A stretch of DNA of 64,000 nt from Bifidobacterium sp. (GTDB lineage Bacteria > Actinomycetota > Actinomycetes > Actinomycetales > Bifidobacteriaceae), in assembly GCA_022640915.1 (NCBI GenBank), contig JALCCT010000001.1, forward strand, positions 62,001 through 126,000. Reading direction: 5' to 3'. Below, in pieces: positions 1 to 64,000 of the stretch. The notes beneath the pieces are model-generated. The model ran no database searches and was not told the origin of the DNA. It worked only from the letters and a program-made list of their open reading frames with translations. Position 1 is the stretch's first letter. Every line of letters begins with the position of its first letter. A program made the position numbers and the translations under genes.

Positions 1-1084
1 ACTCACGATAGAGCTGAATAGTCGCGCCCATGCGCACCAACGGTTTAGTGAAGCCGAAACGGTTCTCGTATACGGTTTCGTGCACAATCGACAAGCCGTT
101 GGCCTGGGTCAGCGCCACGACGAGTGGCTGCTGCCAGTCAGTCATAAAGCCAGGATGCACATCGGTTTCGATAGCGACCGACTTCAAATCCCCACCTGGA
201 TGCCAGAAGCGGATGCCCTTGTCGGTGATGTCGAATTCCCCTCCGATTTTGCGGAACACGTTCAGGAAGGTCATCATCTCAGGCTGAGTGGCGCCTTTGA
301 CGAAGATATCGCCGTGCGTCGCTAACGCCGCCGATGCCCATGAAGCCGCCTCGATGCGGTCGGTCAGCGATGTATGCGTGTAGCCCTTGAGCTCTTTGAC
401 ACCTTCAATGCGGAAGGTCCGATCCACATCCACCGAAATAATGGCGCCCATCTTCTGCAAAACCGCCACCAAGTCCATGATCTCCGGCTCAATCGCCGCG
501 CCGGACACCTCCGTCCTGCCTTCGGCGAGCACGGCGGCGAGCAGCGTCTGCTCGGTTGCGCCCACGGAGGGGTAAGGCAGGTGGATCTTCGCGCCGTGCA
601 GACCATCTGGCGCGGTGATATGAATGCCGTCCTGATGCTCCTTGTCGACGTTCGCCCCCAGCTTGCGCAATGTTTCGAGATGGAAATCGATCGGCCGGCC
701 GCCAATGTTGCAGCCGCCCAGCTGCGGGATGAAGGCCTCGCCCAGCCGATGCAGCAGCGGACCGGAGAACAGAATCGGGATGCGCGAGGAACCTGAGAGC
801 GTGTCGACGTCGGCGACATCGGCCAGCCGCACATTGGTCGCATCGATAGTGACGATGCCCTTGTCGCCATCGACATCAACGTTTACGCCGTGCAGCCGCA
901 GTAAGTCGGAGACCACATGCACGTCACGAATCTCAGGAACGTTCTTGAGCATAGACACGCCCGGGGCGAGCAGCGCGGCCACCATGGCTTTGCTGACGAA
1001 ATTCTTCGCCCCACGCACTTTGATGATGCCGCTCAGCGGCTTTCCGCCAACCACATGCAGCACGTCTTCGCTATCTTCAGCCAC
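1..1084 (-). CDS. murA: UDP-N-acetylglucosamine 1-carboxyvinyltransferase, C-terminus beyond window
   Basis: First committed step of peptidoglycan synthesis in the cytoplasm: transfers enolpyruvate from PEP to UDP-GlcNAc. I translated the minus strand from a GTG at 1084 and it stays open for 361 codons to the window edge, so the end of the gene is missing. The N-terminal motif RGAKN (residues 24-28) holds the conserved Lys, and LGGCNIGGRP puts the PEP-binding Cys at residue 125. That Cys is the fosfomycin target; mycobacteria carry Asp there, this organism does not. A GAAAGAGG sequence lies upstream of the GTG. It is followed downstream by nothing visible; upstream is a 298-bp gap. Confidence 0.95.
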   Translation of the reverse strand, partial: MAEDSEDVLHVVGGKPLSGIIKVRGAKNFVSKAMVAALLAPGVSMLKNVPEIRDVHVVSDLLRLHGVNVDVDGDKGIVTIDATNVRLADVADVDTLSGSSRIPILFSGPLLHRLGEAFIPQLGGCNIGGRPIDFHLETLRKLGANVDKEHQDGIHITAPDGLHGAKIHLPYPSVGATEQTLLAAVLAEGRTEVSGAAIEPEIMDLVAVLQKMGAIISVDVDRTFRIEGVKELKGYTHTSLTDRIEAASWASAALATHGDIFVKGATQPEMMTFLNVFRKIGGEFDITDKGIRFWHPGGDLKSVAIETDVHPGFMTDWQQPLVVALTQANGLSIVHETVYENRFGFTKPLVRMGATIQLYRE

Positions 1085-1382
1085 TCTTCAGTCCTCTTTC
1101 ATTCCCCGCGCCCAGCTGAGGGCGGATCAACGCCAGATTTCAGTTTGCCACAGGGCTTGTGGCGGCTTAGTGAAATGGGGCAAATGCGCCAGCAGCCTAA
1201 ACAATATCCAGCGTGCCCGGTTGGCTTTCGCGCCCGAGAGCGCAAAGGCCGACAGTCGTTACTTCACGTCGTCACAACAGCGCTGCGGTAGTACACCCAT
1301 ACTGGACTCAGCGACAAGACTTACCGGCAATCCGGTGCACGGCCTTCTCGCATCTGGCCGGCCACAAGAAGCGCTATTCGTG
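1085..1382. other. Intergenic gap between murA and the DHODH-family gene
   Basis: 298 bp without a convincing gene. Open frames here are short, have no recognisable homology and no good ribosome binding site. It must hold the murA promoter on the minus strand, but I see no clear -35/-10 pair. Confidence 0.5.
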
Positions 1383-2537
1383 TCACAAGCCCGCCTTAAT
1401 CCGGTGCGCCAGCTCACAGTTCCACATGGCTCCGGTCGCGCTCATCACTGCATTCGCCCCAGCCTCACGGTAGGCTTGGTAATCAGTCATATTCATGACC
1501 CCGCCGATGCTGATGATTGCAAAATCAAGTTCCAGCCGCTCGCGCAGACCGGCGAGTCGTCGAACCATGTCCAATCCGGCGCCTCGAATGGCAGCACCGC
1601 ATACACCGCTGCGTTCGCGCCCCTCGCCCGGTAGCGCCTGATTGCCGTGGCGATCGATCAGCTTGGCTGAGACCGTGTTAATCGCAGCGAACGCTTGCAC
1701 GCTGCCGTGTGTTGCGGTTTCGCGTACCATGCGCTCCAGCACCCCGTCGTCGGGCAGGTATGCGAGCTTGACGATCAGCGGCATATCACCGATCTCGTTC
1801 TTTACTGATTCGGTGATTTCGCCGACCAGACGCGGGTCGTCGCACAGCAGTCGGTTGCGCCCTTCGTTCGGGCAGCTCGTGTTCATCTCTACCAGCTGAG
1901 CCCCGGTTTCCCGCACCAGTTTGGCAGCTGTCACGTGGTCAGCGATGTACTCGTCCGTTGTCATGCCGTCATGCCGCGAGCCTTGGAAACTGGGGATAAG
2001 CAATTGCCCCGGGCCAGCTGCGGCGATGGCATCGCGCATGTCCGGCTGCCACTCGTCCGGGTCGCGCGAAGGCACGCCGAACGAATTCGAAATCGACAAT
2101 GGCCGTTCGAATCGGCCGTCCGCCAGCACTCCTTCGTCGAGCTCCGGGTCGCCGGGGGTCAGCGAGCGCGTACGCGGATGCACCGAAAGCACATTGGGGA
2201 AGGGATTGCAGCCCCATGCCCGGCTGCGTACAGTTTTGTAAACGGCGAGGTCAAAGCCCATACGGAATGCGGCTGTGGTGAACCGCGAATTGAGCAGCGG
2301 ACCAGCCGGAATCCCGAAAGGCAGATTCACGGGGAAGCCAAGAAAGTTCGCGCCGCATTCATAGCCCACGTCGTGTTCGGCGTGCCCTTCGCATCGCACG
2401 TTTTCTTCGGATTCCACCGGTTCCGCGGCCACAGATCGACTGGCTAGCGCCGTGCCGAATGCGCCGAAAGGCCCCTGCTCGTAGTTCTCAGCATAACTCA
2501 GGTTCACATCGTAGAACGGCTTGGCACACTCGGCCAT
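1383..2537 (-). CDS. Dihydroorotate dehydrogenase family flavoprotein
   Basis: 384 residues from the ATG at 2537 (MAECAKPFYDV), which has AAGGAG 8 nt upstream. In-frame starts at 2552 and 2576 would add 5 or 13 residues. The protein has the FMN-barrel signatures of DHODH-type enzymes: FGIPAGPLLN near the N-terminus, NTSCPNEGRN with the Cys used as catalytic base in class 1 enzymes, and a C-terminal phosphate-binding ISIGGVMN. It stands alone with no pyrK or pyrimidine genes beside it, and has a ~60-residue N-terminal extension with an acidic stretch. It may be a second DHODH or a relative acting on another dihydropyrimidine or dihydro-substrate. Confidence 0.8.
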   Translation of the reverse strand: MAECAKPFYDVNLSYAENYEQGPFGAFGTALASRSVAAEPVESEENVRCEGHAEHDVGYECGANFLGFPVNLPFGIPAGPLLNSRFTTAAFRMGFDLAVYKTVRSRAWGCNPFPNVLSVHPRTRSLTPGDPELDEGVLADGRFERPLSISNSFGVPSRDPDEWQPDMRDAIAAAGPGQLLIPSFQGSRHDGMTTDEYIADHVTAAKLVRETGAQLVEMNTSCPNEGRNRLLCDDPRLVGEITESVKNEIGDMPLIVKLAYLPDDGVLERMVRETATHGSVQAFAAINTVSAKLIDRHGNQALPGEGRERSGVCGAAIRGAGLDMVRRLAGLRERLELDFAIISIGGVMNMTDYQAYREAGANAVMSATGAMWNCELAHRIKAGL

Positions 2538-2676
2538 GACATACTCCTTCATGACACGCCTCTCAGGGATTGTCACCAGTATAAAATGCCGGCTCTACGA
2601 ATCGCTTCGGCAAATAGCCCACACGCTCCAGCCAGCCCTAGATAGACATGCACGTCACCATCCGAAAACAATGCAA

Positions 2677-2955
2677 TCAGTCCACGCCAAGGTCGAAAGC
2701 CGCCGCCTCATCCTGTTTGGAATATTGGCGGAACGCCATTAACGTCTGTGTGCCGACGACACCATCAACTTTGGCAATACCGCCGGGAATGACCTCAGTC
2801 AGATCGTCGAAATCCACCGTCGAGACGATGGCGACCAGATCTGCCTCCCCGGCGACCGAATAAACATCCCTAACCCCGGGAATCTCAACGATCGTTTGCG
2901 CCGCCTCGGATACTTTGTTCGATTCGGTCGTAATCAACACCACTGCGTCAGCCAT
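2677..2955 (-). CDS. Stand-alone Lrp/AsnC ligand-binding (RAM) domain protein
   Basis: 92 residues with the beta-alpha-beta fold pattern of the Lrp/AsnC effector domain (VVLITTE, ...VAGEADLVAIVSTVDFDDL...). No helix-turn-helix domain is present, so it cannot bind DNA alone like Lrp. Such RAM-only proteins are common in actinobacteria and are thought to sense amino acids or partner with full-length Lrp proteins. AAAGGAG lies 6 nt before the ATG. It is divergent from rpiA. Confidence 0.85.
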   Translation of the reverse strand: MADAVVLITTESNKVSEAAQTIVEIPGVRDVYSVAGEADLVAIVSTVDFDDLTEVIPGGIAKVDGVVGTQTLMAFRQYSKQDEAAAFDLGVD

Positions 2956-3194
2956 GTCAGCTCCTTTGTCTGGTTCTGCCTCATCCTAGCCTATCTTTGG
3001 GGTGCTACCTGCGCGCGGCCAAAATCGCTATCGCCGGCTCATACGCAAAGCCCTAGCCATCGTCAGCAGTCGTATTGCATACACCTTTGCCTAGGAAAAC
3101 GGCTATGCGGCTATGCATTGAGCAACTCAGCAGATAGGATGGAACCGCATTGTGACCAGATTTCGCAAAGTCACGTTTCCACCGAAGGAGCAAT

Positions 3195-3893
3195 ATGGAC
3201 AAGGCACAGCAGGATGCGCTCAAAAAGGCGGCCGGCATCGAGGCGGCTAAGCTAGTCGACGATGGCATGATCGCCGGACTAGGAACCGGCTCGACTGTGC
3301 GGTTCCTCGTGGACGAGCTCGGCCGGCGGGTCAAGGATGAAGGCTTGAAATTCACCGGAGTCACCACCTCGCGCCGCACACAGGAACAGGCGGAGGGCTA
3401 CGGCATCCGCATCGTCAACATCGATGACGTGGATCATATCGACGTCACCATCGACGGCGCCGACGAGGTCGACAAGAACTTCAACGGCATCAAGGGCGGC
3501 GGCGCGGCGCTGCTGTGGGAGAAGATCGTAGCGACAAACTCCAGGCGGATCGTGTGGATCGTCGACGAGTCCAAGGTCGTGGACACCATCGGCAGATTCC
3601 CGCTGCCGGTAGAGGTCATCCCCTTCGGAGCCGGACATGTCATCAAGCGTTTCGAAGCCAAGGGCTACAAGCCTGTACTGCGGCTGGACTGCGCAGGGAA
3701 GCCGGTGCGCACTGACGAGAATAACTATGTGGTCGATCTGCATCTTGACCGCATCGATCATCCGCAGGATCTAGCCGAAGATCTCATCACCACGGTCGGC
3801 GTGGTCGAGCACGGACTCTTCCTCGGCATGGTCGACCAAGTCATCGTGGGCGACCCCAACGGCCCTCGTGTGCTGACCAACGCCAATAAGTAG
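3195..3893 (+). CDS. rpiA: Ribose-5-phosphate isomerase A
   Basis: Interconverts ribose 5-phosphate and ribulose 5-phosphate in the pentose phosphate pathway; in bifidobacteria this feeds the fructose-6-phosphate phosphoketolase shunt. 232 residues, the usual RpiA length. Family motifs are intact: [10 protein letters not shown] near residue 28, [12 protein letters not shown] near 89, and [11 protein letters not shown] carrying the catalytic Lys/Glu region. AAGGAG lies 5 nt before the ATG. The gene ends 12 nt before a perfect 64-bp palindrome that should terminate it. Confidence 0.97.
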
Positions 3894-3905
3894 ATAGGTA
3901 ATACA

Positions 3906-3969
3906 GCACAGAGAACAGGGCCGGTTGGCCTCCCTCGCGAGGGAGGCCAACCGGCCCTGTTCTCTGTGC
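3906..3969. terminator. Perfect 64-bp palindrome, bidirectional terminator between rpiA and tpx
   Basis: The 32-nt arms 3906-3937 and 3938-3969 are exactly complementary, centred on CTCG/CGAG. It lies between convergent rpiA (ends 3893) and tpx (ends 4018), so it probably stops both. There is a TTTTT tract further on at 3979-3983 on the plus side. Confidence 0.8.
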
Positions 3970-4017
3970 AATCGCCAGTTTTTCAGTTAGCGAGTCAGTC
4001 TGTCTGCGGTCGACAGC

Positions 4018-4524
4018 TCAGTCCAGCGCAGCCACCGCGGCGCGCGCGGCATCGTAATCGGGTTCATCGTGGATTTCAGGCACCTGCTGGGTGTAGGCGA
4101 CTTTGCCGTCGCGGCCGGCAACCACTATGGCGCGGGACAGCAAGCCCTCAAGCGCGCCGTCTGTCATGGTCACGCCGTAGTCCTCGCCGAACGAAGAACG
4201 AAATGCGGAGGCAACAACGACGTTTTTAATGCCCTCAGCTCCGCAGAAGCGCGCCTGCGCGAAGGGAAGATCCTTCGAAACGCACACCACGACAGTGTCA
4301 TCGAGATCTTCGGCGATTGTGTTGAAGCGATGCACGGACGCGGAACAGACATCGGTGTCAAGCGAGGGAAAGATGTTCAGGACGATTTTTTTGCCTGCGA
4401 ATGATGCCGAATCAACTTCGCCGAGATCATTACCGACAAGGGTGAAGGCCGGCAGTGCGGAGCCGGTTTCGGGAAGCGTGCCAATGGTTTGTACGGGGTC
4501 TGAGCCCAAAGTTATCTGTGTCAT
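4018..4524 (-). CDS. tpx: Thiol peroxidase (2-Cys, Tpx type)
   Basis: Reduces H2O2 and alkyl hydroperoxides using thioredoxin-type donors; a main peroxide defence in an anaerobe lacking catalase. 168 residues. The peroxidatic Cys is residue 60 in SLDTDVC and the resolving Cys is residue 94 in QARFCG, the spacing of atypical 2-Cys Tpx proteins. A third Cys lies at 81. The start MTQITLG matches family N-termini, but no Shine-Dalgarno precedes it. Confidence 0.95.
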
Positions 4525-4588
4525 ACACTCTATGATGACACAGCTGCGGCTGTCGCGCTAGCGCAACAGATAATTCCGGCGAAAGCGA

Positions 4589-4623
4589 AAGACCCGGAAC
4601 CGATTCGATCGGTTCCGGGTCTT
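4589..4623 (-). terminator. Rho-independent terminator after the bS22-like gene
   Basis: 16-nt perfect arms (4589-4604 and 4608-4623) around a 3-nt loop. On the minus strand the stem is followed by the pyrimidine-rich TCGCTTTCGCC. It lies downstream of the small gene at 4749-4838. Confidence 0.75.
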
Positions 4624-4748
4624 ATCCCCGAGACTGTGGTGGGCCACCTATTCACAATCATGAATTGAACGGCGAGCCATGTGGCTTGAGGGGTTGCGCG
4701 CTATCGCAAACGGTCGCAGCGTACAAAACCATGCTGGTGACGAACGTA

Positions 4749-4838
4749 CTACTTGCGCTGATGACGAGTCTTACGCAGCATTTTGCGGTGCTTCTTCTTG
4801 CTCATCCGCTTGCGGCGCTTCTTGATGACAGAACCCAT
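4749..4838 (-). CDS. bS22-like very small ribosomal protein (AURKAIP1/COX24 domain)
   Basis: 29 residues, [19 protein letters not shown] followed by [10 protein letters not shown]. This closely resembles the actinobacterial bS22 protein (33 residues in mycobacteria), which sits in the small ribosomal subunit near the decoding centre. More than half of the residues are Lys or Arg. It is too short for ordinary ORF cut-offs. It is followed by a strong hairpin terminator at 4589-4623, supporting a monocistronic transcript. Confidence 0.88.
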
Positions 4839-5034
4839 CTGAAGCCTCCAATCCTTGACTATAAGTGTGCAACTTGCCCAATACTACACTGCTTTGGCGA
4901 CTTTTACACTCGGCGTGGGAAAATGCGCAGCGGCGCACTCAACTGCCTGCCAAGAGTTGCCTAGAGCCTGTAGAACCAGCGAACAATGCCGTTCGACAGC
5001 AGCGAGCCCACCCGGCTTGCGCGCGAGCGGTGAA

Positions 5035-5643
5035 TCACAACGGGAACTTTTGGTAGAAGCGTTCGACCGCGTCCTTGGAACCTGTGGCTTGGAAAACCAC
5101 AGTGTCATTCTGCCACAGCGCCACGGCTTTGCCACTGTCTGCCGGATCGGTTTTGACGGTGTAGCTGCCAGTTGCACTGCCTGCCACTTTGACGCTTCCT
5201 GCACCCAGCTCCTGGCCGGTCATCGAGCCCGCAAGGGAGTCATACTGCGTCTTGGCCTCATCGGCGCTCGACCATTGAGCGGTAACCAAGGTGATCGTGT
5301 CAGCTGCGGTGCCGGTTCCGTATGTCACAGTGTATTCCTCGATAGGCGTCGCCGCCGACCAATTGGTGCTGGGAGCGGCGTTGGTACGCGCGAAATTAAG
5401 CACACTGTCAGGCATCGCCTTGAGCAGTTCGCTGGCATCGCTCGGCAACGGGCTTGCTGTGATGCTTGGCGTCGTCGGCGCCTCGGAGCTCTTCTGCGCG
5501 CCCGGGTTCTGGGCAGGAGCCTTGTTCAGCGCCCAACCCGGCCAAATGAATGCGGAAAGAAGGGCAAGCACGATGACGAGCGCCGCTGCAACGACAACCG
5601 CGATAAGACTGCCATGAGAAGATGTGGATTCGCTTTTCGACAT
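5035..5643 (-). CDS. Membrane-anchored hypothetical protein
   Basis: 202 residues from the ATG at 5643. A short polar N-terminus is followed by one hydrophobic helix at about residues 12-34, then a Pro/Ala/Ser-rich linker and a ~150-residue soluble domain rich in Thr, Ser and Ala, so it should be anchored in the membrane with its C-terminal domain outside. I recognise no enzyme motif. No Shine-Dalgarno is visible; GATAAT (minus strand, 5651-5656) ends 7 nt before the ATG, consistent with a leaderless mRNA. It is divergent from radA. Confidence 0.7.
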   Translation of the reverse strand: MSKSESTSSHGSLIAVVVAAALVIVLALLSAFIWPGWALNKAPAQNPGAQKSSEAPTTPSITASPLPSDASELLKAMPDSVLNFARTNAAPSTNWSAATPIEEYTVTYGTGTAADTITLVTAQWSSADEAKTQYDSLAGSMTGQELGAGSVKVAGSATGSYTVKTDPADSGKAVALWQNDTVVFQATGSKDAVERFYQKFPL

Positions 5644-5813
5644 GGCACCGATTATCGCACAGCGGATTGACTCGCCGCTGGCCGCGCATAGCCGGTAAGA
5701 CATATGCGTGACTAACAGAAAACGGCTGAATCGCTCGGCACGAAAACACTCAATACCATGTCGGGTTCGCCAACCGCCGCCGCTTGTCTCGAAACTTCGC
5801 TAGCGTCACAGTC

Positions 5814-7241
5814 ATGGCGAAAAGCGCGATGCAATACGTGTGCACGGAATGCGGCTGGAACGGGCCGAAATGGTACGGCCGCTGCCCGCAGTGCGGCCAA
5901 TGGGGAACCATCGAGGAATTCCACGAGGCACGTCCGGCAGCAGCCACGCGCACGGCAGCCCCAGGGCGCACCTCGCGCACCTTGGCCAACCACACCGGCG
6001 ACTTGGGCGCCACGCCTATCACCGACATCGACACGCACGGCGTGCAGCGCATACCGACCGGATTTGGCGAATTCGACCGCGTGCTCGGTGGCGGCATCGT
6101 GCCCGGCTCAGTCGTGCTGGTGGCCGGCGAGCCGGGCATCGGCAAATCGACGCTGCTGCTGGAGACAGCGGGTCATGTGGCACGTTACGTGGCGCGCAGC
6201 CAATCGCCCAAATCGGTGCTGTATGTCTCCGGCGAGGAATCGCAGGCCCAGGTCAGGATGCGGGCTTCGCGCATCAACGCGGTCGAGGGCAATCTGCTGC
6301 TGGCCTCCACTACGGATCTGTCAACAGCGCTCGGCTTGATCGAGCAAGAGAAGCCGGCGCTGGTCATCGTTGATTCGGCGCAGACCATAGTTTCTCAAGA
6401 CGTGGATGGCATCGCTGGCGGCTCGACGCAGGTGCGCGAGGTCGCCAGCGCCTTGATCGACAGCGCAAAAACAATGGATATTCCGGTGTTTCTGGTGGGC
6501 CATGTAACCAAGGACGGCTCGATCGCGGGCCCGCGCACGCTGGAGCATGTCGTCGACGTCGTCTGCCAGTTCGAGGGCGACGCGCAGACCGCGCTGCGCA
6601 TGCTGCGCGCCGTGAAGAACCGCTTCGGTCCGACCGACGAAGTCGGCTGCTTCGATATGAGCGGCGACGGTATCGAGGAGGTACCCGATCCCTCCGGGCT
6701 GTTTTTGTCCACCTCCAACGAGCCGACCGAGGGCACCTGCGTCACGTTCACACTGGACGGCCATCGCAGCCTGCCCATTGAGGTACAGGCCTTGGCGACC
6801 GCTTCGGCATTGCCCACTCCGCGGCGCGCCACCAACGGCATCGATGCGAACCGCTTGGCGATGCTCATTGCCGTGCTCTATAAACATGGTCATGTGAACC
6901 TCTTGGCCAAAGATGTGTACGTCTCAACAATCGCTGGCGGAATGGCGAAAGAGCCAGCGTGCGACTTGGCCATCGTCTCCGCGCTGGCGAGCGCCGCCGC
7001 CTCACGCCCGATCGCACGCACGACGTGCGCCATCGGCGAGATCTCGCTCACCGGCCAAGTGCGCCCGGTGCCACGCTTGGCGCACCGCCTGACCGAGGCG
7101 GCCCGGCTGGGATTCACCACAGCGGTTGTGCCGGTGCCGCGCGGGCGCCGCGGCACCGCAGCCGCACCTGCCGGCATGCGCGTCATCGAAGCCGCCTCGC
7201 TGCGCGACGCGTTGGCGGCTCTAGGCGTCACTGCACGGTAG
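5814..7241 (+). CDS. radA: DNA repair protein RadA (Sms)
   Basis: Branch-migrating ATPase that processes recombination intermediates with RecA. 475 residues from ATG 5814. Order: zinc finger with Cys 10, 13, 24 and 27; RecA-like ATPase with Walker A GEPGIGKST at 105-113; the RadA-specific KNRFG near 268; C-terminal Lon-protease-like domain from about 300. No Shine-Dalgarno precedes it; TAGCGT ends 7 nt before the ATG, so the mRNA may be leaderless. An in-frame TTG at 5784 is a less likely start because it extends past the family's normal N-terminus. Confidence 0.96.
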   Translation: MAKSAMQYVCTECGWNGPKWYGRCPQCGQWGTIEEFHEARPAAATRTAAPGRTSRTLANHTGDLGATPITDIDTHGVQRIPTGFGEFDRVLGGGIVPGSVVLVAGEPGIGKSTLLLETAGHVARYVARSQSPKSVLYVSGEESQAQVRMRASRINAVEGNLLLASTTDLSTALGLIEQEKPALVIVDSAQTIVSQDVDGIAGGSTQVREVASALIDSAKTMDIPVFLVGHVTKDGSIAGPRTLEHVVDVVCQFEGDAQTALRMLRAVKNRFGPTDEVGCFDMSGDGIEEVPDPSGLFLSTSNEPTEGTCVTFTLDGHRSLPIEVQALATASALPTPRRATNGIDANRLAMLIAVLYKHGHVNLLAKDVYVSTIAGGMAKEPACDLAIVSALASAAASRPIARTTCAIGEISLTGQVRPVPRLAHRLTEAARLGFTTAVVPVPRGRRGTAAAPAGMRVIEAASLRDALAALGVTAR

Positions 7242-7507
7242 CACTCTTACAAAAGAACCTCATCGTTGGACGCGAGGCATGCACTCAGTTCGGGGCTCAT
7301 TTGACTTGGCGCGGTATTATTTCTGCGTTGTATCTCGAAATTACGTGCAACGTTGTAGCTGTGTATATAACATGTTGCACTAATTCGATTTGCTGCGTTG
7401 CCAAAACTATTGTACGTATCCTGCTTATCACCGTTACATTTTCGTTATATTCACCTACATACACTCATTGCATACTCATTGCATAACAGCGATGGGGAGG
7501 TGAAACG
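7242..7507. other. AT-rich intergenic stretch upstream of the 28-codon ORF
   Basis: Runs from the end of radA to the small ORF. Roughly 40% GC over 7321-7440, against about 60% in the flanking genes. No gene-sized frame is convincing. It ends with GGGGAGGTGA just before 7508. A TATATT at 7446-7451 could be a -10 element, but no clear -35 accompanies it. The composition suggests a promoter or regulatory region, or acquired DNA with the MFS gene. Confidence 0.5.
7463..7484. repeat. Tandem 11-bp direct repeat
   Basis: ACTCATTGCAT occurs twice head to tail (7463-7473 and 7474-7484). The 11-bp period is close to one DNA helical turn, so both copies present on the same face, as in operators bound by two protomers. 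It lies 24 bp before the small ORF. Confidence 0.7.
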
Positions 7508-7594
7508 ATGGGTTGGCATCACATAGATTTCGGCAGAGTCTCTTATTCGATGGCGTTCACCAATCAATACATAATTTTTCACGTATGCCTGTAA
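7508..7594 (+). CDS. Putative 28-residue small protein or leader peptide
   Basis: ATG at 7508 runs 28 codons to TAA. It is preceded by GGGGAGGTGA ending 5 nt before the ATG, the strongest Shine-Dalgarno in this area. The peptide starts MGWHHIDFGRV and ends with hydrophobic QYIIFHVCL. It has no recognisable family. It lies 96 bp upstream of the MFS gene start, where translation of a short ORF could regulate the transporter. It may instead be the N-terminal remnant of a decayed gene. Confidence 0.45.
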   Translation: MGWHHIDFGRVSYSMAFTNQYIIFHVCL

Positions 7595-7690
7595 TACAAG
7601 AATCGATCACTGAGATTCCTTCGAATCGAGCTGCCCAAACAACGACTAATGTCGTCGAGCTTGTGCGTTCAATGGGACAAGAGAAGAACC

Positions 7691-9040
7691 ATGTCTATAT
7701 CGTCCAACAATGAAATTCAAGGGTTAACCGTGCATCATCAGCAGGGTTTGCGCTGGAGCGTTCCGATTCTGCTGACGGGCGAGGGGGCTTCGCAGCTGGG
7801 CGACAATCTGTTCATGCTGGCGGCGGACTGGTATATCGCCAAACTGACGCAGAACGCGGCTATCATCGGCATCTTTTCGGCGTTGTTCGCTTCCACCAGC
7901 CTGATCATGGTATTCACCGGCGGGGTGGCCGACCGGCATCGGCGCATGCCATTAATGCTCGCGGTCGACGCGGTGCAGACGGCCATTATGGTGGCGGCGA
8001 CTTTCCTGTATGCGGCGATTCCTCCCACGGTGGTGGGCTTGGCCTCCATAGTGCTGCTGACGCGGCTGGTCGGCATGTTCTTCATGCCAGCGGTCAACGC
8101 GCTGATCCCGCAGCTGGCGGACGACGATTCGCTCGAACGGGTCAACGGCATGTACCAATGCGTGTCCATGTCCATGGAGATGGCGGGTACGCTCATCGGC
8201 GGCGCCATTGTGGCTCTGCTGCCGCTGGCGGCGTTCACCGCGATCGACGCCCTGACGTTCCTGGCGTCCTTCGCATGCGTGGGCGTGCTGATGCGCCTGC
8301 ATGTGGAGACCTACGAGCCCGATGAGGACGACGACGCGCACGGCTGGCGTCAGGGGATCGATTATATCCGCGGCAACAGCCTGATGCACGGCGTCATCAT
8401 GCTCGCCCTCGTGGTCAATTTCGCGCTCGGCCCGGTGATGAGCCTGGATGTGCTGTGGGTGCAACAGGTGCTGCACGCCTCCGCGTTCGTGTACAGTTCC
8501 ATCCAGATCGTGCTGATGGTCGGCGTCATCTTGGGCAATGTCGCCGTCTTCGCGTTGCAGCATGCGCCGTTCAAGGCCAAGCTGATCATCCCGCTGCTGG
8601 TCATGGCCGGGTCGATCGCGACTCTTGCGCTGTTTCCCTCCGTATGGCTCACGTTGGCGATGATTCTCGTGCTGGGATTTGCTGCAGGAATCGTGAATGT
8701 GACGGTCTCAACCACTGTGCAGCGTTTCACGCCCGAGCATTTGCTGGGCAGGGTCAACGGCGCGCTGCTCACCGGCACGCAGGCCGCGCTGCCCATCGGC
8801 ATGGCGCTCGGCGGCGTCATTGCCCAGCACGTCGGAGTCGCCAACGTATTCCTGGGCGGCGGGGCTATTGCCATTATCGCGGCGCTTGTGGCGGCCACGC
8901 GCCCATGGAATGTGCCGGAAGAGGAGACTGAAGACGATGATGAGCCTGGCGAGTCTGAGGGAACTGAGACTGCCGAAACGCTCGCAACTGCTGAATCCGA
9001 AGCAGTCGACGCAGCTCAGGATACGGTACCTAACAACTAA
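7691..9040 (+). CDS. Major facilitator superfamily exporter
   Basis: 449 residues from ATG 7691, preceded by AAGAGAAG. The hydrophobicity pattern fits about 12 membrane segments. The loop after helix 2 carries the MFS motif A as GGVADRHRRMPLML, and the overall pattern resembles the MFS_3/EntS-like drug and siderophore exporters, so it probably exports a small molecule by proton antiport. The last ~40 residues are a very acidic cytoplasmic tail (EEETEDDDEPGESEG...). The other start at 7649 adds 14 residues with no better ribosome binding site. The substrate is unknown. Confidence 0.85.
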   Translation: MSISSNNEIQGLTVHHQQGLRWSVPILLTGEGASQLGDNLFMLAADWYIAKLTQNAAIIGIFSALFASTSLIMVFTGGVADRHRRMPLMLAVDAVQTAIMVAATFLYAAIPPTVVGLASIVLLTRLVGMFFMPAVNALIPQLADDDSLERVNGMYQCVSMSMEMAGTLIGGAIVALLPLAAFTAIDALTFLASFACVGVLMRLHVETYEPDEDDDAHGWRQGIDYIRGNSLMHGVIMLALVVNFALGPVMSLDVLWVQQVLHASAFVYSSIQIVLMVGVILGNVAVFALQHAPFKAKLIIPLLVMAGSIATLALFPSVWLTLAMILVLGFAAGIVNVTVSTTVQRFTPEHLLGRVNGALLTGTQAALPIGMALGGVIAQHVGVANVFLGGGAIAIIAALVAATRPWNVPEEETEDDDEPGESEGTETAETLATAESEAVDAAQDTVPNN

Positions 9041-9122
9041 AGTCTGCGGTCGCGCAAGGAAAAACGCATTCTGCAGATACGAAAACGCCATACAGGGCGT
9101 GATGCCATTAGACTGGCATGCA

Positions 9123-9166
9123 ACTGAGCAGATCGATACAGGGTAGATAATACTGAGTAGATCAAT
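9123..9166. promoter_or_regulatory. Pair of 15-bp direct repeats upstream of the SAH-like operon
   Basis: ACTGAGCAGATCGAT (9123-9137) and ACTGAGTAGATCAAT (9152-9166) match at 13 of 15 positions and start 29 bp apart. GATAAT between them (9146-9151) could be a -10 element. They end 44 bp before the start codon at 9211, a likely operator position. Confidence 0.5.
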
Positions 9167-9210
9167 GCATGGTTATTCTATTCACGCTGCATGCAAGGAG
9201 ACTCATCACT

Positions 9211-10767
9211 ATGACCACCGAGAGGGCCGCTGATTTCGCATCGTGGGCTTGCCGATATTCGCAACGCACCAACCGATCGTTGGCCGGAGCGCGTGTCGCG
9301 CTGCCAGAGGTGGCCGCATTGCCATCATCCACAACACAGCGTCCATCGCAGGCGCAATCGCCGGCATTCCCAATGCCGACAGCAGCGCAACTGTGGGGCA
9401 TGGTACCTGTCGAAGCCGGCCAGCGGCAACAGGACGAGAGCGACCCCGGCCAGTTCCTCATCAATGCGACAACGCCCCTCGATCAGGTGCCGGACATGCG
9501 CTTGGCGAGCGGACTCGAAGCCATGGATTACGCCCAGGAGCATATGGTCGTGCTGCGCGCACTGATGGCCACTCTGCGCAGCAACGTCGATTTCACGGGC
9601 GTGCGTATTGCCGTCTGCCTGATACTCGAGCCGAAAACCGCCGTGCTGCTGCGCGCCCTGCATGCGGCCGGCGCGATCGTCGGTGTGCTCGGCGGCCCGG
9701 ATACGACCGACCAACGGGTGGCCTGCCAGCTGCGCGCCGAAGGCATCGTCGTCGAGGCTGATACCAGCTGGGACGCCCGGCAGACTCATGAGGGTGCGCT
9801 GCGGCTGCTCGACGAGATACGGCCCGACATCATCATCGACGACGGCGCGAGTTTCGCCCGTCTCGCCTCGCTCGAACGCCCTGAGCTGATGCGCGACCTA
9901 ATCGGCGTGGCCGAAGAGACCACCAGTGGCGTGCGCGCTTTCCAGGCAATGCAAGACGCCAGCGAGCTGAACTACCCAGTGGTGGCAGTCAATGACAGCG
10001 CGCTCAAAACCAGCTTCGACAACGCGCACGGCACCGGAGAGACCTGCGTGACCACGCTGCAGCGAATCCTGGGCGAGCACGTTTTTGCAGGCGCCAAAGT
10101 CGCCGTCATCGGCTACGGTCCGGTCGGACGCGGGTTTGCCACGCGCGTGCGCGCGCTCGGCTCGCAGGTCACCATCTGCGACACAGACCCGGTGGCCTGC
10201 CTGAAGGCAGTGTTCGAAGGCTTCGACGCGCAGAATATCGACGACGCGCTGCCCACCGCCGATATCGTCATCTCCGCGACCGGCGTACGGCATACCGTTA
10301 CGCTCGACCATCTCAAGCTCATGCGCGGCGGTGCCGTGCTGAGCGTCATTGGCGGCATCGCAAACGAGATTGCGCTCGATGACATCCCGGACTTCACGCC
10401 GCAGACCGGCCGCGAGCGTGTCGAACTGGCCGTGCCCGGCGGCCCGATAATCACACTCATCGCCGATGGGGATGGCGTGAACTACACCGTGGGCGGCGGC
10501 AACCCCATCGAGATCATGGATTTGAGCTTCGCCGTCCAGGTCAGCGCCGTGGCCTATCTGCTGCAGCATCGCGGGGAACTCAATCCAGGCCTGTTGCGGC
10601 TCGACGCGCAATCCGACCGTCGCATCGCGGCGATCGCGCTGGAGGCGCGTGGCTGCCATGCCAGCCACGCGCACGCGGATAACGGCTACGACTGGCGGCT
10701 GACACGCTTCGCCGAAGAGGATGCCGCGCGCAAGCGCGCACGCAAGGCAACCGAGGAATCCGCATGA
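9211..10767 (+). CDS. Divergent S-adenosylhomocysteine hydrolase homologue
   Basis: 518 residues from ATG 9211, with AAGGAG 10 nt upstream. The fold is AdoHcyase: EETTSGV (Glu236 = human Glu156), NDSALKTSFDN with Lys266, Asp270 and Asn271, and the NAD-binding GYGPVGRG at 301-308. Other catalytic positions are changed: human His55 aligns with Ile138, STQD containing Asp131 reads TTDQ (165-168), and His301 aligns with Gly382. The first ~90 residues and the last ~70 do not resemble AdoHcyase. Normal SAH hydrolysis is therefore doubtful; it may act on another nucleoside-homocysteine. It overlaps the next gene by 4 nt (ATGA). Confidence 0.8.
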   Translation: MTTERAADFASWACRYSQRTNRSLAGARVALPEVAALPSSTTQRPSQAQSPAFPMPTAAQLWGMVPVEAGQRQQDESDPGQFLINATTPLDQVPDMRLASGLEAMDYAQEHMVVLRALMATLRSNVDFTGVRIAVCLILEPKTAVLLRALHAAGAIVGVLGGPDTTDQRVACQLRAEGIVVEADTSWDARQTHEGALRLLDEIRPDIIIDDGASFARLASLERPELMRDLIGVAEETTSGVRAFQAMQDASELNYPVVAVNDSALKTSFDNAHGTGETCVTTLQRILGEHVFAGAKVAVIGYGPVGRGFATRVRALGSQVTICDTDPVACLKAVFEGFDAQNIDDALPTADIVISATGVRHTVTLDHLKLMRGGAVLSVIGGIANEIALDDIPDFTPQTGRERVELAVPGGPIITLIADGDGVNYTVGGGNPIEIMDLSFAVQVSAVAYLLQHRGELNPGLLRLDAQSDRRIAAIALEARGCHASHAHADNGYDWRLTRFAEEDAARKRARKATEESA

Positions 10768-12257
10768 ACACGAACACAGCCACCTCTCCCGCCGCCAGCA
10801 GCGACCTTGCGCGCGAAGTCACCATCTATTCAGCCAAGCTCGTGATCCCCGTGACCGGGCCGGTGATTGTCGACGGCGCGGTCGCGGTGCACGGCGATCG
10901 CGTGATGCACGTTGGCAGGCGCCGCTGGGTGCTGGACGCAGTGAACCAGGAAAGCACGGCAGACGCAGCGATCAGCGAATGGCACTGGGACGGCGTGCTC
11001 ATGCCCGGCCTGATCAACGCGCACACCCACTTGCAATACACCGGCATGGAATCGGTCGGCGCGGGCACATACGAGCATTTCCATGATTGGGAGCTAGCAT
11101 TCAACAAGGTCTACGCGCTAGCAAAAGACAATCAGCCGTGGAAGCCATGGGCCTATCGCGGCGCGCGCATGCTCGTGGAAGCGGGCACCACGGCAGCCGC
11201 CGATATCGTCACCGACTTGCAGGCCTCCGACGCTTTGGGATCACAAGGATTGCACGGCATCTCCTACTGGGAGGTGATGGGCTGGCATAACGCCGAGTGG
11301 CAAGCCAAAGGTCGGCTCGAATTGCGCCGCCAGCTGCGCGAGATGAGCCGCAGGCGGCTGCCCAGCCTCGGCATCAGCCCGCATGCACCGTACACGCTGG
11401 AGTCCGAGCCCTTCATCGATCTTCCTGACATCGCCCGGCAGCTCAATATGCGACTGCACATCCATCTGGCGGAGACGCCGCTGGAGGCCGGCAGCTACCC
11501 GCCGGTGCTCACCACGTATTCCGGCGACGACTGGAACCATGAGATGTGGGACAGCTACCGCCAGCTCAAGGCAAGCGGCAAAGGCGCTTCCGCCATCCAG
11601 TTCGTCGATCAGCTGGGCTCGCTGGGCCCAGACGTGCATATCGCGCACGGCGTATGGGCCGACAAGGAAGACCGCCGCATTCTGCGCCAGCGCGGCGTCG
11701 GCGTGGCACTGTGCCCGCGCTCGAACCGCATCACCAACACCGGCAAGGACGCGCCGGTGCGCGAATACCTCGAAGAGGGCAATCTACTCAGCGTCGGCAC
11801 CGATTCGCTCTCCAGCTCGCCCAGCCTCGACGTGCTCGACGATGTGGCGATGCTCTACGATCTGGCGCGCGAGCAAGGCTACACGGGTGACGATCTGACG
11901 CATCGGCTCATCCGTATGATGACGCTGGGCGGAGCCGAGGCGATGGGCATGCATGTGGGCGTTAACCGCATCGGGCAGATCAACGCAGGCGCCTTGGCGG
12001 ACCTCGCTTTCTTCGATATCCCGACCGTTACCTCCTCGCCCGCGAACATCGAGGAGACCATCGAAACATTGGTGCGTCACGGGGCCGGAAGCAACCGCGC
12101 GACCGTGCTTTCCGGCAGGCTGGTGTACAACAACGGCGCATTCGGAAACAATGTCGGCAATGGTTCCAACAGCATATCTGGCAGCGCCAACGAGGCTGCA
12201 GGCATCGGCACGACACCCGCAGCCACAGCCACAACTCTTCCCAAGGAGCCGCAATGA
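10764..12257 (+). CDS. Amidohydrolase, SAH/MTA-type adenosine deaminase
   Basis: 497 residues, amidohydrolase superfamily. Metal ligands are all visible: HTH at 87-89, His in HIHLAET near 232, His in HGVWAD near 294, and the catalytic Asp in GTDSLSSS near 346. The family closest by motif is 5'-methylthioadenosine/S-adenosylhomocysteine deaminase, which removes the 6-amino group of the adenine ring to give S-inosyl-homocysteine; aminofutalosine-type deaminases share these motifs. It overlaps both neighbours by ATGA, so translation is coupled to the SAH hydrolase-like protein. The last 40 residues are low-complexity Asn/Gly/Ser/Thr. Confidence 0.82.
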   Translation: MNTNTATSPAASSDLAREVTIYSAKLVIPVTGPVIVDGAVAVHGDRVMHVGRRRWVLDAVNQESTADAAISEWHWDGVLMPGLINAHTHLQYTGMESVGAGTYEHFHDWELAFNKVYALAKDNQPWKPWAYRGARMLVEAGTTAAADIVTDLQASDALGSQGLHGISYWEVMGWHNAEWQAKGRLELRRQLREMSRRRLPSLGISPHAPYTLESEPFIDLPDIARQLNMRLHIHLAETPLEAGSYPPVLTTYSGDDWNHEMWDSYRQLKASGKGASAIQFVDQLGSLGPDVHIAHGVWADKEDRRILRQRGVGVALCPRSNRITNTGKDAPVREYLEEGNLLSVGTDSLSSSPSLDVLDDVAMLYDLAREQGYTGDDLTHRLIRMMTLGGAEAMGMHVGVNRIGQINAGALADLAFFDIPTVTSSPANIEETIETLVRHGAGSNRATVLSGRLVYNNGAFGNNVGNGSNSISGSANEAAGIGTTPAATATTLPKEPQ

Positions 12258-12793
12258 GTATTCCTTTGAATGACATGAGCCCATTCGCTCGGGACACGGC
12301 GCTGAGCCTCGGCCTCGAAGCCCACCCAGAAGGCGGCTGGTACACGCGCGACTGGCAGAGCCCGCACACCGATTCAGCCAGTGGGCGCCCGCTGGCTTCG
12401 CTGATCTATTTTCTGCTGCCCGAGGGCGATGCGAGCGCCTGGCATAAAGTCGACGCCGACGAAATCTGGCTGTGGCATGGGCCAGCCGCAGTCACGCTGG
12501 AATTCGGCGGCACTGGCGACCAGCCCGAAGCCGACCCTGCGTTGCGTACGCGCGTTGTACTCGGTTCTGGGCTCTCCGGTGCACGCTTGGCCGGCGATGA
12601 AAACCCCAACGATCATAAAATCAATAGCCGAGCAACCTCTGCAGCGTCGTCCGCAGCACTCCATCATGCTCCCGCAGGCCATGTCATTGCGCGGGCAGGA
12701 TGCTGGCAGCGCACACTCCCCGGGGCAGGCGACGCGCTCGTCTCATGCGTAGTCTCTCCCGGCTTCGTGTTTGAAGGCTTCACGCTCGAGTAG
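12254..12793 (+). CDS. Cupin, DUF985 family
   Basis: 179 residues. Matches the DUF985 cupin family: LEAHPEGGWYTRDW at the start, SLIYFLLPEGDASAWHKVDADEIW with the paired His/Glu typical of the metal site, and a C-terminal SCVVSPGFVFEGFTL. DUF985 proteins have a cupin barrel and no settled role. It overlaps the deaminase gene by ATGA, so it probably acts on the same metabolite. A Ser/Ala-rich insert (about 119-140) interrupts the barrel. SD of the coupled start is AAGGAG. Confidence 0.85.
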   Translation: MSIPLNDMSPFARDTALSLGLEAHPEGGWYTRDWQSPHTDSASGRPLASLIYFLLPEGDASAWHKVDADEIWLWHGPAAVTLEFGGTGDQPEADPALRTRVVLGSGLSGARLAGDENPNDHKINSRATSAASSAALHHAPAGHVIARAGCWQRTLPGAGDALVSCVVSPGFVFEGFTLE

Positions 12794-13044
12794 CGTTCCT
12801 CGCTGCGACGGGGCAGCTCACGCATGCCGCCGCAATACAACGTTATTCAAAACACAATCATGCTCAACTTATTCGTATTCACCATTCTGATAACCCGCTA
12901 TCAGCGTTTACTATATGCGCGACGAATCATATGCAGCATCCATCGGCTACACTGATTTCGTTATCGCTTATCTTCGATACGCAACTACGGGCGGGGCATT
13001 TGCACGGTATACCACGCCGAGCGCCCCAGGAGAGAGGAAACATC
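12794..13044. promoter_or_regulatory. Intergenic region with inverted repeat before the ABC transporter
   Basis: 251 bp, AT-richer than the flanks. The inverted repeat CTGATA-ACCCGC-TATCAG lies at 12887-12904, the shape of a dimeric repressor site. TACACT at 12947-12952 may be a -10 element. No hairpin terminator follows the cupin gene, so the transporter could be co-transcribed as well as having its own promoter. Confidence 0.5.
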
Positions 13045-13914
13045 ATGATCGGGAAAGGCTCGAAAGGCTTCGTACGCACGCTGGTTGCGGGGGCGAGCAT
13101 CATGGCCCTGGCATTCTCGGCGGCCTGTGGCTCGGGACAGTCAGCAGCGGGCAGCGGCGCGAAATCCGGTGATATCACGCAGCAGACCATTAAGCCCGGC
13201 AAACTCACCATTGCAACAGGTGAGCCAGCTTACGAGCCGTGGGTGATGAACGACAAACCGCAAAGCGGCAAAGGGTTCGAGGCTGCTCTGGCCTATGCGG
13301 TCGCGGGTAAGCTGGGCTTCTCCAAAAGCGATGTGGTCTGGACGCGCACGACCTTCGATACCGCAATCGCCCCCGGCCCCAAGGACTGGGATCTGAACAT
13401 CCAGCAGTTCGGCATCACCCAGGAACGCAAGAAAGCCGTTGACTTCTCCAGCAGCTATTACAACGATACCCAGTCGGTGATTGTCAAGAAAGACAGCAAA
13501 TACGCCGATGCGACGAGCCTGTCTGAGCTCAAGGGCGCTAAGGTCGGCGCGATGATCGGCACCGAAGGCTACGACTACGCCAAGAAGCTCATCACCGACG
13601 ACGTGCAGACTTTCAACGACGATGCCGCTGTGGCACAAGCGCTCGATGCCGGGCAGATCGACGCAATGGTCGCGGGTACGGTCGAAAGCGTCTATATCGT
13701 CCAATCCGGACAGGTCAAGAACGCCAAGGTGATTGGCAAGGTTCCAGGTTCCCAGGATCATAGCGGCACCGGCATCGTGCTGCCCAAGGATTCCAAGCTC
13801 ACCGCGCCGGTGACCAAGGCGATCGACGAGCTCAAAGCTGATGGCACGCTCCAAAAGCTGCAGGATACTTGGCTCGCCGAGTACACGACCGACCTGACCG
13901 AACTCGCGAAGTGA
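13045..13914 (+). CDS. ABC transporter substrate-binding lipoprotein, polar amino acids
   Basis: 289 residues from ATG 13045, with AGAGAGGAAA upstream. Signal peptide with lipobox LAFSAAC (Cys28 lipidated) followed by a Ser/Gly linker. The mature part is a family-3 solute-binding protein (ATGEPAYEPWVMNDK..., KGFEAALAYAVAGKLGF..., lobe motif DFSSSYYNDTQSVIVKKDS). These bind polar amino acids such as cystine, glutamine or arginine. It leads the transporter operon, 16 nt before the permease. Confidence 0.93.
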   Translation: MIGKGSKGFVRTLVAGASIMALAFSAACGSGQSAAGSGAKSGDITQQTIKPGKLTIATGEPAYEPWVMNDKPQSGKGFEAALAYAVAGKLGFSKSDVVWTRTTFDTAIAPGPKDWDLNIQQFGITQERKKAVDFSSSYYNDTQSVIVKKDSKYADATSLSELKGAKVGAMIGTEGYDYAKKLITDDVQTFNDDAAVAQALDAGQIDAMVAGTVESVYIVQSGQVKNAKVIGKVPGSQDHSGTGIVLPKDSKLTAPVTKAIDELKADGTLQKLQDTWLAEYTTDLTELAK

Positions 13915-13930
13915 TTGCGTGAGTGGGCAC

Positions 13931-14803
13931 ATGGATTCAGCAGCGGCCGCATTGAACGAAGCATATACTGTCAGCAAAGTCGAACTCGACCGGCGGGGCT
14001 TCCGGCACAGCCAGCAGATCAAATCGGTGATCACCAGTATTGTGAGCACGATTGTGCTGGCGGCTATCATCATTGTCGGGCTGGAGCTTTCACCCGGCTG
14101 GAGCCATGTCAAAGAGACCTTCTTCTCGCCTGAGTACTTCGTCAAATCTCTTCCCGACGTGGCCAAAGGCCTGTGGCTCAATGTGCGCGTGCTGGTCGTC
14201 GCAGTGATCGGCGTCGCAGTGCTGAGCACTTTGCTGGCGCTCATCCGCACCAGCCGCACACCGATCCTCTTCCCACTGCGCGCGCTCGTGGCGATCTATA
14301 CCACCGTGATGCGCGGCGTGCCGATCATCGTCGTGCTGTATCTAATCGGTTTCGGCATTCCCGGGCTGGGCCTATTCGGACGCATCGACCCGTCGATTCT
14401 GGGCACGATCGCCGTGGTTATGGGCTACAGCGCCTATGTTTCCGAAGTGCTGCGCGCCGGTTTCAACGATGTGCATCCCTCGCAGCGCGCCTCGGCCCGC
14501 TCGCTGGGGCTCACTTCTGGCCAGACGACCCGGATGGTCGTCATTCCACAGGCGCTGCGCTCAGTCGCCCCAGCGCTTATGAACGACTTCATCTCCATGC
14601 AGAAGGACGTCGGCCTCATCTCCGTGCTCGGCGCAGTTGACGCTGTGCGCGCAGCGCAAATCGATGTGGCCAGCACCTACAACTTCACCCCATATGTGGT
14701 CGCCAGCATCCTGTTCATCCTGCTGAGCGTGCCGTTCATCGTACTCAACGACTGGTATTCAGACAGGCTGCGCAAGCGCGAGCTGAGCGGAGGGACGGTA
14801 TGA
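13931..14803 (+). CDS. ABC transporter permease, polar amino-acid type
   Basis: 290 residues from ATG 13931; an in-frame GTG at 13919 would give 294. Membrane segments begin near residue 35 with IVSTIVLAAIIIVGLEL and continue through the PF00528 domain, whose coupling motif is EVLRAGFNDVHPSQRASARS. One gene for the permease implies a homodimer. No good Shine-Dalgarno precedes either start. It overlaps the ATPase gene by ATGA. Confidence 0.92.
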   Translation: MDSAAAALNEAYTVSKVELDRRGFRHSQQIKSVITSIVSTIVLAAIIIVGLELSPGWSHVKETFFSPEYFVKSLPDVAKGLWLNVRVLVVAVIGVAVLSTLLALIRTSRTPILFPLRALVAIYTTVMRGVPIIVVLYLIGFGIPGLGLFGRIDPSILGTIAVVMGYSAYVSEVLRAGFNDVHPSQRASARSLGLTSGQTTRMVVIPQALRSVAPALMNDFISMQKDVGLISVLGAVDAVRAAQIDVASTYNFTPYVVASILFILLSVPFIVLNDWYSDRLRKRELSGGTV

Positions 14804-15657
14804 GCGACATCGACGAAACAACGGCCACGGCGGCTTCAACGGTTTCGGCAACAAGTGCGGAGACTTCGGTAGCGGCGGCCGGCTCAGATTCCGCGGCAAC
14901 TCCAGCGGCCGCAGACTCATCACTGCCCGTGCTGCGCCTCGACCAGGTGCGCAAATCCTTTGGTTCCGCCACAGTGCTTAACGGCATCTCCTTCGAGGTG
15001 AGGGAGCATGAAGTGGTCGCACTGCTCGGCCCCTCCGGTTCAGGCAAATCGACGCTGATGCGCTGCATCAACCTGCTCGAGCGCGTGGATGACGGCCAGA
15101 TTTGGCTGCGCGACTGCGACATCACCGATCCTCGGGTCAACCAAGATCGGATTCGTGCGCGTATCGGCGTCGTCTTCCAGCAGTTCAACCTCTTCCCGCA
15201 TATGTCAGTGCTCAAAAACGTTACGCTGGCCGCGCTCAAGGTGCTGCACTGGAACAAAGACCGCGCCAACGAGCGAGCGTTCGAGCTGCTCGACCGCATC
15301 GGCATGCGCAGCAAAGCGGACGCTTACCCCGATCAGCTCTCCGGCGGCCAGCAGCAGCGCGTCGCCATCGCCCGCGCCCTGATGAGTGACCCCGAATTGC
15401 TGCTGCTTGACGAGATCACCTCGGCGCTCGACCCGATGCTGGTGGGCGAAGTGCTCGACATGGTCTCCGAACTCAAGCAGAACGGCACCACAATTCTCAT
15501 GGCGACCCACGAAATGAGCTTCGCCCACCGTGCCGCCGACCGTGTAGTGCTGCTGCGCCACGGTGTCATTGCCCAGAATGGCACGCCGGCCCAGGTCATG
15601 GACGAATCGCAAGATCCTGCGACCAAGGAGTTCTTCAGCCACTTTCGCGGCTTGTAA
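14800..15657 (+). CDS. ABC transporter ATP-binding protein, polar amino-acid type
   Basis: 285 residues. Walker A GPSGSGKST near residue 76, Q-loop VFQQFNLFPHM, signature LSGGQQQR near 179, Walker B ELLLLDEITSALDP near 199. Ile replaces the common Pro in DEPTSALDP. The first ~45 residues are an unusual Ala/Thr/Ser-rich extension before the nucleotide-binding domain. It completes the transporter with the two genes before it and then converges on ribF. Confidence 0.94.
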   Translation: MSDIDETTATAASTVSATSAETSVAAAGSDSAATPAAADSSLPVLRLDQVRKSFGSATVLNGISFEVREHEVVALLGPSGSGKSTLMRCINLLERVDDGQIWLRDCDITDPRVNQDRIRARIGVVFQQFNLFPHMSVLKNVTLAALKVLHWNKDRANERAFELLDRIGMRSKADAYPDQLSGGQQQRVAIARALMSDPELLLLDEITSALDPMLVGEVLDMVSELKQNGTTILMATHEMSFAHRAADRVVLLRHGVIAQNGTPAQVMDESQDPATKEFFSHFRGL

Positions 15658-15812
15658 GGCAACATAGTTGCTCGGTATGCTCACAGCCACTCACGCGAAC
15701 GTCGCCGCCGAGGAACATACGCAAGAAGAATGTCGGCGAGGTGGATGTGGTGAATACATAGGTGTGCCTGATGTTGGTCAGCTCGTCTTGGGCGCCGAGG
15801 CGAATGGCCGAA

Positions 15813-17012
15813 CTACTCGCCGAGGAGCGCCTTGCTCTCTTCGACCCAAGCGTGCAGCGCGTCTTGCAGTGACTCAGTGCTTTCGAAGGTGATTTGCGGG
15901 CTGAGGTAGTTGGTGAACTCAACGCGCACTTTATGGCCATACAAATCGAGCCAGTCGTCGGCGATTGCATAGGGCTCGACCACACGCTCATTGAGGCCGG
16001 TTTGCTTGCTGTACGTGGGCTTGGTTCCGATAGAGATCGCGGCAGGCCAACGCCATGGCGAATGCGCGGACATCCGGATTTCCTCGCCGGCCCCGTCACC
16101 GCCCGCATCGCCCTGCGAAGCGGCTTCCCCTAGATCGACAAGCCAACCGGCGTACACACCATCAACCGGCACATAGCCTTCGACATCATCGCCCAGATTC
16201 GCCGTGGGAAAGCCGATCATTCGCCCACGCTGCTCGCCATGTACCACAACACCCTCAATGCCGTAGGGAATCCCGAGAATCTTGTTCGCATCCCGGACAC
16301 GCCCCTGAGACAGCAGATAACGCACATTCGAAGAGCTCCACACGCGTACTTTGCGAGTTTGGCGCTCTTTGCTCCATGCGCGCAACTCGGCTTTGGTCAT
16401 GCCCGCGGTCGGGTCGGCGGGCTCTCCGGGAACCAGCGGCGCATGCGGAACAATGGTTGCTGGGATGCGCACATAGCCAGGCCCACGGTCATCGACGACA
16501 TCGAGCTCGAACACGCCCGTGGCCTGCGCAAGATTCTCAATGGCTTTGACATCGCCGGTCCGGTTTGCGCCCATGGCCGCATCCGACCCCAGCACGATCG
16601 TACGCATACCAAGCTTGCCCACCAGCTGGCCAAGGAAGAAACGGAAGGATTTCGCCGCAAATGCCAGCGAGTAACGCACGACCAGCACCTGGTCGACACC
16701 CAGCTCTCGCATCACTCGTATACGTTGGCCAGCGGAGGTCAACGCATCGGTATCGCGGAAATCGGGACCGGGTTCACTGTTATGATGCGTCGCCGCGTAG
16801 TGATGGACGACGCCGGGGCGCGGATCGAATATGATAGCCACGGAAAAGGATTTAGTCTTCTTGGCTAGCTCCACCACTCGCTCGATCACCGCGCGATGGC
16901 CCAGATGCATACCGTCGAAGCCGCCGACCGTGACCACGGATCTCTTGGAAGTGCTTAGCGTAGGCCAGTCAACCAGACCGTTCTCATCGGGTGTCAAAAA
17001 GGTGATATTCAT
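15813..17012 (-). CDS. ribF: Bifunctional riboflavin kinase / FAD synthetase
   Basis: Phosphorylates riboflavin to FMN and adenylates FMN to FAD. 399 residues, longer than the usual ~310 because of extra loops. The N-terminal nucleotidyltransferase has VGGFDGMHLGHR near residue 32; the C-terminal kinase has GRMIGFPTANLG. It is the last gene of the nusA-infB-rbfA-truB-ribF cluster, 44 nt after truB, as in many bacteria. Confidence 0.93.
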   Translation of the reverse strand: MNITFLTPDENGLVDWPTLSTSKRSVVTVGGFDGMHLGHRAVIERVVELAKKTKSFSVAIIFDPRPGVVHHYAATHHNSEPGPDFRDTDALTSAGQRIRVMRELGVDQVLVVRYSLAFAAKSFRFFLGQLVGKLGMRTIVLGSDAAMGANRTGDVKAIENLAQATGVFELDVVDDRGPGYVRIPATIVPHAPLVPGEPADPTAGMTKAELRAWSKERQTRKVRVWSSSNVRYLLSQGRVRDANKILGIPYGIEGVVVHGEQRGRMIGFPTANLGDDVEGYVPVDGVYAGWLVDLGEAASQGDAGGDGAGEEIRMSAHSPWRWPAAISIGTKPTYSKQTGLNERVVEPYAIADDWLDLYGHKVRVEFTNYLSPQITFESTESLQDALHAWVEESKALLGE

Positions 17013-17056
17013 AGTTCCTCATCATGTCTTGTTCCGGCGTCAACAATACCAGCGAA

Positions 17057-18232
17057 TCAATCGGCGGGGAAGACTACCGCGGGCTTGGCGACGTCAGTGG
17101 TGGAGATAGCAGTGTGAACATCGGCAGCACTGCCACCGGCGTCGCTGGTGGCAGTGCTGGAACTCACCGGTTCGAGGAGCGCGACCACTTCGCCACTCGA
17201 CGGTACATACGCCGCAGTAGTCGTTTCAACACGTACCGCAATGCGCCTGCCGAATCGCAGATCGCCCGCCTGTTCCTGTGTTATTGCGATAGTCGGCATA
17301 ACGGCCTTCACGGCTTCGAGCATCGGCATCGAACGCGAGCGCAATTCATCAGCATCGCAGTCAAACACTGCCCTGTTGCGCGTAATCTCATGGCCTTCGC
17401 GGTCGATGTAGGTTCTGGCGACCGCACGAGCGGGAATAACCGTCGGCGCGGTGACGTCACAGCCGCCGATGCGGATGCGGCGCAAAGCAGTAAGATACCC
17501 TCCAACACCGAGTTCCTTGCCAAGATCACGGCCAAGGGCACGGATGTAGGTACCGGCCGAGCACGTAATACGCACATCGAGATCGATAAGGCTGCCGCGC
17601 GCCCTTGCTGCGCCTTGCGGTTCAGCCACCGAATCCGCCCGGAAAACGATGTTGGAAGCCGTGCCGGATATCGTACTGGGAAGCGACTGAGAACCCAAAC
17701 GTGGAATCACGCCGAATACATGCCGCATATCGAGAACATCGAAAGCACTAACCATGATCGGACGGGCTTGCAGCTTGACATCCATGCCTTGCCGGGCGAG
17801 GTCGTAGGCGCGTTTACCGTCGATTTTAATGGCTGAATAGGTGCTCGGCACTTGGTCGATCGCACCGATAAAATGCTGATGAATGGTCTGCTCAATCGTT
17901 GCCTGATCAATCGCATCGCAGTCAGACAGCGAATCTCCTAGAATCGGCTTGCCTTCGGCATCATCGGTTGTCGTCGCCATGCCGAGACGGATCGTCGCCT
18001 CGTAAGTTTTGTCGTGCCCCACGATGACATTGAGAAGCCGAGTGGCGTGGCCGAATCCGACAATTAGCACGCCAGTTGCCATCGGGTCGAGCGTGCCGGC
18101 ATGCCCAACGCGCTTAATATGCAGCATTGAGCGCACCGCAGCCACTACATCATGGCTCGTTACGCCCTTCGGCTTGTCAATGACGAGCAAACCGGAATCT
18201 CGTTGAGACCTCAACGGCATGCTCGGGTTCAC
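17057..18232 (-). CDS. truB: tRNA pseudouridine-55 synthase B
   Basis: Makes pseudouridine 55 in the T-loop of tRNAs. 391 residues. The catalytic Asp is residue 49 in GHAGTLDPMATG. Motifs following: YEATIRLG..., and the C-terminal PUA-like part. The last ~45 residues are a Ser/Thr/Ala-rich tail absent from most TruBs. Start GTG at 18232 overlaps the rbfA stop (GTGA), implying coupling. Confidence 0.95.
   Translation of the reverse strand: MNPSMPLRSQRDSGLLVIDKPKGVTSHDVVAAVRSMLHIKRVGHAGTLDPMATGVLIVGFGHATRLLNVIVGHDKTYEATIRLGMATTTDDAEGKPILGDSLSDCDAIDQATIEQTIHQHFIGAIDQVPSTYSAIKIDGKRAYDLARQGMDVKLQARPIMVSAFDVLDMRHVFGVIPRLGSQSLPSTISGTASNIVFRADSVAEPQGAARARGSLIDLDVRITCSAGTYIRALGRDLGKELGVGGYLTALRRIRIGGCDVTAPTVIPARAVARTYIDREGHEITRNRAVFDCDADELRSRSMPMLEAVKAVMPTIAITQEQAGDLRFGRRIAVRVETTTAAYVPSSGEVVALLEPVSSSTATSDAGGSAADVHTAISTTDVAKPAVVFPAD
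17125..17159. repeat. 13-bp inverted repeat inside the 3' end of truB
   Basis: CAGCACTGCCACC (17125-17137) and GGTGGCAGTGCTG (17147-17159) are perfect reverse complements with a 9-nt loop. In the mRNA this would be a GC-rich hairpin in the low-complexity tail of TruB, 88 nt before its stop codon side end. Confidence 0.7.
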
Positions 18233-18783
18233 GCCTCGTATGCCTGATCGTCGTAATCGTCACCGTTATCTTCGGCGCTGTCTGATTCGTCGTTGGATTC
18301 ATCGGACCCGTTGGTTTCCTCTTGGTCGTCCAGTTCGTCAGCATCCGACTCATCGTCATGCCAATAGGGGTCGTCGTCTCCGGCATACTGCGCATTGGCG
18401 CGTACTTTGGCGAGCTCCTCGTCGCGCTTGCGCGCGGTGATGAGGATGTCTTCAATCTCATGTGCCTCGCTGGGCACCTCGTCGTACATGAATTGGAGCT
18501 CAGGTGTGAGTCGTAGCCCAGCTTTTGCTCCGACTGCAGCACGCAGCCGCCCCTTGGCCTGGCGCAGGGCTTGGGTAGCACGCTTGCGCTCTCCTTGCTC
18601 CTTGCCATCATCGCCCAGCTGGGTCCAGTAGACCCGGGCGAGCTGCAGATCGTTGGTGACGCGCACTTCAGTAATGGTCACATTGGCTAGACGCTGATCA
18701 TGCAGCTGCGTCTCAATGGACGCAGCGATCACGCGCTGAATGAGTTTGGCGACACGCGCCGCGCGCGGATTAGTTCCCGCCAT
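18229..18783 (-). CDS. rbfA: Ribosome-binding factor A
   Basis: Binds the 30S subunit during late 16S rRNA maturation and cold adaptation. 184 residues. Residues 1-125 carry the KH-type RbfA fold (RVAKLIQRVIAASIE..., VTITEVRVTNDLQLARVYW). The remainder is a strongly acidic, Asp/Glu/Ser/Asn-rich tail (DESDADELDDQEE...) that is unusually long. It lies between infB and truB. Confidence 0.93.
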   Translation of the reverse strand: MAGTNPRAARVAKLIQRVIAASIETQLHDQRLANVTITEVRVTNDLQLARVYWTQLGDDGKEQGERKRATQALRQAKGRLRAAVGAKAGLRLTPELQFMYDEVPSEAHEIEDILITARKRDEELAKVRANAQYAGDDDPYWHDDESDADELDDQEETNGSDESNDESDSAEDNGDDYDDQAYEA

Positions 18784-19067
18784 ATCAATTCCTTAGATCC
18801 TATAAACCCAATAAATCCAAAAACAACCAGAGGGCTGTATCCCCCCCCCATAAGACGCCATCGCAAACCGTTCAAGCCTAAAACCGAGCGATATTCAATC
18901 TGTACAAGGGAAATTCTCTATACAAATCCTCAACGAGCTTTGTTGGAGAGAGGGATGTCGCCAGACCGTATGACCGGCCGAGCGGCCTTGGAGCGTGTCT
19001 AGCGACATCCCTCTCTCTAACAAAGCGGACGACTCGATAAATATAGTCGAACCGTCCTTAGCCAAAG
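18784..19067. other. infB-rbfA gap with C9 tract and long hairpin
   Basis: 284 bp with no gene in either direction. It contains a run of nine C at 18841-18849 and the long inverted repeat at 18937-19026. This is a large gap in a cluster that is otherwise tightly packed. Confidence 0.5.
18937..19026. repeat. Long stem-loop with 25-nt arms
   Basis: Arms 18937-18961 and 19002-19026 pair at 24 of 25 positions; the remaining pair is G-T (G-U in RNA from one strand). The 40-nt loop has its own nested repeats AGAC/GTCT and GGCC/GGCC. The arms are rich in GAGAGAGGG. Near the end of infB it might terminate or process the transcript, or be a small mobile palindrome. Confidence 0.75.
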
Positions 19068-21962
19068 CTACTGACGCTCAATCTCGCGCATCTCGAAGGT
19101 TTCGATGATGTCGCCAACCTCGATGTCATTGAACGTACCGAGGTTGATGCCGGCCTCAAAGCCTTCCTTGACTGATTGCACGTCATCCTTAAAGCGACGC
19201 AGCGAGGAGATCTCCAGGTCGTTGACTGTGGCGACGCCGTCGCGCAGGATACGGCACTTCGTGCCCCGCTTGACCTCGCCATCTTGCACCATAACACCGG
19301 CGATGTTGCCGAACTTGGAGGAGCGGAAGATCTCGCGGATCTCGGAATGCGAGGTCGTGACCTCCTCATACTCCGGCTTGAGCATGCCCTTGAGCGCGGC
19401 CTCAATGTCTTCGATGGCCTTGTAGATGATCGAGTAGTACTTGATCTCCACGCCTTCGCGTTCGGCCAGATCGGCAACCTGCCGGTTCGGGCGTACGTTG
19501 AAGCCGATAATAACAGCCTTGTCAACGGTCGCCAGATTGACATCGTTCTGTGTGATCGCGCCGACGCCGCGGTGGATGACCTGAATGCCGACTTCTTCGG
19601 AGACTTCGATCTTCATCAAGGAGTCTTCCAGCGCCTCCACAGAGCCGGAGGAGTCGCCCTTGATGACAATGTTGAGCATATCCACCTCGGACTTGGCGAA
19701 CTGCTCTTTGAGTCCCTCGAGAGAGACGATCTTGCGGCGCTTGGCTAGCTGAGCGGCGCGTTCGCCTGCCTGACGCTTTTCAGCGATCTGGCGGGCGGTG
19801 CGGTCATCCGATGCCACGAGGAACAGGTCTCCTGCAGTGGGCACCGAAGTAAGTCCCAGTACCTGCACTGGCGTGGATGGCGTCGCCTCGTCCATCTGCG
19901 TGCCGTTTTCGTCCATCATCGCGCGGACACGACCATAGGAAGTGCCTGCCACGATGGCGTCGCCGACATGCAGCGTGCCGGACTGCACCAGCACGGTCGC
20001 CACAGCGCCACGGCCCTTGTCGAGGCGGGCTTCGACGGTGGCTCCACGGGCATCCATATCCGGATTGGCCTGCAAGTCCAGTTCGGCGTCGGCCGTGAGC
20101 ACCACAGCTTCGAGCAGCTTGTCGACGTTCGTGCCCAGTTTGGCCGAAATGTCGACGAACATAGTGTTGCCGCCGTATTCCTCGGGCACAAGACCGAACT
20201 CGGTGAGCTGGCCGCGCACCTTTTCGGGGTTGGCGCCGGCCACATCGATCTTGTTGACTGCAACCACGATCGGCACATTGGCCGCCTGCGCATGATTGAT
20301 GGCCTCAACAGTCTGCGGCATCACGCCGTCATCCGCCGCGACAACCAGCACCGCAATATCGGTCAGCTCGGCACCGCGCGCACGCATGGCGGTGAATGCC
20401 TCATGACCAGGGGTGTCGAGGAAGGTAATCTTGCGTTCCTCATTCTCGACTTTGACGGTGACCTGGTAAGCGCCGATGCGCTGAGTGATGCCGCCGGCCT
20501 CGCGTTCGACGACCTTGGTCTTGCGGATCGTGTCGAGCAGACGGGTCTTGCCGTGGTCGACATGGCCCATGACGGTGACAACCGGCGGGCGAGGCTGTAA
20601 ATCCTCGTCCTTCTGCTGTTCTTCATCATCCAGATCAATGTCGAACTGCTGGAGCAGCTCCTTGTCTTCCTCTTCAGCCGAGACGATCTGGATGTTCCAG
20701 CCAATCTCCTCGCCCAGAATCTGGAAGGTGGATTCGTCCAAGGACTGCGTGGCGGTCGCCATTTCGCCCAAGTGGAATAGCACAGTCACCAAAGCGGCCG
20801 GGTTGACCTCGATCTTCTCCGCGAGATCAGAAAGCGTAGCCCCCTGACGCAGACGAACGATCTGCCCGTGGCCTGCCGGGATGCGTACGCCGCCGATGAC
20901 TGGCGCTTTGATTTCTTCAAAATCATGACGCTTCGCAAGACGGTTCTTGCGCGACTTGGAGGAACGGCCTCCCTGGCGTCCGAATGCGCCTGCGGTGCCA
21001 CCGCGACCGCGGCCACCGCCACGCGACGGGCCATTGCCAGTAGAGCCGGAGGCACCGCCTTGGAAGCCTCCCGAGGTTCCAGCGCCTGCACCGAAGCGAT
21101 TGCCGCCGCGGCCCCCTTGACCGGTAGTGCCGGTCTGGCCGGGGCGATTATGACCCCACTGGCCTGGCCTTGCGCCTTGGGTTCCTGCGCCCTGGCCCGG
21201 GCGGCCTCTGAATCCACCTGGTCTACCGCCGCCCTGACCGGGCCGACCCTTGCCACGGCCATTGCCAACTGTGGGGCGAGCCATGGGGTGCGGACGCGGA
21301 ATATCGCCCGGCGTGGGCGTATGCATGCCCTGCTTGCGACTGAACGGATTGTTGCCAGGACGAGGCCCTGACGCGGCATGCGGCCGCGGCTGTGAAGCGG
21401 GGCTGCCGCTCTGTGCCGGGCGAGGAGCCGGGTTTCGCTGGGCTGAATTCGAATCGTGTGCCGCCTGGTTCGCAGGACGCGCCTCGTTGCTGCGGTGATG
21501 ATCCGAACGCTGCCCTGGCATCGGAGCTCCTGAGCGCTGCTGGCTGCGGTCACGGTCATGCGTCTCCATGCGACGGGAACCTTGGCTCTGCCGCTGCTGG
21601 GGCGCACTATGCGATGTCGATCTGGACGGACTGGGTTTAGCGGACGATCCGGGCCGGATCACGCCCTCGGCCCGTTCCTGGCTGCGGTCGTGCGCAGCAG
21701 AATGAGCTGCGTTTCGGCCGGCATTGGCGCTACGCGGCGTGGCGCCCCCAGGCGTACCTGTCGCGCCAGCACCCGGCTTATGGATATCGGCCTGCTGTGA
21801 TTCCGATTGTGCGAAGGCATTTTTCAGTCGACGCACGACCGGTGCCTCAACTGTCGACGAAGCAGATTTGACGAACTCCCCCATGTCCTTGAGCTTTTCA
21901 AGGACAGCCTTGCTGTCAACGCCAAGGCCTTTGGCCAACTCATATACGCGCTGTTTTGCCAC
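19068..21962 (-). CDS. infB: Translation initiation factor IF-2
   Basis: GTPase that delivers fMet-tRNA to the 30S subunit. 964 residues, GTG start with AGGAG upstream. The first ~350 residues are low-complexity Gly/Arg/Pro/Gln/Ser with an N-terminal IF2_N segment ([20 protein letters not shown]). The G domain has GHVDHGKT near 463, DTPGHE and NKIDVAG, followed by the beta-barrel and C-terminal initiator-tRNA domains. The first, Gly/Arg-rich part is typical of actinobacterial IF-2. Confidence 0.97.
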
Positions 21963-22261
21963 TCAGTTTTCTCCTAATTCCGGTGACCGCGCGTACATGC
22001 GCGGTCAGCTTTCGATGACGGCGAGCCTACTCTGTTTCATCGTGCGACCATGATTGTGTTACCTCGTCTCCATGCCACAAGGCGCATGCGGTGCACATGC
22101 GCTCGTGAATTACCGCATTCAGCATACTCGAAACGCTGGATTGCGTCCACGCCTATGCCTGTCAGTGCGTTGTGGGCGTATTCACCCGCAATGTTCGGTG
22201 CCGCAGCGCTAGCGGAGCTTATGCCTCAGGGGCATGCCGACTCTGCTACACGGAGCCAGCT
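21963..22261. other. nusA-infB gap with hairpin near infB start
   Basis: 299 bp without a recognisable gene. In many bacteria this position holds ylxR (DUF448), and no ylxR motif (CVGCR) is present in any minus-strand frame. An inverted repeat TGACCGCGC / GCGCGGTCA spans 21984-22007, 22 nt before the infB GTG. Confidence 0.55.
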
Positions 22262-23335
22262 TCACGCCTCGTTCTGCTGCACCCCAGGCTGAGCGGTGGA
22301 CTGCGCGTCAGACTGTTCACCGGCCAGTTTGGCTGCGTGCGCCTCACTTGATTCAATACCGATCTTCCAGCCGGTGAGTTTGGCGGCGAGACGGGCGTTC
22401 TGACCCTCTTTGCCGATGGCCAGCGAGAGCTGGTCATCATGGATATAAGCGATGGCAGTCTTATTTTTCTCGCTGACGATCTGCACACCAGTGGCGACAG
22501 CCGGCGAAAGCGCCGACGCGACGAATTGCGCGGCATCTTTGGACCAGTCGACAATGTCGATTTTCTCCGGTCCGAGGTTCTCCATAACTGCGCGCACGCG
22601 GGCGCCTCCCGGCCCGATGAGCGCGCCTTTGGGGTTGACCCCTTCGGTGTTCGCATGTACGGCGATCTTGGTACGGGCGCCAGCTTCACGCGCGATGGCC
22701 ATGATCGACACTGCTCCAGAGACCAGCTCGGGGACTTCGCGCTCGAACAGCCTGCGCACCAGCTCAGGGTGCGAACGCGAGACGACGATCTCGGGGCCCT
22801 TAAGGCCACGCGCCACGTTCACAACGTATACGCGGATGCGATCGCCATGGTGATAGCGTTCGCCGGGTACCTGTTCGCGCTTGGGCAGAATGGCCTCCAC
22901 ATCACCCACGGCGACGTGTACGTTGGCCGGATCCTTGGCGTCCTGCTGCACGATGCCGGTAATGAGCTTGCCGCGCTGGCCGGAGAACGCACCAAAAACC
23001 TTTTCGTCTTGCGCACCGCGGAACAGCTGTGTGATAACCTGGCGCGCCGTAGCCGCCGCCAAGCGACCGAATCCCTTAGGCGTGTCGTCATATTCCTCTC
23101 CCAGCCGGGGGGCGGGATGCGGATTGTCCTCAGTGGGTTCAGCCTCGATCTCATCGCGCGCCCACACGGTAAAAGTCCCCGCACGATCGTCAAGCTCGAT
23201 GCGCGCATGTTTCGCGCTTTTCGGCGTTTTAAGATAGGCAAGCCGCAACGCCTCAGCAAGCGAAGCGTCCACTGTTTCGGCATCAATCCCCTGTCCAGCA
23301 GCCAGCTGGTGAATTCCCGTCAGGTCCAATTGCAT
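22262..23335 (-). CDS. nusA: Transcription termination/antitermination factor NusA
   Basis: 357 residues, the size usual for actinobacteria. Order: N-terminal RNAP-binding domain (from MQLDLTGIHQLAAGQG), S1 domain, then two KH domains (second KH with GKEGQNARLAAKLTGW). There are no C-terminal acidic repeats. Ribosome binding site AGGAGGT 8 nt before ATG 23335. It is the first gene of the cluster; no rimP precedes it, and it is divergent from the lipoprotein gene. Confidence 0.95.
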   Translation of the reverse strand: MQLDLTGIHQLAAGQGIDAETVDASLAEALRLAYLKTPKSAKHARIELDDRAGTFTVWARDEIEAEPTEDNPHPAPRLGEEYDDTPKGFGRLAAATARQVITQLFRGAQDEKVFGAFSGQRGKLITGIVQQDAKDPANVHVAVGDVEAILPKREQVPGERYHHGDRIRVYVVNVARGLKGPEIVVSRSHPELVRRLFEREVPELVSGAVSIMAIAREAGARTKIAVHANTEGVNPKGALIGPGGARVRAVMENLGPEKIDIVDWSKDAAQFVASALSPAVATGVQIVSEKNKTAIAYIHDDQLSLAIGKEGQNARLAAKLTGWKIGIESSEAHAAKLAGEQSDAQSTAQPGVQQNEA

Positions 23336-23414
23336 GGTGCAAGACCTCCTATGAAGTTATTGAGCCGAGCGCTGCGCCCCACTTGGTCATAATCTCTCAT
23401 TAGTGTAAAGGTCT

Positions 23415-24305
23415 ATGCAGACACTTCCGACTTCCACCGTGCTCGGCGAACGCCAGTTGATACGCGCGATACCAAGCAAACACCGCATGACGCGCAGGCT
23501 TGCCAGCGTGCTCGCCATAGGCTTGCTGCTCTCGCTGTCCGCATGCGCGACCCCTCGGCTGGAAGGCCGCACCGAAGCCGGCTTACTTGCCACTGCATGC
23601 GGGCAGGCATATCAGCAAGCCCGCGACGCACAACACGCCATGACGGCGAAAGTGCCTCGCATGATGCGCCTTTTCGCGGCAGCTGCAGCAAGCAGGCATT
23701 GGATCGATGCGGCGGCGACCTGCCCACAGCGCTTCGACGAAGGTACGATTCGCGCGGCACAGGCTATGCAGCTTGCCTCAGCGTTGGCATCTTCCGTAGG
23801 GACGTCGTACATCACCTGGGATCCCCCACGCGGGGGGCTTGACGCTGTCACCAGTCTGAATGCCGATATACGCGCTCTTCAGGCCGTAGTCATAGCCGAG
23901 GATAGGGCCGGATTCGCCGTCGAGTTCCTTGCCGCACGCGCGTCGCCGCATGCCACGTTGGCAATCAGCGACGACCATAAAGCCACCGCTTCGCGCCTGT
24001 TCTCGCTGGCACGCGCTAGCTCTGACACCCTCACTGATCCCCGACGCAAAATCTACTCACTTGACCGTTTGCTCGCCAATCCCTCCTCGATGATCGACGA
24101 AAGCACCGGTCTCGAGGTGCCGACGATGGCGGCTGTTGAAATCAGCTGTGCCCGTGAAGAGATAGCCGCAGCGGATTCGGCAGAATTTGCGCGTACACCT
24201 GCCACGCGCAGCAGCCTTAGAATCCTCTCCCAGCTGGCTGCCTCACGCGCAGCTCGGGCGTTGATCTTCGGCTACCCATCGTTTGATGCCGCCTTGTTCT
24301 TATGA
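23415..24305 (+). CDS. Hypothetical lipoprotein
   Basis: 296 residues from ATG 23415, or 272 from the ATG at 23487. Either start gives a signal peptide ending in the lipobox LSLSAC, so the mature protein should be a membrane-anchored lipoprotein. The remainder is Ala/Arg-rich and predicted mostly helical, without a domain I recognise. AAAGG lies 3 nt before the first ATG. It is divergent from nusA and followed by tRNA-Ser on the other strand. Confidence 0.7.
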   Translation: MQTLPTSTVLGERQLIRAIPSKHRMTRRLASVLAIGLLLSLSACATPRLEGRTEAGLLATACGQAYQQARDAQHAMTAKVPRMMRLFAAAAASRHWIDAAATCPQRFDEGTIRAAQAMQLASALASSVGTSYITWDPPRGGLDAVTSLNADIRALQAVVIAEDRAGFAVEFLAARASPHATLAISDDHKATASRLFSLARASSDTLTDPRRKIYSLDRLLANPSSMIDESTGLEVPTMAAVEISCAREEIAAADSAEFARTPATRSSLRILSQLAASRAARALIFGYPSFDAALFL

Positions 24306-24419
24306 CCACGCGGCATGGTTCGAGCACCCCACAACTGGCACGATTTTCGCCCGTCACCGTGGCACCGGAACTGTCGACAACCTTATCGAGCGCATTATCG
24401 TGGCTACAGGAAAACGAAA

Positions 24420-24454
24420 GCCCGGCAAACCGCTGATTCCAACGGTTCCCGGGC
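24420..24454 (-). terminator. Terminator of tRNA-Ser(CGA)
   Basis: GCCCGGCAAACCG (24420-24432) pairs with CGGTTCCCGGGC (24443-24454) in a GC-rich stem. On the minus strand it is followed by TTTCGTTTTC. It starts 7 nt after the 3' end of the tRNA. Confidence 0.75.
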
Positions 24455-24460
24455 ATATCG

Positions 24461-24546
24461 CGGATGAGGCGAGATTCGAACTCGCGGAGGGGTTCGCCCT
24501 CACACGCTTTCGAGGCGTGCTCCTTCGGCCGCTCGGACACTCATCC
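24461..24546 (-). tRNA. tRNA-Ser (anticodon CGA)
   Basis: 86 nt on the minus strand, from GGATGAGTGTCCGAG to ...CTCATCC plus discriminator G. The anticodon arm CACGC-CTCGAAA-GCGTG gives CGA, and the long variable arm (AGGGCGAACCCCT) is typical of serine tRNAs. Its T-arm is GCGAG-TTCGAAT-CTCGC. CCA is not encoded. Confidence 0.97.
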
Positions 24547-24572
24547 ATATTGCCGTAGAAGGCAACTTGTTC

Positions 24573-24600
24573 ATTATACGACGAAAGCCGAATCGCGCAA
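24573..24600 (-). promoter_or_regulatory. Promoter of tRNA-Ser(CGA)
   Basis: On the minus strand, TTGCGC (24600-24595) and a perfect TATAAT (24578-24573) are separated by 16 nt. The -10 ends 26 nt before the mature tRNA. Confidence 0.7.
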
Positions 24601-24731
24601 GCGCGCCTTATCCCGGCCATGTTGCATCGCCGTACGTAGACGTATTACCCACTAGGCACGATCCACACGATACCTGTCGTCGTATGCCACCCCACGATGC
24701 GGCACCGCATGCACCCGCCGCACTGTCGGCT

Positions 24732-25535
24732 CTACGCGGGCTGCTGCTCGTGCACCGAGGCATTGACTGACTGGGTCTGACGGACATTCGCGCCGGAGAA
24801 GATACCGATATCAAGCATGCAGTCGCGGTAGTCCCGGCCGTGGGCGATGGTAATATATTCGTCGTCGACCATGCGATTGTGCGTCGGGTCAAGACCGATC
24901 CACCGGCCGTCGTGGTAAATTTCGACCCACGCGTGCGTCGCGCCCTCCCCGCCAAGCAAACCTGCGATGTAGCGGGCAGTCATGCCCAGATGACGGCACA
25001 CGGCGAGCATGGTGTGCGCATAGTCTTGGCATACGCCAGCGCCTTGAGCGAGCGCCTGCTCCGCCGTGGTGCGAATAGTCGTGACCCCGGGCGTGTATAT
25101 GAAAGCTTGGAACACCTCGTTCATCACTGTTTTCGCTCGATCGACATCTGTGGCCCCGCTGTCCAAGCCATCAAGCCTGGTACGGCAGGCCGCAATCATT
25201 ACCTCGATCGTAGGGCCGGGGACAGTCAGTGCCGAATCGAAGCGATAGAGCGGTTTATACGGCTCGGCCTTGGTATTTTCAGTGTCGACGAATGCGATGC
25301 CTTTGACCGAATACTGGAACACGTCATGTGCCTCACGAATGAATCCGGTTTTCACTACCGAATCGAAGGAGTCGATCGTCGTCTCCAATTCGGTTTCAGG
25401 TTCCATGCTGATTTCAACATCCACCACCTGCTGGCGCGGGCCGGAGGCTGGAACGCAGCGCAATTGGAAGCGGTGATCGGTTACGGGCGTGCTGAATGAC
25501 AGCTTCGTCTCGTAATCAAACACCATTTTCTTCAT
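24732..25535 (-). CDS. Transglutaminase-like cysteine peptidase/amidase
   Basis: 267 residues, N-terminal beta-rich domain then a transglutaminase core. The catalytic triad is visible: Cys169 in GVCQDYAH, His201 in THAWVE, Asp216 in LDPTHN. Members next to ATP-grasp/alpha-E genes are predicted to cleave or form amide bonds in a peptide pathway. GAGGAG lies upstream of the ATG. It follows the ATP-grasp/alpha-E gene by 118 bp on the same strand. Confidence 0.92.
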   Translation of the reverse strand: MKKMVFDYETKLSFSTPVTDHRFQLRCVPASGPRQQVVDVEISMEPETELETTIDSFDSVVKTGFIREAHDVFQYSVKGIAFVDTENTKAEPYKPLYRFDSALTVPGPTIEVMIAACRTRLDGLDSGATDVDRAKTVMNEVFQAFIYTPGVTTIRTTAEQALAQGAGVCQDYAHTMLAVCRHLGMTARYIAGLLGGEGATHAWVEIYHDGRWIGLDPTHNRMVDDEYITIAHGRDYRDCMLDIGIFSGANVRQTQSVNASVHEQQPA

Positions 25536-25653
25536 CGATTCGGCTCCTCGGATTCGGCTTTTCGCAACGAAAGGTTCCCTTACATTAGCAGACGATACTC
25601 AGCGCCGCATGCACAACGGGCCCTACGGCCCGCGCAGATGGACCGTCTCAGGC

Positions 25654-27966
25654 TCATGACATGCGGCTATCCATATTCATGGCGTTGAGCATGCCATCTT
25701 CAGCCTGCCCGAGCACGGATCGGCCTTCGAAATCATGGCGAAGATCGTCCAGTCGCGCGCCCAGCTCCACATAGCCGCGCACCGGCATCTGCTCGCAAAG
25801 CCCGCCTATTCCAGCGGCGAAGCACTGCGGCAGCGGCAGACCGTCGAGCACATGGATATAGGTCTCCAGCTTGGTCGATGGCGCAGTCAGCTCAGCTGGC
25901 GCCAGCTGCAGCCGGGTGTACAGATCGAGGCGCTCGATGTATTTGCCGATGAAGACAAACGCTTTCAGCGTCTCGTCGATGTTGGAATCTTCTACGCCGC
26001 CCCAGAAAGCGAGCACATTGTCGTCGATATCGCGCTGCTTATAGATGTCTTCGGCGTTGGCGGAACGCTTCGCTGCGTCGGTGATGTTGCTCACCGCCAG
26101 CTCGATGTGCTGCAGCAACCGGGAGCCGAGCTCAGGGCGCAGGATCACCGCATTATCGAAAGCGCGCACGATGGCGCTGCGTACTGAATTGGGATCGCTG
26201 GCATCGTACAAAAACGAGTAAATGAAATCGTCGAAATTACCGAAATCCTGTGGCAAATCAAGCGCTTGCGCAAAGGGGCGGAAGGCGTCCGCATCCGTGT
26301 CCATCACACGGTCATAGCAGGGGAAGAAGCGCGCAAGGGTAGTGAAGGCACGCTCAGTGTAACGCCCGAGCCAATACAGGTTGTCAGCCTTCGACGCAGT
26401 GACAAGCGAAAGAGATTTCAGCTGCGGCTGCGAGATCAGACTGGCTGCGTCGGCTGCGGATACCGTCAGCGAGTCATCGGCCTGCCGGCTATCCTGCACC
26501 TGGCAGCCGCGAGACTGGACACCGTCAGATCCGTCAGATTGCCCGTTTTGCCGTTGGTCGGTCTGCGGGACCACCCCGTGCGACCCATCACTCCCACTTG
26601 CAGCAGCAGTTTTCAGTGTGGCTGGCGCCAGTACCCAGGTATCTTTGAAACCGCCTCCCTGAGAGGAATTGACGATCATCTGCCCAGGCTTCGACGAGTA
26701 ACGCGTCAACCCCGAATACCACACATGCGTATTCTGCCCTGTCACTACGAAAGCCCGCAAATCGCATTTGCGCGGGGACCGCTCCCCGGTTCCTGGGTCG
26801 ATCACATCGATGTCTGTGAACTGGATGACCTCTTGCGCGATGAAGCGGCGCGGCTCGCTTTCGATGCGCTCGGCGAGTGCCTGTCGCTCCGTCTTGTCAA
26901 GGCTCGAGCCGAAGACCACGCCGTAGCCGCCCGCCTCGCTCACGTCTTTGATAACCAGTTCGCCAATCCGATCGAGTACCTCGCGTCGATCGTGCTCGAA
27001 CATCGGCATGTAGGTCGGTGCGTTGTGTAGGATCGGTTCTTCATTCAAATAGTAGCGGATCATGCGCGGCACGAAATAGTAGATCGCCTTGTCATCTGCC
27101 ACACCGTTGCCCGGCGCGTTGACGATGGCCACGTTGCCCGAACGGTATACGGAAAGCAGGCCCGGCACACCGATCACCGAATCGGGGTTGAACGCGAAGG
27201 GATCGAGGAATTCATCCGACATTCTGCGGTACATGACGCCCACGCGGTGACGCCGGCCGGCGTAGTCCAAAAGGTAGAGCCGGTTGTCCAAGACTTCCAA
27301 ATCCTCCGGAAATGCCAGCACTGCACCGATTTTCTCCGCCAGGTACGCGTGCTCGAAGAATGCGGAATTATAGCGTCCAGGCGTGAAAACCACGGCGATA
27401 CCATCAGTGGAGACGAAGTCCATGGCCTTGCGTAGCAGGCGCGGGTAGTCGCGGTTGTCGCGCACATGCAATTGGCGGAAGAGCTTGGGATTGGTTCGGC
27501 GCTCGACATCCCTGGCGAACAGCGGATAGCTGGCACCTGAGGGAATGCGCAGATTGTCTTCGAGTACCCACCAGTGCCCATCCTCGCCCTGCACGAGATC
27601 TTCGCCGGCGATATGCGCGAAGATTCCTCCGGGAGGCGTCACGCCGTTGACCTGAGGAAAGTAGCCTGAAGACGTGTATACATATTCGCCTGGCACCACG
27701 TCGTCGGCGACGATACTCTTGTCGCTATAGATGTCTTTGAGATAGGCATTAAGCGCGTTGACGCGTTGTTTGAGGCCGGCTTCGAGTTGATCGAACTCAT
27801 CGGATTCAATGATGCGCGGAACCGGATCGTACGGAAAGAGCCGGTCATGGTATTCGCCGTCTTTATAGACCCCGAATCGCACACCGTTGCGGCTTAATTC
27901 ACGGTTGATCGCTTCCCTGCGATCGATCAACTCCCCCTTTAGTTGATGCAGCGACTGTGAGATCAT
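25654..27966 (-). CDS. Fused circularly permuted ATP-grasp and alpha-E protein
   Basis: 770 residues from ATG 27966, which has GGAGGAG 8 nt upstream; the ORF runs further to 28050 but that stretch has no initiation signal. The first ~480 residues are a circularly permuted ATP-grasp domain (motifs EDNLRIPSGASYPLF, VFTPGRYNSAFFEHAY, GGYGVVFG), predicted to join an acid to an amine with ATP. A ~60-residue Ser/Gln/Asp-rich linker follows, then an alpha-E helical domain from KADNLYWLGRYTER to the end. In many bacteria these are separate genes. The substrate is not known. Confidence 0.9.
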   Translation of the reverse strand: MISQSLHQLKGELIDRREAINRELSRNGVRFGVYKDGEYHDRLFPYDPVPRIIESDEFDQLEAGLKQRVNALNAYLKDIYSDKSIVADDVVPGEYVYTSSGYFPQVNGVTPPGGIFAHIAGEDLVQGEDGHWWVLEDNLRIPSGASYPLFARDVERRTNPKLFRQLHVRDNRDYPRLLRKAMDFVSTDGIAVVFTPGRYNSAFFEHAYLAEKIGAVLAFPEDLEVLDNRLYLLDYAGRRHRVGVMYRRMSDEFLDPFAFNPDSVIGVPGLLSVYRSGNVAIVNAPGNGVADDKAIYYFVPRMIRYYLNEEPILHNAPTYMPMFEHDRREVLDRIGELVIKDVSEAGGYGVVFGSSLDKTERQALAERIESEPRRFIAQEVIQFTDIDVIDPGTGERSPRKCDLRAFVVTGQNTHVWYSGLTRYSSKPGQMIVNSSQGGGFKDTWVLAPATLKTAAASGSDGSHGVVPQTDQRQNGQSDGSDGVQSRGCQVQDSRQADDSLTVSAADAASLISQPQLKSLSLVTASKADNLYWLGRYTERAFTTLARFFPCYDRVMDTDADAFRPFAQALDLPQDFGNFDDFIYSFLYDASDPNSVRSAIVRAFDNAVILRPELGSRLLQHIELAVSNITDAAKRSANAEDIYKQRDIDDNVLAFWGGVEDSNIDETLKAFVFIGKYIERLDLYTRLQLAPAELTAPSTKLETYIHVLDGLPLPQCFAAGIGGLCEQMPVRGYVELGARLDDLRHDFEGRSVLGQAEDGMLNAMNMDSRMS

Positions 27967-28104
27967 GCTTCCGACTCCTCCGCGAATTGTGTAGTGCCCG
28001 ATGTGTGCGCAGGCATGCTTCCTTGCGCTCTCTTCCGTCACGCTAAGCATCGCGTATTACCAGCGGCGTGTGGCAATGTTACGAACACGTCACCATCGGC
28101 ATAC

Positions 28105-29055
28105 TCAAGGCAGTGTGCGTTTGGCCCGGATGCGCTCAGCACGCGACCCCAGTTCGTGCTCGGGCGGGTAAGCGACATCTTCTAGCGTCAGGCCTTGCGG
28201 CGCGATGGGGCCAGTCGCGCCCTCGCGCACGGGGTGCGCCATTTTTTCGGCAAACCACTCCAGCGTTCCCTTGCCCAGCCCAATCTTCACGCAGGCGCCA
28301 GCCAGCGAGCGAACCATATTATGAGCGAAGGCGTCCGCCACGATAGTGAAACACACCAGGCCGGACTCGAGCGTTGGCGTGAGGTAATGCCGGCCGAGTG
28401 TTTGGCCTGATTTCGACCCCTGCGTATTGCCCATCCCATCAGATCTCTCTTCGATCAGCGGGCGCGAGCCGACCCTGCTCCACAACGCCATCTTCACCTC
28501 GCGTATTGTGGTGCCACCCGGATTCGGCGTAGCGAACGAGCCAAAATCGTGCAGTCCTACCGTCATCGCAGCGGCCTGGTTCATCGCGTCAACATCGAGT
28601 ACGCCGTCGATCGCCAATACGAAGCCGCGCAGCCGCGGATCCAGCTCGCACGAGCCATCGGCTATGCGGAAGACATAGGTACGCTCCAACGCGGAAAACC
28701 GTGCATCGAAACCTTCAGGAGCCTCGCTGACAGCATGGATGGCAATGTCGTCGGGCAGACAATGCCGCAGCCGGCGCAGCAACGCTTCGGTAGCGGGTAC
28801 GCCCATGTGCCCAATGCAACACGAGAGCGTTTCATGACGCACGTCGAGATGACATATCTGATGGCTTGCATGCACACCCGTGTCGGTGCGCCCTGCCACT
28901 ACCAGACGCAACGGCTCGTCCGCGTCGCTGTCCGGCACACCCAAAATGCGGTGCAACGCGCTCTCGATCTCCCCTTGCACTGTACGTATGCCGGGCTGCT
29001 TCGCCCAGCCATGGAACCGGCCACCGTCATAAGCCAAATCAATTCGCAGTCTCAT
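28105..29055 (-). CDS. truA: tRNA pseudouridine(38-40) synthase A
   Basis: Converts uridines 38-40 in the anticodon stem. 316 residues from ATG 29055; a GTG at 29061 adds two residues. Motifs: LAYDGGRFHGWAKQ, the catalytic Asp in GRTDTGVHA, and the C-terminal HNMVRSLAGACVKIG. No Shine-Dalgarno; TATACT on the minus strand (29068-29063) ends 7 nt before the ATG, so the mRNA is probably leaderless with its own promoter, separate from the rplQ operon. Confidence 0.94.
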   Translation of the reverse strand: MRLRIDLAYDGGRFHGWAKQPGIRTVQGEIESALHRILGVPDSDADEPLRLVVAGRTDTGVHASHQICHLDVRHETLSCCIGHMGVPATEALLRRLRHCLPDDIAIHAVSEAPEGFDARFSALERTYVFRIADGSCELDPRLRGFVLAIDGVLDVDAMNQAAAMTVGLHDFGSFATPNPGGTTIREVKMALWSRVGSRPLIEERSDGMGNTQGSKSGQTLGRHYLTPTLESGLVCFTIVADAFAHNMVRSLAGACVKIGLGKGTLEWFAEKMAHPVREGATGPIAPQGLTLEDVAYPPEHELGSRAERIRAKRTLP

Positions 29056-29230
29056 CAGCACTAGTATAAACGTGCGAGCCAGTGCTTCGCGCAGCCTTTG
29101 ATACCTGATATGTTCGTACAGCCGCCTCGCCCATAGTCATCTCCTGCACTCGTCGAAGCATCTCGCGCGCCAACGCATTACGCATGGCAGCGTATTAGAA
29201 CCGACAAGAATCGGCCTGCAGATATGACAA

Positions 29231-29267
29231 AACCGGCTGTCAGAGCACACAACTCTAACAGCCGGTT
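29231..29267 (-). terminator. Terminator of the ribosomal-protein cluster after rplQ
   Basis: AACCGGCTGT (29231-29240) pairs with ACAGCCGGTT (29258-29267), with extra AGAG/CTCT pairing towards the loop. On the minus strand the stem continues into TTTTG. It is 44 nt past the rplQ stop. Confidence 0.8.
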
Positions 29268-29310
29268 CGTTATCAACGCTTCAGCCGTAGCAGGCTACAG
29301 CGTCAACCGC

Positions 29311-29862
29311 TTATTCCCCAGCAACCTCTTCGGTTGCTGCCTTGTCTTCGGTGGCACCATCTGCATTGACCTTATCGGCCTCGCCAGTCGTGGTGGTTGC
29401 CGCAGAAACGTCGGCAGCCTCCTGAGCGACCTCAGCATCGGCAGCAGGGGCAGCGGTCTTAGCGGCAGCCTCAGCTTCCTTCACCACAGCCTGCTTAGCG
29501 CTCACCGGCTCGGTGACGAGCTCGATGATGGCCTGCGGCGCGGCGTCACCCTGGCGAGGAGCGATGCGAATGATGCGGGTATACCCGCCCTCGCGCTGTT
29601 CCATCTGTTCGGCGATCTCGGTGAAGAGTTTGTGGACAATGGACTTATCCCGGATCACACGCATCACACGACGACGCGAGTGCAGGTCTCCGCGCTTGGC
29701 GAAGGTGATGAGGCGCTCAGCCAACGGGCGAAGTCGCTTGGCCTTGGGCAGCGTGGTCTTGATGCGGGTGTTGGAGAACAGGCTGGTCGCCATGTTCGCA
29801 AGCATCAAACGCTCATGCGCAGGGCTCGAAGCCAGGCGTGGGCCCTTCTTGGGTGTAGGCAT
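29311..29862 (-). CDS. rplQ: 50S ribosomal protein L17 with C-terminal extension
   Basis: 183 residues. The first ~120 are standard L17 ([19 protein letters not shown]...), near the peptide exit tunnel. The last ~60 residues are Ala/Glu/Thr-rich ([21 protein letters not shown]...) and go beyond the usual ~125. It is the last gene of the cluster, 82 nt after rpoA and before a terminator. Confidence 0.97.
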
Positions 29863-29944
29863 AATTACTCCTTATTGCCATAAGACCAGGTGGGCAACTG
29901 CCCGAACATCCGGCCCTAACGGCGGTTTGATGAATGGCTGCGCG

Positions 29945-30940
29945 TCACTCGTCTTCCGGCGAGAAGAACGTGCCCCCTTCAAGGTTGTTGGTATCGAATC
30001 CCAACGGCGAGGCCTTGAGCGACAGACCAAGTGTCTGCAGTTTCTCCTTGACCTCATCGATCGACTTCATACCGAAATTACGGATGTCAAGCAGATCCTG
30101 CTCAGTGTGGGCGACGAGCTCGCCGATGGTGTGGATTCCCTCACGCTTGAGGCAGTTGTAGCTGCGCTGCGTGAGATTGAGATCCTCGATCGGCACGGCA
30201 AGCTCCGGATTTGCCTCTTCAACGACAGGTGCCGGCCCGATTTCAACGCCTTCTGCCTGCGTATTGAGTTCACGGCATAGACCGAAGAGCTCCACAAGCG
30301 TCGAGCCCGCCGAGGCGACCGCATCGCGCGGCGAAATCGCCGGCTTGGTCTCCACGTCAAGAATAAGCTTATCGAAATCCGTGCGCTGTTCCACGCGCGT
30401 GGCCTCGACTTTATAGCTTACCTTGAGCACCGGGGAGTAAATGGAATCGACTGGAATACGGCCGATCTCGTCATTATCCGACTTGTTCATCTGCGCCTGC
30501 ACATAGCCACGGCCACGTTCAACGGTGAACTCAATCTCGAGTTCACCATCTTCGGCGAGCGAAGCAATATGCATGTCAGGGTTGGCGATGGTGACACCTG
30601 CGGGAGGGGTGATATCGCCCGCAAGCGCCTCGCCCTTGCCGCTTTTGCGCAGATACATGACAACCGGCTCGTCGTATTCGCTGGTGAGCACGATACCCTT
30701 GATGTTGAGTAGGATTTCAGTCACATCTTCTTCAACCCCGGGCAGAGTGGTGAACTCATGCAGGGCACCGGAAATGCGCACCGAAGTCACTGCGGCGCCA
30801 GGGATGGAGCTCAGCAGCGTGCGGCGCAACGAGTTGCCGAGCGTGTAACCAAAACCAGGCTCGAGCGGCTCGATAACGAAACGCGAACGCTGCGGATTGA
30901 GTGTTTCCTCAGTTAGTGTCGGACGCTGTGCGATAAGCAC
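29945..30940 (-). CDS. rpoA: DNA-directed RNA polymerase subunit alpha
   Basis: 331 residues, full length. N-terminal assembly domain with [21 protein letters not shown]-terminal domain for UP-element and activator contacts ([15 protein letters not shown]..., [14 protein letters not shown]). Placed between rpsK and rplQ, the alpha-operon order but without rpsD, which is in another part of the genome. Confidence 0.98.
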
Positions 30941-31018
30941 TGTGGTATCCTTTCAGCTTTTGGTTAGCGGTGCACTCGCCGGTCAAAAGCGACTTTGGAC
31001 GGATGGATTCTGGAGTGC

Positions 31019-31417
31019 TCAGACGCGACGGCGCTTGGGAGGACGCACGCCGTTATGGGCCTGCGGAGTAACGTCAGTAATCGAACCGACCTCGAGACCT
31101 GCGGACTGCAGCGAGCGAATAGCGGTCTCACGGCCAGAGCCGGGACCTTTGACGAAAACGTCGACCTTCTTGACGCCATGTTCCATCGCCTTGCGGGCGG
31201 CGGATTCCGCAGCCATGCCCGCGGCATACGGCGTGGACTTACGTGAGCCCTTGAAACCGACATCGCCGCCGGAAGCCCAGGACACGACGGCCCCGGACGG
31301 ATCGGTGATCGAAATAATGGTGTTGTTGAATGTGGACTTGATATGCGCCTGCCCGACCGGCACCGACTTGCGATCCCGGCGACGCGGCTTGCGCGTGGCT
31401 TGCTTTTGAGCTGCCAA
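31019..31417 (-). CDS. rpsK: 30S ribosomal protein S11
   Basis: 132 residues if started at the TTG at 31417, matching the known length of bifidobacterial S11 (MAAxKQA...); GAGGG lies upstream. An in-frame ATG at 31477 would add 20 residues unlike any S11. Core motifs: [45 protein letters not shown], and C-terminal [11 protein letters not shown]. Confidence 0.96.
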
Positions 31418-31504
31418 CTGACCCTCGTTTCCTTGTAACGAACTATTTGGTTGCCCGGACGATGAGCGGCGTTGCACCTCTCGTGGCCCGGATCATGCCA
31501 CCGT

Positions 31505-31882
31505 TTACTTTGTGGCCTTCTTCTTCCCGGCGACCGTACGCTTCGGGCCCTTGCGGGTACGTGCATTGGTCTTGGTGCGCTGACCGCGCACGGGGAGTCC
31601 CCTACGATGACGCTGGCCTTGGTAGCAATTGATTTGGATCTTGCGACGAATATCCGCATCGACTTCTCGACGCAGATCGCCTTCGATCTTGTAGTTGGAT
31701 TCGAGATAGTCGCGCAGCGTAATCAGCTGCTCATCCGTCAAATCCTTCACACGCGTATCAGGATTAATATCCGTCGCGGCGAGGGTCTCCTTCGCACGAG
31801 TGCGGCCTACGCCGAAGATGTAGGTGAGGGCGATCTCGATGCGCTTCTCATTGGGGATGTCGACTCCGGCAAGACGTGCCAT
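31505..31882 (-). CDS. rpsM: 30S ribosomal protein S13
   Basis: 125 residues, [19 protein letters not shown] start and a Lys/Arg-rich tail that reaches the P-site tRNA ([18 protein letters not shown]). The helix-two-turn-helix RNA-binding core is intact. Located between rpmJ and rpsK. Confidence 0.97.
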
Positions 31883-32016
31883 TGCGATTCCTTTGTGTTC
31901 TTCGCAGGTCTGGCACCAAGTCCTCCGGTTTCCCGGCCCGGGCCTGCGAACCCGAGGTTCAGCACATCATGTGCTGTGACTTAGCGTTATTTTATACTCT
32001 GTCGCTGGAGGTCTGC

Positions 32017-32130
32017 TCAGCCTTGGCGCTGCTTATGGCGCGGGTTGGAGCAGATCACCATGACGCGACCGTGACGACGGATCACGCGGCAATTCTCGCA
32101 GATCTTCTTCACGCTAGGGCTGACCTTCAT
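32017..32130 (-). CDS. rpmJ: 50S ribosomal protein L36
   Basis: 37 residues, [19 protein letters not shown]... ending NPRHKQRQG. Cys and His positions (CENC ... CSNPRH) match the zinc-binding C+ form. Too short for usual ORF cut-offs. Between infA and rpsM, the standard place. Confidence 0.97.
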
Positions 32131-32152
32131 GGTTTTCCTTTGTTTTGTACTG

Positions 32153-32371
32153 TTACTTATAACGGTACGTAATACGACCGCGGTTAAGATCATATGGGCT
32201 CATTTCCAAAACCACACGATCCTGCGGCAGAATGCGGATATAATTCTTACGCATTTTGCCGGAGATGGTGGCGAGCACGATATGCTTGTTCTCGAGTTCC
32301 ACGCGAAACATCGCGTTCGGCAGTGCTTCCACCACCTGACCTTCGACTTCAATCACACCGTCTTTTGCCAT
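32153..32371 (-). CDS. infA: Translation initiation factor IF-1
   Basis: 72 residues from ATG 32371 ([19 protein letters not shown]), the standard IF-1 length with a single OB-fold S1 domain and ending RGRITYRYK. The open frame continues to 32461 but nothing before 32371 resembles IF-1. It lies 22 nt before rpmJ. Confidence 0.97.
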
Positions 32372-32528
32372 GAGCCTCATTCCGTTCCTTGGCCTGCTTA
32401 CAATGCGTGTCTGAAGACACACCAATTGAACAGTATACAACAAAATTAGGTGTAGCGACACACGGCGTGTTGCGACGCCCGATGCATCTGTTACCTCGCG
32501 TGAGAAAGCTCAACGCTATTCGCGTCAA

Positions 32529-33089
32529 TCACCCGAGCTGGGCAATGATCTTCGCGCTAATCTCGTCAATGTCACCCACACCGTTGACCGCTACAAGCTC
32601 GCCGCGTCCTTTGTATGTTTCCAGCAGCGGGGCGGTTTGTTCTTCGTAGATTTTCAGCCGCTTGGCGATCGCCTCAGGGGTGTCGTCAGCACGGCCCTCC
32701 TGCTCGGCCCGCTTGCGCATACGATCCATCAGCACATCGTGGTCGGCTTCTAGGGCTACTGCATGGTCGAGCGGCGTGCCCAATTCCTCAAGCATCTGGT
32801 CGAGCGCCTGCACCTGAGCCGCGTTGCGCGGATATCCGTCGAGGATCCAACCGTTCTTGGTGTCATTATGAGCAAGACGATCCTTGACGATTCGGCTGGT
32901 CACCTCGTCGGGAACCAACTCGCCCTTGTCGGTATAGGACTGAGCTTCCTTGCCAAGCTCGGTGTGGTTCTTGATGTTGTAGCGGAAGATGTCGCCAGTG
33001 GAAATCGCAGGAATACCATAGTGTTTGCTCAGCAGAGCAGCCTGTGTTCCCTTGCCAACGCCCTGGGGTCCCATGATCAGCAATCGCAT
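32529..33089 (-). CDS. adk: Adenylate kinase
   Basis: AMP + ATP to 2 ADP. 186 residues from ATG 33089. P-loop GPQGVGKGT at 7-15, AMP-binding region SKHYGIPAISTGDIFR, and DGYPRN in the core. The lid is short, without zinc Cys residues. It is the last gene before infA; the usual map gene is absent here. The frame extends to 33149, not supported by homology. Confidence 0.96.
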   Translation of the reverse strand: MRLLIMGPQGVGKGTQAALLSKHYGIPAISTGDIFRYNIKNHTELGKEAQSYTDKGELVPDEVTSRIVKDRLAHNDTKNGWILDGYPRNAAQVQALDQMLEELGTPLDHAVALEADHDVLMDRMRKRAEQEGRADDTPEAIAKRLKIYEEQTAPLLETYKGRGELVAVNGVGDIDEISAKIIAQLG

Positions 33090-33240
33090 TTGTGTCCTTT
33101 TATCTGCATCGAATTGATTAGTTTTTTTCTCGCCGTTTATATCGCGCACGAGTCACATCCAACAGTGCAAGCTACTATGCTGCCAGCCTGTTCTACGCCA
33201 CGGTTGAGCCAGCACCGAAAACTATAAAAACAGCCGCGTC

Positions 33241-34575
33241 TCAGCCTTCTTTGTGATCAGTGTGCTCGAAGAGAAAGCCGGTGTACTGGAACTGTTCGGT
33301 CTGTGCCTTGGCTTGGCGCAGGGTATCGAGTCCAACGCCGGCGATGATCAGGATTGTCGTGCCGCCAAAAGGCAGCCGCGCGTTAAGACTCAATGCCATA
33401 ATGAGCACGGTGGGAATCAGCGCCACAAATAGCAGGTAAACCGCGCCAACCGTGTTAAGCCGGTTCATCACGTAGCTCAAGTAGCGGCTAGTCGAGCTGC
33501 CCGCGCGGATGCCTGGAATAAAACCACCGTACTGCTTCATATTGTCTGCGGTCTCGTCCGGATCGAAAGTGATCGCGGTGTAGAAGAAGCAGAAGAAGAC
33601 AATCATGAGCGAGTACAGACCGATGTACCACACTGAAGTGGTGTTGGCCAAGTTTGCGTTGATCCAGCTGACCCACGACTGCTGGGTGTTGCCGAACTGC
33701 GCGATCAGTGTGGGAATGGAGAGGATAGAAGAGGCAAAAATCGGTGGGATGACGCCGCTCATATTAATCTTGAGCGGAAGATACGTCGAGGAGCCGCCGT
33801 ACATCTTGCGTCCGATCATGCGCCGGGTGTACTGCACCGGGATGCGGCGCTGGCATAGTTCAACGAAGTCCACGAGAATGAGAATCACAAGCAGCACTGC
33901 GGTGACGATACCAAACTTGGTCCAGTTGCCGTTGGTGCCATTCGTGCCCCAACCGATCTCCCACAGCTGCGGCAGGAAGCCGGAGCATATGGACATGAAG
34001 ATGAGCACGGACATGCCCTGGCCGATGCCTTTGTCGGTGATGAGTTCGGCCATCCACATGATCAGGCCAGTGCCACCGGTCATGACCAGTACCATGACGA
34101 CCAGGTTCCATACCGAATTGTCAGGTATGACCTGGCCACACTGGTAATTGAACAGCGCGCCGGATCGGGCGGTGACCAGAATCGTGGTGGACTGCAGCAC
34201 AGCCAAACCGATGGTGAGGTAACGCGTGTACTGCGTAAGCTTTGTCTCGCCCGATTGGCCTTCCTTATGCAACGCCTCAAAGCGTGGGATGACAACGCGC
34301 AGCAGCTGGATCACGATGGAGGCTGTGATGTAGGGCATCACACCCAACGCGAAAATCGACAGCTGGAGCATCGCGCCGCCGGAGAACAAATTCACCAGAC
34401 CGACGAAGTTCTCTTGGTTCGATGATAGCGAGGAGACACATTCGCGCACTGTCTTGTAGTCCACTCCCGGGGTGGGGATGAACGAGCCAATGCGGTAGAT
34501 GATGATCATGCCGAAGACGAACAGGATCTTGTTCCTGAGCTCTTTGGTCCTAAAGGCCTGGATTAACGTCCTCAC
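33241..34575 (-). CDS. secY: Preprotein translocase subunit SecY
   Basis: Channel of the Sec translocon, 444 residues from GTG 34575 with GGAAGG upstream. Ten membrane segments by hydrophobicity; the plug segment follows GSFIPTPGVDY, and the C-terminal loop R-rich GGFIPGIRAGSSTSRYL is present. Extra frame to 34620 has no support. Gene order rplO-secY-adk. Confidence 0.97.
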   Translation of the reverse strand: MRTLIQAFRTKELRNKILFVFGMIIIYRIGSFIPTPGVDYKTVRECVSSLSSNQENFVGLVNLFSGGAMLQLSIFALGVMPYITASIVIQLLRVVIPRFEALHKEGQSGETKLTQYTRYLTIGLAVLQSTTILVTARSGALFNYQCGQVIPDNSVWNLVVMVLVMTGGTGLIMWMAELITDKGIGQGMSVLIFMSICSGFLPQLWEIGWGTNGTNGNWTKFGIVTAVLLVILILVDFVELCQRRIPVQYTRRMIGRKMYGGSSTYLPLKINMSGVIPPIFASSILSIPTLIAQFGNTQQSWVSWINANLANTTSVWYIGLYSLMIVFFCFFYTAITFDPDETADNMKQYGGFIPGIRAGSSTSRYLSYVMNRLNTVGAVYLLFVALIPTVLIMALSLNARLPFGGTTILIIAGVGLDTLRQAKAQTEQFQYTGFLFEHTDHKEG

Positions 34576-34696
34576 CTGGGGTTTCCTTCCCTGAATCGTG
34601 CGTAGCCATACGCACCTCAAAACGGACTCTAGGGGTCGAGTTTAGCGTAGAGCGTCTACGTAGAACGCCTGCACTGCCCCAACCTCGTCACATCGA

Positions 34697-34735
34697 CGAA
34701 TGGCCCTCCCCGCATAATGCGGGGAGGGCCATTCG
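34697..34735. repeat. Hairpin between rplO and secY
   Basis: 19-nt arms 34697-34715 and 34717-34735, with the centre ATAAT. No U-tract follows on the minus strand, so it is not a clean terminator. It might stabilise or process the mRNA, separating secY-adk-infA expression from the ribosomal genes upstream. Confidence 0.7.
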
Positions 34736-34764
34736 ATTATCTTGCAGCATGTCCCCTGGACCGC

Positions 34765-35223
34765 TCAGTCCTGAGCGATGGAGCCGCCTGCCGCTTCGAT
34801 TTTGGCTTTGGCTGAGGCTGAGGCCTTAACGCCCTTGAGCGTGAAAGCTACAGTGGTCTCGCCATCTGCGAGTACCTTGACCGGGTAACCGCGGCGAACC
34901 GCACCCTTGGCGATCAAGTCTTCAACGGCAATCTCGCCGCCCTTGGGGAAGAGCTCGGTGAGCGTTGCGATATTGACGACCTGGAACTCCTTCTTAAAGG
35001 GGCTCTTGAAACCGCGCAGCTTCGGCAGGCGCATATACAGCGGCAACTGACCGCCTTCAAAGCCCGGACGAACCTGATAGCGTTTCTTGGTGCCCTTGGC
35101 TCCACGGCCCGAGGTCTTGCCCTTCGAGCCTTCGCCGCGACCCACACGAATGCGATCCTTCTTGGCGCCCGCAGCCGGATGCAGATCATGCATCTGCAAG
35201 ATGCTGTTTTCTTCATTTGCCAT
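34765..35223 (-). CDS. rplO: 50S ribosomal protein L15
   Basis: 152 residues. Core L15 with glycine-rich N-terminal part (RVGRGEGSKGKTSGRGAKG) and LPLYMRLPKLRGFKSPF. Follows rpmD directly (3 nt) and precedes the hairpin and secY. Confidence 0.97.
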   Translation of the reverse strand: MANEENSILQMHDLHPAAGAKKDRIRVGRGEGSKGKTSGRGAKGTKKRYQVRPGFEGGQLPLYMRLPKLRGFKSPFKKEFQVVNIATLTELFPKGGEIAVEDLIAKGAVRRGYPVKVLADGETTVAFTLKGVKASASAKAKIEAAGGSIAQD

Positions 35224-35225
35224 AA

Positions 35226-35408
35226 TCAGTCGACCTCCTCGACAGTGACCAAGTGACGCACCGCGTGCGCCAGGCCGCGATTAGCCGGCGAATCCTCACG
35301 GACGACACTTTGGCCGATCTTGTGCAGACCGAGCGTGCGAACCGTCTCGCGCTGAGCAGGCTTCCTGTTGACCAAGCCACGCACCAGAGTGATCTTAAGC
35401 TGAGCCAT
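35226..35408 (-). CDS. rpmD: 50S ribosomal protein L30
   Basis: 60 residues from ATG 35408 ([19 protein letters not shown]), standard length. The start overlaps the rpsE stop by one base (TGATG), so it should be translated by reinitiation. Confidence 0.96.
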
Positions 35409-36184
35409 CACTCACCATCCTTTGCTTCGGAGGCAGCCTTTTTAGACTGAGCCTCTTCGCGGGCCTTACGAGCCTCGGCTATGCCGGCAGCGCGAGCGCG
35501 CAGCATGGCATCGGGAGCAACTTCCTCGAGGGATATACCACGTCGGGCAGCGATCTCCTCAGGCTCTTCAAGGCTCTTCAATGCGTCCACAGTGGCACGT
35601 ACGACATTCACCGCGGTGGTCGAGCCCATCGACTTGGTGAGGATGTCGGAGATGCCAGCGCACTCCATAACGGCGCGCACCGGACCGCCAGCGATAACGC
35701 CGGTGCCGGGTGCTGCAGGACGCAGCAGAACCGTGCCCGCAGCGTCATGGCCGATCACCGGATGGGTAACCGTGCCGCGAACACGCGGAACATTAAACAT
35801 GTGCTTCTTGGCGTCCAGCTGGCCCTTGGCGATAGCCGCAGGAACCTCACGGGACTTGCCATAGCCTACGCCCACCGTGCCATTGCCGTCGCCTACCACC
35901 ACAAGGGCAGCGAAGCTGAAGGTTCGCCCGCCCTTATGGGTCTTCGATACACGGTTGATGGTCACCACGCGGTCGAGCAACTCGTCGCCGCGGCTTTCCT
36001 CGCGACGGCCATGACGCTCGCCGCGACGGCCATCACCACGGCGTCCATTGCCACGCTGACCCTCACCGCGCTGGCCACGACGATCATCACGGGAATCCCC
36101 GCGCTGGTCATTGCCGCCCTGAGCGGAACCTTGGGTGTTCTGGGTATCTTGCGCCACTTGAGTTTCCTTTTCCTTCTCGCTCAC
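35408..36184 (-). CDS. rpsE: 30S ribosomal protein S5 with Arg/Gly-rich N-terminal extension
   Basis: 258 residues against ~166 in E. coli. The first ~75 residues are a disordered run of RG, RD and GR dipeptides ([19 protein letters not shown]...). The S5 core begins near [19 protein letters not shown] and continues through [19 protein letters not shown]. Overlaps rplR by 4 nt and rpmD by 1 nt. Confidence 0.97.
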
Positions 36185-36552
36185 AGTGCCAGACCTCCCT
36201 CGCGGGCGCCCTGCGCCACAGCTGCAACGCGGCCGTGGTACTTGTTGCCTCCGCGATCGAAGACGACTTCGGTGATGCCGGCGTCTTGTGCCTTCTTGGC
36301 GATCAGCTCGCCAACCTTCGCGGCCGCCTCAGACTTCGTGCCCTCAAAGCCACTGAAATCAGCCTGCATCGTCGAAACACTCACTAAAGTTTTACCTTGG
36401 GTGTCGTCGACAATCTGGGCAACCATATGGCGGTTTGAACGAGAGACAACGAGACGAGGGCGTTCAGCGGTGCCGGAGATGTGCTTGCGCAAACGGAAAT
36501 GGCGACGAAGGCGCGCAACCTTCTTGCCTTTACCGAGAATCTTCACGCTCAT
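36181..36552 (-). CDS. rplR: 50S ribosomal protein L18
   Basis: 123 residues; 5S rRNA-binding protein. Motifs [18 protein letters not shown] and the C-terminal [21 protein letters not shown] are standard. One nt after rplF and overlapping rpsE by 4 nt. Confidence 0.97.
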
Positions 36553-36553
36553 A

Positions 36554-37093
36554 TCACTTACCAGCCTTTCCAGCCTTGCGCAGGATGTGCTCGTCGGTGT
36601 ACTTGATGCCCTTGCCTTTATAGGGTTCCGGCGCGCGCAGCTTGCGGATGTTCGCCGCGGCCTGGCCGACGACCTGCTTGTCGGTGCCCTTCACGATAAC
36701 CTGGTTGGCGTTCGGAAGCTCGAATTCAATGCCTTCCGGTGGCTGCACCGTGATGGTATGCGAGTAGCCGAGCGAGAATTCGATACCCTTGCCCTTCATC
36801 TGCGCGCGGTAACCCGTGCCGATGATATCGAGCGTCTTGGTGTATCCCTCATGCACGCCCTTGACCATCGAGGCGATAATCGAACGGCTCAGACCGTGGT
36901 ATGCACGAGTCTGGCGTTCGTCGTCGGCGGCGGTCAGGACAATTTCGCTCCCCTCGACGGCACCGGTGATGCCTGAGGGAATCGTGTAGGAGTCAGAGCC
37001 CTTGGAGCCCTTGACGGAGAAGTTCTGTCCCTCGATGGAGACCTCCACGCCCGCCGGAATGGCGACGGGGAGCTTGCCAATATGCGATGCCAT
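36554..37093 (-). CDS. rplF: 50S ribosomal protein L6
   Basis: 179 residues from ATG 37093 ([18 protein letters not shown]). The ORF continues upstream to 37129 and would overlap rpsH; standard L6 length and the family start both favour 37093. The C-terminal [14 protein letters not shown] motif is present. Confidence 0.97.
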
Positions 37094-37109
37094 GTTCAGC
37101 TCTCCTTTC

Positions 37110-37508
37110 TCACCATACGTAGGCGACAATTTCGCCGCCGATGCCCCGGTCGAGGCATTCCTTCTGAGTCAGCAAGCCGGTGCTTGTTGAAATAATGGCG
37201 ATGCCGAGTCCGCCCAAAGGCATGGGCAAGGAGTCCGACTTCGCGTAACGGCGCAGTCCCGGCTTCGAGATGCGCTTGATGCCCTGCAGGGAACTTTCCC
37301 CGGTCGGGCTGTATTTGAGGGAAATCTCCAAGGTCTGTCCAACCTTGGCCTCCTTCGCGGAGAAGTCTTTGATATAGCCTTCACGCTTGAGGATCTCAGC
37401 GATTTTCGCTTTGAATTTGGAGTACGGCATGTCCACGGTCTCGTGTTTCGCCGCGCTCGCATTGCGCAGACGCGTAAGCATGTCTGCGATCGGATCTGTC
37501 ATTGTCAT
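37110..37508 (-). CDS. rpsH: 30S ribosomal protein S8
   Basis: 132 residues. Early 16S assembly protein; N-terminal [21 protein letters not shown]-terminal [19 protein letters not shown]... Ends GGEIVAYVW. 16 nt before rplF. Confidence 0.97.
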
Positions 37509-37601
37509 TGTGGGCGTACGCCCTTTCTCGCCGTGGTTTCCGCCGAATCTAAGACGCGCAAAAAGCGTGCATCGATCCGGACGGACCTTCAGCGTCGATG
37601 T

Positions 37602-37787
37602 TTACCAACTGGACTTCGTAACTCCGGGCAGCTCGCCACGGTGGGCCTTCTCTCGAAGGCAGATGCGGCACAGCCCGAACTTGCGGTACACGGAATGAGG
37701 ACGTCCGCAAACCTGGCAGCGGGTATAGCCGCGCACCTTGAACTTGGGGCTCGCGGCCGCTTTGTTCTTCAGAGCGGTTTTTGCCAT
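37602..37787 (-). CDS. rpsN: 30S ribosomal protein S14, zinc type
   Basis: 61 residues, the short S14 with four Cys (CQVCGRP ... CRICLRE) binding zinc. Precedes rpsH by 93 nt; follows rplE directly (1 nt). Confidence 0.97.
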
Positions 37788-37788
37788 A

Positions 37789-38361
37789 TCAGTTCTCCTT
37801 GAAGGGGAAGCCCAGGTGCTTGAGCAGCGCGCTTGCTTCCTTGTCGTCCTTGGTGCTGGTCACCACGGTGATATCCATACCACGCTGGTGGTCAATGGAA
37901 TCGGGATCAATCTCATGGAACATAGACTGCTCAGTGAGGCCGAAATTGTAGTTCCCCTGGCCATCGAACTGCTTGCCGTTAATACCGCGGAAATCGCGGA
38001 TGCGGGGCAGAGCGAGAGTCAGCAGACGATCAAGGAACTCCCACATGCGTTCGCCGCGGAGCGTCACATAGGCGCCAATGGCCTGTCCCTCACGCAGATG
38101 GAACTGCGCGACGGACTTCTTGGCCTTGGTGACCTTGGGCTTCTGGCCAGTGATCAACGTGAGATCCTTGACAGCGCCTTCGATGAGCTTAGAGTCGCGA
38201 GCTGCGGCGCCGACGCCCATGGAGACAACGATCTTCTTGAGGCGGGCCACCTGCATGGGGTTAGAGTGCTTAAACTCCTTCTCCAGCTCGGCAACGATCT
38301 CCTCATTGTATTTCTGCTTCAGACGCGGAGTTGCTGGAGCTTCAACTGCTGTAGCGCTCAT
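37789..38361 (-). CDS. rplE: 50S ribosomal protein L5
   Basis: 190 residues; binds 5S rRNA and contacts P-site tRNA. Motifs [20 protein letters not shown] and [12 protein letters not shown]. Overlaps rplX by 4 nt. Confidence 0.97.
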
Positions 38362-38693
38362 GCCAGCTCCTTTCCGGACTTCTTGGCCACGCGAGTGCGC
38401 ACGGCCTTAACCTTGCCGTCACGTGCCTCTTCCTTGACTACGACGCCCACGCGCGTGGGCTTCTTGGTCTCAGGGTCGATGACCATCACATTGGAACGAT
38501 GGATCGGCGCCTCGACGGAGACGATGCCGGCTTGCTGGCCCTGCTGCGTGGCGCGCACATGCTTCTTGACAATTTGTACGCCTTCGACGATCAGGCGGTC
38601 GTTGGAAAGCACGCGGGTGACGGTGCCCTCCTTGCCGCGATCCTTGCCGCGGATAACCTTGACCTGGTCGCCCGATTTGATCTTGGCTACCAT
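38358..38693 (-). CDS. rplX: 50S ribosomal protein L24
   Basis: 111 residues; starts [20 protein letters not shown], the KOW RNA-binding motif. C-terminal extension of about 20 Lys/Arg-rich residues. Overlaps rplE by 4 nt. Confidence 0.97.
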
Positions 38694-38694
38694 T

Positions 38695-39063
38695 TCAGAT
38701 CACCTCCGGGGCGAGGGACACGATCCTCATGAAGCGCTTGTCGCGCAGTTCACGTCCGACCGGTCCGAAGATACGAGTGCCTTTGGGTTCACGGCCAGAG
38801 CCGAGAATGACAGCGGCGTTCTCGTCGAACTTGATGTAGGAGCCGTCAGCGCGACGGTGCTCCTTGACAGTACGGACGACGACGGCCTTGACCACGTCGC
38901 CCTTCTTGACCGACCCGCCAGGGATTGCGTCCTTAACGGCGGCGACGATCACGTCGCCTATGCCGGCATAGCGTCGCTTCGATCCACCGAGCACGCGAAT
39001 GGCCAAGATCTCCTTGGCACCCGTGTTGTCGGCGACATGAAGCCGCGTTTCCTGCTGAATCAT
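38695..39063 (-). CDS. rplN: 50S ribosomal protein L14
   Basis: 122 residues, [19 protein letters not shown] and [20 protein letters not shown]. One nt before rplX, 71 nt after rpsQ. Confidence 0.97.
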
Positions 39064-39134
39064 TGATTCTCCTTAGCCGAGCTGGTTCTCCCCGAGCACC
39101 CTTGCGGGTGGCTCGCGGAGCCTTGCCGAACTTG

Positions 39135-39401
39135 TTACTTGGCGCGCTCGACGATTGACTCGACGCGCCAACGCTTGGTCTTGCTCAAAGGCCGAGTTTC
39201 CATGATACTCACGAGGTCGCCAACATGGGCGTCGTTGTGTTCGTCATGGGCCTTGACCGTGCGGGTTGTGCGCACGACTTTGCCATAGAGCGGGTGGGTC
39301 GAACGCTGCTCGAGCTCGACAGTGACCGTCTTGTCCATAGCGTCGGACACGACATAGCCGCGACGAGTCTTGCGGAAGTTACGCTCTTGGTTTTCAGCCA
39401 T
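39135..39401 (-). CDS. rpsQ: 30S ribosomal protein S17
   Basis: 88 residues, OB-fold 16S-binding protein: [38 protein letters not shown]. Two nt after rpmC. Confidence 0.97.
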
Positions 39402-39403
39402 GC

Positions 39404-39661
39404 TTACTTCTCCTCGGTCTTGGTTTCGCTTGTCTCAGGCGCTTGGCTGATACCAAGCTCGCGTTCGCGCAGGAGGGTGTACATCCTGGCGATATCGCGC
39501 TTAACGGCCTTGAGACGGGCGGAATTGTCGAGCTGGCCGGTGGCATTCTGGAAGCGCAGATTGAACAGCTCTTCCTTCGACTTCTTGAGGAAGCCTTCGA
39601 TCTCGTCACTGGTCTTCTCGTTGAGATTTTTAATGGTGTAGTCTGCAGTTCCGACTGACAT
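39404..39661 (-). CDS. rpmC: 50S ribosomal protein L29
   Basis: 85 residues; L29 helical hairpin ([20 protein letters not shown]), tunnel exit site. The last ~15 residues, [14 protein letters not shown], are an acidic tail. Overlaps rplP by 1 nt. Confidence 0.97.
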
Positions 39662-40080
39662 CAGATGTCACCGCCTTCGCGAGCAATAATACGGCACTTC
39701 ATCGGGAGCTTGTCGATCGCGCGACGTAGCGCCTCGTGAGCGATATCATCGGTAACGCCGCCGATTTCGAACATGACGCGCCCAGGATGCACGTTGGCAA
39801 TCCAGAACTCAGGCGTGCCTTTACCGGAACCCATTCGCGAACCGAGCGCATGCTTGGTGAGCGGACGATCTGGGAAGATCGTGATCCACACACGCCCGCC
39901 ACGCTTGATATAGCGTGTCATGGCGATACGGGCAGCCTCAATCTGGCGGTTAGTCACGTATGCAGGGGCGAGCGCCTGAATGCCATAATCGCCGAAGGCG
40001 ATCTCATTGCCGCCCTTGGACATGCCACGGCGGGTTGGGCGCTGCTGCTTACGATACTTTGTTCTCTTTGGGATAAGCAT
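39661..40080 (-). CDS. rplP: 50S ribosomal protein L16
   Basis: 139 residues, [20 protein letters not shown]; ends in the A-site-facing GGDI region. Follows rpsC by 6 nt. Confidence 0.97.
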
Positions 40081-40086
40081 GTGCGC

Positions 40087-40902
40087 TCACTCCTTCACTT
40101 CTGTAGCAGGCGCAGCGGCGGCAGCCGGTGCTTCGGCTGCTGCGGCCTCAGCTCCAGCATTGGGCTGGCTTGCGGGGCGCTGACCACGACGCGGGCGACG
40201 ATCGCCGCCGCGGCGTCCAGGGCGGCTTGAGCCCTGCTGGGCCTGTTGCTCTTCGAACTCGTGCTCGGTCATATCACCCTTGTAGATCCACACCTTCACG
40301 CCGATGCGGCCGTAGGTGGTCTTGGCTTCGAAGAAGCCGTAATCAATCAGGGCGCGCAAGGTCTGCAGCGGAACGCGGCCCTCACGGTAAAACTCGGAAC
40401 GACTCATTTCCGCGCCGCCGAGACGTCCGGCAAGCTTGATGCGAATGCCCTTGGCCCCAGCATGCATAGCATCCTGCTGAGCCTTGCGCATGGCACGGCG
40501 GAAGGTGACGCGGTTGGTCAGCTGCTCGGCAATGCCTTGTGCGACCAGCTGCGCATCAATCGCAGCGTTCTTTACTTCGAAGATATTGAGCTGAACTTGC
40601 TTGCCCGTAAGCTTCTCGAGCTTCGCGCGAACACGTTCGGCCTCAGCTCCGCGTCGGCCGATCACAATACCTGGCCGCGCGGTGTGGATGTCGACACGCA
40701 CACGGTCGCGAGTGCGCTCAATGATGATGCGCGAGACGCCCGCACGCTCGAGGTCCTTGCTCATGGCCTTGCGGATCTCATCATCCTCTAAGACGAAATC
40801 ACGGTAACGCTCGCCAGCCTTGCTGGAGTCCGAGAACCACTTGGAACGGTGGTCTTCGGTAATGCCCAAGCGGTATCCGAAGGGATTGATCTTCTGACCC
40901 AT
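40087..40902 (-). CDS. rpsC: 30S ribosomal protein S3
   Basis: 271 residues; mRNA entry site. KH motif [13 protein letters not shown] and the S3 C-terminal domain are present. The final ~50 residues are an Arg/Gln then Ala/Glu-rich tail ([21 protein letters not shown]...). 2 nt after rplV. Confidence 0.97.
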
Positions 40903-40904
40903 CT

Positions 40905-41264
40905 TTAGCGCTCTCCTTCCTTGTTGGCGACGACGACGGTGATGTGGCTGGTGCGCTTGTTAATACGAGCGGCACGTCCCTGCGCACGAGCGCGGAAACG
41001 CTTAAGCGTCACGCCCTCGTCCACATACGTCTCCTTGACATACAGATCGTTCTCATGGAACGCATCGCCGGCCTTATCGGCCTTGACACGTGCGTTCGCA
41101 ACAGCGCTCTCCAGAGCCTTGCGTACCGGGGTAGCGGCGTCCTGAGGGGCGAACTTGAGGATGGTGATGGCCTGGACCGCCTGCTTGCCTCGGATGAGGT
41201 CGACCATGCGGCGAGCCTTGCGCGGCGCCACGCGGACGTGGCGTGCAATTGCTTTAGCTTCCAT
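40905..41264 (-). CDS. rplV: 50S ribosomal protein L22
   Basis: 119 residues; exit-tunnel protein. [20 protein letters not shown], with the tunnel loop in [20 protein letters not shown]. Macrolide resistance changes usually fall in that loop; I see the ordinary form. Confidence 0.97.
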
Positions 41265-41281
41265 AAAGTCTTTACTCTCCT

Positions 41282-41560
41282 TTAGCGGCGTGCTTTTTTG
41301 TCGTCCCGCACATGGCCTCTAAAGGTCTTGGTCGGGGCGAATTCACCGAGCTTGTGGCCGACCATAGCCTCGGTGACGAACACCGGGACGTGCTTGCGGC
41401 CGTCATGGACAGCGAAGGTGTGCCCAATGAAATCAGGCGTGACCATCGAGCGGCGCGACCACGTCTTGATGACGTTGTGCGTGCCCTTCTCATTCTGCTC
41501 GTCGACTTTCTTTTGTAGGTGGGCGTCGACGAAGGGGCCCTTCTTGATGCTTCGAGTCAT
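41282..41560 (-). CDS. rpsS: 30S ribosomal protein S19
   Basis: 92 residues, [19 protein letters not shown], family core [18 protein letters not shown] and [13 protein letters not shown]. 17 nt before rplV. Confidence 0.97.
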
Positions 41561-41575
41561 CTGCTCGACACTCCC

Positions 41576-42406
41576 TTACTTGCGGTTCTTACCATTCGGA
41601 CGGCGACGAACGATCATCTTGTTCGAAGCCTTCTTCGGATGACGCGTACGGACTTCGCCCTTGCCCCACGGAGACACCGGCGGCTTTCCGCCACGGGTGC
41701 GACCGCCGTGCGGGTGATCGACCGGGTTCATGGACTCGCCACGGGTGATCGGGCGCTTACCTATCCAACGAGCGCGACCGGCTTTGCCGAGCTCCACATT
41801 GGCATGATCGGCATTGCCGACCTCGCCGATGGTGGCGCGGCAGCGTGCGTCTACGTTGCGAATTTCGCCGGAGGGCATGCGCAGCTGGGCGTAAGCTCCG
41901 TCCTTGGCGACCAGCTGAACGCCAGCGCCTGCAGAACGGGCTATTTTCGCGCCACCCAAGGGGCGCAGCTCAATCGCATGCACGATAGTACCGGTCGGGA
42001 TGTTGCGCAGCGGCAGGTTGTTGCCCGGCTTAATGTCGGCCTGCTCACCAGTCTCGATCGCATCTCCCTGACCAATGCCTTCAGGCGCAATGATGTAGCG
42101 CTTCTCACCATCGGCATAGTGCAGCAGCGCGATGCGTGCGGTGCGGTTGGGGTCGTACTCGATTTCAGCGACCTTCGCCGGCACGCCGTCCTTGTCCCAG
42201 CGCTTGAAGTCGATGAGACGGTACTGGCGCTTGTGTCCGCCGCCACGATGGCGGGAGGTCAGGTGGCCGTCTGAATTGCGCCCACCGGTCTTGGACAGCT
42301 TGCGAACGAGTGACTTCTCAGGCGTGGAACGCGTGATCTCGGAAAAATCCGAAACAGAAGCGTTGCGACGGCCCGCACTCGTCGGTTTATATGTACGGAT
42401 AGCCAT
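41576..42406 (-). CDS. rplB: 50S ribosomal protein L2
   Basis: 276 residues; at the peptidyl-transferase centre. [19 protein letters not shown] and the catalytic-centre loop [15 protein letters not shown]. 35 nt after rplW. Confidence 0.98.
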
Positions 42407-42441
42407 AATGTAGTTCTTCCTTTGACTTTCTCGGCTAGCCC

Positions 42442-42738
42442 TCAGTTGCCGAAGATGTCGATGCTCTGGCCCTCGGCCACGGACACAATGGCACGCTTCT
42501 GGCTCACGCGCTGACCGAAGCCGGTGCGTGTGCGCTTGCGCTTGCCTGCGCGGTTGAGGGTGTTGACGTTCGTCACCTTGACTTTGAAGATCTCCTCGAT
42601 GGCCTGCTTGATCTGCACCCTGTTCGCGCCGGACGCCACCACGAAGGTGTATTGCCCGCGGTCGGATGCCGCGTAGCTCTTCTCGGAGACGACAGGCTTG
42701 AGGATGATGTCATGTGCTGGCTTATGAATAGCGACCAT
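42442..42738 (-). CDS. rplW: 50S ribosomal protein L23
   Basis: 98 residues; exit-site dock for trigger factor and [24 protein letters not shown] and [16 protein letters not shown]. 5 nt after rplD. Confidence 0.97.
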
Positions 42739-42743
42739 GTGAA

Positions 42744-43409
42744 TCAGGCCTCCTTGACGGTCGGCTCGGTCTTCGCGGCAACGAAGGCATCAAAGCCTTC
42801 CTTCGTGAAGACAATGTATTGAGCGGTGACCACATCGTACGTATTGAGCTGATCAGCGAAGATCACATGCACGGTGGGGATGTTGCGCGCGGAGAGCCAT
42901 TCGTTCACGCTGTCGCGCGTCAGCACGAGCGTGGTGAACTGGTTCCCGGTCACAGGGGTGAGTGCGGCAAGCGCTGCCTTAGTGGATGGGGTGTCGGTAA
43001 TACCTAGATCCACGATGGCGATGCGCCCGGCGTTGGCCCGATTAGATAGGACATAGCGCAAAGCGCTGGCCTTCATCTTCTTCGGGGTGCGCTGATCATA
43101 GCTGCGCGGAACGGGGCCATGTGCCACACCGCCGTGCGCCCATTGCGGCGCGCGGATTGAGCCCTGACGGGCACGGCCGGTGCCCTTTTGCTTCCACGGC
43201 TTCTTGCCGCCGCCGGAGACCGCGCCGCGGTTCTTCGTGGAATGAGTGCCCTGGCGGGCCGCCGCGAGCTGCGCTATAACCACCTGGTGGATCAGCGGCA
43301 CGTGGGACTGCACATCGTCATCGCTGATACCGAAGATATCGGCAGGCGCTTCGATGGAGCCGGCGGAATTGCCCTTGGCGTCGGTGACGTTCAAAGTAAC
43401 GTTAGCCAT
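42744..43409 (-). CDS. rplD: 50S ribosomal protein L4
   Basis: 221 residues. Tunnel loop [19 protein letters not shown]. In E. coli L4 also represses its own operon through the S10 leader; no matching leader structure is evident upstream of rpsJ here. Confidence 0.97.
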
Positions 43410-43413
43410 TGTT

Positions 43414-44076
43414 TCAGGCTCCCTTCACAGCGGAACGAACAAGGACGATGGCACCCTTGGGACCGGGAATGGCACCCTTGAGCGCGATAACGCCATTCTC
43501 CACATCCGAAGAGACCACAGTGAGGTTCAGCACAGTGGAGGTGACATGGCCCATACGGCCAGCCATGCGCTTGCCCTTGAGAATACGGCTCGGAGTGGCG
43601 CACGCGCCGACCGAACCGGGGCGACGCTCGTTCTTGTGCGAACCGTGAGTACGGCGATAAGACTTGAAGCCCCAGCGCTTGATGGTGCCCGCGAAGCCCT
43701 TGCCCTTGGTGGTGCCAGTGACATCCACCACAGTGCCTTCGCCGAAGAGTTCGGCGCTCAGCTCCTGGCCGGGCTCGAACTCGGCGGCGTTCTCCGTGCG
43801 CACTTCCGCAAGGTGACGGCGGGGAGTCACACCGGCCTTGGCGAAGTGGCCCGCGAGGGGCTTGGTCACCTTGGTCGGGTCAATCTGGCCGTAGCCGAGC
43901 TGCACGGCATTATAACCGTCGCTTTCCTCGGTCTTGACAGTCGTGACCACGTTGGTGGAGACATCGACGAGCGTGACAGGAACGAAGAATCCGTTCTCAT
44001 CCCAGACCTGCGACATACCGAGCTTCTTGCCCAGCAGCGCGCTACGGTTTGCCTTTTGCGACATTTTTTGCGACAT
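43414..44076 (-). CDS. rplC: 50S ribosomal protein L3
   Basis: 220 residues from ATG 44076, with GGGGGAAA upstream. L3 core: LLGKKLGMSQVWDENGFFVP, GTTKGKGFAGTIKRWGF, the peptidyl-transferase-side HGSHKNERRPGSVGACATP. The N-terminus reads MSQKMSQKANR, a duplicated MSQK not in usual L3 starts (see findings). 17 nt after rpsJ. Confidence 0.97.
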   Translation of the reverse strand: MSQKMSQKANRSALLGKKLGMSQVWDENGFFVPVTLVDVSTNVVTTVKTEESDGYNAVQLGYGQIDPTKVTKPLAGHFAKAGVTPRRHLAEVRTENAAEFEPGQELSAELFGEGTVVDVTGTTKGKGFAGTIKRWGFKSYRRTHGSHKNERRPGSVGACATPSRILKGKRMAGRMGHVTSTVLNLTVVSSDVENGVIALKGAIPGPKGAIVLVRSAVKGA

Positions 44077-44093
44077 TGCGGTTTCCCCCTTCC

Positions 44094-44402
44094 CTACAGC
44101 TTGATCTCGATATTGACATCTGCAGGCAGATCGATGTGCATCAGAGAATCCACAGCCTTGGGCGTGGGATCCACGATGTCGATGAGGCGCTTATGAGTGC
44201 GCATCTCGAAATGCTCGCGAGAATCCTTGTATTTATGAGGAGAGCGGATCACGCAGAATACGTTCTTCTCGGTCGGCAGAGGAACCGGGCCCACCACAGT
44301 GGCACCCGCGTTCGTAACCGTCTCGACGATTTTCTTCGCCGATTGGTCGATGACCTCATGGTCATAGGACTTAAGCCTGATGCGGATTTTCTGTCCCGCC
44401 AT
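44094..44402 (-). CDS. rpsJ: 30S ribosomal protein S10
   Basis: 102 residues, first gene of the cluster. [41 protein letters not shown]. Also the NusE partner of NusB in antitermination. AAAGGGCGG upstream. No gene precedes it for 624 bp. Confidence 0.98.
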
Positions 44403-45026
44403 TGCCGTCCGCCCTTTCTAGCGATTCGTTTACTGTTAACCAGTACTGTTTACCAGCCTGCTGAAATAAGGACACCGGCGTACGGGATCATCGGGTACGA
44501 CCCCGCGATCCAACACATCAGTGTGCAGCTTGCGACGTTCACCATGTGCATCCACATCATGAACCCGCTGCCGCACCCGCTTTTTTGATTCCAATATGCG
44601 AGCCCAAAACAGGCAACTTCTCCATTAAAGCATTGAGGGGGTATTAGTGGCATCCGGGCGTGTCGTGCATTACCCGGCCATCAAGGGCGCTTCAGTGCCC
44701 AATGCAAATGGCAGAAAAGCTCCTGGCAGGCGGCAATCTACTCTTCCCCTCTCCTAGTGTTTTACATCGGACAAAAACGTGTTGGCAGACATCATGATGG
44801 CGTTTCTTTCTTGGCCAGACTATGGCGCATTGGCCGGATGACGGTGCTCGGTGTCGGTTCTATGGGCGGGGCGAATGCGGCTACCCGAAGCTCTTGCAAC
44901 GATCCGGCACGTGAATGCTTAAGGTTTCTCGAAACATTCTGAATATCCAGTCGTGTATTTCGGTTTCTCTGACCAAACAATTTGAAATTACCGCTATTCC
45001 GTGGGCGCTGTGGCCATACACATCGC
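44403..45026. other. 624-bp non-coding stretch upstream of rpsJ
   Basis: No gene I can support on either strand. It must contain the promoter and 5' leader of the S10 cluster. TACTGTT occurs twice close together (44431-44437 and 44445-44451). A T6 run sits at 44581-44586. TAATAC (minus, 44647-44642) might be a -10 but the -35 is poor. The part next to 45027 may be the decayed 3' end of the AbiEi-like gene. Confidence 0.5.
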
Positions 45027-45653
45027 CTACAGTGCATGAAGCAGAACCGTGAGCGCTTGTTCGCGGCTGCGCCCAGAGAACGTGCCAAATACGGTGGCGA
45101 GACTGGCGCGCGTAATGAGACCTTGCCGCAACGCAAATTGGACGATCGGAAGCGACTCCTGCAGCTCATGCAGCCTCGCACAATCGAACAGCGTCTGTCT
45201 CAAACTCGTGACTTTGACTTTGTCGATGACCCGACAGCGCACATTACGCAGGCAATGGCGTTTTACCAGTCCGCAACTTTTGCCATGGCCGCGCCGCGTC
45301 GTAGCGACATGCACATGATCCAGCGGCCACGGCACGCTGCCTAGCGACTGCGCACTGCGAGCCGTCATTGCCGTTACCTCGAGCCCGTGCACCGCCGCAG
45401 CTGTCATGCCGCAGAACACCCAATCCGGATGGACAGCAGCATGCGAACGGATAATGTGCCGGTACTGTTCTCCTGCCGTCAGCGCATTCCAGTATTCCGC
45501 CCTGGCATAATAACAGCCATGCAACTGCACAAGCTCGCCGCAATTCGCTCGGTTTCGCAGCATCTTGCGTTGGCCGCCATCCTCAGCCTTCAGGCACCGG
45601 CCTTCTTCCTCCACCGCAGTGAATTTGATCTCGAGTTTCTTATTTCGTCTCAT
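45027..45653 (-). pseudogene. Truncated AbiEi-like type IV antitoxin / DUF559-type protein
   Basis: 208 codons. The N-terminal part has the features of a bifidobacterial family with a winged-helix AbiEi-like domain: a short basic start, NCGELVQLHGCYYARAEYW, WVFCGMTAAAVHGLEV and PLDHVHVATTRRG. Relatives I know of are about 300 residues and carry a C-terminal nuclease-like domain; here the frame stops at TAG (45027-45029) with nothing similar after it. So the second half is lost or mutated. Role would be transcription repression or toxin partner; no toxin gene is next to it. Confidence 0.5.
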
Positions 45654-45755
45654 ACCGCGACGCTATCGAATCCGCACCCACCTTACGTAGCGCACTACGC
45701 CAATGTGGTCAAAGGCTTGGTGCCTCGACACGCCGAAGTGAACTCGTATACGACG

Positions 45756-45819
45756 AATCCTCTGGCTGTTGCACAGCCTATGACTCCAAGGTTATAGACT
45801 GCGCAACAGCCAGAGGATT
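45756..45819 (-). terminator. Terminator of adhE
   Basis: 21-nt arms 45756-45776 and 45799-45819 pair at 20 of 21 positions with a 22-nt loop. Downstream of adhE on the minus strand. Confidence 0.7.
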
Positions 45820-45903
45820 TAACTCGTCACGAACCAGATCGGCCCGATCCAAACCGGACGACCAGGTCGGGCATGTGATATCGCTCTTCTCAGGCTTCTT
45901 CGA

Positions 45904-48645
45904 TCAGCGACCCTTGATGCCCGCTGGGGCCTGTACCAATGCGTCCGCAGCCGCGTGTTCGGAGCGCAGCCTGCGGCCTTCGGCTTGGGGGACGCCATAG
46001 TATGCAGCAATGGCAATGTCCTTCATATCTTCGATGAGAGGGACGCGCGGGTTCGCCGGAGTGCACTGATCCTCGTAGGCGCGCATGCCGATCTGATCGA
46101 CGATGCTCCAGAAGTAATCCTCGTCCACGCCACAATCCTGAAAACTCTTGTCCATGCCGAGTTTATTATCGCGGTAATCCTCCACGGCGCGCGCGAGATT
46201 CTCCACGCCCTCCTGCGGAGTCAAGCCCGGATCCACGCCGATGACCCGTGCAAATTCGCGGTAGCGTTCGGGCGCCACGTACTTGTCGTACTTCGGCCAG
46301 CTCGTAGGCTCCTGCGGAATCGAGCCGTTGTAACGGATCACATAGGGCAGCAGCACGGCGTTCGTGCGGCCGTGGGCTACGCCGCACAGCGCACCGATGG
46401 TGTGTGCCATGCCGTGGCACATGCCTAGGAACGCCGATCCGAACGCCATGCCGGCCATCGTGGCGGCATTGTGCATCGTCTCCTGCGCCTTGATGCGGTG
46501 CTCACCGGGCGCGTCGTTGATCGAAGGCGCAAGATTGTCCCAGATCAGCTTGGCGGCGTGCAGAGCCATGGCATCCGTGAAATCGTTGGCATACACGGAG
46601 ATATACGCTTCCATGGTGTGCGTAAGTGAATCGAAACCGGCGTCCTGCGCCAGCTTGCGCGGCTGCGTGCGGGCTAGTACCGGGTCGACAATCGCGACAG
46701 TTGGCGTCAGCGCATAGTCGGTGATCGGGTACTTATACCCAGTCTTGTGATCGGTGATGACGGCAAAGGGAGTGACCTCGGAGCCGGTTCCCGACGAGGT
46801 GGGAATGCATACGAGCCGCGCCTTGTTGCCCAGCGGAGGGATACGGAACGCACGCTTGCGAATGTCGAAGAACTTCTCGCGCACGTCGTCGAAAGAGATT
46901 TCCGGGTGCTCATAAAGCAACCACATAATCTTCGCGGCGTCCATAGGAGAGCCGCCACCTACGGCAATGATCGTATCAGGCTCGAATTCCTCGCGCATCA
47001 TGGCCGCGCCTCGCTCGACGGTTTCGACGCTGGGCTCCGGCTCGACATAGTCGATGATGCGGAAAGTAACCAGATGCTTGCGCGCGCGCAACTGGTCGAT
47101 GATTTTGTCGACGATGCCCAACTGCTCCATTACCTTGTCGCAGACGATGACGGCCTTGCGAATGCAATACATGTCACGCAGGTAGCGGATCGAGTTGGGC
47201 TCGAAATACGTTTTGGCCGGAACCTTGAACCACTGCATGTTGTTGTTCCTCCGTGCGATGCGTTTGACGTTGATGAGGTTGACGGCTTGGACATTGCCAG
47301 AGACCGAGTTACCGCCATAAGAGCCGCAACCCAGGGTAAGCGAGGGAGCGATCGAATTGTAGATGTCGCCGATGCCGCCCAAGGACGACGGCTGATTCCA
47401 CACGATGCGGCAAGCATGCATACGCAGACCATATTCGCGCACCAGATCCTGGTTATTCGTGTGAATCGCAGCCGTATGCCCGGCGCCGTGCACAAGCATC
47501 TGCTCGCACATCTCGAAGGCCTGTTCCTTGTTTTGCGCCCGGAGCAGCGCATGCACCGGGCATAGCTTCTCCATGGTCAACGGCTCCATCTCACCGACCT
47601 CGCGACATTGTGCCACCAGAATCGTCGCGTCCTGTGGGATTTCGAAGCCCGCAGCGTGAGCGATGAACTGCGGCGAACGGCCGGGGACGACCGAGTTGAG
47701 CTTCGGGGTTCCACCTGAATACGCGATGCAGCCAAACATGTACTGCTCAAGCTTGGCCTTCTCCTCGTCATTGACGAAATAGGCTTTACGCCGTTTGAGC
47801 TCTTCGGCCAGCGAATCGTAAATATCGGTGTGGGCGATAATGGCCTGCTCAGTGGCGCATATCATGCCATAGTCGAAGTGCTTGGAGAGCACCAGATCGT
47901 TCGCGGCACGCAGCACATCGACATCGCTGTCGACATACGCCGGGGCATTGCCCGCTCCCACGCCGAGCGCCGGCTTGCCGGAAGTGTAGGCGGCTTTTAC
48001 CATGCCTGGACCGCCGGTCGCCAAAATCGTGGCAATTCCGGGATGCTTCATCAGGGCATCGGTCGCGGCGATCGAAGGATGCTCGATCCATTGGATGCAG
48101 TTTTTCGGCGCTCCCGCCTCGACAGCGGCATCACGCACGATGCGGGCGGCAGCCACTGAGCACTGCTGAGCGAAGGGGTGGAATCCGAAGACGATCGGGC
48201 ACCGGGTCTTGAGCGCGATCAGCGATTTAAAAATCGCAGTCGACGTCGGATTCGTGACGGGCGTGACGCCAGCGACGACACCGACCGGCTCGGCGATCTC
48301 ATCGAGGCCGAGCACGTCGTCCTCATTGATGATGCCCACCGTCTTCTGGTTAGCCAGATAATGGGTCACATGCTCGCAGGCGAAGATATTCTTGGTCGCC
48401 TTGTCTTCCACCAAGCCGCGACCAGTTTCATCCACGGCCTTTTTCGCGAGCACGAGATGATTCTTGAGTGCCGCTATTGACGCTTTGGCCACAATGCGGT
48501 CCACTTGCTCCTGATTGAGCTCCTCGAACTCATCAAGTGCCTTCAAACCACGGGTTACGAGGCCGTCGATCTCGCGTTCGGGCGCGACCTGCTTCTCTTC
48601 GCGACTGGTATTGTCTGCTGCAGTGCTGTTCTTCGCGTCGGTCAC
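45904..48645 (-). CDS. adhE: Bifunctional acetaldehyde-CoA/alcohol dehydrogenase
   Basis: Turns acetyl-CoA to acetaldehyde then ethanol, regenerating two NAD+. 913 residues from GTG 48645, preceded by AAAGGAGG 8 nt upstream; the frame extends to 48747 but that covers the operator region. N-terminal aldehyde dehydrogenase with catalytic Cys in GMICATEQ; C-terminal iron alcohol dehydrogenase with metal ligands in DSLTHTMEAY, MCHGMAHTIG and GVAHGRTNAV. Assembles into spirosomes in relatives. Preceded by a Rex-like site and followed by a terminator. Confidence 0.97.
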   Translation of the reverse strand: MTDAKNSTAADNTSREEKQVAPEREIDGLVTRGLKALDEFEELNQEQVDRIVAKASIAALKNHLVLAKKAVDETGRGLVEDKATKNIFACEHVTHYLANQKTVGIINEDDVLGLDEIAEPVGVVAGVTPVTNPTSTAIFKSLIALKTRCPIVFGFHPFAQQCSVAAARIVRDAAVEAGAPKNCIQWIEHPSIAATDALMKHPGIATILATGGPGMVKAAYTSGKPALGVGAGNAPAYVDSDVDVLRAANDLVLSKHFDYGMICATEQAIIAHTDIYDSLAEELKRRKAYFVNDEEKAKLEQYMFGCIAYSGGTPKLNSVVPGRSPQFIAHAAGFEIPQDATILVAQCREVGEMEPLTMEKLCPVHALLRAQNKEQAFEMCEQMLVHGAGHTAAIHTNNQDLVREYGLRMHACRIVWNQPSSLGGIGDIYNSIAPSLTLGCGSYGGNSVSGNVQAVNLINVKRIARRNNNMQWFKVPAKTYFEPNSIRYLRDMYCIRKAVIVCDKVMEQLGIVDKIIDQLRARKHLVTFRIIDYVEPEPSVETVERGAAMMREEFEPDTIIAVGGGSPMDAAKIMWLLYEHPEISFDDVREKFFDIRKRAFRIPPLGNKARLVCIPTSSGTGSEVTPFAVITDHKTGYKYPITDYALTPTVAIVDPVLARTQPRKLAQDAGFDSLTHTMEAYISVYANDFTDAMALHAAKLIWDNLAPSINDAPGEHRIKAQETMHNAATMAGMAFGSAFLGMCHGMAHTIGALCGVAHGRTNAVLLPYVIRYNGSIPQEPTSWPKYDKYVAPERYREFARVIGVDPGLTPQEGVENLARAVEDYRDNKLGMDKSFQDCGVDEDYFWSIVDQIGMRAYEDQCTPANPRVPLIEDMKDIAIAAYYGVPQAEGRRLRSEHAAADALVQAPAGIKGR

Positions 48646-48731
48646 TGGTATATCCTCCTTTGGAAACGGGCATACGGCCATTTCAAACATGGGCATTTCG
48701 GGCGTTGGGCGTCCAGTCGCAGAGCATGCAT

Positions 48732-48749
48732 CTGTGACCTGCATCACAA
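48732..48749 (-). promoter_or_regulatory. Rex-type redox operator upstream of adhE
   Basis: TTGTGATGCAGGTCACAG on the minus strand, i.e. TTGTGA-N6-TCACA. Rex binds TTGTGAnnnnnnTCACAA and releases at high NADH, inducing alcohol dehydrogenase. The site is 87 nt before the adhE GTG. CRP sites share TGTGA-N6-TCACA, but AdhE in Gram-positives is a standard Rex target. Confidence 0.65.
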
Positions 48750-48867
48750 ATTATCGAATTGCATGTACGTTTTCCACGACTGCCGGATTTTGAGCGTGTC
48801 ATGGGTGAAACCGATTGATATCTGTTCATTTCTGTACAACTTTTGTTATTGATACTGTACAGTTGCT

Positions 48868-48879
48868 ATCAAATTTGAT
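48868..48879. repeat. Perfect palindrome between GATACTGT repeats
   Basis: ATCAAATTTGAT, with GATACTGT on both sides (48851-48858 and 48881-48888, 30 bp apart). Sits in the middle of the region shared by adhE and glgX, so it may be an operator for a carbon or redox regulator. Confidence 0.5.
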
Positions 48880-48983
48880 CGATACTGTTTCATTTGTCTC
48901 TGTGGCTATTGCAGCGACAACGATGTTCACGCTAACAGTTCACATCATCGCCCGCAAAGAGACAACGGACTCTACTAGCCCCA

Positions 48984-48989
48984 TACAAT
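48984..48989 (+). promoter_or_regulatory. -10 element of glgX, leaderless start
   Basis: TACAAT ends 6 nt before ATG 48996. No Shine-Dalgarno is present. This spacing places transcription start at the ATG itself. Confidence 0.5.
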
Positions 48990-48995
48990 GGGATC

Positions 48996-51275
48996 ATGCG
49001 CAATCCCCCACTTCACCGTTACGCGACGAGACCAGGACTATATTTCACCGAGGACGGCGGCGCCGACGCTGTCGTCCGCTCCGAGACGGCCGATCAGATC
49101 TGGTTGTGCGTCTATGAGCAGGTCACCATACCTTCGGCCTTCTACTCCCAGTCCATCCGGCTGTTCGACGGCGCCGAGTCCGATTTGCTCAAGCATATTC
49201 ACGCGCATGCGGTCACCACGCGGATCGTCGAACGGCTCGCAGTGCGCGAGACGCTGTTTCGTATGAGCGGGCCGAATTACGGGTTGTGGTATGTGCATCT
49301 GCCCAAAGCCTGGGATGGCATGCGCTACGGATACCGGGTGGACGGGGCTTGGGATCCGAAACATGGCGTGCGTTTCAACCCGTACAAACTACTGCTCGAC
49401 CCGTACGCCAAAGGCGTCGACGGACGCATGCAGCTGACCCCGGCGGCGTTCTCCTACGCCTGCGATATCGTCGAAGGCTCGGTTTCCGGATCCTCCTTCG
49501 GCACGATGAGCACCGTGGATTCGCTGGGGACGATGCCAATTTCGGTTGCGATCGACGACCGGGACGACTCAAAACACGCCGAAGATCCCACACACCCGCA
49601 TGTGCCCTGGAGCAAGACAATAATTTACGAATTGCATGTCAAAGGATTCACTGCCAACGCCCCATGGCTGCCCCAGCAATTGCGCGGAACCTATGCCGGC
49701 CTGGCTCATCCGAGTACACTCGCTTATCTGCAGGAGCTTGGGGTCACTTCGATCGAGCTGATGCCAATTCAGGCGAAGCAGGACGAACTACACGTACAAG
49801 AACGCGGCTCAAGCAACTATTGGGGCTATTCCACACTGGGCTTCTTTTCGCCCGAGCCATCCTACGCCACACATGCTGCACGCAACAAAGGCGCCAAAGC
49901 GGTACGCCAAGAGGTCATCGACATGGTCAAGGCCCTGCATGAAGCCGGTCTGGAAGTCATTATGGACGTGGTGTACAACCACACATGCGAAGGCGGACCG
50001 GAAGGGCCTACCATCTGCTGGCGCGGGCTGGACGACCTGTCATACTACCGGCATCAGCAGGGGAATCCCGGGCTGCTCGACGACAGCACGGGCTGCGGCA
50101 ACAGCCTGGACTTTACCAACACTCATGTCATCACCTTCACCATCGATTCGCTGCGATACTGGGCCAAGCGCATCGGCATCGACGGATTCCGCTTCGATCT
50201 AGCGGCCTCGCTGGCCCGACTCGATGGCGAATTCACTCATCATCATCCGTTCCTATACGCCCTGCGCAGCGACATGCTGCTGGGCAACCTCAAACTCATC
50301 ATGGAGCCATGGGATTTAGGCAAGGAAGGCTGGCGCACCGGGCAATTCGGACTTCCCTTCGCTGAATGGAACGACCGCTTCCGAGACTCAGCCCGGACGT
50401 TCTGGCTGAGCGGCGCAGCGAACGCAACCACCGGAGACCCTGTTGGGATGCAGGAAATGGCCACCCGGCTGTGCGGCTCGGCCGACTTGTTCGCCACTGA
50501 GCCAGGACGCGGCGCGACCTCGTCGATCAATTATGTCGCCAGCCATGACGGCTTTACTCTGAGCGACTTGACCATGTACTCGCGCAAGCATAACGAAGCG
50601 AACGGCGAAAACGGTGTAGATGGCTCCAACATTAATAACTCCGCCAATTTCGGCGTTGAAGGGCCCTGCGATGATCCCGCGGTAACAAAGAAGCGAGAAC
50701 GGGCTGCGCTGAACATGCTCGGCACAATGCTCCTTGCGCTGGGCACACCGATGCTTTCGGCCGGAGACGAGTTCGGCAACACCCAGCAAGGGAACAACAA
50801 TGCCTACTGCCAAGACAACGACGTCTCCTGGCTGCAATGGGACTGGCTCGGCGGCGACTGCGAGGCGCCGCAGTTGCAGCGGATGAGGACCATTGCGGAG
50901 CTTATCTCGATCCGCAAATCGCTGGATCTGTATCATCACGAAGAGTTTTTCACACGCCTGACCCAGCTGGGGCTGCTCAAACAGTCAAGCCGCGTGCAGT
51001 GGTTCCTGCCGAATGGCACCACACCGATGGAGCGCGACTGGTTCGACGTGAAACGCCGCAGCTTCGCAATGCGCCTGACTTCAGCCGATGAAGTAAACGT
51101 TCTGATCGTCGTCAATGGTGATGCACAGAATTGCCGATTCCAGCTGCCGCAAGACAGCGAATGGGATTGCCTGTGGACTTCGGCAGGCATCGACGCGAAG
51201 GCAGCGTTGCCCCGACATGCGGCGGGTTGGAATATTCCCGGACACAGCATCAGCCTCATGCGGCAGATTGCATAG
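48996..51275 (+). CDS. glgX: Glycogen debranching enzyme (isoamylase type)
   Basis: Removes alpha-1,6 branches of glycogen or limit dextrin. 759 residues, GH13 with an N-terminal CBM48-like domain. Catalytic residues: nucleophile Asp in GFRFDLAAS near 398, acid/base Glu in IMEPWDLG near 436, transition-state Asp in ASHDGFTL near 517. No signal peptide, so cytoplasmic. Works with malQ a few kb away. No Shine-Dalgarno; the mRNA is probably leaderless. Confidence 0.93.
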   Translation: MRNPPLHRYATRPGLYFTEDGGADAVVRSETADQIWLCVYEQVTIPSAFYSQSIRLFDGAESDLLKHIHAHAVTTRIVERLAVRETLFRMSGPNYGLWYVHLPKAWDGMRYGYRVDGAWDPKHGVRFNPYKLLLDPYAKGVDGRMQLTPAAFSYACDIVEGSVSGSSFGTMSTVDSLGTMPISVAIDDRDDSKHAEDPTHPHVPWSKTIIYELHVKGFTANAPWLPQQLRGTYAGLAHPSTLAYLQELGVTSIELMPIQAKQDELHVQERGSSNYWGYSTLGFFSPEPSYATHAARNKGAKAVRQEVIDMVKALHEAGLEVIMDVVYNHTCEGGPEGPTICWRGLDDLSYYRHQQGNPGLLDDSTGCGNSLDFTNTHVITFTIDSLRYWAKRIGIDGFRFDLAASLARLDGEFTHHHPFLYALRSDMLLGNLKLIMEPWDLGKEGWRTGQFGLPFAEWNDRFRDSARTFWLSGAANATTGDPVGMQEMATRLCGSADLFATEPGRGATSSINYVASHDGFTLSDLTMYSRKHNEANGENGVDGSNINNSANFGVEGPCDDPAVTKKRERAALNMLGTMLLALGTPMLSAGDEFGNTQQGNNNAYCQDNDVSWLQWDWLGGDCEAPQLQRMRTIAELISIRKSLDLYHHEEFFTRLTQLGLLKQSSRVQWFLPNGTTPMERDWFDVKRRSFAMRLTSADEVNVLIVVNGDAQNCRFQLPQDSEWDCLWTSAGIDAKAALPRHAAGWNIPGHSISLMRQIA

Positions 51276-51478
51276 TGCAGGCACGTCATGCCAGTGCATC
51301 GTGGGCATCGGTTCACACCCGCGCCCGCATGCACTTCGCGCCCGAACCGATACCGGCAGGTTGGCACAGCGAAGATTCGCGCCGTTGCGATGCTGCGGAT
51401 CGACAATCGCCTGCCTTGCCAATACGATCCCGGGTGTTGAGCATAGCCACGTCAGGAAAATACTGAGGCTTATACGCA

Positions 51479-51510
51479 ATTGACCCCCGTGAATCATCAC
51501 GGGGGTCAAT
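51479..51510. terminator. Bidirectional terminator between glgX and rpsI
   Basis: ATTGACCCCCGTGA (51479-51492) and TCACGGGGGTCAAT (51497-51510) are perfect complements around a 4-nt loop. It lies between convergent glgX and rpsI. Confidence 0.75.
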
Positions 51511-51525
51511 GGGCAGGTGCTGAGC

Positions 51526-52017
51526 TTAACGCTTCGAGAACTGCGGAGCGCGGCGGGCTTTGTGCAGACCGGCCTTCTTGCGTTCCACGGCGCGGGCGTC
51601 GCGAGTCAGGAATCCGGCCTTCTTCAAGGCTGCACGGTTCGCATCGCGGTCGATGGCGTTGAGCGCGCGGGCCACGCCCAGGCGGATTGCGCCAGCTTGA
51701 CCAGTGATGCCGCCACCCTCGACGAGGACGATAGCGTCGAACTTGCCTTCGAGCTTAAGCAGGACGATCGGCGAATTGACCTCACGCTGCTGCAGACGGG
51801 AGGGGAAGTACTCCTCGAGCGCATGCCCGTTGACGGTCCACTTGCCGGTGCCCGGAATCAGGCGCACGCGGGCGATCGCTTCCTTGCGCCGGCCGGTGCC
51901 GTAGCCCGGTTCGATCGCGGAAGCGCCAGTGCCAGCGCCGGCATTGGTTTCAGTGCTGTATGAAGTAAGTTCCTCTTCGGTCTCGAGAACCGCGGAGTCG
52001 TTGGTGTTTTCAGCCAT
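51526..52017 (-). CDS. rpsI: 30S ribosomal protein S9
   Basis: 163 residues from ATG 52017 ([10 protein letters not shown]). The first ~45 residues are an extra Glu/Thr/Ala-rich segment; the S9 core starts at [14 protein letters not shown] and ends [14 protein letters not shown], whose tail touches the P-site tRNA. The frame continues to 52044 but overlaps rplM's end. Confidence 0.97.
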
Positions 52018-52040
52018 GTTTCTCTTGTCTCCTTTTCGGT

Positions 52041-52493
52041 TCACTTGGCCTGCTGCGAGACCTGAGTGATCTCGAAAGCTTGGGGCTTCTGGGGGGTGTG
52101 CGGATGCTCGGCGCCTGCGAAGACGTGGAGCCGATCGAGCTGCACCTTGGACAAGCTGTTCTTGGGCAGCATGCCCCTGATCGCCGTGATGACGATGCGT
52201 TCGGGGTTGCGCTGAAGCAAGTCAGAGTAGCTGTCGCGCCGCAGGCCACCGGGGCGCCCTGAATGCGTGATGAGCTCTTTGGTGCCCAGTTTGTTGCCGG
52301 TTAGCGCGATCTTGGATGCATTGACGATAATGACATGATTGCCCGAATCGGCATGGGGCGCGTACGTCGGCTTGTTCTTACCACGTAGCAGCGTCGCCGC
52401 CTGGGTGGCAAGACGGCCGAGAACCACGTCGGTCGCGTCGATGACGTACCAGTCGTGAGTCAGATCAGCTGGCTTCGGTGTGAAAGTTTTCAC
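52041..52493 (-). CDS. rplM: 50S ribosomal protein L13
   Basis: 150 residues from GTG 52493 ([19 protein letters not shown]), standard length, with GAAAAGGT upstream. Core: [20 protein letters not shown]. The frame continues to 52682 with no homology. Followed by rpsI after 23 nt. Confidence 0.97.
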
Positions 52494-52741
52494 GAGTGTA
52501 CCTTTTCTTATATTGTGTTCCGGGCCTCTCGCGCCATGGCAAAACGCCGCAGCGGGTTGAAGCCTCATTATCCGTGGGCTCCCTGAAAGTCCTCGATTGC
52601 GAGTGGGAAAGCGCTTTGAAGGACCCCTTAGGGAAACACAACAATCCTCAAGTGTATCGCTGACCTTGACTTCACGCAACACGAGGACACGCTATGCAGC
52701 AAACTGGCCCCTATTCGCGGAACAATATTCGATCAAGGCAA

Positions 52742-54964
52742 TCAACCCCGCATGATCGCAGCGAGCGATTGCAGGCGCGGGTTGTCGAACAGCGACTCGA
52801 GCGGCACGACATCGCCATTCTCGTCGGCCAGCGGGATGCGCCAGTTCGGATATTCGTTGTCGGTGCCTGGCTGGTTCTGCGCGCGGCGCTCGCCTACGGC
52901 ATCGGTGATCGACGCAGCTAGCAAGCGGCTTGGCGCAGCTTTGAGCGCCCGGTAGAGCGCCTCAACGACCTGCTGCTCATTGGTCTGCTCGTCGTCGATG
53001 AGCGCAGGATCGAGGAAGCCGTTGTCGATAAGCATCTGAAGCATCGCGTTATGCTCCTGCACAGCCTGGGCCTTGAACTCTTCGACCGGCACCGTGAGCA
53101 AACCGAGACGCTGGCGGATATCGACATGTTCATAGCTCAAATAGCCTGCAGCCGGCGGCAGATCATGGGTGTTGACAGATGCGAGCGCGTCACGTCGCCA
53201 ACCGTCAGGAGCGTTGAACACGCCGTTGTTCTGCTCGAACCACTCGACCTCGCAGCCCAGGATACCGTGCCGTTCCAGCGACTCCTCAACGAATTGCGGC
53301 ACCACACCAAGATCCTCGCCCACGATCACGCCACGCGCACGCTCGGCTTCGATGGCCAGCACGCCAATCATGATCTCGCTGTCATAATGAACATACGCGC
53401 CCTGAATAGCACAACGGCCCCGTGGGATCCACCACAGTCGGAACAGTCCGAGAATATGGTCGATGCGCACGGCGCCGGCCTGTGAGAGCATGCCATGCAC
53501 CATGTCACGATATGCCTTATACCCCGTGTTCTCCAATGTGATCGGGTTCAGCGGCGGCTGGCTCCAATCTTGGCCCTGCTGGTTGAAGTAGTCCGGCGGC
53601 GCACCGACCGTCGCGCCGCGTGCGAAGCGCTCAGGGTTCCACCACACTTCAGAACCGGCCGGGTGCACGCCGACAGCCATATCAGACATGATGCCAATGT
53701 GCATGCCAGCATTCTTGGCAGCGTGCTGCGCATCTTCAAGCTGACCGATGGCTATCCACTCAAGCCAGCGGTAGAAATCGAGCGTATCGGGGAATTGCTC
53801 GCAGATCTGAGCGATCTGCGGCGAATCCTTGTTCAGCGCATGAATCCAATTGACCTTGCCCTCTTCAGGCGCACCCCACTTGTCGTAGCACAAGCACCAC
53901 GTGGCGTATGCTTCGAGCCCCGGCCCCATATCCTGTTTAAACCAGTCGAAGCGAGTCTGGCGCACATTGCTGCGTTTGGCCTTGAAAATCAGCCAGAGCG
54001 CACGCATCTTCACCCGCCACATCGCGTCACGATCGATGAGCTGGGCATCGCCGTTGAGCGGTTCCACCTGATCATGGAGCTTCGTGATCTGCGCGCGCGT
54101 CTCATCGTCCAAGGAATCGTATTCCTCGATGTCTTCAGGCCGGATATACGTGAAATTCACGAAGCTGCGCGAGACAGGCAGATACGGTGACGGGGTGAGC
54201 GGCGAAACCGGCTCACCGGCGTGCAAGGGATTGACGAGCAGGAAGTCAGCGCCGGTTTTGCGCTTGGCGTTAACCAGCAGTGTCTTCAAATCATGGAAAT
54301 CGCCCACGCCCCAGGACTGCGCGGAGCGAATCGAATACAGTTGCGCCATCCAGCCCCACAACTGTGCGTCCGCTAATGGTTGTATGGTCTTGACTTTCTG
54401 CGGGGCACTGATCAGCGTCGCATCCTGAGTACGCTCCCCGACGCTCACGTGTAGCGTGTGGTAGCCCATCGGCAAGTCCGCAGGAATCACGACGCAAGCT
54501 GAGGCCACGAATGACCCGTCCAACTCATAGGCCAACGTCCCATCGCCCGGGCCAATCTCGACCTTGCCTGCGTACTCTTCGCCATTTTCCAGAGTGATGT
54601 TCGCGCTGGGCACTTCCATGATGCCTATATTAACCGGAACATTGTTCTGCACACCTACGGTATGCAGCACTGTGGGAGAGACCAGACGCCGGTGGCGCGC
54701 GTCAAGCACAGTCTTCATGGATTGCGCGATCGCCTCGTCATTCGATGCGTCAACGCCCAGCGCCTCTAATACCCCGACGAGAACGTCATCGTCGATCTCA
54801 TGGTAATCGTTTGATTGGCCGACGTAGCTGGTAGCCACCCCAAGTGTCTTCGCCAACCTGACCAGGGGGCGCGCCAGCCTCGTTTCGTCTTCGACCCGCT
54901 GTGGTTCGCTTTTCTGCGCCTGCGCCTGCGCCTGCGCCTGTAATGGTTCGACTTTCTGTGTCAT
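52742..54964 (-). CDS. malQ: 4-alpha-glucanotransferase (amylomaltase)
   Basis: Transfers glucan chains between maltodextrins. 740 residues, GH77. Catalytic motifs: AVRIDHILGLFRLWW (nucleophile Asp), GEDLGVVPQF (acid/base Glu), NTHDLPPAAGYL (third Asp). The N-terminus has QAQAQAQAQ from a 6-bp tandem repeat. TACAAT (minus, 54976-54971) ends 6 nt before the ATG and no real Shine-Dalgarno is present, so it may be leaderless like glgX. Confidence 0.95.
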   Translation of the reverse strand: MTQKVEPLQAQAQAQAQKSEPQRVEDETRLARPLVRLAKTLGVATSYVGQSNDYHEIDDDVLVGVLEALGVDASNDEAIAQSMKTVLDARHRRLVSPTVLHTVGVQNNVPVNIGIMEVPSANITLENGEEYAGKVEIGPGDGTLAYELDGSFVASACVVIPADLPMGYHTLHVSVGERTQDATLISAPQKVKTIQPLADAQLWGWMAQLYSIRSAQSWGVGDFHDLKTLLVNAKRKTGADFLLVNPLHAGEPVSPLTPSPYLPVSRSFVNFTYIRPEDIEEYDSLDDETRAQITKLHDQVEPLNGDAQLIDRDAMWRVKMRALWLIFKAKRSNVRQTRFDWFKQDMGPGLEAYATWCLCYDKWGAPEEGKVNWIHALNKDSPQIAQICEQFPDTLDFYRWLEWIAIGQLEDAQHAAKNAGMHIGIMSDMAVGVHPAGSEVWWNPERFARGATVGAPPDYFNQQGQDWSQPPLNPITLENTGYKAYRDMVHGMLSQAGAVRIDHILGLFRLWWIPRGRCAIQGAYVHYDSEIMIGVLAIEAERARGVIVGEDLGVVPQFVEESLERHGILGCEVEWFEQNNGVFNAPDGWRRDALASVNTHDLPPAAGYLSYEHVDIRQRLGLLTVPVEEFKAQAVQEHNAMLQMLIDNGFLDPALIDDEQTNEQQVVEALYRALKAAPSRLLAASITDAVGERRAQNQPGTDNEYPNWRIPLADENGDVVPLESLFDNPRLQSLAAIMRG
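54914..54940. repeat. Hexanucleotide tandem repeat in malQ
   Basis: CTGCGC four times plus CTG, in the first codons of malQ (minus strand). Encodes Gln-Ala repeats, so copy number can vary without frameshift. Confidence 0.8.
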
Positions 54965-54980
54965 TCTTCCATTGTAAGCC

Positions 54981-55781
54981 CTAGGCAGTCATTCTGCCGC
55001 GCGCGGCATTGGCCACTTGCTGCGAAGGATCTTGCATCAGCTGGCGCAGCATCGCTTCAGAGCAGTTCGGGTTGAGTGCCACTTCCCGCCGAACCATAGC
55101 GGAGAGCACCGGGGATGCATCTGGCTCGATTTCGATTCCCAATTTTCCAAGGAAATCAAGAGTTTGCGCGCCGACTTCAGGGTTCTGTGCGCCTTCCAGC
55201 CTCATCTTCCATGAGGTTTGCTTGTTACGCAGGGCAACATCGCGCACCTGCGAGTCGTCGTCCTTGGTGAGGCGGCCAGCCAGCCAGTTCTTGTCGTCAG
55301 CGTTGCCTGCCACAGCTTTGCGCACTTCGGGCACAGGATCTTGCGAGAGCTTGACCAACACGTTCGGGAACGGCATGGTCTGCGCCAGAAACACACGGTC
55401 TTCGGCCGGCGTGTTGGGATTGCCGGCAACCGCTTCGAGCAGTGCAGTCGCACGGGAGAATGCGGCCTGGTTGGCCTTGTCGGGCAACGGCCTGCGGGCG
55501 AATTCGCTCAATTCCGCCCTGTCAGTGGAGTGCCGCAGCCGCTCATACGAGTCGGTCAACGGTTCGAAATCGGTTGTGCTGTCTTTGGTGCGGTCGCCAG
55601 CGCGGCCATCAGCCTCAGGGACGCCTTCTGTTTCGCCGCCACTGCCAGTCTGCAGCGAACGCGCAGCTTCGGGCTCAGGCTGATATTGTGACTGCTGCTT
55701 TGCCTGTTGCGTGACCTGTTGCACTGGCCGGCTAATGCCCTCGCTCCTGATCTGCTGATTCGATTCCTCTGATGCACTCAT
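54981..55781 (-). CDS. LRV/HEAT-like repeat protein
   Basis: 266 residues from ATG 55781 (MSASEESNQQ); an in-frame ATG at 55811 overlaps the yigZ stop as TAATG and would give 276 by translational coupling. The first ~100 residues are disordered, Gln/Ser/Glu-rich. The rest has helical repeats like RRPLPDKANQAAFSRATALL, NPNTPAEDRVFLA, DPVPEVRKAVAGN, resembling the leucine-rich variant family, which bind proteins. Function unknown. Confidence 0.75.
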   Translation of the reverse strand: MSASEESNQQIRSEGISRPVQQVTQQAKQQSQYQPEPEAARSLQTGSGGETEGVPEADGRAGDRTKDSTTDFEPLTDSYERLRHSTDRAELSEFARRPLPDKANQAAFSRATALLEAVAGNPNTPAEDRVFLAQTMPFPNVLVKLSQDPVPEVRKAVAGNADDKNWLAGRLTKDDDSQVRDVALRNKQTSWKMRLEGAQNPEVGAQTLDFLGKLGIEIEPDASPVLSAMVRREVALNPNCSEAMLRQLMQDPSQQVANAARGRMTA

Positions 55782-55810
55782 GCTGTCCAGCATATCGCCT
55801 GCCGGGAGCA

Positions 55811-56464
55811 TTACTCCGGAATAATCAGTTCAGTAACATCCAGGGCTTGAGGCCGCACTGCTGCGCTGAAGGCGTCGCGCACCTGCGCTTCGAAGCGTTC
55901 GGTCTGCTCCTCGGGCACCAGCAGTTCAAGCGTGACATGGTCAGCATATTGAGTTTCGCCGGGCTTCCCTCCCAGCGCCAAGAGGATGCGCTGCAGCGCG
56001 CCAATATGGCGATAGTCCAGCACGACTCGGTAACGCCGGCTACGTCGAATCACGCCGAACCGTGCGGTTGCGATCGCCATTGATGCTGCTGTCGAATAGG
56101 CGCGGATCAGTCCTCCCGCGCCTAGCAGCACGCCACCGAAATACCTAGTCACCGTCACCACGCAATCGGTGAGGCCATTGCCTCGCAACACTTCAAGGAT
56201 GGGCCTGCCTGCGGTGCCCGACGGCTCGCCATCGTCACTCATGCGTTCGGACAACTGGCCGCTGCCGCCGCAAACGCATGCGTAAACCACATGCCGAGCC
56301 TTAGGGTGTTGGCTGCGTACACAATCCACGAAAGCGAGCGCTTCATCGAAAGCCGCTACATGGCAAGCGTCACCGATGAACTGTGATCGGCGCTCAACGA
56401 AGGCATCATGCGCCGGATCGCCCGGCGTGTCGAGAAGGGTTCTGACTATACTCTGCGTCATCAC
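55811..56464 (-). CDS. YigZ/IMPACT family protein
   Basis: 217 residues from ATG 56464, with AAAGG 8 nt upstream. N-terminal IMPACT domain with KARHVVYACVCG, DDGEPSGTAGRPIL and VTRYFGGVLLGAGGLIRAY, then a small C-terminal domain. Eukaryotic IMPACT regulates translation; the bacterial role is not settled. Stop overlaps the next start by one base. Confidence 0.93.
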   Translation of the reverse strand: MMTQSIVRTLLDTPGDPAHDAFVERRSQFIGDACHVAAFDEALAFVDCVRSQHPKARHVVYACVCGGSGQLSERMSDDGEPSGTAGRPILEVLRGNGLTDCVVTVTRYFGGVLLGAGGLIRAYSTAASMAIATARFGVIRRSRRYRVVLDYRHIGALQRILLALGGKPGETQYADHVTLELLVPEEQTERFEAQVRDAFSAAVRPQALDVTELIIPE

Positions 56465-56759
56465 ACGACCTTTCTGTATGCCGACTCAATCCCGTTTCGC
56501 GGGTCAATTTGTTCTTGTTTCGCCCGATTGTGCTGGTTCGCATGATCGCAAGTCACCCAACCGACAGCCCGCATTCAGCGCGACACGCCCAGCGGTGCCA
56601 AACAGTAGCCCACACGCCGAGCACACCCTTCGACACCGATAGAATTGCTATGGAGGCGGATGGACAATGGCGTACCTCCGACTCCGCTACATGCATCTGT
56701 TGTCGCTTTTCAACGGCAGGCCCAGCGTATCAGCTTGCCTTCATGCCGATTTGCGAAGT
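56465..56759. other. Gap between the methyltransferase and yigZ
   Basis: 295 bp with no gene or hairpin I can support. Frames found on the plus strand are overlapping and shadow-like. It likely carries the promoter of the yigZ pair. Confidence 0.4.
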
Positions 56760-57566
56760 TTATGCCACTTTGGTGGCGTACACGCGGAAGCGTCGTGGCG
56801 TGACACGAATTGGGTGCACGTCGGCAAGCTCTCGGAGCCGATCAGATTGCTGCTCAACATCGAAGCCCGGCGCATCCCACGGCACGAGGCCGATATATGC
56901 CACTAGCGCCTGCACATCGCTGAATTCCATCGTCCCACGCCATTCGTCAACCACGTCTACGCGCAAGCCAAAGGACTCAAGCTCAGCTTTGAAATTCGCC
57001 GCGGAGACGTCGGGATACGCATATTGCGCACCAAACCAATCGTGAATCTCCGGATCATCATGGCCATCCACTTGCTGGGTAAAGAAATGCCCGCCAGGAG
57101 CCAGCACCCGCGCAATTTCAGCCGCATTCATGCCCTCGTGGCGATTCATGATGAAATCGGCAACGCCGCTTTCGAACGGCATCGCCATGTGCTGTTCGCT
57201 GTCATAAGCCCGCACATCGACACCGTAAGAAGCAAGTGCCTCGCGGGCGCGGGGAATATTCGCCCCCCATCCCTCGGTCGCGCTGATGACGGGAACGGGA
57301 CAAGTGTAGAGCTGGCTGGCGTCCGTACTGTTTGCAGCATGCAAACGCCTCAGCAACGTTGTCAGCCGTTCGCCGCCGCCAGTTCCCATATCGATTACCC
57401 GCGACGCCGCGCGCATCTGTGCCAAACAGTCAGCGTCGAAGTCCCAGCATGGATCGTCGCAGGACAGCCGCCCGTCCAACGCCGAAAAATCCCAACCCAC
57501 CATGACCGAATCATCATAAACCCGACGCAATTCATCAATGAATTCGTCGCCTAATTCATCACGCAT
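56760..57566 (-). CDS. SAM-dependent methyltransferase (class I)
   Basis: 268 residues from ATG 57566 (MRDELGDEFID), with GGGAGG upstream; the frame runs on to 57641. Rossmann motif I is VIDMGTGGGERL, followed by ISATEGWGANIPRARE and the motif FIMNRHEGMNAAEIARVLAPGG (split here by its surroundings). Acceptor substrate is unknown; similar proteins are in many actinobacteria as hypothetical methyltransferases. Confidence 0.85.
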   Translation of the reverse strand: MRDELGDEFIDELRRVYDDSVMVGWDFSALDGRLSCDDPCWDFDADCLAQMRAASRVIDMGTGGGERLTTLLRRLHAANSTDASQLYTCPVPVISATEGWGANIPRAREALASYGVDVRAYDSEQHMAMPFESGVADFIMNRHEGMNAAEIARVLAPGGHFFTQQVDGHDDPEIHDWFGAQYAYPDVSAANFKAELESFGLRVDVVDEWRGTMEFSDVQALVAYIGLVPWDAPGFDVEQQSDRLRELADVHPIRVTPRRFRVYATKVA

Positions 57567-57619
57567 GCCCGTCCTCCCATTCGGCCCTAGAGTCAAACGC
57601 TCACGCTTGAAAAGGGAGA

Positions 57620-57651
57620 ACGGGAACCGCTGACATGCCAACGATTCCCGT
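57620..57651 (-). terminator. Terminator of tRNA-Ser(GCT)
   Basis: ACGGGAA (57620-57626) pairs with TTCCCGT (57645-57651). On the minus strand the stem is followed by TCTCCCTTTTC. 8 nt past the tRNA 3' end. Confidence 0.65.
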
Positions 57652-57658
57652 CCATTCG

Positions 57659-57746
57659 CGGAGTCGGAGGGATTCGAACCCTCGAGCCGCTTAAAGCGAC
57701 TAACACCTTAGCAGGGTGCCCCTATCGGCCACTCAGGCACGACTCC
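57659..57746 (-). tRNA. tRNA-Ser (anticodon GCT)
   Basis: 88 nt. GGAGTCG acceptor with CGACTCC and discriminator G; anticodon arm CACCC-TGCTAAG-GTGT gives GCT. A long variable arm (AGTCGCTTTAAGCGGCT) confirms serine. Confidence 0.97.
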
Positions 57747-57776
57747 AGCATCGCGACGCGTGCGCGACGCAACAGC

Positions 57777-57782
57777 ATTATA
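57777..57782 (-). promoter_or_regulatory. -10 element of tRNA-Ser(GCT)
   Basis: TATAAT on the minus strand, 30 nt before the tRNA. The -35 is poor, so I mark only this part. Confidence 0.5.
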
Positions 57783-58016
57783 CTGTACCAGCTCTAGCGG
57801 ACTCGAAGCGCCAAATCTACGAATTGCCCCGGTGATCAGTCAAAGTCAGGCGGAAAAACATGGGATCTCGAGCACTGAGCCAATATCCGCGAGAGAACAC
57901 TGAGCCGATAATCTAGGCAACAGCCGAGTGCAGATGAATGTGCGCCGTGCGGTGAAAGCCCGTACCAATACTGACGTCTCCGACGCTGCGCCCCAGGCAT
58001 TGACTACCATAGAACC

Positions 58017-59291
58017 ATGAGCACTGCACCGAGGATTCAAGCCGCCAAGCGCGACTGGGGGCACGACGAGTCCGGCTGCACAGTGCTGCATATCGATATG
58101 GACGCCTTCTACGCATCGCTAGAAATCGCGCGCAATCCTGCATTGCGCGGCAAACCGGTCATCATCGGTACCGGGCCGCGCTCGGTGGTTTCGGCGGCCA
58201 ATTACGAGGCACGCCGCTACGGCATTAATTCAGCGATGGCTTCGGCACACGCCCGCCAACTCTGCCCGGACGGCGTGTTTCTGCCTGTCGATATGCTCTA
58301 TTACCGCGCAATGTCGCACCGGATCGTAAGTGAAGTGTTCAGTGCGGTAACCGACCGTCTCGAACAGGTCTCGGTCGATGAGGCCTACATGGATGTTTCG
58401 ACTGCGCTGATCCGCTGGCGAGCCCCAAGCGCCATCGGCGCGTGGATCCGCGGTCAAGTCGCTGAACGTTTCCATATCACTTGCTCGGTCGGCATCGCGA
58501 CGAATAAACTCGTGGCAAAGATGGCATCGACCAACGCGAAGCCGGACGGCATGCTGCTCATTCCACGCAATCGGCAGGCTGAATTCGTACAGCTGATGCC
58601 CTTGCGTGGCATTCCAGGCATCGGGCCATCGCTCGAGAAACGGCTGAACAACTGGGGCATCAACAACGTAGCTGAGCTTGCCAAGCCGGACGAGTACACG
58701 CTGTCCCAGGCGTGTGGCTCTGCGGTCGCGGCACATACGTTGTTCCTTGCGGCGCGCGGACTCGACACGCGCGCCGTGACGGCCCGGGCGAGCGAAAAAT
58801 CCATCGGTTCGGAGAGCACATTCCCTGACGACACGCGCGATATGCGCCGCGTGCGCTCATTGCTGCGACAATGCTGCGACGAGGTGGCCAGTGCCCTGCG
58901 GCGACGCAGCCTAGCCGCACGCACGGTGACAGTCAAGCTGCGCTATGCCGATCTGAGCTACGCGACCAAGTCGCACACACTGCAACAGCCCATGGACACG
59001 GCGAGCGCCCTGTATCCACAGGCTTGTGCGCTGCTTGCAGCGATAACCGGCCTAGCCGCAGACACGAGTGACGAGATACCGCTCCCTTGCGAGGTGCGAC
59101 TCGCCGGCGTGAGCGCCAGCGGCCTGGAGAATGTTCATACCCTAGCCACGCAGCCATCGCTGTACGACCTACTTGAAGAGACCCAATCGCCTGACGGTGT
59201 GACAAGATCCGCACGATTGCGCGAGGCCGAGCAGGCACTCGACGCCGTGCGGCAACGCTACGGCAAGAAAGCGGCAGCTTTCGGGGCGTGA
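58017..59291 (+). CDS. dinB: DNA polymerase IV
   Basis: Y-family lesion-bypass polymerase. 424 residues. Catalytic acids: Asp27 and Asp29 in HIDMDAFYASLE, Asp/Glu in SVDEAYMDVS. Little-finger domain from about 250. It contacts the beta clamp through a C-terminal motif I cannot place with certainty. No Shine-Dalgarno; TACCAT ends 6 nt before ATG 58017. Confidence 0.94.
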   Translation: MSTAPRIQAAKRDWGHDESGCTVLHIDMDAFYASLEIARNPALRGKPVIIGTGPRSVVSAANYEARRYGINSAMASAHARQLCPDGVFLPVDMLYYRAMSHRIVSEVFSAVTDRLEQVSVDEAYMDVSTALIRWRAPSAIGAWIRGQVAERFHITCSVGIATNKLVAKMASTNAKPDGMLLIPRNRQAEFVQLMPLRGIPGIGPSLEKRLNNWGINNVAELAKPDEYTLSQACGSAVAAHTLFLAARGLDTRAVTARASEKSIGSESTFPDDTRDMRRVRSLLRQCCDEVASALRRRSLAARTVTVKLRYADLSYATKSHTLQQPMDTASALYPQACALLAAITGLAADTSDEIPLPCEVRLAGVSASGLENVHTLATQPSLYDLLEETQSPDGVTRSARLREAEQALDAVRQRYGKKAAAFGA

Positions 59292-59390
59292 TGCCGACAC
59301 GTCAGTGACAACATACCCGCAATCTCATGCATCGACCCGGGGCAATGAATTATCGCCTGTCTTGCATGCCTCGACCGGAGGCGTCAGTTG

Positions 59391-60515
59391 TCAGCGCTGA
59401 GACGTCAACCGTGCAACAGCCATATCAATGGCTTCGTCAGTCGCGGTTGACGAGATGCGCAGGAAGTTCGGTGCACCATAGAACTCGCCCGGGCCAACGA
59501 GAATGCCACGACGCGCTAAGTCTTCCATGTCCTGCCAGCAGCCTCCCGACAAGGCACGCACCCAGATATACAGCGCCCCAGCCGGCATCTTTGCCTCATA
59601 CCCATACGCATTCAAGGCCTTTACCAGCTTGGCGAGCCGCTGCTGATAGCGCCTGCGCTGGGTGAAGACTGAAGTCGTGTCGCGTAGCGCAGCCACCATG
59701 GCGGCCTGAACCGGCCCGGAGATGATCTGGCCTATTTGCCTGCGGTACACGCTCATATCGCCAATGATGCGCCTATCTCCTGCGATGAACGCGGCACGGT
59801 ATCCTGCCATGTTTGACTGCTTGCTCAGCGAATACAACGTCAGAATACCATCGGCGCTTCCGGCGCATACGTTGGCGTTTAACGCGCTCGGCGAGGCGTC
59901 GGAACACCAGCTCATCAATGCGTAGCATTCGTCGCTGAGCACCACAGCCCCAATCTGGCGCGCCGCAACGACGATGCTGGTCAGCTGAGCAGCCGAAACC
60001 ACCTCGCCGGTGGGATTGCACGGCGAATTGACCCATACTGCACGCACTCCGGGAACATTTCTCCATGATTCCACATCAGAGACGTCGTCCACTTTGAGCA
60101 CGCCCGCACCGGCGAACTGCGTGCCGATCTCATACGTGGGGTAGGAAATGCGAGGTTGCACGACGACATCGCCCTCGCCCAGGTGCAACAGCGAAGCCAT
60201 CAGGCTCACCGCTTCCTTGGAGCCGACGGTAGGCACCAAGCTGGCATCGATGGGTCTCAGGTCAATACCGCGGCAATTGAGGAACCAGTCGGCGATGGCG
60301 GTGCGCAATGCGGGCGAACCGACCGTGGACGGATAGCCGTGCGCATTCGGCGCATCAGCAGCGTCGGCAAGCGCCTTTCGCACGCTTTCCGGCACTGGAT
60401 CAACGGGAGAGCCGACCGATAGATCGATCATGCCGCCTTCAACTTGTTTGGCGATGTTCTTGCATTCGTCAAGCCGATCCCAGTCATAGGGGGTCTGGAA
60501 GGAACGAAAACCCAT
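59391..60515 (-). CDS. dapC: N-succinyldiaminopimelate aminotransferase (DapC-type, class I/II)
   Basis: 374 residues from ATG 60515 (MGFRSFQTPYDWDRLDE). PLP enzyme: NSPCNPTGE, VVLSDECYALMSW and the Schiff-base Lys in LYSLSKQSNMAGYR. Its position right after fdxA (8 nt) is the conserved actinobacterial fdxA-dapC pair, whose role is lysine/DAP synthesis. The frame upstream to 60656 overlaps fdxA and is not used. Confidence 0.9.
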   Translation of the reverse strand: MGFRSFQTPYDWDRLDECKNIAKQVEGGMIDLSVGSPVDPVPESVRKALADAADAPNAHGYPSTVGSPALRTAIADWFLNCRGIDLRPIDASLVPTVGSKEAVSLMASLLHLGEGDVVVQPRISYPTYEIGTQFAGAGVLKVDDVSDVESWRNVPGVRAVWVNSPCNPTGEVVSAAQLTSIVVAARQIGAVVLSDECYALMSWCSDASPSALNANVCAGSADGILTLYSLSKQSNMAGYRAAFIAGDRRIIGDMSVYRRQIGQIISGPVQAAMVAALRDTTSVFTQRRRYQQRLAKLVKALNAYGYEAKMPAGALYIWVRALSGGCWQDMEDLARRGILVGPGEFYGAPNFLRISSTATDEAIDMAVARLTSQR

Positions 60516-60523
60516 AGGAGCGA

Positions 60524-60847
60524 TTAGTCCTGACTCTGAGGCGGCAGCGCGGCGACCCGTGCAGGATCCTTGCCCAGTGGCCCCGCAGCAGCCGCGCCGC
60601 CCAAGTCGCCGACCTCGGCGAAGTAGCTGTCCGCCGCATCCTTGTACCAAGCCCATTCCTCGGGAACATCATCCTCGTAGAAGATGGCTTCGACTGGGCA
60701 CACCGGCTCGCATGCACCGCAATCCACGCATTCGTTGGGATTGATGTACAGCGAACGTACCCCCTCGTAAATACAATCGACCGGGCACTCGTCCACACAT
60801 GCCTTGTCTTTGACGTCTACGCAGGGCTGGGCGATTACATAAGCCAT
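60524..60847 (-). CDS. fdxA: 7Fe ferredoxin (FdxA type)
   Basis: 107 residues. Cys pattern CVDVKDKACVDECPVDC for a 3Fe-4S cluster and CVDCGACEPVCPVEA for a 4Fe-4S cluster. Cytoplasmic electron carrier, here probably for pyruvate or other ferredoxin-linked steps. The C-terminal ~40 residues are Ala/Gly-rich. Co-transcribed with dapC. Confidence 0.94.
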   Translation of the reverse strand: MAYVIAQPCVDVKDKACVDECPVDCIYEGVRSLYINPNECVDCGACEPVCPVEAIFYEDDVPEEWAWYKDAADSYFAEVGDLGGAAAAGPLGKDPARVAALPPQSQD

Positions 60848-60921
60848 CAGCGACCTCCTTGCAGCGAATCCGATCGACGATACAACAACTGACTGCCCAG
60901 CGTACCCGCGAGAGCGGACCC

Positions 60922-60943
60922 AAGCGCCTGAAGCTTGGCGCTT
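60922..60943 (-). terminator. Possible terminator after murB
   Basis: AAGCGCC (60922-60928) and GGCGCTT (60937-60943) form a stem with an 8-nt loop containing AAGCTT. It lies 6 nt after the murB stop. No U-tract follows. Confidence 0.45.
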
Positions 60944-60949
60944 TGCGGC

Positions 60950-62179
60950 TCAGGCAGCCAACAAGTCCATGCCAATGACGACCGGCTCAGGCACCAGCCG
61001 TATGCCGTATGCATTCTGTACGCCGTTGCGAACAGTCACAGCCAACGCAGCGATATCAGCGCCGGTCGCACCCCCACGATTGGTCAGGGCCAGCGTATGA
61101 CGGCTTGACAATGAAGCTGGAGCGCCAGGAGCCAGACCATACCCTTTGTGGAACCCCGCGCGGTCGATCAGCCAAGCTGCCGAGGTTTTGACCGCAGGTG
61201 AGCCGTCGGCTGCAATCGCCGGGAAACGCGGCGCGCCAGCAGGCAGCGCAGCAGCCTCGGCAGCCGGCAGAATCGGGTTCATAAAGAAGCTGCCGCAACT
61301 ATGCCTATCCCAATCGGGCCCATCAACGCCGGTTGCTTCTTTCTGTGCGGCGAGCGCCTCACGGATGCTCTCTTCGCGCTTCGTGCCGTGCATACCAGGG
61401 TTGGCATAACGACCGGCGTCTTCCAGCATGCCTTTGGCAGCGCGCACGCAGAGCACCGCCTCCCGGATGGCAGCGGTCTCCAGCCTGCTACCGACTGGCA
61501 TTCCCAGCGCCCGTGCCAATTGCGTGTTGTTCACCACGCCGTGGCTGCAGTGGATGAGCCGGAACGTCACCGATAGGACGACATAACGAGGAGTGGGGAA
61601 GTATCTCGGACCGGGAATTCCGGGAGCGGCGTACATGCTGGTCTTTAGCGCCGATGAGCGGTAGGCAAACCTTAGTTCGGCGGCGGTCAGGCACTGCACG
61701 AGCTTGGTTTCGCGATCCCATACTTCAGCCGATTCCACGCTCGAGGCGACCTCTTGGCCGTACGCGCCAATATTCTGCACCACCGAGGCACCGACTGTGC
61801 CTGGAATGCCAGAAAGCCCCTCAACCCCAGTCAAGCCGAGCCGCACTGAGAAACCAACGAAATCATCCCAGTTGCAGCCTGCCTGCGCGTTGATGTGGAC
61901 CGTGCGTTCACCGTCTTCGGCCGGACTCGCCTCATCGGGAACAGTGATCGACCGGCAGCCGTCGCGCAGCACAACCCCTTCGAAGTCCGAGTCGGCGACG
62001 AGCATATTCGACCCTCCGCCAACCACGCACAGCGGCATTCCGACGCTGTCGGCGTCCTCAACCGCCTCAATGACTTCCGCTCGGCTCGTAGGCTCTATGA
62101 AACGTGATATGCGGCCGCCAACCCCGATGGTGGTCAAGTCAGCGAAAGTTGGCTCATGAAAAGAGGCAAATGTGTTCAC
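60950..62179 (-). CDS. murB: UDP-N-acetylenolpyruvoylglucosamine reductase
   Basis: Second step of UDP-MurNAc synthesis, NADPH and FAD dependent. 409 residues from GTG 62179. FAD motifs: VVGGGSNMLVADSDF and GLSGIPGTVGASVVQNIGAYG; catalytic Ser in SCGSFFMNP. TAGAAT (minus, 62193-62188) ends 8 nt before the GTG, without a Shine-Dalgarno; likely leaderless. Downstream of rpmG as in other actinobacteria. Confidence 0.96.
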   Translation of the reverse strand: MNTFASFHEPTFADLTTIGVGGRISRFIEPTSRAEVIEAVEDADSVGMPLCVVGGGSNMLVADSDFEGVVLRDGCRSITVPDEASPAEDGERTVHINAQAGCNWDDFVGFSVRLGLTGVEGLSGIPGTVGASVVQNIGAYGQEVASSVESAEVWDRETKLVQCLTAAELRFAYRSSALKTSMYAAPGIPGPRYFPTPRYVVLSVTFRLIHCSHGVVNNTQLARALGMPVGSRLETAAIREAVLCVRAAKGMLEDAGRYANPGMHGTKREESIREALAAQKEATGVDGPDWDRHSCGSFFMNPILPAAEAAALPAGAPRFPAIAADGSPAVKTSAAWLIDRAGFHKGYGLAPGAPASLSSRHTLALTNRGGATGADIAALAVTVRNGVQNAYGIRLVPEPVVIGMDLLAA

Positions 62180-62187
62180 GATGAGCC

Positions 62188-62193
62188 ATTCTA
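62188..62193 (-). promoter_or_regulatory. -10 element of murB
   Basis: TAGAAT on the minus strand ends 8 nt before the GTG at 62179. Confidence 0.45.
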
Positions 62194-62223
62194 GCCAACC
62201 AAGCAAACGTCTGGAAACGCGAA

Positions 62224-62247
62224 AAAGCCCGACCGAAGCCGGGCTTT
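62224..62247 (-). terminator. Terminator of the tRNA-rpmG transcript
   Basis: AAAGCCCG (62224-62231) and CGGGCTTT (62240-62247), 8-nt arms, followed on the minus strand by TTTTTC. Confidence 0.8.
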
Positions 62248-62322
62248 AATCAGGCAGTTCGCTGCGTAGGCTCCGCGCCTAGCCTCGAAAAGCAATGTAT
62301 GAAGACAACGAAAGAGCAGGCG

Positions 62323-62493
62323 TCAACGGGTTTCGCGATGCGTGGTCTGCTTGCCACAGCGCGGGCAGAATTTCTTCAGCTCCAGGCGATCCGGCGTGTT
62401 GCGACGGTTCTTCGTCGTGATGTAGTTGCGCTCTTTGCATTCCGTGCACGCCAGTGTGATGCCTGGACGGATATCGGCGCTCTTGCTTGCCAT
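62323..62493 (-). CDS. rpmG: 50S ribosomal protein L33, zinc type
   Basis: 56 residues, [20 protein letters not shown] ... [17 protein letters not shown]. Four Cys (ACTECK and FCPRCG) mark the C+ zinc form. Too short for ordinary ORF cut-offs. 46 nt after tRNA-Met, in the conserved tRNA-Thr / tRNA-Met / rpmG arrangement. Confidence 0.97.
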
Positions 62494-62539
62494 TTCGTTC
62501 ACCTCTGTAATCGTTGGTACTGGCTCACGCCAGTCTTTG

Positions 62540-62613
62540 TAGCGAGGAAGAGACTCGAACTCTTGACCTTACGATTATGAGTCGTACGCTCTAGCCAGCT
62601 GAGCTACCCCGCC
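62540..62613 (-). tRNA. tRNA-Met (elongator, anticodon CAT)
   Basis: 74 nt. GGCGGGG acceptor against CCTCGCT (two G-U pairs), discriminator A. Anticodon arm ACGAC-TCATAAT-CGT gives CAT. D-arm TAGCTCAGCTGGCTAGAGC and the GC-free first acceptor pair are elongator features. Confidence 0.95.
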
Positions 62614-62617
62614 AGAG

Positions 62618-62689
<72 letters not shown>

Positions 62690-62690
62690 G

Positions 62691-62772
62691 TGCCGGATAG
62701 TGGATTCGAACCACTGAAGTCGTAGACGGCTGATTTACAGTCAGCTCCCTTTGACCGCTTGGGAAATCCGGC
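62691..62772 (-). tRNA. tRNA-Tyr (anticodon GTA)
   Basis: 82 nt. GCCGGAT acceptor, ATCCGGC and discriminator A. Anticodon arm CTGAC-TGTAAAT-CAG gives GTA, with the long variable arm of bacterial tyrosine tRNA. First of the three tRNAs on the transcript. Confidence 0.97.
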
Positions 62773-62815
62773 ATGCTGCCGCACGCGACTACAACCGCAA
62801 ATTGGCAACTTGGCT

Positions 62816-62844
62816 ATAATGGCACGATTGGCCGACATGTGCAA
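62816..62844 (-). promoter_or_regulatory. Promoter of the tRNA-Tyr/Thr/Met-rpmG transcript
   Basis: Minus strand: TTGCAC (62844-62839), exactly 17 nt, CATTAT (62821-62816). Ends 43 nt before tRNA-Tyr. Good match to the housekeeping sigma consensus. Confidence 0.7.
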
Positions 62845-62924
62845 GTTTAAGACACGCCGTGTCGCTATCAATCCAGACGCTGACACCGGTCGCGGCAGTG
62901 CCTCGACGAGTGTCAGATTGGCCG

Positions 62925-64000
62925 TTAAATCCCTTGCGCCTTCAGCTGCTGGCAGACCTCAATGACCGTGTCATTGGCCTCGGGCTCGCCGATGGTAATA
63001 CGGATGCCTTCGCCACTGAACACGCGCACCGACAGCCCGGCCTCGACGAATGCCTCGGCGGCTTCGTCGGTCGCCTCGCCCAACGATAGCCAGAAGAAGT
63101 TCGCGTACGGCTCGGCACACTCCCAACCTTGGACTCGCAGCGCCGCCACGACCCGATCACGTTCCGCGATGATCGATGTCACGCGCTCTTCGAGTTCTGC
63201 CGAAACATCCAGCGAAGCAAGCGCGGCGCGCTGCGCCACATCGCTCACTGCGAAGGGCACCGACACCTTGCGCATACCCTCGATCACGTCCGCAGCAGCG
63301 ACCGCATAGCCTATGCGCAGACCAGCCAAGCCGTATGCCTTCGAAAACGTATGCGCAACCACGATATTCGGGTATTCACGGAACAAATCCAAGGCCACGC
63401 TGGTGCCCGGAGCTGTGTTGAATTGGAAATACGCCTCGTCGAAGAGCACGAGCACATCTGAGGGCACCGCCTCCATGACCCGTCGTGCGTCGGCGTCGCT
63501 CAAGGATGCCCCGGTGGGGTTGTTGGGGTTGTTGAGGATCACGAGGCGGGTGCGCTCGTTCAACGCGCCAATGATGCCATCGATGTCATGCGAGCCGTCC
63601 GGCAGGTTCGCCACCTGCGCACTGGCCGCGCCGGCGCCGGCCACGATGATCGGGTACGCCTCGAAGCTGCGCCACGGGTAGACGACCTCGTCGCCGGGGC
63701 CCGCGACCAAAGACACCAGCTGTGTGATGACCTCGCTCGAGCCACAGCCCAGCACCACGTTCTCCGGTCTGACGCCGTTTATCGCCGCTAGGCGCTCGAC
63801 CAGTTTCCAGCCACGCATGTCGGGGTATCGGTTGATATGGTCCAGCGAGTATTTCTGTATAGCCTCGAGCACGCTAGGCAAAGGCGCAAAAGGATTCTCG
63901 TTGCTGGATATCTTGAAACTGCGGCGGCCGTGGGCCTGAGGGGCCGGTTTACCCTGCTTGTAGGCGGGAATGCTGTCGATGATGGTGCGATGCTTGTATG
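62925..64000 (-). CDS. hisC: Histidinol-phosphate aminotransferase, N-terminus beyond window
   Basis: Step 7 of histidine synthesis. Reading the frame back past the ATG at 63881 to the window edge gives ...YKQGKPAPQA...RSFKISSNENPFAPLP..., the family's N-terminal SNENPF motif, so the true start lies outside and the gene is partial. Within the window: LGCGSSEVITQL, LNNPNNPTGASL, VLFDEAYFQF, and the Schiff-base Lys in HTFSKAYGLAGLR. At least 358 residues are present. Confidence 0.94.
   Translation of the reverse strand, partial: YKHRTIIDSIPAYKQGKPAPQAHGRRSFKISSNENPFAPLPSVLEAIQKYSLDHINRYPDMRGWKLVERLAAINGVRPENVVLGCGSSEVITQLVSLVAGPGDEVVYPWRSFEAYPIIVAGAGAASAQVANLPDGSHDIDGIIGALNERTRLVILNNPNNPTGASLSDADARRVMEAVPSDVLVLFDEAYFQFNTAPGTSVALDLFREYPNIVVAHTFSKAYGLAGLRIGYAVAAADVIEGMRKVSVPFAVSDVAQRAALASLDVSAELEERVTSIIAERDRVVAALRVQGWECAEPYANFFWLSLGEATDEAAEAFVEAGLSVRVFSGEGIRITIGEPEANDTVIEVCQQLKAQGI

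What the first reader, a model, noticed from the sequence alone, without database searches (positions are those of the whole stretch)
9211..12793. SAH-hydrolase homologue lacking key catalytic residues, coupled to an SAH-type deaminase and a DUF985 cupin
Three genes overlap by ATGA, so they are translated together. The hydrolase homologue keeps the NAD site, Glu236, Lys266 and Asp270, but positions equal to human His55, Asp131 and His301 read Ile138, TTDQ (165-168, order swapped from STQD) and Gly382. The partner is an amidohydrolase of the SAH/MTA deaminase class. In Methanocaldococcus, SAH is deaminated to S-inosyl-homocysteine and an AdoHcyase paralogue cleaves that product. A similar salvage route, or one using another modified nucleoside thioether, is plausible here. 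The cupin may act on the sugar or homocysteine product.
Basis: partly seen in the sequence, partly recalled or inferred. Interest (0 to 1): 0.85.

Follow-up and report, generated by a model that had tools for sequence, protein, structure and literature searches.

The report
Import-coupled histidine-less SAH hydrolase module
Bifidobacteria and some other actinobacteria share a block of genes that joins an altered SAH hydrolase, lacking two histidines that normally hold the reacting water, to a deaminase-like enzyme, a small cupin protein and an amino-acid-type importer, and the block would likely take up nucleoside-linked amino acids and break them down, possibly by a new chemical route.

Summary
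The three genes exist as described. The hydrolase homologue lacks the equivalents of human His55 (Ile138) and His301 (Gly382), also His353 (Asn431), and so do the 120 closest listed relatives wherever they have letters. The protein keeps the NAD domain, the oxidation-site residues, and the E-x-K part of the H-x-E-x-K motif that marks inosyl-homocysteine-preferring enzymes. The bigger finding lies outside the given coordinates: the three genes are the front half of a six-gene block with a polar-amino-acid ABC importer (12931-15657). Hydrolase and amidohydrolase occur together in 57 of 189 Bifidobacteriaceae genomes and neither occurs alone; they are adjacent in all 18 loci fetched from five other actinobacterial families, in one as a single open frame. 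My best reading: an adenosyl amino acid is imported, deaminated, and its inosyl thioether is cleaved by NAD-driven elimination instead of hydrolysis, the cupin handling the product. This chemistry is inferred and untested. The window's genome also carries LuxS and an MTA/SAH nucleosidase, so ordinary SAH recycling would not need this block.

The parts
9211..10767 (+). SAHH-like protein, 518 aa, NCBIfam NF004009; histidine-less
9622..9624 (+). Ile138 codon, place of catalytic His55
9628..9636 (+). Glu140-x-Lys142, the E-x-K of the hypoxanthine-type nucleobase motif HxExK
   Evidence: motif meaning from PMC10978960
9841..9843 (+). Asp211 codon, equals P. furiosus Asp128 / human Asp131 (kept)
9916..9918 (+). 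Glu236 codon (human Glu156, kept)
10006..10023 (+). Lys266...Asp270-Asn271 (human Lys186, Asp190, Asn191, kept)
10354..10356 (+). Gly382 codon, place of gate/catalytic His301
10501..10503 (+). Asn431 codon, place of His353
10764..12257 (+). amidohydrolase of the MTA/SAH/adenosine deaminase structural group; His87, His89, His234, Glu237, His295, Asp347 invariant in 49 of 49 aligned sequences
   Evidence: the metal-site role of these residues is recalled
12254..12793 (+). Cupin_5 / DUF985 protein
12931..13914 (+). solute-binding protein, SBP_bac_3 (amino-acid type)
13919..14803 (+). ABC permease of the polar-amino-acid type
   Evidence: frame; matches the profiled permeases of G435 and L122 at similarity seen; the window gene itself was not profiled
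14800..15657 (+). ABC ATPase of the same importer
   Evidence: frame; relatives; G435 counterpart profiled; the window gene itself was not profiled

Best explanation
The three genes are the front half of a conserved six-gene block that joins an SAH-hydrolase homologue lacking both water-holding histidines to a deaminase-like amidohydrolase, a DUF985 cupin and an amino-acid-type ABC importer, and it would likely import an adenosyl amino acid such as SAH, deaminate it, and release the amino-acid thiol by NAD-driven elimination rather than hydrolysis. Inferred steps: (1) the binding protein catches the amino-acid end of the compound; (2) the amidohydrolase turns its adenine into hypoxanthine; (3) the SAHH-like enzyme holds the hypoxanthine with Glu140/Lys142, oxidises C3' with its bound NAD (Lys266, Asp270), takes the C4' proton with Asp211 and expels the thiolate, a leaving group that needs no acid; (4) without His55 and His301 water is not added back, so after reduction the product would be a 4',5'-didehydro-5'-deoxyinosine; (5) the cupin acts on that product. 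Shown: the genes, the residue pattern, its conservation, the linkage. Not shown: any substrate or reaction.
For: Residues. In mouse SAHH the attacking water is held by His55, Asp131 and His301, and the order is oxidation, C4' proton loss, homocysteine loss, water addition, reduction: PMC4647836 passages. E-x-K goes with hypoxanthine preference: PMC10978960 passages and one section. Amidohydrolase in the MTA/SAH/adenosine deaminase group. Linkage: both proteins in the same 57 of 189 genomes; adjacent in 18 of 18 fetched outside loci; one open frame in L120; six genes with gaps of -4, -4, 4, 2, -4 in L122. A DUF985 protein has a GDP-bound structure, 3LZZ (table line), and its sequence is a distant relative of this cupin (E 6.8e-5).
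Against: No assay. The importer is not always linked: it is absent from the fetched stretches L109 and L123, lies elsewhere or 1-3 kb off in some loci, and 137 bases separate cupin and binding protein in the window. The cupin is not next to the pair in G435, L110, L112 and L123. In AgmF, an SAHH relative that stops at a didehydro sugar, both histidines are kept and essential (PMC8599513 passages), so losing them is not a mark of a lyase. L123 has Gln in place of Glu236. The fold match does not discriminate inosine from adenosine (ties). No riboswitch points to SAH or SAM. NCBIfam scores of the amidohydrolase stay far below every equivalog cut-off. Two carriers, G001 and G002 (83-84% complete), show no LuxS, so a link to ordinary SAH recycling there is not excluded.
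Confidence: 0.38

Rival explanations
1. It is a working S-inosylhomocysteine hydrolase after all: other residues or ordered water replace the two histidines, and the block is a Methanocaldococcus-type SAH -> SIH -> inosine + homocysteine route fed by an importer.
For: E-x-K kept in every relative with letters there; deaminase-like partner; G435, L110 and L112 have an H-x-E-x-K SAHH with both histidines close by, which points to the same substrate class in that neighbourhood; an inosine-uridine nucleoside hydrolase gene lies near the pair in L123; 2 of the 57 carriers (G001, G002) show no LuxS.
Against: Both histidines that hold the attacking water are gone in every block member examined; in L110, L112 and G435 an enzyme with both histidines is already there; the window's genome has LuxS and an MTA/SAH nucleosidase, and 55 of the 57 carriers have LuxS.
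Confidence: 0.25
2. The SAHH-like protein is a 3'-oxidising enzyme for a different 6-oxopurine nucleoside: it makes or uses a 3'-keto nucleoside (epimerisation, or loss of the base) and the cupin works on the keto-sugar.
For: The residues for 3'-oxidation are kept while those on the 5' side (His55, His301, STQD) are changed; another histidine-less clade sits beside an ECF importer with a QueT-like subunit, not an amino-acid importer.
Against: The Bifidobacterium-type block has an amino-acid-type importer in most loci; Asp131, which takes the C4' proton in the related AgmF proposal, is kept.
Confidence: 0.22
3. The SAHH-like protein is a catalytically dead relative that senses NAD or nucleosides and regulates the partners.
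For: Loss of catalytic histidines.
Against: Lys266, Asp270, Asn271 and Asp211 are kept in the members examined from seven families, and one open frame joining it to an enzyme in L120 fits an active enzyme better.
Confidence: 0.07

Closest known systems
S-inosyl-L-homocysteine hydrolase / HxExK SAHH (M. jannaschii, P. furiosus, T. maritima) with DadD deaminase
   Same: fold, NAD site, E-x-K nucleobase motif, Asp/Glu/Lys/Asp/Asn active-site set, deaminase-like partner
   Different: both water-holding histidines and the hinge histidine replaced, STQD loop changed, about 90 extra N-terminal residues in the window protein, cupin and amino-acid-type importer in the same block
AgmF, NAD-dependent dehydratase of angustmycin A biosynthesis (PMC8599513, passages)
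   Same: SAHH relative that does not hydrolyse SAH and ends at a didehydro sugar
   Different: AgmF keeps and needs His56, Asp129 and His299; it works on angustmycin C in an antibiotic pathway
MTA/SAH/adenosine deaminases of the amidohydrolase superfamily (4f0r, 4gbd, TM0936)
   Same: fold, metal-site pattern
   Different: about 22-23% identity over the aligned model; below all NCBIfam equivalog cut-offs
DUF985/Cupin_5 proteins (YML079w, Atu3615, BbDUF985)
   Same: family
   Different: function of the family largely unknown (PMC8704077, passages; it cites a suggested phosphoglucose isomerase role for BbDUF985); here the gene sits in a block with purine-nucleoside-type enzymes

Membership tests
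AdoHcyase (SAHH) family | sequence family and fold | tested here: met
AdoHcyase (SAHH) family | Asp131, Glu156, Lys186, Asp190, Asn191 for oxidation and C4' deprotonation | tested here: met
   Asp211, Glu236, Lys266, Asp270, Asn271
functional SAH hydrolase | His55 and His301 | tested here: not met
   Ile138, Gly382
functional SAH hydrolase | hydrolysis of SAH | not testable with these tools
   needs an assay
S-inosylhomocysteine hydrolase | HxExK motif | tested here: not met
   IxExK: E and K kept, H lost
AgmF-type dehydratase | two essential histidines kept | tested here: not met
MTA/SAH/adenosine deaminase | fold and metal ligands | tested here: met
MTA/SAH/adenosine deaminase | score over an equivalog model | tested here: not met
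   NF005557 122 of 522 bits, NF012037 53 of 779
MTA/SAH/adenosine deaminase | deaminase activity | not testable with these tools
   needs an assay
Cupin_5 (DUF985) | Pfam model over cut-off | tested here: met
   PF06172 100.4 bits, cut-off 25
polar amino acid ABC importer | SBP_bac_3 binding protein with permease and ATPase | tested here: met
   binding protein PF00497 89.7 bits; permease and ATPase by similarity to profiled G435 genes
polar amino acid ABC importer | the amino acid or compound carried | tested here: inconclusive
   lysine/arginine/ornithine, cystine and glutamine models all score below cut-off

The most novel reading that the evidence does not exclude
An actinobacterial import pathway in which a histidine-less SAH-hydrolase relative works as an NAD-dependent nucleoside-thioether lyase: external adenosyl amino acids are imported, deaminated, and split into a thiol amino acid and a 4',5'-didehydro-5'-deoxyinosine that a DUF985 cupin then opens, giving a bacterial role to that largely unexplained cupin family.
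Probability: 0.25. Interest if true: 0.85.

Novelty: new variant of a known kind. Interest (0 to 1): 0.68.

Why it matters
Databases name these proteins adenosylhomocysteinase (names seen), and metabolic models may take from that a SAH hydrolase that the sequence argues against. If the reading holds, bifidobacteria and their relatives take in nucleoside-linked amino acids by a pathway with a new SAHH chemistry, and the DUF985 cupin family gets a testable role. The same two histidines are lost in several SAHH clades, and where I saw the neighbourhood an importer was often beside the gene, which hints at a second life of the SAHH fold in uptake pathways.

Tried and rejected
AgmF-like dehydration: rejected as membership because both histidines are essential there. 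SAH/SAM riboswitch control: no riboswitch at gathering threshold in the window (four tRNAs only) or in 26 further loci (one tRNA); L013-L018, L061, L111 and L124 were not scanned. The amidohydrolase beside one ECF locus (L070) first looked like a shared partner; it is imidazolonepropionase-like by my reading and matched in no other of the fetched ECF loci, so it is dropped. Histidine loss as one event: the nine f19 rows (L064-L071, L073) group with SAHHs that keep both histidines (100/99 for that group of 15), while the block proteins form a separate clade, so more than one loss is likely; the fork that nests them (84/63) is weak, the root is not fixed and no one-clade test was run. A genome search for the P0268 type in the class of G214 found nothing in 39 genomes at E <= 1e-100, with no positive control. 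Literature: 10 searches; no listed title or abstract start describes this block, but not every matching paper was listed and the library lacks most subscription journals. Papers seen only as found passages: PMC10978960 (plus its section 9), PMC8599513, PMC4647836, PMC11594714, PMC8704077, PMC10883770, PMC3914940, PMC13406329.
Full report
What is there. The window holds three frames with ATGA overlaps: a 518-residue SAHH homologue (9211-10767), a 497-residue amidohydrolase (10764-12257) and a 179-residue DUF985 cupin (12254-12793). After 137 bases come a family-3 solute-binding protein (12931-13914), a permease (13919-14803) and an ATPase (14800-15657). Upstream lie an MFS gene (7649-9040) and radA (5784-7241; this name is my reading, not a profile result).

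Residues. The alignment to P. furiosus SAHH is anchored on its HxExK motif; five other published numbers (128, 298, 299, 302, 348) then fall on the right letters (numbers from PMC10978960 passages). His55 -> Ile138, His298 (human 301) -> Gly382, Phe299 -> Ile383; Glu57 -> Glu140, Lys59 -> Lys142, Asp128 (human 131) -> Asp211, Glu153 -> Glu236, Lys183 -> Lys266, Asp187 -> Asp270, Asn188 -> Asn271. STQD (83-86) reads TTDQ. In the 120 listed relatives (of 975 over threshold), position 138 is Ile 88, Val 30, no letter 2; 382 is Gly 119, no letter 1; 431 is Asn 120; 140 and 142 are Glu and Lys in 118 of 118 with letters; 211 is Asp in 118 of 118; 266 and 270 are Lys and Asp in 120 of 120. In mouse SAHH the water that adds to the didehydro intermediate is held by His55, Asp131 and His301, while His353 contacts adenine through its main chain (PMC4647836 passages); so two of three water ligands are lost and the hinge change may mean little.

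Other histidine-less clades. The 120 listed relatives of the G435 protein (of 1778 over threshold) also lack His at 138 and 382 and have Asn at 431, with E-x-K kept in 120 of 120; apart from G435 itself I did not see their neighbourhoods. A third set, nine loci of one family (f19), has Pro or Ala at 138 and Gly or Ala at 382 but keeps His at 431. Seven of these nine lie beside an ECF importer with a QueT-like subunit; in L066 the contig ends, in L071 an SBF-type transporter gene follows (Pfam names were obtained for L070 and L071, the others by similarity to L070). The tenth locus fetched with them, L072, is a canonical SAHH. In the tree (47 rows) the 24 block-type proteins form one clade (100/98), the G435-type another (100/100), and the f19 rows group with canonical SAHHs (100/99 for that group of 15).

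The block in Bifidobacteriaceae. 57 of 189 genomes have the SAHH-like protein at E <= 1e-100 and 57 of 189 have the amidohydrolase at E <= 1e-60; the two sets are identical (compared in 48). The other 27 of the 84 genomes with any match have only weak ones (best E 2.6e-7, mostly residues 290-385, the NAD domain) and were dropped. LuxS is in 159 of 189, among them 55 of the 57 carriers; G001 and G002 (83-84% complete) are carriers without a LuxS match. In the 16 named loci, the amidohydrolase follows in 16 of 16, the cupin in 15 (the contig of L014 ends first), and the complete importer follows in order in 14 (in L015 it lies upstream, in L014 only binding proteins are seen, upstream; in L016 about 1.1 kb lies between). 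Two unnamed loci (L044, L045) have the cupin upstream instead.

Outside the family. The amidohydrolase was found in 8 of 256 genomes of the class of G276 and in 29 of 258 genomes of the order, 7 of them Bifidobacteriaceae; an even draw of 396 genomes of the phylum gave only the window's own and G435 at E <= 1e-60. I fetched 18 of these 30 outside places, not the other 12. The SAHH-like gene is next to the amidohydrolase in 18 of 18; the cupin in 14 of 18 (L111 is cut by the contig end; L110, L112, L123 show none); the three importer genes in 13 of 18 (L111 and L124 are cut, L112 shows only the binding protein at the edge of the stretch, none seen in L109 and L123; in L107, L108 and L110 about 1-3 kb of other sequence lies between). 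L123 has a sugar-type binding-protein gene (SBP_bac_8) some kilobases away instead. Position 138 is never His, 382 is Gly and 431 Asn in 18 of 18; Glu236 is kept in 17 of 18 (Gln in L123). In L122 all six genes follow with gaps of -4, -4, 4, 2 and -4. In L120 the first two proteins lie in one open frame of 1098 codons; a sequencing error that removed a stop is not excluded. G435, of yet another class, has the importer, an H-x-E-x-K SAHH that keeps both histidines, the histidine-less SAHH, the amidohydrolase (39% identical to the window's) and a GNAT gene in one run on one strand.

Setting in the genome. LuxS and a nucleosidase over the TIGR01704 MTA/SAH cut-off (107.8 against 73.8 bits, though under that of NF004079, 149.3 against 169) are present. 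The assembly is 78% complete and 1.76 Mb, and only this gene matched PF05221; an unseen canonical SAHH is not strictly excluded.

Mechanism. SAHH chemistry runs oxidation at C3', proton loss at C4', loss of homocysteine, water addition, reduction (PMC4647836). The block protein keeps what the first two steps need and lacks two of the three ligands of the water. Thiolate can leave without acid help (general chemistry, recalled), so a stop after elimination is a coherent proposal, and AgmF shows that an SAHH relative can end at a didehydro sugar (PMC8599513), though with both histidines essential. The E-x-K motif predicts a hypoxanthine base (PMC10978960) and fits a deaminase partner; the amino-acid-type importer fits an amino-acid tail. 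One DUF985 protein has a GDP-bound structure (table line in PMC11594714; the structure paper itself was not read), which at least permits a purine-nucleoside ligand.

Limits. No substrate is shown. The family labels f5, f20, f97, f101, f102 carry no names; f20 includes Atopobiaceae, because the contig length of G692 equals that given for the Atopobiaceae protein P0191.

Noticed in passing
L064-L071, L073 (unnamed actinobacterial genomes, family f19): A separate histidine-less SAHH clade (Pro/Ala at 138, Gly/Ala at 382, His431 kept) lies beside an ECF importer with CbiQ and a QueT-like subunit in 7 of 9 loci; possibly an import-coupled pathway for another purine-like compound.
   Followed up: partly
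L120 5319-8612: SAHH-like and amidohydrolase domains in one open frame of 1098 codons.
   Followed up: partly
L123: Block variant with Gln at the Glu236 position, a luciferase-like monooxygenase next to the amidohydrolase, an inosine-uridine nucleoside hydrolase gene nearby, no cupin match.
   Followed up: partly
P0125, P0126, P0127: Amidohydrolase with extra phosphoribosyltransferase-type Pfam domains; in the two sequences read (P0125, P0127) it runs into a PRPP-synthetase-like C-terminus after 'FFDIPV'; may be a chimeric assembly.
   Followed up: no
window 7649-9040: MFS gene between radA and the SAHH-like gene; among the loci seen only in this genome and in L003/L020; most other loci show radA directly upstream.
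   Followed up: no
L110 8738-11599, L112: H-x-E-x-K SAHH with both histidines close to the histidine-less pair; in L110 a gene scoring best with SAH/MTA-deaminase-type models follows it, in L112 an amidohydrolase match lies beside it.
   Followed up: partly
G001, G002: Two carriers of the block without a LuxS match; assemblies are 83-84% complete.
   Followed up: no
window 9169 / 9211: Two in-frame ATG starts for the SAHH-like gene, 14 codons apart; which is used is not settled.
   Followed up: no
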